A DNA stretch of 24,687 nucleotides, from the IMG/VR virus record IMGVR_UViG_3300008050_008723, positions 1-24,687 of that record; one strand, written 5' to 3'. The position numbers and the translations under genes are program-made. The notes beneath the pieces are model-generated. The model saw only the letters and a program-made list of their open reading frames with translations, searched no databases and had not been told where the DNA came from. Position 1 is the stretch's first letter; the number at the start of each line of letters is the position of its first letter. This document shows, piece by piece, positions 1 to 24,687 of the stretch. The stretch comes from a virus.

Positions 1-109
1 GACAAAATTATCTCAGGATTTTATTGAATTGTTTCGGCAAAATAATAAATTAGATTATAAGCTTTATGAGACCGCCACACAACTATTTGCAAATAAGAAA
101 GGAAAATAA
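1..109 (+). CDS. C-terminal end of a probable sulfotransferase (truncated by window edge)
   Basis: An open frame enters from the left edge (first whole codon at base 2) and ends at TAA 107-109, directly against the ATG of the fucosyltransferase. Only 35 residues are visible. They end in a helix with the pattern LDYKLYETATQLF, which resembles the C-terminal (LD..LYE.A..LF) helix of the Sulfotransfer_2-type carbohydrate sulfotransferases, and several sulfotransferases follow in this island. The catalytic PAPS-binding loops lie outside the window, so the family call rests on this short tail plus context and is tentative. It could equally be the end of another glycan-modifying enzyme. Confidence 0.4.
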   Translation, partial: TKLSQDFIELFRQNNKLDYKLYETATQLFANKKGK

Positions 110-886
110 ATGATAACAGCGCATCTACAAGGAGGATTAGGAAACCAGATGTTTCAAATATCAGCCGCTACCGCTTTGGCTATTAAAAATAGTGATAAAG
201 TGGTCTTGGATGTGAATAGGTACCACTTACCATTGCAGGGCAGACGTTGTAAAAATTATGCAGATAATATTTTTAGAAATGTTAAATTTACAAATATAGA
301 AAATATAGAAAATATTTATAATGAATCATCCTTAAATTATTCTAAAATTCCTTATAAAAAAAATATGCAAATAAGAGGATATTTTCAGAGTGAAAAGTAT
401 TTCGTTGATCACGAAAAAGAAATAAGAAGTTTGTTTTCCCCCTCTTTGGAGATCGAAGAATATATTAATTCAAAATATGGAAAATATATATTAAAAGACA
501 ATATTACTTCGATTCACATTCGAAGGGGAGATTATCTAAAATTTAGTGATACTCACCCTCCGTGTTCTAAAGAATATTACGCTGCGTGTTTTTCCGAGTT
601 GCCTTCCAAAACTTTATATCTCGTTTTTAGTGACGATCCAGAATGGTGTAAAAATAATTTTAAAGCCTCCCAATTTCATATTGTTTCTGGCGAAGAAGAT
701 TATATAGATCTTTATTTGATGTCAAAATGTCATAATAACATTATTGCAAATAGTAGCTTTAGTTGGTGGGGCGCATGGCTTAATAACAACGCCGCGAAGA
801 AGGTCTTTGCCCCAAAAAGATGGTTTGGACCCGCATGCCTACGTGACGCGTCCGATATTATACCAGAAGAATGGGGGCGCAGATGA
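110..886 (+). CDS. Alpha-1,2-fucosyltransferase, glycosyltransferase family 11
   Basis: 258 aa. GT11 enzymes move L-fucose from GDP-fucose onto a hexose of an acceptor glycan, classically in alpha-1,2 linkage, in the cytoplasm. All family landmarks are visible: the N-terminal GGLGNQMFQ loop (residues 8-16), the nucleotide-sugar motif HIRRGDY (136-142), FSDD (173-176) and the C-terminal SSFSWWGAWL block (215-224). The length is slightly short of the usual 280-300 aa but the fold looks complete, with no signal peptide or membrane segment. The ATG directly abuts the upstream stop, with a GAAAGGAAAA purine stretch as ribosome binding site. The stop overlaps the next start as ATGA. The donor GDP-fucose can be made by Gmd and fucose synthase encoded downstream. 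The family call is secure; the exact linkage is inferred from the family. Confidence 0.93.
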   Translation: MITAHLQGGLGNQMFQISAATALAIKNSDKVVLDVNRYHLPLQGRRCKNYADNIFRNVKFTNIENIENIYNESSLNYSKIPYKKNMQIRGYFQSEKYFVDHEKEIRSLFSPSLEIEEYINSKYGKYILKDNITSIHIRRGDYLKFSDTHPPCSKEYYAACFSELPSKTLYLVFSDDPEWCKNNFKASQFHIVSGEEDYIDLYLMSKCHNNIIANSSFSWWGAWLNNNAAKKVFAPKRWFGPACLRDASDIIPEEWGRR

Positions 887-1512
887 TATCTCATAAGTAT
901 CGATTTATGTGTCCGAGAATAGGAAAAAACGCATCCTCTACGTTGGTTGAATATTTTAGAAAGTTTGATAATAATTTGATAGATGAGGGCCACGAATCAG
1001 TCTTAGGTCGCGGTTTTGAATCATTCGTGAACGGTCGATATATGGCGGGAAGAGATCACAATAAGTATTATAAATTTGCATTTGCAAGAAATCCTTATGA
1101 TCGTTTAGTTTCAGCATATTACGAGTTCAAAAAACCAGAACAATTTCACGACATCAAGAGTTTGGTGAAAAAAGATGAAGAAATCTCTTTGGATGATATT
1201 TTGGAAGGTTTTTCTAGTTTTGTCGCGATGACCAAAAAATATCCACACATTCACTGGAAAAGTCAGAGAGATATGATTCACGACTCACAGGGAAACATCC
1301 TTGTCCACTACATTGGAAAGGTTGAGAATATAAAGTTAGACCTTTTCAATATTTGTAATGTCGTGGGCATAAAAAATAAAGACTATTTCATACCAAATGC
1401 GAGGAAATCATTGGACAAGAAGCATTATGTCGAATATTATGATGACAAGCTGCACAAAGAAGTCGAAAGGATATACAAAAATGACTTAGATTTTTTTGGG
1501 TATACATTTTAA
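883..1512 (+). CDS. Carbohydrate sulfotransferase, Sulfotransfer_2-like
   Basis: 209 aa from ATG 883. Sulfotransferases move sulfate from PAPS to a hydroxyl or amine of the acceptor. The 5'-phosphosulfate loop is CPRIGKNASSTL (10-21) and the 3'-phosphate loop is FARNPYDRLVSAYYEF (67-82); both sit where the short bacterial and phage members of the family have them. A WKSQRDM block (125-131) and the C-terminal YY...DLDFFGY tail match the other Sulfotransfer_2-like gene at 6348. I chose 883 over an in-frame ATG at 871 because 883 gives the ATGA overlap seen throughout this island and starts close to the first beta strand, as in the paralogues. The acceptor is unknown; with fucosyltransferases on both sides, a fucosylated glycan is the natural guess. 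No membrane anchor is seen, so a cytoplasmic site is likely. Confidence 0.85.
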   Translation: MISHKYRFMCPRIGKNASSTLVEYFRKFDNNLIDEGHESVLGRGFESFVNGRYMAGRDHNKYYKFAFARNPYDRLVSAYYEFKKPEQFHDIKSLVKKDEEISLDDILEGFSSFVAMTKKYPHIHWKSQRDMIHDSQGNILVHYIGKVENIKLDLFNICNVVGIKNKDYFIPNARKSLDKKHYVEYYDDKLHKEVERIYKNDLDFFGYTF

Positions 1513-1520
1513 AGAGAGGA
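1513..1520 (+). promoter_or_regulatory. Shine-Dalgarno that decides a GTG start
   Basis: The purine stretch AGAGAGGA ends three bases before GTG 1524, in the 11-base gap after the preceding sulfotransferase stop. It supports GTG as the initiation codon of the GT10-like gene. Confidence 0.6.
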
Positions 1521-1523
1521 AGC

Positions 1524-2351
1524 GTGAAAATTTGCTTTGAGTGCCAATGGGGCCAGTCTCCTGCAGAACTTTTAAATAAATATAGAAAACAAACGCCGAA
1601 TAATTCAGCAAACTGGAAAGACTTAAGGGGCGTCAGTAATCCGTCTGACGCAGATTTCATCGTAGCCTTGGGAAACAGGCCGTTCAATCACAGGGCAAAT
1701 TCACATAAAGTAATTCAGGTTCGTCGAGAGCCAAATTTTATAGAAGGTTTTTTTCCTACCACCAATGCCCACCATATTATTGATTATGATGAGGGCGGCT
1801 ATCATGTCGCGACGTGGTTTGTAGAAAAAGATTTTAATGAATTGTCGACGATGCCATATTTCCCAAAAAGAAAAAAAATAAGTGCGATATCTTCTTCTAA
1901 GTGGCAACATAGGAATATTTTTTTAAAAAGAGTTTGTGATTTAACAAAAGAAGGAACGGTCGATTTTTACGGTCGAGGCCTCGGAAACATATTAAGAAGC
2001 CCCGACTATAAAGGCGTCCTCAACCAGAATAAAAATTGTAAATTCCATGGATTACACGACTATTCTTATTCTATAGCGATAGAAAATTCATCACAAAAAT
2101 ATTATTTTACAGAAAAAATTATAGATTGTTTTTTAACTTGGACGATGCCAATTTACTGGGGTTGTCCTAATATTTCAGAATTCTTTCCAGAAAATTCTTA
2201 TTATGTCATTGATTTAGCACGACCGGAAGATATAAAAGAAATTATAAAAAAGCCCATAGAAAAAAAACACATTGATGCTTTGAAAGAGGCACGAAATTTG
2301 GTATTGTACAAATATAATATTTGGCCAACGATAGAAAGGATTATAGCATGA
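1524..2351 (+). CDS. Fucosyltransferase-like glycosyltransferase, family GT10
   Basis: 275 aa, GTG start. The C-terminal half carries the alpha-1,3/4-fucosyltransferase signature: Y180 to N216 with the segments YSIAIENSS, YYFTEKIIDCFL and TMPIYWGCPNISEFF, which binds the GDP-sugar. An REP tripeptide (68-70) and VDFYGRG (146-152) match other conserved GT10 positions. GT10 enzymes add L-fucose from GDP-fucose to GlcNAc or Glc, usually in alpha-1,3 linkage, though some bacterial relatives use other acceptors or donors. There is no transmembrane stem, unlike the eukaryotic members. The start is set by the strong AGAGAGGA at 1513-1520; no ATG is available nearby in frame. The gene ends in an ATGA overlap with the methyltransferase-like gene. 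The fold family is confident, the sugar specificity less so. Confidence 0.85.
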   Translation: MKICFECQWGQSPAELLNKYRKQTPNNSANWKDLRGVSNPSDADFIVALGNRPFNHRANSHKVIQVRREPNFIEGFFPTTNAHHIIDYDEGGYHVATWFVEKDFNELSTMPYFPKRKKISAISSSKWQHRNIFLKRVCDLTKEGTVDFYGRGLGNILRSPDYKGVLNQNKNCKFHGLHDYSYSIAIENSSQKYYFTEKIIDCFLTWTMPIYWGCPNISEFFPENSYYVIDLARPEDIKEIIKKPIEKKHIDALKEARNLVLYKYNIWPTIERIIA

Positions 2352-2908
2352 AAAAACAAACAGATTTATTTAAAAAATATTCAAAACCCGTATTCGTAGA
2401 AACTGGCTCCTTTACAGGTGATGGTATCCACTGCGCACTTTCCGCCGGTATCAAAAAAATATATTCTATTGAAATAGCACCACATCTTTATAACCACTGC
2501 AAAGATAGATTTAAACATCTTAAAAAAGTATCTTTAGTTTGCGGAGATTCTTCTTCGGAATTGAGCGCACTTTTGTCTTCTATAAACGAGGAATGTTTAT
2601 TCTGGCTTGATGGCCATTGGTCTAAGGGAATCACGGGCCACGGACAAGAAGAAAGCCCTTTGTTAAAAGAATTGGATCAAATTTCCCAACATCATATAAA
2701 AACTCATACTATATTAATAGACGATTTGAGATGCTGGGATCGATCAAAAATTGATTTAGTAACAAATAAAAATAAAAATTTTGATGTCGATGAATTAAAG
2801 CAGAAAATTCTATCAATGAACAAAAAATATAAATTTACCTATGATTCAATAAGAGATCGATTTCCAAATGATGTTTTGGTGGCATATATTGAGGATGGCG
2901 AAGAATAA
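2348..2908 (+). CDS. Small class I SAM-dependent methyltransferase-like protein
   Basis: 186 aa from ATG 2348, which overlaps the previous stop as ATGA. The N-terminal VETGSFTGDGIHCAL (residues 17-31) looks like the glycine-rich SAM-binding loop of a Rossmann-fold methyltransferase. It is followed by an acidic end to strand 2 (YSIEI, E42), FWLDGHWS (85-92) and LIDDLRCW (123-130), a pattern shared with FkbM- and Methyltransf_24-type proteins that modify sugars. It is somewhat shorter than typical members (about 200-250 aa). The likely job is O-methylation of a sugar in the glycan built by its neighbours, but the acceptor cannot be read from sequence. A TTG 27 bases upstream in frame was not used because the ATGA coupling and the SAM motif position favour 2348. 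A non-methylating Rossmann protein remains possible. Confidence 0.7.
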   Translation: MKKQTDLFKKYSKPVFVETGSFTGDGIHCALSAGIKKIYSIEIAPHLYNHCKDRFKHLKKVSLVCGDSSSELSALLSSINEECLFWLDGHWSKGITGHGQEESPLLKELDQISQHHIKTHTILIDDLRCWDRSKIDLVTNKNKNFDVDELKQKILSMNKKYKFTYDSIRDRFPNDVLVAYIEDGEE

Positions 2909-2909
2909 G

Positions 2910-3632
2910 ATGATAGCAATTTTATCTTTTCCAAGGTCTGGAAATCATTTTGTTAGATATATTGTTGAGTTTGTAACAGGTCGCTCAACTATCGGACACA
3001 ATGTCGCCCTGAGTGACCCGGCAGATTCTCCAATATGCCGACGCAAAGGGATAAAATTTTTGAAGCATGTTGATTTCCATAACCCTGTTGCAAGAAAATA
3101 CCATTTTGCTGATGCCAAAAAGCTAGCTAAATATGGGGACATTGTAAAATCTACAAAACTTGTTTTGATTATGAGGCATCCTTTGGAAAGTTTTCTATCA
3201 CATAGAGTGGACAAATTCCGCGTGTATATGAATTCTAATCGTTCATTTGCTGAAAATGTTAAAAAACTTGTTTCAGTCGATAAAAAAGCACTCCTGTACA
3301 ATTTAAATTTTTATAATAATTTTCAGGGTCCAAAAATTTGTATTTGGTACGAGGATTTGATATCCGATAAACCTGAAAAATCTATTGAAAAAATATCTTC
3401 TTTTTGTGGTGGTTCTCAAGAACGTTTATTGGAAATATCGAATAATTTTGAAAAATATAAATTAGACAGCTTAAAGAGTCCTCCTCGTCAACCGGCTTCA
3501 ATCAATCGGCCTAACCCAGAGAAGTTTTATTCAAATAAAATAAAAACTCAGAATTTGGACAATTATCAATATCTTGAAGAGAAATTTTGTGAATTATTAG
3601 AACATCCCTTACTGGGAGAAAAATATAAATGA
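2910..3632 (+). CDS. Sulfotransferase, Sulfotransfer_1-like
   Basis: 240 aa. PAPS-dependent sulfotransferase of a type different from the genes at 883 and 6348. The 5'-phosphosulfate loop SFPRSGNHFVR (6-16) is the classic FPRSGN form, the 3'-phosphate segment is VLIMRHPLESFLSH (85-98), and IWYEDL (145-150) corresponds to the conserved YEDL strand that follows in Sulfotransfer_1 proteins. The C-terminal region PPRQPASINRP (191-201) is where this family usually has the RKG.. nucleotide-binding loop; that loop is not obvious here. ATG 2910 lies one base after the preceding stop and places the PAPS loop at residue 6. An in-frame ATG at 2895 would add five residues and cannot be excluded. The acceptor is unknown. 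Confidence 0.85.
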   Translation: MIAILSFPRSGNHFVRYIVEFVTGRSTIGHNVALSDPADSPICRRKGIKFLKHVDFHNPVARKYHFADAKKLAKYGDIVKSTKLVLIMRHPLESFLSHRVDKFRVYMNSNRSFAENVKKLVSVDKKALLYNLNFYNNFQGPKICIWYEDLISDKPEKSIEKISSFCGGSQERLLEISNNFEKYKLDSLKSPPRQPASINRPNPEKFYSNKIKTQNLDNYQYLEEKFCELLEHPLLGEKYK

Positions 3633-4306
3633 ATTATTTTGTTTTTTCTTATGGGGGGACTGGCAGCACTATGTTATGCAGCTTTCTGTCTCGATATGGA
3701 AGAGGCTTTCATCTTCATAATAAAGTACCTCCTTTGTTCTTAACGGATAGACTTGTAAAAGCCCCCGATGGAACCAAGGCGCTGATCCACCTCTCACAAG
3801 ATCCCTATTATAAATTAAATCTCAATGATTGTCGAGTGATTTATATATATCGTGATCCCGTAATAGCAAAGATTTCACGCCCAGGTTGGCAACATTGTTA
3901 TCATATTGGAGGAGACTTTAGACAGCATCAAAAACTTAAAAGCAAGCCGGGGGATAATTTAGGAATGGGACTACTAGAGGATTATGCGCGCCACGGAGTT
4001 GATCTAAATCAATATGAAGAGCATTTTGATAACTGGATGATCAAGGGGAAGGACCGAGAGTATTCGATATTATATATAAATTATGCACATTTATGGGAAA
4101 ACTTAAATGTTATTTTCGAGTATTGTCAAATTCCTATAAATCATATTGTAAATTTTCCTAGAAAAAGAGAAACAAAGAAAAATGTATCTGATAATGTTAT
4201 GAAAATCTTAACTGAGATGTACCACCCGCTGCAGAAAAAAATTGAAACTCTAGAGCCGATTATATTATCTAAAAATAATTTGACTAAACAAGAAGAAAAG
4301 TATTAG
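3629..4306 (+). CDS. Divergent sulfotransferase-like P-loop protein
   Basis: 225 aa, starting in an ATGA overlap with the previous gene. The N-terminus has FSYGGTGSTMLCSFL (6-20), a PAPS-type loop, and YIYRDPVIAKIS (72-83) fits the 3'-phosphate loop (R-D-P in place of R-N-P). The middle and C-terminal parts, for example FPRKRETKKN (176-185), do not recall a family I know, so this is a divergent member. Related sulfotransferase-like proteins with YGGTGST loops occur in marine phages and bacteria. Its place between another sulfotransferase and the GSCFA gene supports a part in glycan sulfation. It could also be a P-loop kinase-like enzyme, but the RDP motif argues for a sulfotransferase. Confidence 0.7.
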   Translation: MNYFVFSYGGTGSTMLCSFLSRYGRGFHLHNKVPPLFLTDRLVKAPDGTKALIHLSQDPYYKLNLNDCRVIYIYRDPVIAKISRPGWQHCYHIGGDFRQHQKLKSKPGDNLGMGLLEDYARHGVDLNQYEEHFDNWMIKGKDREYSILYINYAHLWENLNVIFEYCQIPINHIVNFPRKRETKKNVSDNVMKILTEMYHPLQKKIETLEPIILSKNNLTKQEEKY

Positions 4307-4318
4307 GAGTCTAACAAA

Positions 4319-4348
4319 ATGATAGAAAATTTTAAAGGAACTCAATAG
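4319..4348 (+). CDS. Possible 9-codon mini-ORF in the gap before the GSCFA gene
   Basis: ATG 4319 to TAG 4346-4348 encodes MIENFKGTQ, preceded by AGGAG at 4305-4309 with nine bases of spacing. It may be a translated leader or the vestige of a lost gene; nothing in the peptide suggests a function. Its stop overlaps the next Shine-Dalgarno. Translation is unproven. Confidence 0.2.
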   Translation: MIENFKGTQ

Positions 4349-4353
4349 GAGGA
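4347..4353 (+). promoter_or_regulatory. Strong Shine-Dalgarno AGGAGGA
   Basis: This near-perfect anti-16S match lies ten bases before ATG 4364, the start of an 8-codon mini-ORF, and 33 bases before the GSCFA start. It is too far from ATG 4387 to serve that gene directly, which suggests coupling through the mini-ORF or sequence reorganised after a deletion. Confidence 0.5.
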
Positions 4354-4363
4354 AATAACAATC

Positions 4364-4390
4364 ATGAAAAAAAGGAAAAAACAATTATGA
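4364..4390 (+). CDS. Possible 8-codon mini-ORF coupled to the GSCFA gene
   Basis: ATG 4364 to TGA 4388-4390 encodes MKKRKKQL and overlaps the GSCFA start as ATGA. It has the strong AGGAGGA ribosome site. The first nine bases, ATGAAAAAA, recur exactly at the GSCFA start 23 bases later, so it may be a duplicated start region. It could act as a coupling leader; an alternative is that its AAAGGAAAA is simply the Shine-Dalgarno for ATG 4387. Confidence 0.25.
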   Translation: MKKRKKQL

Positions 4391-5346
4391 AAAAAGTAGA
4401 TTTAAAGGAGAAGAAATTTTTTACAGGAGCAAAGGGAGCCATCGCTGCTAAAGTCGAAGGGCCGAATTGGTTTCATACTCCCCCCAATCAGACATTTCCC
4501 GAATCGTTTGAAGATTTAAACTTATATAAGGAAGGGTCGCTTGAAAAGTTTATTAAAAAACACTTATTATTGGGTTATTCCCCACAAGAAAAATTGTTTT
4601 CTAATGAATCAAAAATATTTACGATGGGCTCTTGTTTTGCTGCCAACATTGCTAAAGAACTTGAATCTCGGCACCATGGAACTAAAGGGTTTAGTAAAGT
4701 ACTTCATACACCATCTAGCGTTAATAACACATTTGCTTTGGAGCAATTTTTTCGTTGGGTAATAACCGGCGACGTGTCTGATCGTTCATATTGGCACGAG
4801 GGAAAAGCTAAGGGGTGGGAACCTGATGGAACCAGAGAGGCTTATTTAGACTGGATCTCGCAAGCTGATGGATTTATTTTTACATTGGGACTATCCGAGA
4901 TCTGGAAAGATAAAAAGACAAACAAAGTTTTCTGGCGCGCCGTGCCCCACCAACAATATGATAAAGACGTTGACAGGTACTCGTTTGAGCTTTCAACGGT
5001 TGAACAAAACGTGGAGAACATTAGAAATTTAATTCGTTTAATCCATCACAATCTAGGAGATAAACCAATAATTTTAACATTATCTCCAGTTCCTCTTCGT
5101 GCAACCTTCAGAAATATGTCATGTATTTCCGCTAACTGTGTATCAAAATCAATTCTGAGAGTTGCACTAAATGAAGTGATGGCTTCAGAGTATGATCATG
5201 TATATTATTGGCCTTCATATGAAGTGATAAAAGAAATTAGCACTCATAAGAATCAGTCAGGGTTTGAATCGAAAATCCCGCGCCACCCAAAACAACAAAT
5301 TGTTAAGGGTATTATTTCTACTTTTTTGAGCGTTTATTTTAAATGA
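4387..5346 (+). CDS. GSCFA-domain (SGNH-like) protein
   Basis: 319 aa. The namesake motif GSCFA is at residues 81-85 inside FTMGSCFAANIAKEL. Further family landmarks are FTLGLSEIW (about 165-173), LTLSPVPL and a C-terminal PRHPKQQ, which would supply the histidine of an SGNH-type catalytic site, with Ser82 as nucleophile. GSCFA proteins are related to SGNH hydrolases and often sit in polysaccharide gene clusters, where acyl transfer to or removal from sugars is suspected but, to my knowledge, not settled. No signal peptide or membrane segment is visible, so a cytoplasmic role is likely. The N-terminal 70 residues resemble the usual lead-in of bacterial GSCFA proteins. The gene ends in an ATGA overlap with a sulfotransferase remnant. 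Family secure, activity inferred. Confidence 0.88.
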   Translation: MKKVDLKEKKFFTGAKGAIAAKVEGPNWFHTPPNQTFPESFEDLNLYKEGSLEKFIKKHLLLGYSPQEKLFSNESKIFTMGSCFAANIAKELESRHHGTKGFSKVLHTPSSVNNTFALEQFFRWVITGDVSDRSYWHEGKAKGWEPDGTREAYLDWISQADGFIFTLGLSEIWKDKKTNKVFWRAVPHQQYDKDVDRYSFELSTVEQNVENIRNLIRLIHHNLGDKPIILTLSPVPLRATFRNMSCISANCVSKSILRVALNEVMASEYDHVYYWPSYEVIKEISTHKNQSGFESKIPRHPKQQIVKGIISTFLSVYFK

Positions 5347-5423
5347 TAATTTCTCACAGTAAAGAATTTATTTTTCTGAAGGCACCAAAAACGGCAGGAT
5401 CAAGCATTTTGCAGGCGCTATGA
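5343..5423 (+). pseudogene. 26-codon N-terminal remnant of a Sulfotransfer_2-type gene
   Basis: ATG 5343 to TGA 5421-5423 encodes 26 residues that match the start of a sulfotransferase: first beta strand EFIFLKAP and the PAPS loop PKTAGSSI, then an abrupt stop. The rest of the enzyme is absent in every frame, since GDP-fucose synthase starts at 5420. Both ends are ATGA overlaps, so the remnant can still pass ribosomes from the GSCFA gene to the fucose synthase gene. It has no 3'-phosphate loop or acceptor site and cannot be an active enzyme. A clean deletion or recombination joint is the best explanation. A retained role as a coupling peptide is possible. Confidence 0.75.
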
Positions 5424-6346
5424 AAATATTAATAACAGGCGGTACCGGAATGGTGGGCACCGCGTTTAAAAATATAAAAACCGAACATGAGTTAATTTTA
5501 GTTGGTTCGCGAGAGTATGATCTAGAATCGTGGTATGATACTTTATGTATGGTCGAGAGAATAAGGCCAGATGCCATAATACACCTAGCAGCGAAAGTGG
5601 GGGGTATTAAGGCTAATATGGAAAATCAAGGAGATTTTTATACGATTAACGCTAATATCAATACAAATGTGCTGAAAGCCGCTAAAAATATGAAAGTAGG
5701 AAAAGTTATTTCTCTCCTGAGCACTTGTATCTATCCGGATAAAGTAAATTATCCCTTGACCGAAGATCAAATCCACGCAGGACCACCCCATAACTCAAAC
5801 TATGCATATGCCTACGCGAAGAGAATGCTTGATATACAATCTAGAGCCTATAGAGACCAATATGGGTGTAATTTTATAACAGCCGTTCCAAATAACCTTT
5901 TTGGAGAAAATGATAATTTCGATCTTGAAAACTCCCATGTGATCCCGGCCCTGATAAGGAAGATGCACGAAGCGTCCATGGCTGGTACTGATGTCACCTT
6001 ATGGGGAGATGGGTCTCCTTTACGAGAATTTACATATTCACAAGATTTGGCTGAAATTTTGTTATTCTTGTTAGAACACTACAATGAAGAGGGGCCAATA
6101 AATATTGGCAATACGAATGAAATTTCTATAAAAGAAGTAGCCGAAATGATTGCTGAGATTTTAAAATTTGAAGGCGAAATTATTTGGGATATTACCAAAC
6201 CAAAGGGACAATTGCGCAAACCATCCGACAATGCGAGACTCTTAGAATTGGGGTGGAGAGAAGAGAATTACACAAATTTTAGAAAAGCCTTGACAAATGT
6301 ATGTCAACATGTTATATTAAAGTATCCGTATTTGAGGGGAGTATAA
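5420..6346 (+). CDS. fcl: GDP-L-fucose synthase (epimerase/reductase)
   Basis: 308 aa. Extended short-chain dehydrogenase that converts GDP-4-keto-6-deoxymannose to GDP-L-fucose with NADPH, the second step after Gmd. The Rossmann loop is GGTGMVG (7-13). The catalytic residues of E. coli GDP-fucose synthase (S107, C109, Y136, K140, H179, from memory) all align at a constant offset of six: S101 and C103 in LSTCIYPD, Y130 and K134 in YAYAK, H173 in NSHVIP. The block PDKVNYPLTEDQIHAGPP (106-123) and NSNYAYAYAKRM follow the animal TSTA3/GFUS pattern more closely than WcaG. The start overlaps the sulfotransferase remnant as ATGA. Together with Gmd (7005) it supplies the donor for the two fucosyltransferases. 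No defect is seen. Confidence 0.94.
   Translation: MKILITGGTGMVGTAFKNIKTEHELILVGSREYDLESWYDTLCMVERIRPDAIIHLAAKVGGIKANMENQGDFYTINANINTNVLKAAKNMKVGKVISLLSTCIYPDKVNYPLTEDQIHAGPPHNSNYAYAYAKRMLDIQSRAYRDQYGCNFITAVPNNLFGENDNFDLENSHVIPALIRKMHEASMAGTDVTLWGDGSPLREFTYSQDLAEILLFLLEHYNEEGPINIGNTNEISIKEVAEMIAEILKFEGEIIWDITKPKGQLRKPSDNARLLELGWREENYTNFRKALTNVCQHVILKYPYLRGV
6334..6341 (+). promoter_or_regulatory. Shine-Dalgarno pointing at an ATA start
   Basis: GAGGGGAG, inside the last codons of the fucose synthase gene, lies six bases before ATA 6348. No ATG, GTG or TTG in the sulfotransferase frame occurs between the in-frame stop TGA 6333-6335 and the conserved N-terminus, so this site is the main support for ATA initiation. 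Confidence 0.55.
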
Positions 6347-6347
6347 A

Positions 6348-6992
6348 ATATTAAATATCAATAAAAAATTTGTATTTGTCCACTGTCAAAAAGCAGCTGG
6401 CACCAGCATCTCTAACTCCCTCTGCACAGAGGAAGATTATGAAGAATCCTTTCGTAATCTTGGTCCGCCATGGGACGGAACAGCCGCCGAGAATGGCGGT
6501 TGTACACAAAATTGGTTACATTGGCAGCATGCCTCCGCCAATCAATACAAAGATGCCCTCGGTCAAGATGAGTGGAACAATCTTTTCACATTTTCTATTG
6601 TGCGAAACCCGTGGGATAGATATATATCGTGGATCAAATTTGAGGATAATGAGGCTCGAAAAAACAACGTCTATGTGCCTCAAGATATAGATTACCAAAG
6701 GCTTTTTCGAAGAATTTTACAAACGAGAAACCCAGGCCAAGGAGCCTACCGCGATATGTTATTCGACACAGATGGAAAACTTCTTGTTGATTTTGTGGGA
6801 AAATTTGAGAATCTGCAACACGATTTTGATGTAATTTGTGATCGAATTAACCATGCGCGCTTCCAAATTCCTCATAAAAATAAGACAATTCATCGACCTT
6901 ATTGGGAATATTATGATCAACAATCCATTGATTTAGTCCACAGGATGCATCATCGAGATATAGAATATTTTGGATATAAATTTGGAAATTAA
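6348..6992 (+). CDS. Carbohydrate sulfotransferase, Sulfotransfer_2-like, apparent ATA start
   Basis: 214 residues from ATA 6348. The 5'-phosphosulfate loop is HCQKAAGTSI (12-21), the 3'-phosphate loop FSIVRNPWDRYISW (82-95), then YRDMLFDTDGKLLVDFVG and a C-terminal YYD...DIEYFGYKF tail that parallels the gene at 883. The frame is open from 6336, but the first ATG/GTG/TTG is GTG 6600, beyond the first PAPS loop and inside the second; starting there would destroy the enzyme. ATA 6348 lies six bases after GAGGGGAG and puts the first strand (KKFVFVH) at residues 6-12, as in the other family members here. Either a true non-canonical start, a silenced gene (ATG to ATA) or a sequencing error. Intact motifs suggest recent or current function. 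Confidence 0.8.
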   Translation: MLNINKKFVFVHCQKAAGTSISNSLCTEEDYEESFRNLGPPWDGTAAENGGCTQNWLHWQHASANQYKDALGQDEWNNLFTFSIVRNPWDRYISWIKFEDNEARKNNVYVPQDIDYQRLFRRILQTRNPGQGAYRDMLFDTDGKLLVDFVGKFENLQHDFDVICDRINHARFQIPHKNKTIHRPYWEYYDQQSIDLVHRMHHRDIEYFGYKFGN

Positions 6993-7004
6993 AAGGAATA
7001 TATT

Positions 7005-7997
7005 GTGAAAACAGCACTAATAACGGGAATAACCGGACAAGATGGGTCTTATTTAGCCGACCTACTTCTCGGGAAGGGATATCATGTCGTAGGCATTAAG
7101 AGACGCAACTCGCTTATATCCACGGACCGGATTGATCACCTCTTCAATGACTCAGAAAAAATTATGAACTTCACTCTCGCTTATGGAAATATGATAGATT
7201 CTGGGAATTTACATAGAATCCTCCAGACCTATCAGCCTGATGAGATTTATAATTTGGCGGCCCAATCTCATGTTCGCGTATCATTTGACACCCCAGAAGA
7301 AACAGCCGAAATCGGTGCAATGGGTACCCTGAGATTGCTAGAAGCCGTAAGAAATGTATGTCCCAACGCTCGGTTTTATCAAGCATCCTCGTCGGAGATG
7401 TATGGAGATAATCCAGAGTTCCCCCAAAATGAGAAGACGTGCTTACAACCTGCCTCCCCATACGCATGTGCAAAGGTTTTTGCTCATCATTTGGTTAGAA
7501 ATTACCGAGAGAGCTATGGAATCCATGCATCATCGGGTATTTTATTTAATCACGAATCACCGCGCCGGGGCGAAACATTTGTCACCCGGAAGATAACAAT
7601 GGCCGCTGCAAAAATTAAGGTCGGCTTGCAAGACAAACTATATTTGGGAAATCTAGAAGCAAAACGAGACTGGGGTTACGCAAAAGATTATGTTGAAGCG
7701 ATGTGGTTAATGCTGCAGCAAGAGCAGCCCGATGATTATGTAATAGCCACCGGGAAGGCATATAGCGTCCAACAATTTTTAGAGCTAGTTTTCCAGCATG
7801 CGGGCCTTAATATCGCCGATCATGTAGAAATAGATGAAAGATTATTCCGCCCTCATGAAGTTCCTCTTTTGTTAGGAGACGCGACAAAGGCCAAACAAAA
7901 ACTCAATTGGTCGCCCGCAACGTCTATGGAAGAGTTGGCGCTTCTGATGTATCAAGCAGATTTAGAGGCTCTCCACAATAGTGGAGAAAATAAATGA
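7005..7997 (+). CDS. gmd: GDP-mannose 4,6-dehydratase
   Basis: 330 aa, GTG start behind AAAAGGA. It converts GDP-D-mannose to GDP-4-keto-6-deoxy-D-mannose in the cytoplasm, the first step to GDP-L-fucose. Landmarks: [10 protein letters not shown] (8-17, NADP binding), RRNS (33-36), [15 protein letters not shown] (83-97), the catalytic set S129 and E131 in SSSEMYG with Y153 and K157 in [20 protein letters not shown] (182-196) and [10 protein letters not shown] (221-230). Most bacterial enzymes have Thr where S129 sits, a conservative change. At 330 aa it is shorter than E. coli Gmd (373 aa) but normal for compact members. Its product is the substrate of the fucose synthase at 5420; the two are separated by a sulfotransferase. 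It ends in an ATGA overlap with the epimerase gene. Confidence 0.95.
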
Positions 7998-8830
7998 GAG
8001 CGTTAGTAACTGGCCATCGAGGATATATTGGAAGCAAAGTATATGATCGCTTAATTAAAGATGGTCTGGATGTAGAGGGCATCGATTTAAAGGAGGGATC
8101 CGACATTTTAGAGTGCCTCCACCAGCGTCGATATGATTTTATTTTTCATTTGGCGGCCCTCCCTCGTGTAGAATATTCTGTAAATAATCCTTATTATACC
8201 TTGAAACAAAATGTTTTAGCCACATCTAAATTATTGGAATTTGCAGTCAAAAATGCATGCCAAAGAGTTATTTTTTCATCTTCTTCGGCCATCTATGGAA
8301 ATGGATCAGGTCCAACCTCTCCCTATGGATTACATAAATTGATGTCTGAAATGGAATGTAAATTATATTCCGAACTTTACGGCCTAGATACGGTATGTTT
8401 AAGATATTTTAACGCATATTCGGAAGATCAAGAGTTTGGAGGAGCTTACTCTACGGTCATCTCGGCCTGGTTAGAAATGATAAGGCAACGTCGACCGCTC
8501 CGCATCGATGGAGATGGGGAGCAAACCAGGGATTTTGTGCATGTGAAGGATATAGTGGATGCTAATATCTTTTGTATGAAAACCCAAAATAAATTAAATG
8601 GCTCATGTTTTGACGTGGGGACTGGACAATCTATTTCGATTAATCAAATAAAAGAAATAGTAGAAAATAATATAAAAAATGTAGAATGGCACTGTGCACA
8701 AGCCCGACCCGGTGATGCGCGCCACACATTAGCCGACACGGAACCTCTCAAGAAATTGGGGTGGGAAAGTAAAATAGATATTTACGATGGTATAATATCT
8801 TGTTTCAAAAACACACAACAAAGGAAATAA
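7994..8830 (+). CDS. NAD-dependent sugar epimerase/dehydratase (extended SDR, GalE-like)
   Basis: 278 aa. Extended SDR fold with NAD loop GHRGYIGS (7-14), [16 protein letters not shown] (51-66), the catalytic SSS (95-97) and Y111-x-x-x-K115 in YGLHK, then LRYFNAY (137-143) and [13 protein letters not shown] (179-191), all typical of nucleotide-sugar 4-epimerases. [12 protein letters not shown] (238-249) is the usual C-terminal substrate-binding strand of UDP-GlcNAc/UDP-glucose epimerase-like members. It is shorter than GalE (about 338 aa), with compressed loops near the N-terminus. The substrate cannot be set from sequence; an epimerase supplying a second sugar for the glycan is the likely role. 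It is the last gene of the glycan island, one base before the next gene. Confidence 0.88.
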
Positions 8831-8831
8831 A

Positions 8832-9026
8832 ATGAAACTAAGCAATCAAGCACTGGGCGCTATCATGATGGCCCTCCAAAACTCAATCATGGAGCAAACT
8901 GACATCGTTCCAATTTTAACTGGCTTTGATTTTGTAGAGACAAAAACAGGATTAGTGGTCGAAAATCCGCCAGTAGTTCAATTTAATACTACAGACTCTT
9001 CGGAGCAGCTAGACGACAATGCCTAA
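8832..9026 (+). CDS. Small conserved phage protein, function unknown
   Basis: 64 aa, mostly an N-terminal amphipathic helix (NQALGAIMMALQNSIMEQ) followed by TDIVPILTGFDFVET and a Pro/Asn-rich end. I recall similar short proteins beside a zinc-ribbon gene in T4-like marine phages but know no function for them. It has AAGGA at 8821-8825 as ribosome site and overlaps the next gene by 8 bases (ATGCCTAA). Its start marks the return from glycan genes to conserved phage genes. Confidence 0.7.
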   Translation: MKLSNQALGAIMMALQNSIMEQTDIVPILTGFDFVETKTGLVVENPPVVQFNTTDSSEQLDDNA

Positions 9027-9279
9027 ATATTGTTATTATTGCGATAACTGTCAGGCAGAGTTCGAAGTTAGTCACTCTATTAAAGAAAAATTAGAAAAAT
9101 GTGGATTTTGCGGGGTCGAAGACGCCCTCAAAAAAATCCCCTCTATCCCTACCATCTTTACTAATAGTAAACAAAGTAAAGATAAAAAAATTGGTTCTTT
9201 AGTCGAGGAGCATATCGAAGAAAACCGCGAAATGTTAAAAAAAGAAAAAGAAAGATTAAAAAAGGTGGAATACCCATGA
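9019..9279 (+). CDS. FmdB-like zinc-ribbon protein
   Basis: 86 aa. Two CxxC pairs, C8/C11 and C28/C31, form a small zinc ribbon of the FmdB/CxxC_CxxC_SSSS type, in the order MPKYCYYCDNC and KCGFC. The C-terminal half (about 58-84) is a charged helix rich in Glu and Lys. FmdB-type ribbons are called putative regulatory proteins, but the role in phages is not known to me. Such a ribbon sits close to the late sigma factor here, so a part in transcription is possible but only inferred. It overlaps its neighbours by 8 bases and as ATGA, so it is probably co-translated with them. Confidence 0.75.
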   Translation: MPKYCYYCDNCQAEFEVSHSIKEKLEKCGFCGVEDALKKIPSIPTIFTNSKQSKDKKIGSLVEEHIEENREMLKKEKERLKKVEYP

Positions 9280-9653
9280 CACTATTAACCGGTATATTGG
9301 GCGCTTTTTCTTTAGCTCTTCTTTCTATGATTGTTTTTATGATGTGGTATATCTTTCATGCAGTGCGGCAGATTAAAATTGCCGAACAATATACTTACGA
9401 CCTAATTGAGGGGATCGAAGAACTAAAAGAACATATGCAAAAGTATGCAGATCATGTTCACGAAGTCAATGAAATGGAGATGTTCTATGGAGACGAAACA
9501 TTACGAGAATTAATACGACACGGGAAAGCTTTAGTTGACACTTTTGAAGAATATAAAGTTGATTATTTCCCTATTTTAGAATTAGAGGAAGAATTAAATT
9601 ATGACGACGAAAACCGCGCCTTCATCGAAAAAAGCATTGAAAGCACCAACTAA
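9276..9653 (+). CDS. Small single-pass membrane protein, function unknown
   Basis: 125 aa. One strongly hydrophobic segment at residues 4-28 (LTGILGAFSLALLSMIVFMM and onward) followed by Arg and Lys suggests an N-terminal membrane anchor. The rest is a helical, acidic, probably coiled-coil domain (about 36-125) with LELEEELNYDDE near the end. No family is recognised. It starts in an ATGA overlap and its last 53 bases are also read in another frame as the basic N-terminus of the sigma factor. A small inner-membrane or virion-assembly role is possible, but nothing in the sequence decides it. Confidence 0.75.
   Translation: MTLLTGILGAFSLALLSMIVFMMWYIFHAVRQIKIAEQYTYDLIEGIEELKEHMQKYADHVHEVNEMEMFYGDETLRELIRHGKALVDTFEEYKVDYFPILELEEELNYDDENRAFIEKSIESTN
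9585..9591 (+). promoter_or_regulatory. Shine-Dalgarno supporting the long sigma-factor start
   Basis: GAGGAAG lies nine bases before ATG 9601, within the upstream coding sequence. It favours ATG 9601 over a later in-frame ATG at 9694 as the start of the gp55-like gene. Confidence 0.5.
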
Positions 9654-10353
9654 ACCCCGCCGCAGGAGAATCCGACGCACTAAAAATCCACGCATGTACT
9701 TTACTAAAGTTCATGAGGATGCTATAATAGAATATAATGGACTTACAGACAATAAACGTCGTACTGAATTATATGTAAAATTCATTCAGCCAGCTTTTAG
9801 TGAAATGGTAGACAAAATTGTCTTTACTTATCGATTTACGACGTTACCCAATATCGACACATTGAGGGAAGATTGTAAAGTGTGGCTCACGACGGTTTTG
9901 GATAAATTTGACCCGTCCAAGGGGTCAAAAGCCTTCTCATATTTTTCTGTTATTACAAAAAATTGGTTCATTCAAAAAGTCAAAAAGAATAAGAGAAGCC
10001 GCCAAAGAGAAACTCAATTCGAAGATCTAAGTAAAGAACTAGAAATGAAATTTGTTTCCGAGGAAATGACTTATGACGACGAGAGGGAATGGAGGGAATT
10101 TTGGTCTCTTCTGTGGGTGGAAATAGAAACCTGGGATCAACTAAAACTAAAACCAAACGAACGAAAAGTACTTGAGGCTATAAAAATATTGCTCCAAAGT
10201 TCCGAAGATATAGAAATTTTTAATAAGAAAGCTATTTATCTGTACATAAGGGAGATAACAGATCTTAATACTAAGCAAATTGTTAATTCTCTTAATAAAT
10301 TGCGAAAACGATATCGCATTTTTAAATCTAAATGGAATAAGGGTGATTTATGA
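9601..10353 (+). CDS. 55: gp55-like sigma factor for late transcription
   Basis: 250 aa. T4 gp55 is a minimal sigma factor that binds host RNA polymerase and reads TATAAATA-type late promoters with the sliding clamp gp45. Residues 85-130 match sigma-70 region 2, with LDKFDPSKGSKAFSYFSVIT as the core, and FIQKVKK after it. The family is normally about 180-200 aa; the extra length comes from a basic N-terminal tail (residues 10-31, rich in Lys and Arg) and a C-terminal part with a possible helix-turn-helix near 205-240. From ATG 9601 the first 53 bases overlap the membrane-protein gene out of frame; starting at ATG 9694 would remove the basic tail. It ends in an ATGA overlap with the next gene. 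It probably switches on the structural genes downstream. Confidence 0.85.
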   Translation: MTTKTAPSSKKALKAPTKPRRRRIRRTKNPRMYFTKVHEDAIIEYNGLTDNKRRTELYVKFIQPAFSEMVDKIVFTYRFTTLPNIDTLREDCKVWLTTVLDKFDPSKGSKAFSYFSVITKNWFIQKVKKNKRSRQRETQFEDLSKELEMKFVSEEMTYDDEREWREFWSLLWVEIETWDQLKLKPNERKVLEAIKILLQSSEDIEIFNKKAIYLYIREITDLNTKQIVNSLNKLRKRYRIFKSKWNKGDL

Positions 10354-10649
10354 AAGATTTAGACAAATATTTAGAAAAAGCCATCCAGAATATCGAAAAC
10401 GACCGCGATGTTACGCGTCGTCTCCTTGATGATGTAATAGTTTATTTAAGTGGCGATGAAGAGCGCCACATGACGGTGGGGCTCACCGCTGCGAAGTACG
10501 TTGAAACGCTCCAAAGATCTAATGAGCAGCTTGTTAAAATTTCATCCATAATTCAGCGAAAACAGAAAAATGCTGTTGGATTATCTAAAGATGATAAGGA
10601 AGATATTTTTGACATGATTAAAAATAAGGATACCTTAATAGATGGCTGA
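10350..10649 (+). CDS. Small helical phage protein, function unknown
   Basis: 99 aa, almost all helix: an N-terminal LDKYLEKAIQNIENDRDVTR, then AAKYVETLQRSNEQLVKISS (46-65) and a charged C-terminus. The size, the YVETLQRSNEQL pattern and the place between the late sigma factor and structural genes would suit a small terminase-like or regulatory protein, but I cannot place it in a family. It starts with ATGA and overlaps the next gene by 8 bases (ATGGCTGA). Confidence 0.65.
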   Translation: MKDLDKYLEKAIQNIENDRDVTRRLLDDVIVYLSGDEERHMTVGLTAAKYVETLQRSNEQLVKISSIIQRKQKNAVGLSKDDKEDIFDMIKNKDTLIDG

Positions 10650-12246
10650 AGACTTGGACCCATTTAATTTTCTTTTGCCCTACGGTAATCAAATTGCTGG
10701 AGGACTTGTAAAACCGACGGATCAATTTGACAAATTTGACGCGTCCAATCTAAACAACGGTATTTTCCAGATTCGCGAAGGAATTGCAGAGGTCTTCCGC
10801 GCGCAGCGAACAAATAAAAATGGGCCATGGTACGCCGTTGTTCTTCATGTGGAAACTTATATCGACCCGGGATGGTCCGAAAACCCCGGACCTCTCCAAT
10901 ATTATCCTGTAGGGGGGAGCATGCAAGAATCTAAGCCTCGCGAATTCCTCCAGGTGTGGGCTAGACGTTATCCCGATGATCAGGGGGTAATGCAGCCGGA
11001 TTGGTCTTTTATTGATGTGGCTTATGTAAATCCAAACCGAATAATGCGGCCGAACACTCCTGCGAAGAGAATGGCTTTGATAAAAGCCCACGATTACTAT
11101 ATAGTCCCCCTCGATATGTGGGGCCCCCGTCGCGACCCCATGCCAGGAGATTTGGTTTGGGTTACCTTCGATGACATCCCCAATCAATCACGAGGGCGCC
11201 TTTTAGATTTTACTGATCCTGGATCTAACCCCCCTACAGTTTCGAATTGGGCGGGCAATATGTCGATGGGAGCCCAGGGACAATTTGCGGATCCTTCACA
11301 ACCTCTTAGTGATTTATTTGAAGAAGATCGAGGGCCCACCATTAGACCACCTCGCGATGACGAGCTTGAGGAAGCTAGACAAATATTAGCCCAAATGGCC
11401 CCGGGCCCGGATGTCGCAGTCCCCAATGATTTAATTTTCGCCCAAGCAGGACCCCCCAGAGAGAGGGTTCAGACAGTCATCTGGGAATCATATGGCTATT
11501 CCTCTCCTTTGGTATATACCGAAGCCGCGCCTTATTTGATCGCGATGTATTTAGCAGCCCGAAGAGAGGGAGTTAACTTAGTTCTAACTAGTGGATGGCG
11601 AGAGCCGGCCCAGGATATTACGGGCGCGCTGTTAAACCAATTTTTATTTGGCCCCAACGGCGAAGACCTCGCTGAAAAATATGTTAAATGGGACGGAACT
11701 CCCCTCAGCGATGAATTCATGAATAAAACGAAAAGAGATGAGCGCATGTTTAATAAATCCCAATTGACCCTGCGGCTGGACAACTGCACCCCCGATGGCC
11801 AGGAATTGACGAGCAATTGTGTGTGCACCCCCCTGACTGGGATGCCCAAGACCACAACGGATTATGCTTACGGGCACCTGACGGGATATGCTTTTGATAC
11901 CAGTTCGGGGATGGCCGGCACCGGCGACCAGCCTCAACCCGGTCGAATCTCCCCAATGTATCGATGGCTCTGCCTAAATGCGTGGAAATATGGATTTCTC
12001 CGCACCGTCGGAGGAGACAAATCCGAGCGGTGGCATTGGGAGTTACGATTAAACCAAACCCCACGTCCACGCGTCTTTGATAAAATCCCCCGCAATCATG
12101 GATCCTGGGACGGTCAATTTAACGGGACTCAAGATTATTTTGAAGATACTTACGAAGCGGGTCTGGTTGAAGCCGCAAAACAAAAAGCTCGTGATGATGT
12201 GATGAACGAATGGCATCGAAGCGACCAAACCGGACCAATGCCATAA
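10642..12246 (+). CDS. Baseplate hub-like protein with C-terminal M15 peptidase
   Basis: 534 aa. The N-terminal 200 residues end in PMPGDLVWVTFDD (167-179) and SRGRLLDF, a strand pattern found in OB-fold domains of phage hub and spike proteins. A proline-rich linker follows (about 205-275). Residues 280-475 form an M15 (VanY/VanX-like) D,D-peptidase: SGWREP (317-322), zinc ligands H412 and D419 in YGHLTGYAFD, and E462-x-W-H465 in SERWHWE. The His-Asp spacing of seven and the Glu-His spacing of three equal those of VanX. The protein probably opens cell-wall peptides locally at infection, a job done in T4 by the lysozyme domain of gp5. There is no signal peptide, as expected for a virion protein. 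The catalytic call is strong; the hub role rests on gene order and the OB-like part. Confidence 0.83.
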   Translation: MAEDLDPFNFLLPYGNQIAGGLVKPTDQFDKFDASNLNNGIFQIREGIAEVFRAQRTNKNGPWYAVVLHVETYIDPGWSENPGPLQYYPVGGSMQESKPREFLQVWARRYPDDQGVMQPDWSFIDVAYVNPNRIMRPNTPAKRMALIKAHDYYIVPLDMWGPRRDPMPGDLVWVTFDDIPNQSRGRLLDFTDPGSNPPTVSNWAGNMSMGAQGQFADPSQPLSDLFEEDRGPTIRPPRDDELEEARQILAQMAPGPDVAVPNDLIFAQAGPPRERVQTVIWESYGYSSPLVYTEAAPYLIAMYLAARREGVNLVLTSGWREPAQDITGALLNQFLFGPNGEDLAEKYVKWDGTPLSDEFMNKTKRDERMFNKSQLTLRLDNCTPDGQELTSNCVCTPLTGMPKTTTDYAYGHLTGYAFDTSSGMAGTGDQPQPGRISPMYRWLCLNAWKYGFLRTVGGDKSERWHWELRLNQTPRPRVFDKIPRNHGSWDGQFNGTQDYFEDTYEAGLVEAAKQKARDDVMNEWHRSDQTGPMP

Positions 12247-12260
12247 TATAGGATTATACC

Positions 12261-13178
12261 ATGGGAAAGAAACAAAAAGCCAGATCTACTGCGGGACTCA
12301 CCCCAGCCGCCCAGACTAATGTAGATCGCAATCCCTCTCAAGGTCTAAACGGTACCCCGATGATAGAGGCTATCCCCAACTTTCAAAAGGCAAAAGGGGA
12401 AAAAGTCTTTAAGAATAAAAGTAACGCGTGGATAGTTCTGGGTCGAGACAGACAAGCTGGTGTTGAGACTGGTTATGGGGGCCCGGGCGCTGATAAATGT
12501 GGCTCTATTGATTTGGTGGTGGGCCGAATGGCTGGTTTCCCAGCAGGCGCCGATGAAAAGAAATATGTAGATATGAGCTTCCAGGGGGACGCCGCCCGTG
12601 TTTATATTAGCCAACGGGCCGATATTGATACTTATCTTAATTTGGTCGACGGAGGAGTGGGAAATTCACAAAACCGATCAGCAATTGCGATCAAGGCGGA
12701 TTCATTGCGTCTTGTCGCCCGCCAAGGAATAAAGATTGTAGCCTCTATGGACGAACCGGTTTCCACCCTATTGGACCCTGGCCATAAAAGTAAATATGGC
12801 ATTGATTTGTTATCGGGCAACTATGATGAAGCCGGCTTTTTACAACCCATACCCAAAGGTGATTATTTGCGTCAAGCTCTTATTTCAATAGTGACCGCTA
12901 TCGAGGATAATACAAAATTAATAAATAATTTCATGTCAGCCCAGATTGGCTTAAACACCCAAATAGCCAGCCATGTACATGTTCCGGGGATCCCCATTAT
13001 TCCACTCTCGGTCTCACTGTTGGGTTATTACGGATCCACTTTTTTACCCAAATATTTAGTAAATGGAAAAATCCCAGCTAGCTGGACCAGTCGCGTCAAT
13101 ATTTCCAAACTTAAGTTAACTTATTTAAGACCAGGCGGCGCCCGGTATATCAATAGCAAACTAAATAGGACTACTTAA
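12261..13178 (+). CDS. Conserved virion structural protein, possibly spike or baseplate
   Basis: 305 aa. Begins with a Lys-rich tail and LTPAAQTNVDRNPSQGLNGT, then NAWIVLGRDR (55-64), GSIDLVVGRM, AAIRVYISQ-like strands and IAIKADSLRLVARQGIKIV, a repeated beta pattern as in spike or beta-helix proteins. GIDLLSGNYDEAGFLQPIPK is followed by a helical stretch, SHVHVPGIPIIP and a C-terminal RYINSKLN. I recall proteins with the same run of motifs in marine T4-like phages, annotated only as structural or hypothetical. The H-x-H near a spike-like region might bind metal, as some spike tips do, but that is conjecture. It follows the hub gene by 14 bases. Confidence 0.7.
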   Translation: MGKKQKARSTAGLTPAAQTNVDRNPSQGLNGTPMIEAIPNFQKAKGEKVFKNKSNAWIVLGRDRQAGVETGYGGPGADKCGSIDLVVGRMAGFPAGADEKKYVDMSFQGDAARVYISQRADIDTYLNLVDGGVGNSQNRSAIAIKADSLRLVARQGIKIVASMDEPVSTLLDPGHKSKYGIDLLSGNYDEAGFLQPIPKGDYLRQALISIVTAIEDNTKLINNFMSAQIGLNTQIASHVHVPGIPIIPLSVSLLGYYGSTFLPKYLVNGKIPASWTSRVNISKLKLTYLRPGGARYINSKLNRTT

Positions 13179-13182
13179 CTCC

Positions 13183-16100
13183 ATGAGCGCTCCTCTCGAT
13201 TATAAATATTTAGATTGGCCTCTTTCGGGAGACCTTTTCGGGGGGCATGACCCCCTTGCGAATGCGGCGCCATTGCTAAAGTTCGCTCGCCTGTTCGCAT
13301 CTTCTATGTCTCCCATTTGGGGAGGTTTCCTGGGATATATGGAGCCTGAGTATGATGAAGACGGCAAAATCATAGACAAACAGCCGGTGGCAGCTGCACC
13401 TATTCGGAGCACGGTCAGCGAAACCCTCCAGGAACCTCAAGACGCCGCCAACGTGAACCTGTGGAATGGACATATGGCAGAAGCACTCGCCGGAGAGGGA
13501 TATCAGCACGCTTTAGATTATCCGTGGTTTTTGGAGGAATATTGGAATGAGCTTTATTCCTCCAGTGGGGTTACCTCGGGTGAAGACGTTATCGACCCAT
13601 GCGTTAACAAACACCGTAAAGACCAATATATAAAAGCCGATTTATCTCGCAAAACCCTGGTAAGACGAAGCTATATTAATCAACGGTTAGATTATGCCGG
13701 CAGGGATGATACATTCGCCATCATTGTATACCGCTTCATGAAGGCGGAGATGGGAGAATATATTCGAAAGTATTTGGAAAACATTCATTCCTCCGATTAT
13801 AAATCCCCGCAGCCAGAACTTTTACTATATCTCTACGAACATATTTCTTATCTCATGGACCTCAAATCCGTTGCTGCGCTCGATTATTTGTGGTCCAAAG
13901 TACCCGAAATTTTCTATCCTTACCGCAACGCATTTCTTAAAATATCCACCTGTAAGTCTCAAGACACATTATGGGATTATGTATGGCCCCTGGGTCTCGT
14001 CGAAGAGGGAATGGGGAATGAGTTAGCGGGATTCACACCCGGTACCGACCCACTTTCAATAATCCCAGATTATGGAACCGAAAAAAGTGAGTGGTTTAGC
14101 CAAAGTTTGGAGATGGAGTTCGAACCTGGCCAAATATGGTGGCGCGAACAATTTAAAGAACGTTTGCCCGATAGTTTTTTAAATTTAAATAGTCTTGGCG
14201 CCGACATTAGATTTTCCATGGCGGATAAATTAGAAGAACATTTAGAAGATTTTTCATATGTTTACGAGACTTTTAATTATAAGCAAGTCGACTATGTAAA
14301 AACAGTCCAGGGAGTGACGGCCCCCAAAGGAGACCCATATCTTGGTTATACCCTTGATGTAAATGACATTTTGGATTGGTATGAGGCAGTCATCGACTCT
14401 ACCTTGGGCCGAGGGTCTGTCGCCGAGAAAAATCAAAAGGCGCTTGATGACGAAAGGGGGGATGTAGATAATTTAGATTTCTCCTTGTGTGAATTAGATC
14501 CTGAACTTGTTGCGCCTTCGTCGAAATGTGGATTTTGCCAACCCAACCCAGATGCGATTGTTCCTGATTGGACTGAGCGTACTTCTTCTGAACCATTTTT
14601 AAATGAAAAAACTTGTGAGTATTGGATTACTATGCTTACTCCCCACAGCCACGTTGGGAGCGATAATAATATATCTTTTATCAAAGCCGATCAAATAAAA
14701 CCCGGGCTCCAAAAATTATTAAAGTTTTATGATAAAGATAGCTCGGATGAAACTGTAAATAAGTTGCTGCCACTAGCGGCCGCTGCGGATTATTATGTCC
14801 CCACTAGAGCCAATTTAAAGATTCGAGTTTTGATCACCATCAGCGCCGATGTGTTGAATGACGTGGGGGATGCCAACGCCTCGGGCGCCGATTCCGACGA
14901 TAAAGATGGGACGGGCGCGCCAGGGGGATCCCCAGCACCAAAATCAGTTGTCCTTAAGGCTGATGATATACGTCCCTTCTTTAGAGCCGCGACCGCAAAA
15001 ATGTTTTCCTATGGGGTGGCTTACGAAATAGCGGTGTTTAAGGGAGAAAGCCCGGTTTATCCCGGTCTTTATTTCGGGCCGACGACGGCTTCCGGTACGA
15101 TAGGCAACGGACTCCGGTTATATCGGAGCAAATTAATTCGTTTCTTGCGCCGAAATAAGTGTATTATCAACCCTCTTCGTAAAAACTTAGCTAAACTCGA
15201 AGAAGTTACTTTAAATTTTGATGATAATTTCTCTCTTCTGTCGGTGGTGGCTAAAAAAATGGGTTGCCCACCAGAAGAAATTTCTAATGGGTTCGAAGAA
15301 TTTAAAAATATGTCCCCAATTAATGACTCGGATATTTCATTAATTGTAGCCCAGTTGCCCAAAGTGGTTTTAGATATTACTGGCAACGAAGCTATGCACT
15401 GGCAAGAATTCGCCACAGTTTATGTGGGTATAGAGGGTATTGAAGTCTCTGCCGTCGAACCTACTTCGGCTCCCAAAACCCCCGGTGATTGTAATGCTAA
15501 TGCTGTGTTGCATGGCATAGGAAAGCCGGTAGTAGCTATGGGAACCCAAATGTTTGGCCAAATTTTAAATTTCCCCCAATTATTTATGGCGCAATTAGGA
15601 AACCAAGTTTGTTATACTATGGAAAAGAAAAAGAAGAAAGATCTCGAACTAGATAGTCCTAAAACTCAACTGGCTCGATTTAAAGATCAGTGGGCGCGCC
15701 AACTAGACGCTGAAGATACTGTCTTCCAAAATTTGCCACAGATACTGGAAGACGCAGATAATTTAGATGACTTGTTTACTAATTTGATTGATAAATTGGG
15801 AGTATGCGGAATGGCGGCCCTGCTCAATGTGGGGTTGGATTGCATAACATCCGGAGTTTCTGCCGAAACCTCCTTAAAATCGTTGGTAGTTTCACGAATT
15901 AAGAATTTTAGCGATAAGCAGCTTGAAGGCCTCTTTTTCCAAATGAATCCAGGTCTCCAAGAATTAATTAAAAATTCTGTCGACGAGCTTACAAGTATCC
16001 CCCTTCCGTGGGAGGCTGGCTATCAAGCTGGGAGTTATATAGGCGCCGGCGTAAGTTATCAAACTAAAAAAATAGATAAACTACATAAAGAACAATATGC

Positions 16101-16416
16101 ATCGGCAGGGGCCCCAATTGCTTCCGAAGAAAAACCCTACAAAGAAGAGGAAATTCTTGAGTGGCCCGCCGGCTGTCAAAAAAACCAGTGGTTCCAGCCT
16201 CCTGACGAAAGTGAATATGAATATATGTGGATAGATTATGATACTTTAAAATTTTATAGTAAAAGAAAGGAAGATGTCCCCCAAGAGGAAAGGAAGTATG
16301 GCACGGTAGACCTTTCCACATTTAGCAAGGATCACGCAGCTTTTGAATGCCGCCCGGTAAAGATCACGATCAAGATCCCACTCACCGAGACACCCGCATC
16401 AGAGGAGAAATCGTAA
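13183..16416 (+). CDS. Large virion protein of unknown function (1077 aa)
   Basis: 1077 aa, four bases after the previous stop. No known domain recognised. Visible parts: an aromatic and acidic N-terminus with GDLFGGHDP; a helical region around residues 150-270; a Cys pair in KCGFCQPNP (about 448-455); a Gly/Asp/Ser-rich linker (about 565-585); a mixed alpha/beta region with KMFSYGVAYEIAVFKG; a Lys-rich stretch (about 808-816) followed by helices with paired Cys in VCGMAALLNVGLDC (about 875-888); and a Cys-containing C-terminus. Position between hub/spike-like genes and the gp25-gp6 wedge genes makes a baseplate or tail component very likely. In T4 the large wedge protein gp7 (1032 aa) is of similar size, but I see no clear sequence match. 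Its stop overlaps the next start as TAATG. Confidence 0.75.
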   Translation: MSAPLDYKYLDWPLSGDLFGGHDPLANAAPLLKFARLFASSMSPIWGGFLGYMEPEYDEDGKIIDKQPVAAAPIRSTVSETLQEPQDAANVNLWNGHMAEALAGEGYQHALDYPWFLEEYWNELYSSSGVTSGEDVIDPCVNKHRKDQYIKADLSRKTLVRRSYINQRLDYAGRDDTFAIIVYRFMKAEMGEYIRKYLENIHSSDYKSPQPELLLYLYEHISYLMDLKSVAALDYLWSKVPEIFYPYRNAFLKISTCKSQDTLWDYVWPLGLVEEGMGNELAGFTPGTDPLSIIPDYGTEKSEWFSQSLEMEFEPGQIWWREQFKERLPDSFLNLNSLGADIRFSMADKLEEHLEDFSYVYETFNYKQVDYVKTVQGVTAPKGDPYLGYTLDVNDILDWYEAVIDSTLGRGSVAEKNQKALDDERGDVDNLDFSLCELDPELVAPSSKCGFCQPNPDAIVPDWTERTSSEPFLNEKTCEYWITMLTPHSHVGSDNNISFIKADQIKPGLQKLLKFYDKDSSDETVNKLLPLAAAADYYVPTRANLKIRVLITISADVLNDVGDANASGADSDDKDGTGAPGGSPAPKSVVLKADDIRPFFRAATAKMFSYGVAYEIAVFKGESPVYPGLYFGPTTASGTIGNGLRLYRSKLIRFLRRNKCIINPLRKNLAKLEEVTLNFDDNFSLLSVVAKKMGCPPEEISNGFEEFKNMSPINDSDISLIVAQLPKVVLDITGNEAMHWQEFATVYVGIEGIEVSAVEPTSAPKTPGDCNANAVLHGIGKPVVAMGTQMFGQILNFPQLFMAQLGNQVCYTMEKKKKKDLELDSPKTQLARFKDQWARQLDAEDTVFQNLPQILEDADNLDDLFTNLIDKLGVCGMAALLNVGLDCITSGVSAETSLKSLVVSRIKNFSDKQLEGLFFQMNPGLQELIKNSVDELTSIPLPWEAGYQAGSYIGAGVSYQTKKIDKLHKEQYASAGAPIASEEKPYKEEEILEWPAGCQKNQWFQPPDESEYEYMWIDYDTLKFYSKRKEDVPQEERKYGTVDLSTFSKDHAAFECRPVKITIKIPLTETPASEEKS
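16401..16407 (+). promoter_or_regulatory. Shine-Dalgarno that sets the start of the 1626-aa protein
   Basis: AGAGGAG stands eight bases before ATG 16416. An in-frame ATG at 16347 has no comparable site and would overlap the preceding gene by 70 bases. Confidence 0.6.
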
Positions 16417-19400
16417 TGCCTGAATGCGCCGACAGAGAGTGTAAAATCCAGGAAAATCTTAAAGTTCTTGATCGGATTGCACAGGACCATGTCACGTCCC
16501 TCCATGACGCCGGAGACCACGAAGGGGAATATGAAGCCCAATTGGGCTGGTTGCTACGGGTGGGAGACGAAAATGACTGGTCATCCACCGAGTATCCATA
16601 TCCTGGAACATTTACTCTTACCCAAAAAGATGTAGATAATTTTAGAGCCACTCATCCGAAGTCTATCCTCGTTAAGAAGCCCAAGGGAAAATCTGTAACT
16701 GCCAAAACATCCCCCGGCACCATCGGGCCATCCTCTAATTGGGGATTCATCGGAGACCAAATTGAGAAATTAGGCGGCGCGATAGCCGATTACGATTATT
16801 ACAAAAGCTCCTTTGGCATGTATTTAGCAGTACCAAGAAATTCTGGCGGCTCCTCTCTCGGATATTCGGCTACTTCTCCCCCCACCCCCCAACAACTTAA
16901 TCATCGGTCAGTGTCCGACAACAGTACTTATTTCACCGAAGAAAGCGCTACGACATCCACGGCATCCACGGCATCCACGACTTCGACGACTTCGACGATT
17001 GAGTCGGACACCAGTACTACGACTACCACCACAAGTACAACGGAGACCACCACTCCAACTGGAACTGAGACTACTACTTCGACTACAATCCGGGTGGTGG
17101 TAGAAGAAGAAGAGAAGAAAACAAAGGAAGAAAAGCAGGCCGAAAAGGATGCCGCCAAGGCAGAGAAAAAGGCTAAAAGGTCCGAGAAAAAATGGGAAAC
17201 CCAAAAATCTGTCAAAACGATGGCAGAGCGAGCCCAAGAATGTCAGAGTTTTACTCCCATTACCACCGAAGTCGATGGAAAAGAAGAAGTTATTGTCAGT
17301 GAGGGGTGTGATATGCGCCCGTCATCAACTGAATTTGGCGCTGCAGGTTCGGTTGGTATAGCGCTAGACAATATAGCAGATGAAGCTTTTGAGCACCTAA
17401 TTGAAGGAATAGTGACTTTAGTAGAAAATAATTTGATATCTTCTGAAGTCGTATTAGACGCCCTAAGTCAGGTTCCTGGCGCCAATTTAGTATCGTCGCT
17501 GGTAAAACAGCTTAAAGAATGTCCCAAGCCACCAATGATCGCACCGCCCCTCACGGACATTTTTAAAACCATAGAGTTGGATTTTTGTAGTGGTAATGGT
17601 GTAAGTGCCGAAATAACTCTACCTGTATTCGAACCCAAGCGTATCGGCCCGTTTAATGACATCCCCGGTCTCATCATTCAGGCTGGCGAAGACGCTTTCG
17701 AGTTGCTTGTTTTTAATTTAATCACAACCGCGTTGAAGATGATTGTAAATATTAGTTTAAATTTATCTTGCGAGGTTTTAAAAGACGCTGCTACCTTGGT
17801 TGGTGGAAGTAACCTTAAAGACGCTTTAAAGGCCGCCATTTGTGGACCCTCTGCTAATGATGCGGAGGTCGCGAAAGGCCTCAATGACATTCTCCAGGCT
17901 CTAAACTCCATTGGAAATGTGGGCGAGGACTGTGTGGAAGATTTTATCAATAAGGTTAGCGACACTTTGACCAACCAAGAGGCTCAAAATTTATTGAGGG
18001 GAACTCCATCACCGGCAACTTTGGCGTATGTTCAAGAAATTATTCAAACCGACTGCACTTGCATGGGGGATATAAGTGATGATGGGATAACAAAACTATT
18101 TGGGGGCCTGGGCAACGTTATTGACCCCTCCATTATAACGCCCTTCCTCGAAAGTCCACCGCTTTCGTTGCCATTTAATCCCGATTTGTGTCGAGATCTC
18201 TCAAATATCAAAGATTTTGAGAAAGCGCGCGCCGCAATGCTAGCAAATAGAGGACTGACGCCCGACGAAATAGATCATCAACAGGCTGCAGCACGCGCCA
18301 GACAGAATCAATTACTGGACGACCTGAACAATCTCCTGGCCGGCCTCGGCGAACTAAAATTGCCTGACTTAGTAAGTAATGATCCCGAATGTCCCGAAAA
18401 GGGGATTCTCCCTAACACAGATGTGTCTACGGCCGCAGCTACCACCCAAGCCTTTGATGGGATGTACGATGCAGTTAACGAAATTTTTCTGAATGATCTG
18501 ATCGGGCGCCGTGGATTATTAAATTTGATTTTAAGTGATATTCGGGGAACGGGCTTTAAAAAACACACGGATTTTTATAAGCGCCTCTTTGGAGATGATG
18601 TATCGAGTCAGTTGGGTTATTTCGAAAGAGTAGCTGACGGTTATGACGGGGATAGAAAAAATGCTTATTGGCCCCTCGTCTCCACTAACAAGGAGTCTCC
18701 CATCATAGGAGTTTTCCCAGACACCGTGGCCCTTGATCTACAGAATAAATTAGCCGCCATGTATCCCAATTTTTTATCAACTAGTGATATTAAATTTGTG
18801 ATGCCGCTGGCCCCCTATACACCCATCAAACAAAGCGATTTAATACTCCGCTACGATGGGTGGGATGAAGTCGATGTCACTGACACCCCTTTTTCCGGTA
18901 AAAAACTCCAGTATTGGTCGGAGATCCAATACGAGCATTTTGTATTAGATCTGCAAGGAAACCCCGCGTGGGGGACTGCATTTGGTGTCTCCATAAATAA
19001 TTTATTTGATGATAAGGTTTCTTATGGGGGAAGCCGATATATTTCTACCGGTTCTCAAAATTATATAGATTCCCTTTATACTACTCCCCCTCCCTTTTCT
19101 GCAGAGGGGGTGACATTGCCAACGGGCCCCACCCCTCCTTCGGATACAGCAACAAAACGCGCCCCCACTGATGTACTGGAGACTAACATCCAGGAATTAG
19201 AATATAGTAGTGAACCTGAGTTTCCCCAACTTAAAGAATCTCCCCAAGCCGAGATTTTTGGTAAAATGGTTTATAATTCCTGTATCCAGGCGATGGAAGC
19301 CGAAAGAGCCAGCAGTGTAGCCTCTTTTTGCTCGGGCGAATTATTTAATTATATTCATTCGTCACTTCTGAGAAAGCTAGCACTGAAAATTTCCGAAAAT

Positions 19401-21296
19401 GCGCGCTCTTTTGATTTTGGTTTCGATGCTAAATTATCTCCTGAAATTAAAATTTTAACGGATTATGAAAAGTATGGAGGCTCGGAGGAAATGCCGCCGT
19501 TTTATATCGAACCCCCCAAGTATGGCGGCTGGCTCGGCTTTTATGATGCTATGGTACCCGAAGTAGATGCCTGTGAACGGAAACCTATTGTGGATTTTGA
19601 TGATATTTCCCGCCGCGTAAATAAATTAAACGATAAATTTAAAGATGACCCACGTTTAGAATATAACCCCCTCTGTGTAATCGAACCACCCTATGCTCGC
19701 ATTTTAGAAAAAGAAGCTGCAGCAGCTATAGAGGGGACCATCATTGCCCTTACGCGAATTTATGTGGTAGAAGCTTTTATTAAAGGAATGCCAGTCTTCT
19801 CCCTGTTTGAGGCCAAATATCCAGAAACTTTTGATGAGGTTTTATTCGGTTATATTGCCGAGAAGATGTCTAAAGATCTTCTAGAAATAACTCGTAAGAT
19901 GATCTTAACGGGCCAACTTAAAAAAGAAACTTTTTATTATATTTTTTTAGAGCAAGTAGTCCAAAATTTTGGCAGAAAAGTTGAGATTGGAGATATTACT
20001 CCCACAGCCGATGAACAGGACGCTCTCGATAAAATTAATTATATTACTCAAAGATGGGAAGAACCTACAGGTTCATGGAAAAAAATAAAGAAAAACCGAC
20101 AATTTCATAAATATATGAGTGCCACCGCCAAATACGCACGGATAATTTTGAGGAGATATATCGCAGAGAGTTTAAAAGAAGTATCCCAAAGCTGCCGCTC
20201 CGCACTTGAGCCAGGTATTTATGATTTATCTAGTTTAGTTTTTGGCTCCCCCGCCTGGATGATTGGTGCACTTACTGATGCGGGCCCTTTGGATGTCCCC
20301 GATAGTACAATGCAAAGTCACATCCCAGAAAATTATCTCTCCACTTTAAACCCCGTCACTATGGCTGAAGCTACACAATCAGATTTTTTCCCTTTTGTTT
20401 TAGAAAAATACATCACAATTGAGAGTTATGAATCGGGCGAATGCCCCGAGTGCCCCGTTACGGTTAATCTTGGAGGAGAATTTCCTTTAAGCCCCATTCC
20501 TTTGGGCGAATCTACCATTACAAATATTGAGGAGTGGCAAGCTTGGGTAACTTCAAACCAAGCAGTGTTGTCTGAGTATAAAATTAAAGATGGGTGGAAG
20601 AGTTGGAGTTTTGGGTTAAGAATTTCCTGTATTATCCCGGCGGCCTATAGTAATAAGACGGACGCCTTGTCGGCTATCTCCGCGTTAGATGCTCTGTCTT
20701 TTAAATCTTATAAGGTAGCGGGAGACCCCGAAGATCTTCTCATTATTCCCCTGCTATCCACCGAAATTCCAATTGATAATGAACAGCAAATATCGGCAGT
20801 ATTGATGAGCCAATATGATACGACCTGCTTGGTTAATCAAATGGTAGAAAGCCCCGAGTACCAAACTTTGTTTAATTATTGTTTTCCTTTATCTAGTTTG
20901 CTTTCATTGATGACTATTTATACCATAGAGGGGTTCCTCCCCGCGCTCGGGCAGGAATGGGAAGAGATAAATTCTCCCAAAACAGGTACGAATTACGAAG
21001 ATGCGGGCGGTGTTGCGGGAGGGCGATCTTTGAGTCAATTTCGAAGCTGGGATCAGGAGACCTTTAGAAGGACAAAGAAAACTCTTAGAAAAATGTTTAG
21101 AACTAATTATTATATACGAGATCTGGATTATGAAGACCCCGAAAAAGAAGATAAAGAGAAAAATGACAAAAAAGCTAAAATTTCCTTTCCCAAAATTAAA
21201 GTGGGTGATAAATCAGTCCGGATGCCCTGGTGGATGCGCAAGATGTTGCGCCCAAAACCAATTGACAGATGCGACGTAGACCAGGAGGATAAATAA
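16416..21296 (+). CDS. Giant virion protein with Ser/Thr-repeat linker (1626 aa)
   Basis: 1626 aa from ATG 16416. Three parts stand out. An N-terminal globular part (1-150) is followed by a flexible linker: about 45 residues almost wholly Ser and Thr (roughly 178-224), including five S-T-x tripeptides, then an acidic/Lys-rich helix (229-268). The long remainder is mostly helical with amphipathic repeats, several Cys (DCTCMGD near 545; ECPECP near 1343), a possible coiled coil (about 612-645), and a very charged C-terminus (about 1560-1600) ending in basic residues. I recognise no domain. Its location directly before gp25 and gp6 suggests a baseplate or tail component. There are no signal or membrane segments. 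It is one of the largest genes such a phage would carry and needs a structure-based search to classify. Confidence 0.75.
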   Translation: MPECADRECKIQENLKVLDRIAQDHVTSLHDAGDHEGEYEAQLGWLLRVGDENDWSSTEYPYPGTFTLTQKDVDNFRATHPKSILVKKPKGKSVTAKTSPGTIGPSSNWGFIGDQIEKLGGAIADYDYYKSSFGMYLAVPRNSGGSSLGYSATSPPTPQQLNHRSVSDNSTYFTEESATTSTASTASTTSTTSTIESDTSTTTTTTSTTETTTPTGTETTTSTTIRVVVEEEEKKTKEEKQAEKDAAKAEKKAKRSEKKWETQKSVKTMAERAQECQSFTPITTEVDGKEEVIVSEGCDMRPSSTEFGAAGSVGIALDNIADEAFEHLIEGIVTLVENNLISSEVVLDALSQVPGANLVSSLVKQLKECPKPPMIAPPLTDIFKTIELDFCSGNGVSAEITLPVFEPKRIGPFNDIPGLIIQAGEDAFELLVFNLITTALKMIVNISLNLSCEVLKDAATLVGGSNLKDALKAAICGPSANDAEVAKGLNDILQALNSIGNVGEDCVEDFINKVSDTLTNQEAQNLLRGTPSPATLAYVQEIIQTDCTCMGDISDDGITKLFGGLGNVIDPSIITPFLESPPLSLPFNPDLCRDLSNIKDFEKARAAMLANRGLTPDEIDHQQAAARARQNQLLDDLNNLLAGLGELKLPDLVSNDPECPEKGILPNTDVSTAAATTQAFDGMYDAVNEIFLNDLIGRRGLLNLILSDIRGTGFKKHTDFYKRLFGDDVSSQLGYFERVADGYDGDRKNAYWPLVSTNKESPIIGVFPDTVALDLQNKLAAMYPNFLSTSDIKFVMPLAPYTPIKQSDLILRYDGWDEVDVTDTPFSGKKLQYWSEIQYEHFVLDLQGNPAWGTAFGVSINNLFDDKVSYGGSRYISTGSQNYIDSLYTTPPPFSAEGVTLPTGPTPPSDTATKRAPTDVLETNIQELEYSSEPEFPQLKESPQAEIFGKMVYNSCIQAMEAERASSVASFCSGELFNYIHSSLLRKLALKISENARSFDFGFDAKLSPEIKILTDYEKYGGSEEMPPFYIEPPKYGGWLGFYDAMVPEVDACERKPIVDFDDISRRVNKLNDKFKDDPRLEYNPLCVIEPPYARILEKEAAAAIEGTIIALTRIYVVEAFIKGMPVFSLFEAKYPETFDEVLFGYIAEKMSKDLLEITRKMILTGQLKKETFYYIFLEQVVQNFGRKVEIGDITPTADEQDALDKINYITQRWEEPTGSWKKIKKNRQFHKYMSATAKYARIILRRYIAESLKEVSQSCRSALEPGIYDLSSLVFGSPAWMIGALTDAGPLDVPDSTMQSHIPENYLSTLNPVTMAEATQSDFFPFVLEKYITIESYESGECPECPVTVNLGGEFPLSPIPLGESTITNIEEWQAWVTSNQAVLSEYKIKDGWKSWSFGLRISCIIPAAYSNKTDALSAISALDALSFKSYKVAGDPEDLLIIPLLSTEIPIDNEQQISAVLMSQYDTTCLVNQMVESPEYQTLFNYCFPLSSLLSLMTIYTIEGFLPALGQEWEEINSPKTGTNYEDAGGVAGGRSLSQFRSWDQETFRRTKKTLRKMFRTNYYIRDLDYEDPEKEDKEKNDKKAKISFPKIKVGDKSVRMPWWMRKMLRPKPIDRCDVDQEDK
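16956..17000 (+). repeat. Five 9-base tandem repeats encoding S-T-(A/T/I) units
   Basis: Five in-frame 9-base units run from TCCACGGCA (twice) through TCCACGACT and TCGACGACT to TCGACGATT, encoding STA, STA, STT, STT, STI. They lie at the start of the Thr-rich linker of the giant protein. Slippage in units of nine would change linker length without breaking the frame. Confidence 0.8.
21283..21289 (+). promoter_or_regulatory. Strong Shine-Dalgarno of the gp25 gene
   Basis: AGGAGGA lies six bases before ATG 21296, inside the end of the giant-protein gene. This near-ideal site fits high expression of a baseplate wedge protein. Confidence 0.55.
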
Positions 21297-21685
21297 TGGC
21301 AGGATTTTCACCAGCACTTCCTTTAACAATTACAGCGGAAGACGGTCCTTATGGATTAACCAAAACAATTGAGGAAATGACTAAACAAAATTTAAAAACT
21401 TTAGTATTGACGTGCCCGGGAGAGAGGATGATGGATCCCGAATTCGGGGTGGGAATGAGAAACTTTCTCTTCTTAGGAAACGTCGAGGATACCTATGATC
21501 AGATAAGTGACAGATTAGTCGCGCAAGCGAAAATATATATGGATTACATTTCTATAGATGATATTATATTTAATGAAGGAACTGCCAATCCATCTCAATT
21601 CGAAACTAATTCAGTCTCAATCGCGATTAAATTCACGATTCTACCACTAAATCTGAAGGATATTTTAGCATTACCTATTTATTAG
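21296..21685 (+). CDS. 25: Baseplate wedge protein, T4 gp25-like
   Basis: 129 aa. gp25 (gpW/gp25 family, lysozyme-like fold) is part of the baseplate wedge core and helps start sheath assembly. The core motif is plain: LKTLVLTCPGERMMDPEFG (about 33-51) followed by VGMRNFLFL, matching the TCPGER.M.PEFG.GLR.FLF pattern of the family; the Glu of PGER and the following region form the conserved EPR-like core. Size equals T4 gp25 (132 aa). The gene starts in a TAATG overlap with the giant-protein gene and is followed 18 bases later by gp6, the usual order in T4-like phages. Confidence 0.93.
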   Translation: MAGFSPALPLTITAEDGPYGLTKTIEEMTKQNLKTLVLTCPGERMMDPEFGVGMRNFLFLGNVEDTYDQISDRLVAQAKIYMDYISIDDIIFNEGTANPSQFETNSVSIAIKFTILPLNLKDILALPIY

Positions 21686-21703
21686 TAATGAGGAAACTTA
21701 TAC

Positions 21704-23500
21704 ATGGCCACGAAAAAAGTACCTATTAATTATACCAGTCGAGACTTTGCTTCGATCAAAGAGGAGCTAGTCAATTACGCAAAGCGATACTACCCAGAAA
21801 CTTATCAAGACTTTAAAGAAGTTTCTTTTGGTTCGTTGATGCTTGATACGGTTGCGTATGTGGGGGATATTTTATCTTTTTATCTCGACTATCAAGCCAA
21901 CGAATCTTTTCTTGACTCTGCAGCGGAATACAAAAACGTGCTTCGTTTATCGAAGCAATTAGGTTATACTTATAGCGGCAATCCCTCGTCGACCGGCATA
22001 GTAGATTTTTATATCATTGTGCCGGCCAATAATCCAGGCCTCGGCCCTAATACCTCCTATCTCCCGATCTTAAAGAAGGGAAGTTCCTTTTCTTCTACTT
22101 CGGGAGTAACATTTTTATTAACTGAAAACGTAGATTTTTCTAATCCTAATAATGAGGTTACAGTAGGAAATGTAAATGCAGGAACGGGCGTTCCAATCAG
22201 TTACGCCGTCAAGGCATCTGGGCAAGTGGTATCGGGAAAAATAGTTACGGAAGTATTCCCAATTGGAAACTATGAGAAATTTCGAAAAGTACACCTGACT
22301 GCCCCATTGGTGGCGGAGGTTCTCTCGGTCTTCGATGGCGATGGCAATGAATATTATCAGGTGGATTATCTTTCACAAAACGTCATTTATAAGGAGGTTA
22401 CCTCCAGAACAGAAGAATCGGATTTAGTCCCCATGGTTATGCGTCCCTATTCGGTACCTCGACGATTTTGTTTAAAAACTAACGGAGCTTCCTCTTATAT
22501 GCAATTTGGCTTTGGTTCGGATGCGGAAAACTCCGAAGCTTCGCCCGTCGACCCGTCCAATATCGTTCTCCAACTGCATGCGAGAAATTATATTTCTGAT
22601 CCGTCTTTCGATCCCTCTCAATTATTGCGCAGCGATAAGTTGGGAGTAGTTCCCCAAAGTACGACCCTAAGTGTAGATTATCGCGTCAACCTAAATGGAA
22701 ATGTAAACGCTGCCGCCGGTACTGTCATTAGGGTAGCGTCCTCAACCTTTTCGTTTAATAATCCCTCTACTTTGGATGCCAACACAGTGGCTGGAGTACG
22801 GAACTCTTTAGAATTATTCAATGTGAATCCCATTTTGGGGGATGTAGCAAACCCTTCGGCGGAAGAACTTAGGATCCGCACTCGGGATTTTTTCACTACC
22901 CAAAACCGGGCTGTCACTAAAAAAGATTATGAAGCTCTTATTTATGCGATGCCATCGAGATTCGGCGCTGTAAAAAGATGCAACATCGTACAGGATCCCG
23001 ATTCCTTTAAGCGAAATCTAAATTTATATATCTTGGCCGAAAATATGGACGGGAACCTAGCCGAAGCACCCATGAGCTTAAAAGAAAATCTAAAAATGTG
23101 GCTAGGAAATTATAAGATGATTAATGATACTATTGATGTTCTCGATGGACGCATTATTAATGTGGGAATTAATTTTGAGGTTTTCTGTGATCCAGACGTT
23201 AATAAATATGATGTGCTGAATGCCTGTCAAGCCGCTTTAGTTAATAAATTTTATGATCCCCTTCTCTTGGGGGAGCCGCTCTATATAACGGATATTTATA
23301 CGTTGCTTAATGCGACCCGAGGTGTTGTCGACACTAAAAAAGTAGAGATTATTCTAAAAAAAGGAACCAATTACGCATCCACGAGCCTCAAAAATCTGAA
23401 TGAATTAAAATCGGCCGACGGCAGGTATGTACAGGCTCCAATTAATGCGGTTTTCGAAATAAAATATCCGCCTTTGGATATTAAGGGGGCAATTAGGTAA
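21704..23500 (+). CDS. 6: Baseplate wedge protein, T4 gp6-like (baseplate J family)
   Basis: 598 aa. gp6 joins neighbouring baseplate wedges into the inner ring of the contractile tail. The N-terminus INYTSRDFASIKEELVNYAK, then FGSLMLDTVAYVGDILSFYLDYQANESFL (held between residues 42 and 72), is the family hallmark. The central part contains LRIRTRDFFTTQNRAVTKKDYEAL-type baseplate-J sequence (about 387-410) followed by VKRCNIV and LYILAEN. T4 gp6 is 660 aa, so the length is in range. GAGGA at 21690-21694 is nine bases before the ATG. The stop overlaps the next start as TAATG. No sign of damage. Confidence 0.94.
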   Translation: MATKKVPINYTSRDFASIKEELVNYAKRYYPETYQDFKEVSFGSLMLDTVAYVGDILSFYLDYQANESFLDSAAEYKNVLRLSKQLGYTYSGNPSSTGIVDFYIIVPANNPGLGPNTSYLPILKKGSSFSSTSGVTFLLTENVDFSNPNNEVTVGNVNAGTGVPISYAVKASGQVVSGKIVTEVFPIGNYEKFRKVHLTAPLVAEVLSVFDGDGNEYYQVDYLSQNVIYKEVTSRTEESDLVPMVMRPYSVPRRFCLKTNGASSYMQFGFGSDAENSEASPVDPSNIVLQLHARNYISDPSFDPSQLLRSDKLGVVPQSTTLSVDYRVNLNGNVNAAAGTVIRVASSTFSFNNPSTLDANTVAGVRNSLELFNVNPILGDVANPSAEELRIRTRDFFTTQNRAVTKKDYEALIYAMPSRFGAVKRCNIVQDPDSFKRNLNLYILAENMDGNLAEAPMSLKENLKMWLGNYKMINDTIDVLDGRIINVGINFEVFCDPDVNKYDVLNACQAALVNKFYDPLLLGEPLYITDIYTLLNATRGVVDTKKVEIILKKGTNYASTSLKNLNELKSADGRYVQAPINAVFEIKYPPLDIKGAIR

Positions 23501-24687
23501 TGGCTGTTAAAAAATATTTTGCCAATGCTGATACGACTATTACCAATGCATTTCGGTCGAATTTAACACAACGTGGCACCAATGCAAATATGGGTGAGTC
23601 TGACATTTTAGAGACATTTTCGATTTATGGTCAAGCATCTTCGGGCTCTACCGAACTAGAACGACTTTTAATTAAATTTCCTGTTGGGGAAATAATCTCC
23701 GACCGAGCCGCAAGCCAACTGCCTGCCAGTGGATCGGTTAATTTTTATTTAAAAATGACCAATGCTCCACATAATGAGACGGTTCCTCGCCATATGACAT
23801 TGGATATCTATGCGGTATCGCGGTCATGGCAAGAAGGTATTGGCTTGGATATGGAGGAATATCTAGACGTGGTCTATCCGGGAAATATCGGCGCCACATG
23901 GATGTCGGCCTCTAGTACTGAAGCTTGGACGCGCATGGGGGGAGATTATCATACCGAGCCAACCTATTCGGCCTATTTCGATCGCGGATATGAAAATATG
24001 AAGGTGGATGTAACCCCCCTTGTTGAGGAATGGATCGCAGGGACAAAAGAAAATTATGGATTTGGTGTTCATTTAACGGCAAGTCAAGAAGCTTATTTCG
24101 CAGAATTTTACCCAAGAGAAGCTGTACAATTTGACGGCGCCGCGTTCCTTTCAGGAACATCAGATACCGATCTGGAAAACGATTCTACAATATCCGCCTG
24201 GATTAAGCAATCTAACAACACGGGCACGAGATATGTGCTTTTTTGGCAAAGAAGCGCGGCAACAAGTTTCAGGAGGGTTTTACAAATAAATCCGGGCGGC
24301 ACAGCAATCGTTTATAGAAAGATGTACGCCGGAGGGACCACCACAATAACAACTGATGATCCCCTTCCTCTAAATACCTGGACCCATATAACAGTGACGG
24401 ACACACAAAAATCTATAGATATTCCCTCAATTTATATAAACTCAATCTCCGCTTCCGCAACGGTCACACAGGGCGCAGGCTCTGCATTAACTGATGTCGA
24501 TATGTTTGCCATTGGAGGCTCAAGATCGGGAGTTTCCTTTAATTTTAGTGGATCCATAGACGACGTAGCATCTTTTGATAAAATTTTAAGTCCCGGAGAA
24601 ATAACTGAGCTTTATAACGGCGCATGTCCGGCCCCAATTAAAGAGCTTTCTATTTATGAAAATCTCTCAAATTGGTGGGTTCACGGC
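23500..24687 (+). CDS. Tail protein with N-terminal DNRLRE-like and LamG-like lectin domains (3' truncated)
   Basis: 396 codons up to the right edge, with no stop. The N-terminal 205 residues (ADTTITNAFRSNLTQRG, TLDIYAVSRSWQEG, VDVTPLVEEWIAG, NYGFGVHL) look like a DNRLRE/CBM96-type beta sandwich as seen in other phage virion proteins following gp6. From about residue 209 to 376 comes a LamG/concanavalin-A-like fold: VQFDGAAFLS, STISAWIK, NTWTHITVT, MFAIGG and SGSIDDVASFDKILSPGEI. The end ENLSNWWVHG resembles the NWWRMG lead-in of more LamG-linked sequence. LamG domains bind glycans, so host surface recognition is likely. It sits where T4-like phages carry wedge or fibre genes. The beta-sandwich calls come from motif pattern only. 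Confidence 0.8.
   Translation, partial: MAVKKYFANADTTITNAFRSNLTQRGTNANMGESDILETFSIYGQASSGSTELERLLIKFPVGEIISDRAASQLPASGSVNFYLKMTNAPHNETVPRHMTLDIYAVSRSWQEGIGLDMEEYLDVVYPGNIGATWMSASSTEAWTRMGGDYHTEPTYSAYFDRGYENMKVDVTPLVEEWIAGTKENYGFGVHLTASQEAYFAEFYPREAVQFDGAAFLSGTSDTDLENDSTISAWIKQSNNTGTRYVLFWQRSAATSFRRVLQINPGGTAIVYRKMYAGGTTTITTDDPLPLNTWTHITVTDTQKSIDIPSIYINSISASATVTQGAGSALTDVDMFAIGGSRSGVSFNFSGSIDDVASFDKILSPGEITELYNGACPAPIKELSIYENLSNWWVHG

Follow-up and report, generated by a model that had tools for sequence, protein, structure and literature searches.

Gene content of the locus

The window, i.e., the whole stretch of 24,687 nucleotides of the IMG/VR virus record IMGVR_UViG_3300008050_008723, stems from a T4-like phage, with PHROG matches to a late sigma factor and baseplate wedge proteins. 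The first 8.8 kb form a glycan cassette, in which positions 110-8830 combine phage-borne GDP-fucose synthesis (fcl, gmd), fucosyl transfer (fucosyltransferases GT11 and GT10), several sulfotransferases, including the ATA gene analyzed here, and a GSCFA protein. This cassette looks like the machinery for a sulfated fucosylated glycan. Elsewhere in the window, a borderline VanY-type peptidase domain ends a 534-residue protein (10642-12246), and a Laminin_G_3 lectin domain is found in the last, cut protein (23500-24687).

The genes and features from fcl to gmd (5420-7997) are on the plus strand. The upstream gene fcl (5420-6346) is GDP-L-fucose synthase-like (PF01370, E = 9e-53; NF047922, E = 7.7e-78), whereby its 262 bits against NF047922 (GDP-L-fucose synthase) are under the curated cut-off of 500. 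It is 79% identical to fcl of locus L003 and 76% identical to fcl of locus L004. The sulfotransferase gene follows (Sulfotransfer_2, 6348-6992) with 214 codons plus stop and an intact frame, matching PF03567 (E = 1.1e-14) and PHROG 3347 (E = 3.8e-26). The downstream gene gmd (7005-7997), a GDP-mannose 4,6-dehydratase, has a GTG start and matches TIGR01472 with 482 bits, above the cut-off.

The 3' end of fcl serves as a cargo slot with variable content (window 6344-7005; L003:4920-5592; L004:4920-4930). In L004 the slot is empty and gmd starts directly after fcl across GGGGAGTATAATG with nothing between, L003 holds another PF03567 gene, which has an ATG of its own, and other genes are found in L008 and L009. 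Since L004 is empty and L003 carries a different gene, the slot takes insertions at a place where a strong Shine-Dalgarno sequence (SD) is already present.

The sulfotransferase family (L043-L122; records G013 and G014) has conserved N- and C-terminal blocks of about 57-64% identity, between which lie two hypervariable cores of about 17-19% identity. Several paralogues occur per contig, up to seven, and pairs from the same contig are no closer than pairs from different contigs. The hypervariable cores and this paralogue pattern are suggestive of acceptor-site diversification. A neighboring paralogue in the window (883-1512) has a nearly identical counterpart in G001 (L036), the closest relative found, in which the ATA gene is absent. 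For the window paralogue, the listed start ATG 871 probably lies too far upstream, and ATG 883 fits the homologues.

The sulfotransferase frame and its missing start

The frame 6336-6992 is open from the in-frame TGA at 6333-6335 to the TAA at 6990-6992. The PF03567 match scores 55.7 bits (curated cut-off 22) and spans residues 9-215, i.e., nearly the full length. Both PAPS motifs are found, QKAAGTS (after the strand 8-11) and VRNPWDR...S, which confirms the initial annotation of a full-length sulfotransferase with an intact frame and both PAPS loops. Among 33 aligned sequences, R86, P88 and S94 are invariant and K15 is conserved in at least 90%. An AlphaFold2 model (pLDDT 86, pTM 0.84) shows a complete fold with the N-terminal strand E8-11 ahead of the 5'-PSB loop. 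In a Foldseek search against the PDB, nearly all of the top 50 matches were sulfotransferases or related PAP-binding enzymes, all distant (best E-value 1.2e-3, TM 0.3-0.5); a sequence search against PDB chains gave no match. Judged by motifs and modeled fold, the gene product is a predicted PAPS-dependent glycan sulfotransferase.

Length, fold, 5'-PSB and 3'-PSB motifs, the conserved C-terminus and the setting among sugar-nucleotide and glycosyltransferase genes are shared with the viral PF03567 cargo genes of PHROG 3347 ('Galactose-3-O-sulfotransferase'). The window gene differs from them in its ATA, and its identity to the nearest of them is about 30-40%. Scans of the viral and genome contigs at protein level, and the homologue collection, yielded no orthologue above about 40% identity.

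The codons following TGA 6333-6335 are GGG GAG TAT AAA ATA TTA AAT ATC AAT AAA AAA TTT. The first in-frame ATG, GTG or TTG is GTG 6600, which lies within the 3'-PSB motif VRNPWDR; hence, the annotated absence of such a codon between the in-frame stop and the conserved N-terminus was borne out. Translation from GTG 6600 would yield a sulfotransferase without the 5'-PSB loop. A codon scan found no ATG, GTG or TTG in any frame of 6333-6369. Thus, one indel is unable to supply a start, and rescue by a single indel was ruled out. An upstream fused start, named beforehand as an observation which would speak against a missing start, was ruled out by the in-frame TGA, and none of the homologues examined starts in an upstream fusion.

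The ATA at 6348-6350 is the most likely (former) start codon position. It had been described as the only candidate, which holds insofar as it is the right codon and aligns without gaps with most homologue start methionines; however, the near-cognate codons TTA 6351 and ATC 6357 are in frame as well, though they fit SD spacing and homologues less well. One feature by which natural AUA starts are recognized is present: no canonical start lies between the upstream stop and the conserved N-terminus, and the codon in the homologous start column is near-cognate.

Start codons of the homologues and the Shine-Dalgarno sequence within fcl

Homologues were taken from viral contigs. Every stop-to-stop frame was tested against the profile, and the codon nearest to the family start column was taken as the start. 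This rule was applied to 131 distinct viral family members, including the window gene. The start was ATG in 124 members and GTG in six; only the window gene has neither. The alignment column of ATA 6348 is the start in 77 homologues (77/131), with ATA aligned ungapped to the start methionine (MISHKHKFIFIH... compared to ILNINKKFVFVH...; typical homologue N-termini are MISHKHKFIFIHIPKTGGTS and MINHKHKFIFIHIPKTGGTS against ILNINKKFVFVHCQKAAGTS). For 28 further homologues the start lies one codon upstream, at AAA 6345-6347 in the window, which matches the start methionine of longer homologues (MIISHKHKY, MLISHSHKF). As ATA 6348 is one change away from ATG, whereas AAA 6345 is two changes away, 6348 is likelier to be the former start than 6345. 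The suggestion to look for ATG at this codon in related phages is thereby answered: all 130 other members have ATG or GTG.

Because the window was chosen for its missing start, the informative figure is not 1/131 but 0/130, i.e., no non-canonical start among the other members, with a 95% upper bound of 2.3%. Among 508 ORFs with alignable N-termini in the window and the fetched viral loci, a canonical start is missing in two, the sulfotransferase gene and an evident antisense shadow ORF. The missing canonical start is beyond chance. ATA is shared by none of the 130 relatives, and no second contig with it was found among the viral contigs. An exact DNA search of the viral contigs for population variants gave no hits, so that the base is not repeated in another contig.

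The final fcl codons AGG GGA GTA TAA contain the SD of the next gene. The SD-like GAGGGGAG (6334-6341) sits in the reading frame of fcl within its closing Leu-Arg-Gly-Val codons and forms an anti-SD duplex of -8.8 kcal/mol, the third strongest among 19 starts in the window. It is stronger than the SD at nearly all homologue starts, and its spacing is 4-6 bases. The gap of six bases between GAGGGGAG and ATA was given correctly in the initial annotation; the fcl stop TAA (6344-6346), placed there two bases upstream of ATA, is separated from it by a single base, A 6347. A host ignoring SD sequences is unsupported, as most genes of the window have a recognizable one.

The L004 junction GGGGAGTATAATG, where the sulfotransferase gene is absent, has the same SD motif (-8.7) ahead of a normal ATG. 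Since the strong SD is part of fcl and is equally strong in L004 before ATG, it is not an adaptation to ATA, and a compensatory strong SD was ruled out. Comparison of both junctions suggests that the SD was most likely there before the ATA. The SD renders weak initiation at ATA plausible, yet gives no evidence of ATA being selected.

Origin and possible use of the ATA codon

Most simply, ATA represents the loss of a start codon by a single letter, either real or due to an assembly error. The reading we put first, at about an even chance, is an intact glycan-sulfotransferase cargo gene whose ancestral ATG was recently converted to ATA by one substitution, and which is translated weakly at most if the base is real. 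An ATG-started cargo gene would have been inserted between fcl and gmd, and a G-to-A substitution at position 6350 would have changed ATG to ATA recently enough to leave the rest of the gene undecayed. No stop is present within the frame, though 101 of 1917 possible substitutions would create one, and the coding composition is like that of the neighbors (GC3 0.34 compared to 0.27-0.47). The intact frame is also compatible with selection acting on the gene at the expression it has now. We infer that the ATA change arose most likely by accident and not through selection.

Provided that the base is real, ribosomes that terminate on the fcl stop TAA 6344-6346 would be positioned over GAGGGGAG, from where they could start again with fMet at ATA 6348 and produce a little full-length enzyme. 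An SD added in E. coli raises re-initiation more than threefold and softens the inhibition by excess IF3 (PMC2268962). As in that reporter, and as in stop-start coupled genes such as M13 gV-gVII (PMC2268962), the SD lies inside the upstream gene and the start one base past its stop; the window gene differs by its non-canonical start codon, and its coupling is putative. A further paper on re-initiation at non-canonical codons (PMC4648390) deals with eukaryotic expression and was left aside. Discrimination of IF3 against AUA is a sound premise, yet ATA does not mean zero protein: S. aureus infC, ccpN and citZ have AUA starts, which reach about 10-30% of the AUG level where measured, and extended SDs precede infC, ccpN and the AUU start of cvfC1 (PMC13009471). 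By analogy, a low but non-zero output from ATA is expected if the base is real, and any protein made from it is probably scarce. The window gene shares with these cases an AUA at the start of an intact gene and, with infC, ccpN and cvfC1, a strong extended SD. It differs in that ribosome arrest or a reporter assay demonstrated the S. aureus starts, with ccpN and cvfC1 also being conserved in their relatives, whereas the window ATA is known from the sequence of one contig, is unconserved and has an SD belonging to the upstream gene.

Re-sequencing had been named as a check before, yet a consensus error in sequencing or assembly had been left unweighed. We consider such an error, with the real virus having ATG at 6348 and hence an ordinary coupled cargo gene, a serious rival, possible though falling short of probable. 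In an otherwise intact metagenome contig, a feature universal to the family is broken by a single base, SD and spacing match a normal start, and the base does not recur in any other of the viral contigs searched. However, covered short-read assemblies rarely contain substitution errors in their consensus, no further defect was seen in the window and, apart from the antisense shadow ORF, no other start was lost among the alignable ORFs of the window and the fetched loci.

Between the two readings offered initially, a recent silencing mutation fits better than a deliberate low-expression start; the latter is unsupported, given an SD inherited from the fcl end, an unshared ATA and canonical family starts. 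It is unlikely that selection keeps ATA for a low, IF3-sensitive, fcl-coupled expression level, as proposed for infC, ccpN or pcnB. The intact frame and the strong extended SD with 4-6 bases spacing, as for S. aureus AUA and AUU starts, are consistent with such a function, but this SD belongs to fcl and is equally strong before the ordinary ATG of L004, and the family uses ATG or GTG throughout. More specifically, selection might keep the cargo sulfotransferase under an AUA start dependent on fcl termination, with a low enzyme level tied to the fucose supply, which we hold to be distinctly improbable. Least of all do we expect another way of entry, i.e., ribosomes reaching the frame from fcl by readthrough, frameshift or bypass, or starting at TTA 6351 or ATC 6357. 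Near-cognate codons are present, and with an SD just ahead of the fcl stop the layout bears a superficial resemblance to prfB, but a +1 slip at GTA TAA needs the Val tRNA to re-pair with UAU, which is a misfit, and in L004 this junction is used for a normal start. A prfB-like programmed frameshift was ruled out, since re-pairing is impossible for the GTA slip codon and the start of the next gene in L004 accounts for the SD. TTA and ATC lie one and three codons downstream of the homologue start column, ATC being 14 nt from the SD duplex.

AUA starts behind strong SDs have precedents in S. aureus, and the effect of the present case on understanding is small until the reads are inspected. If the base is real and translated, the sulfotransferase would represent a phage cargo gene with an AUA start, and would show that gene finding based on start codons misses or truncates such genes, the one here being cut to 130 residues from GTG 6600. 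Otherwise, the locus represents a clean case of start loss or consensus error within an otherwise intact gene.
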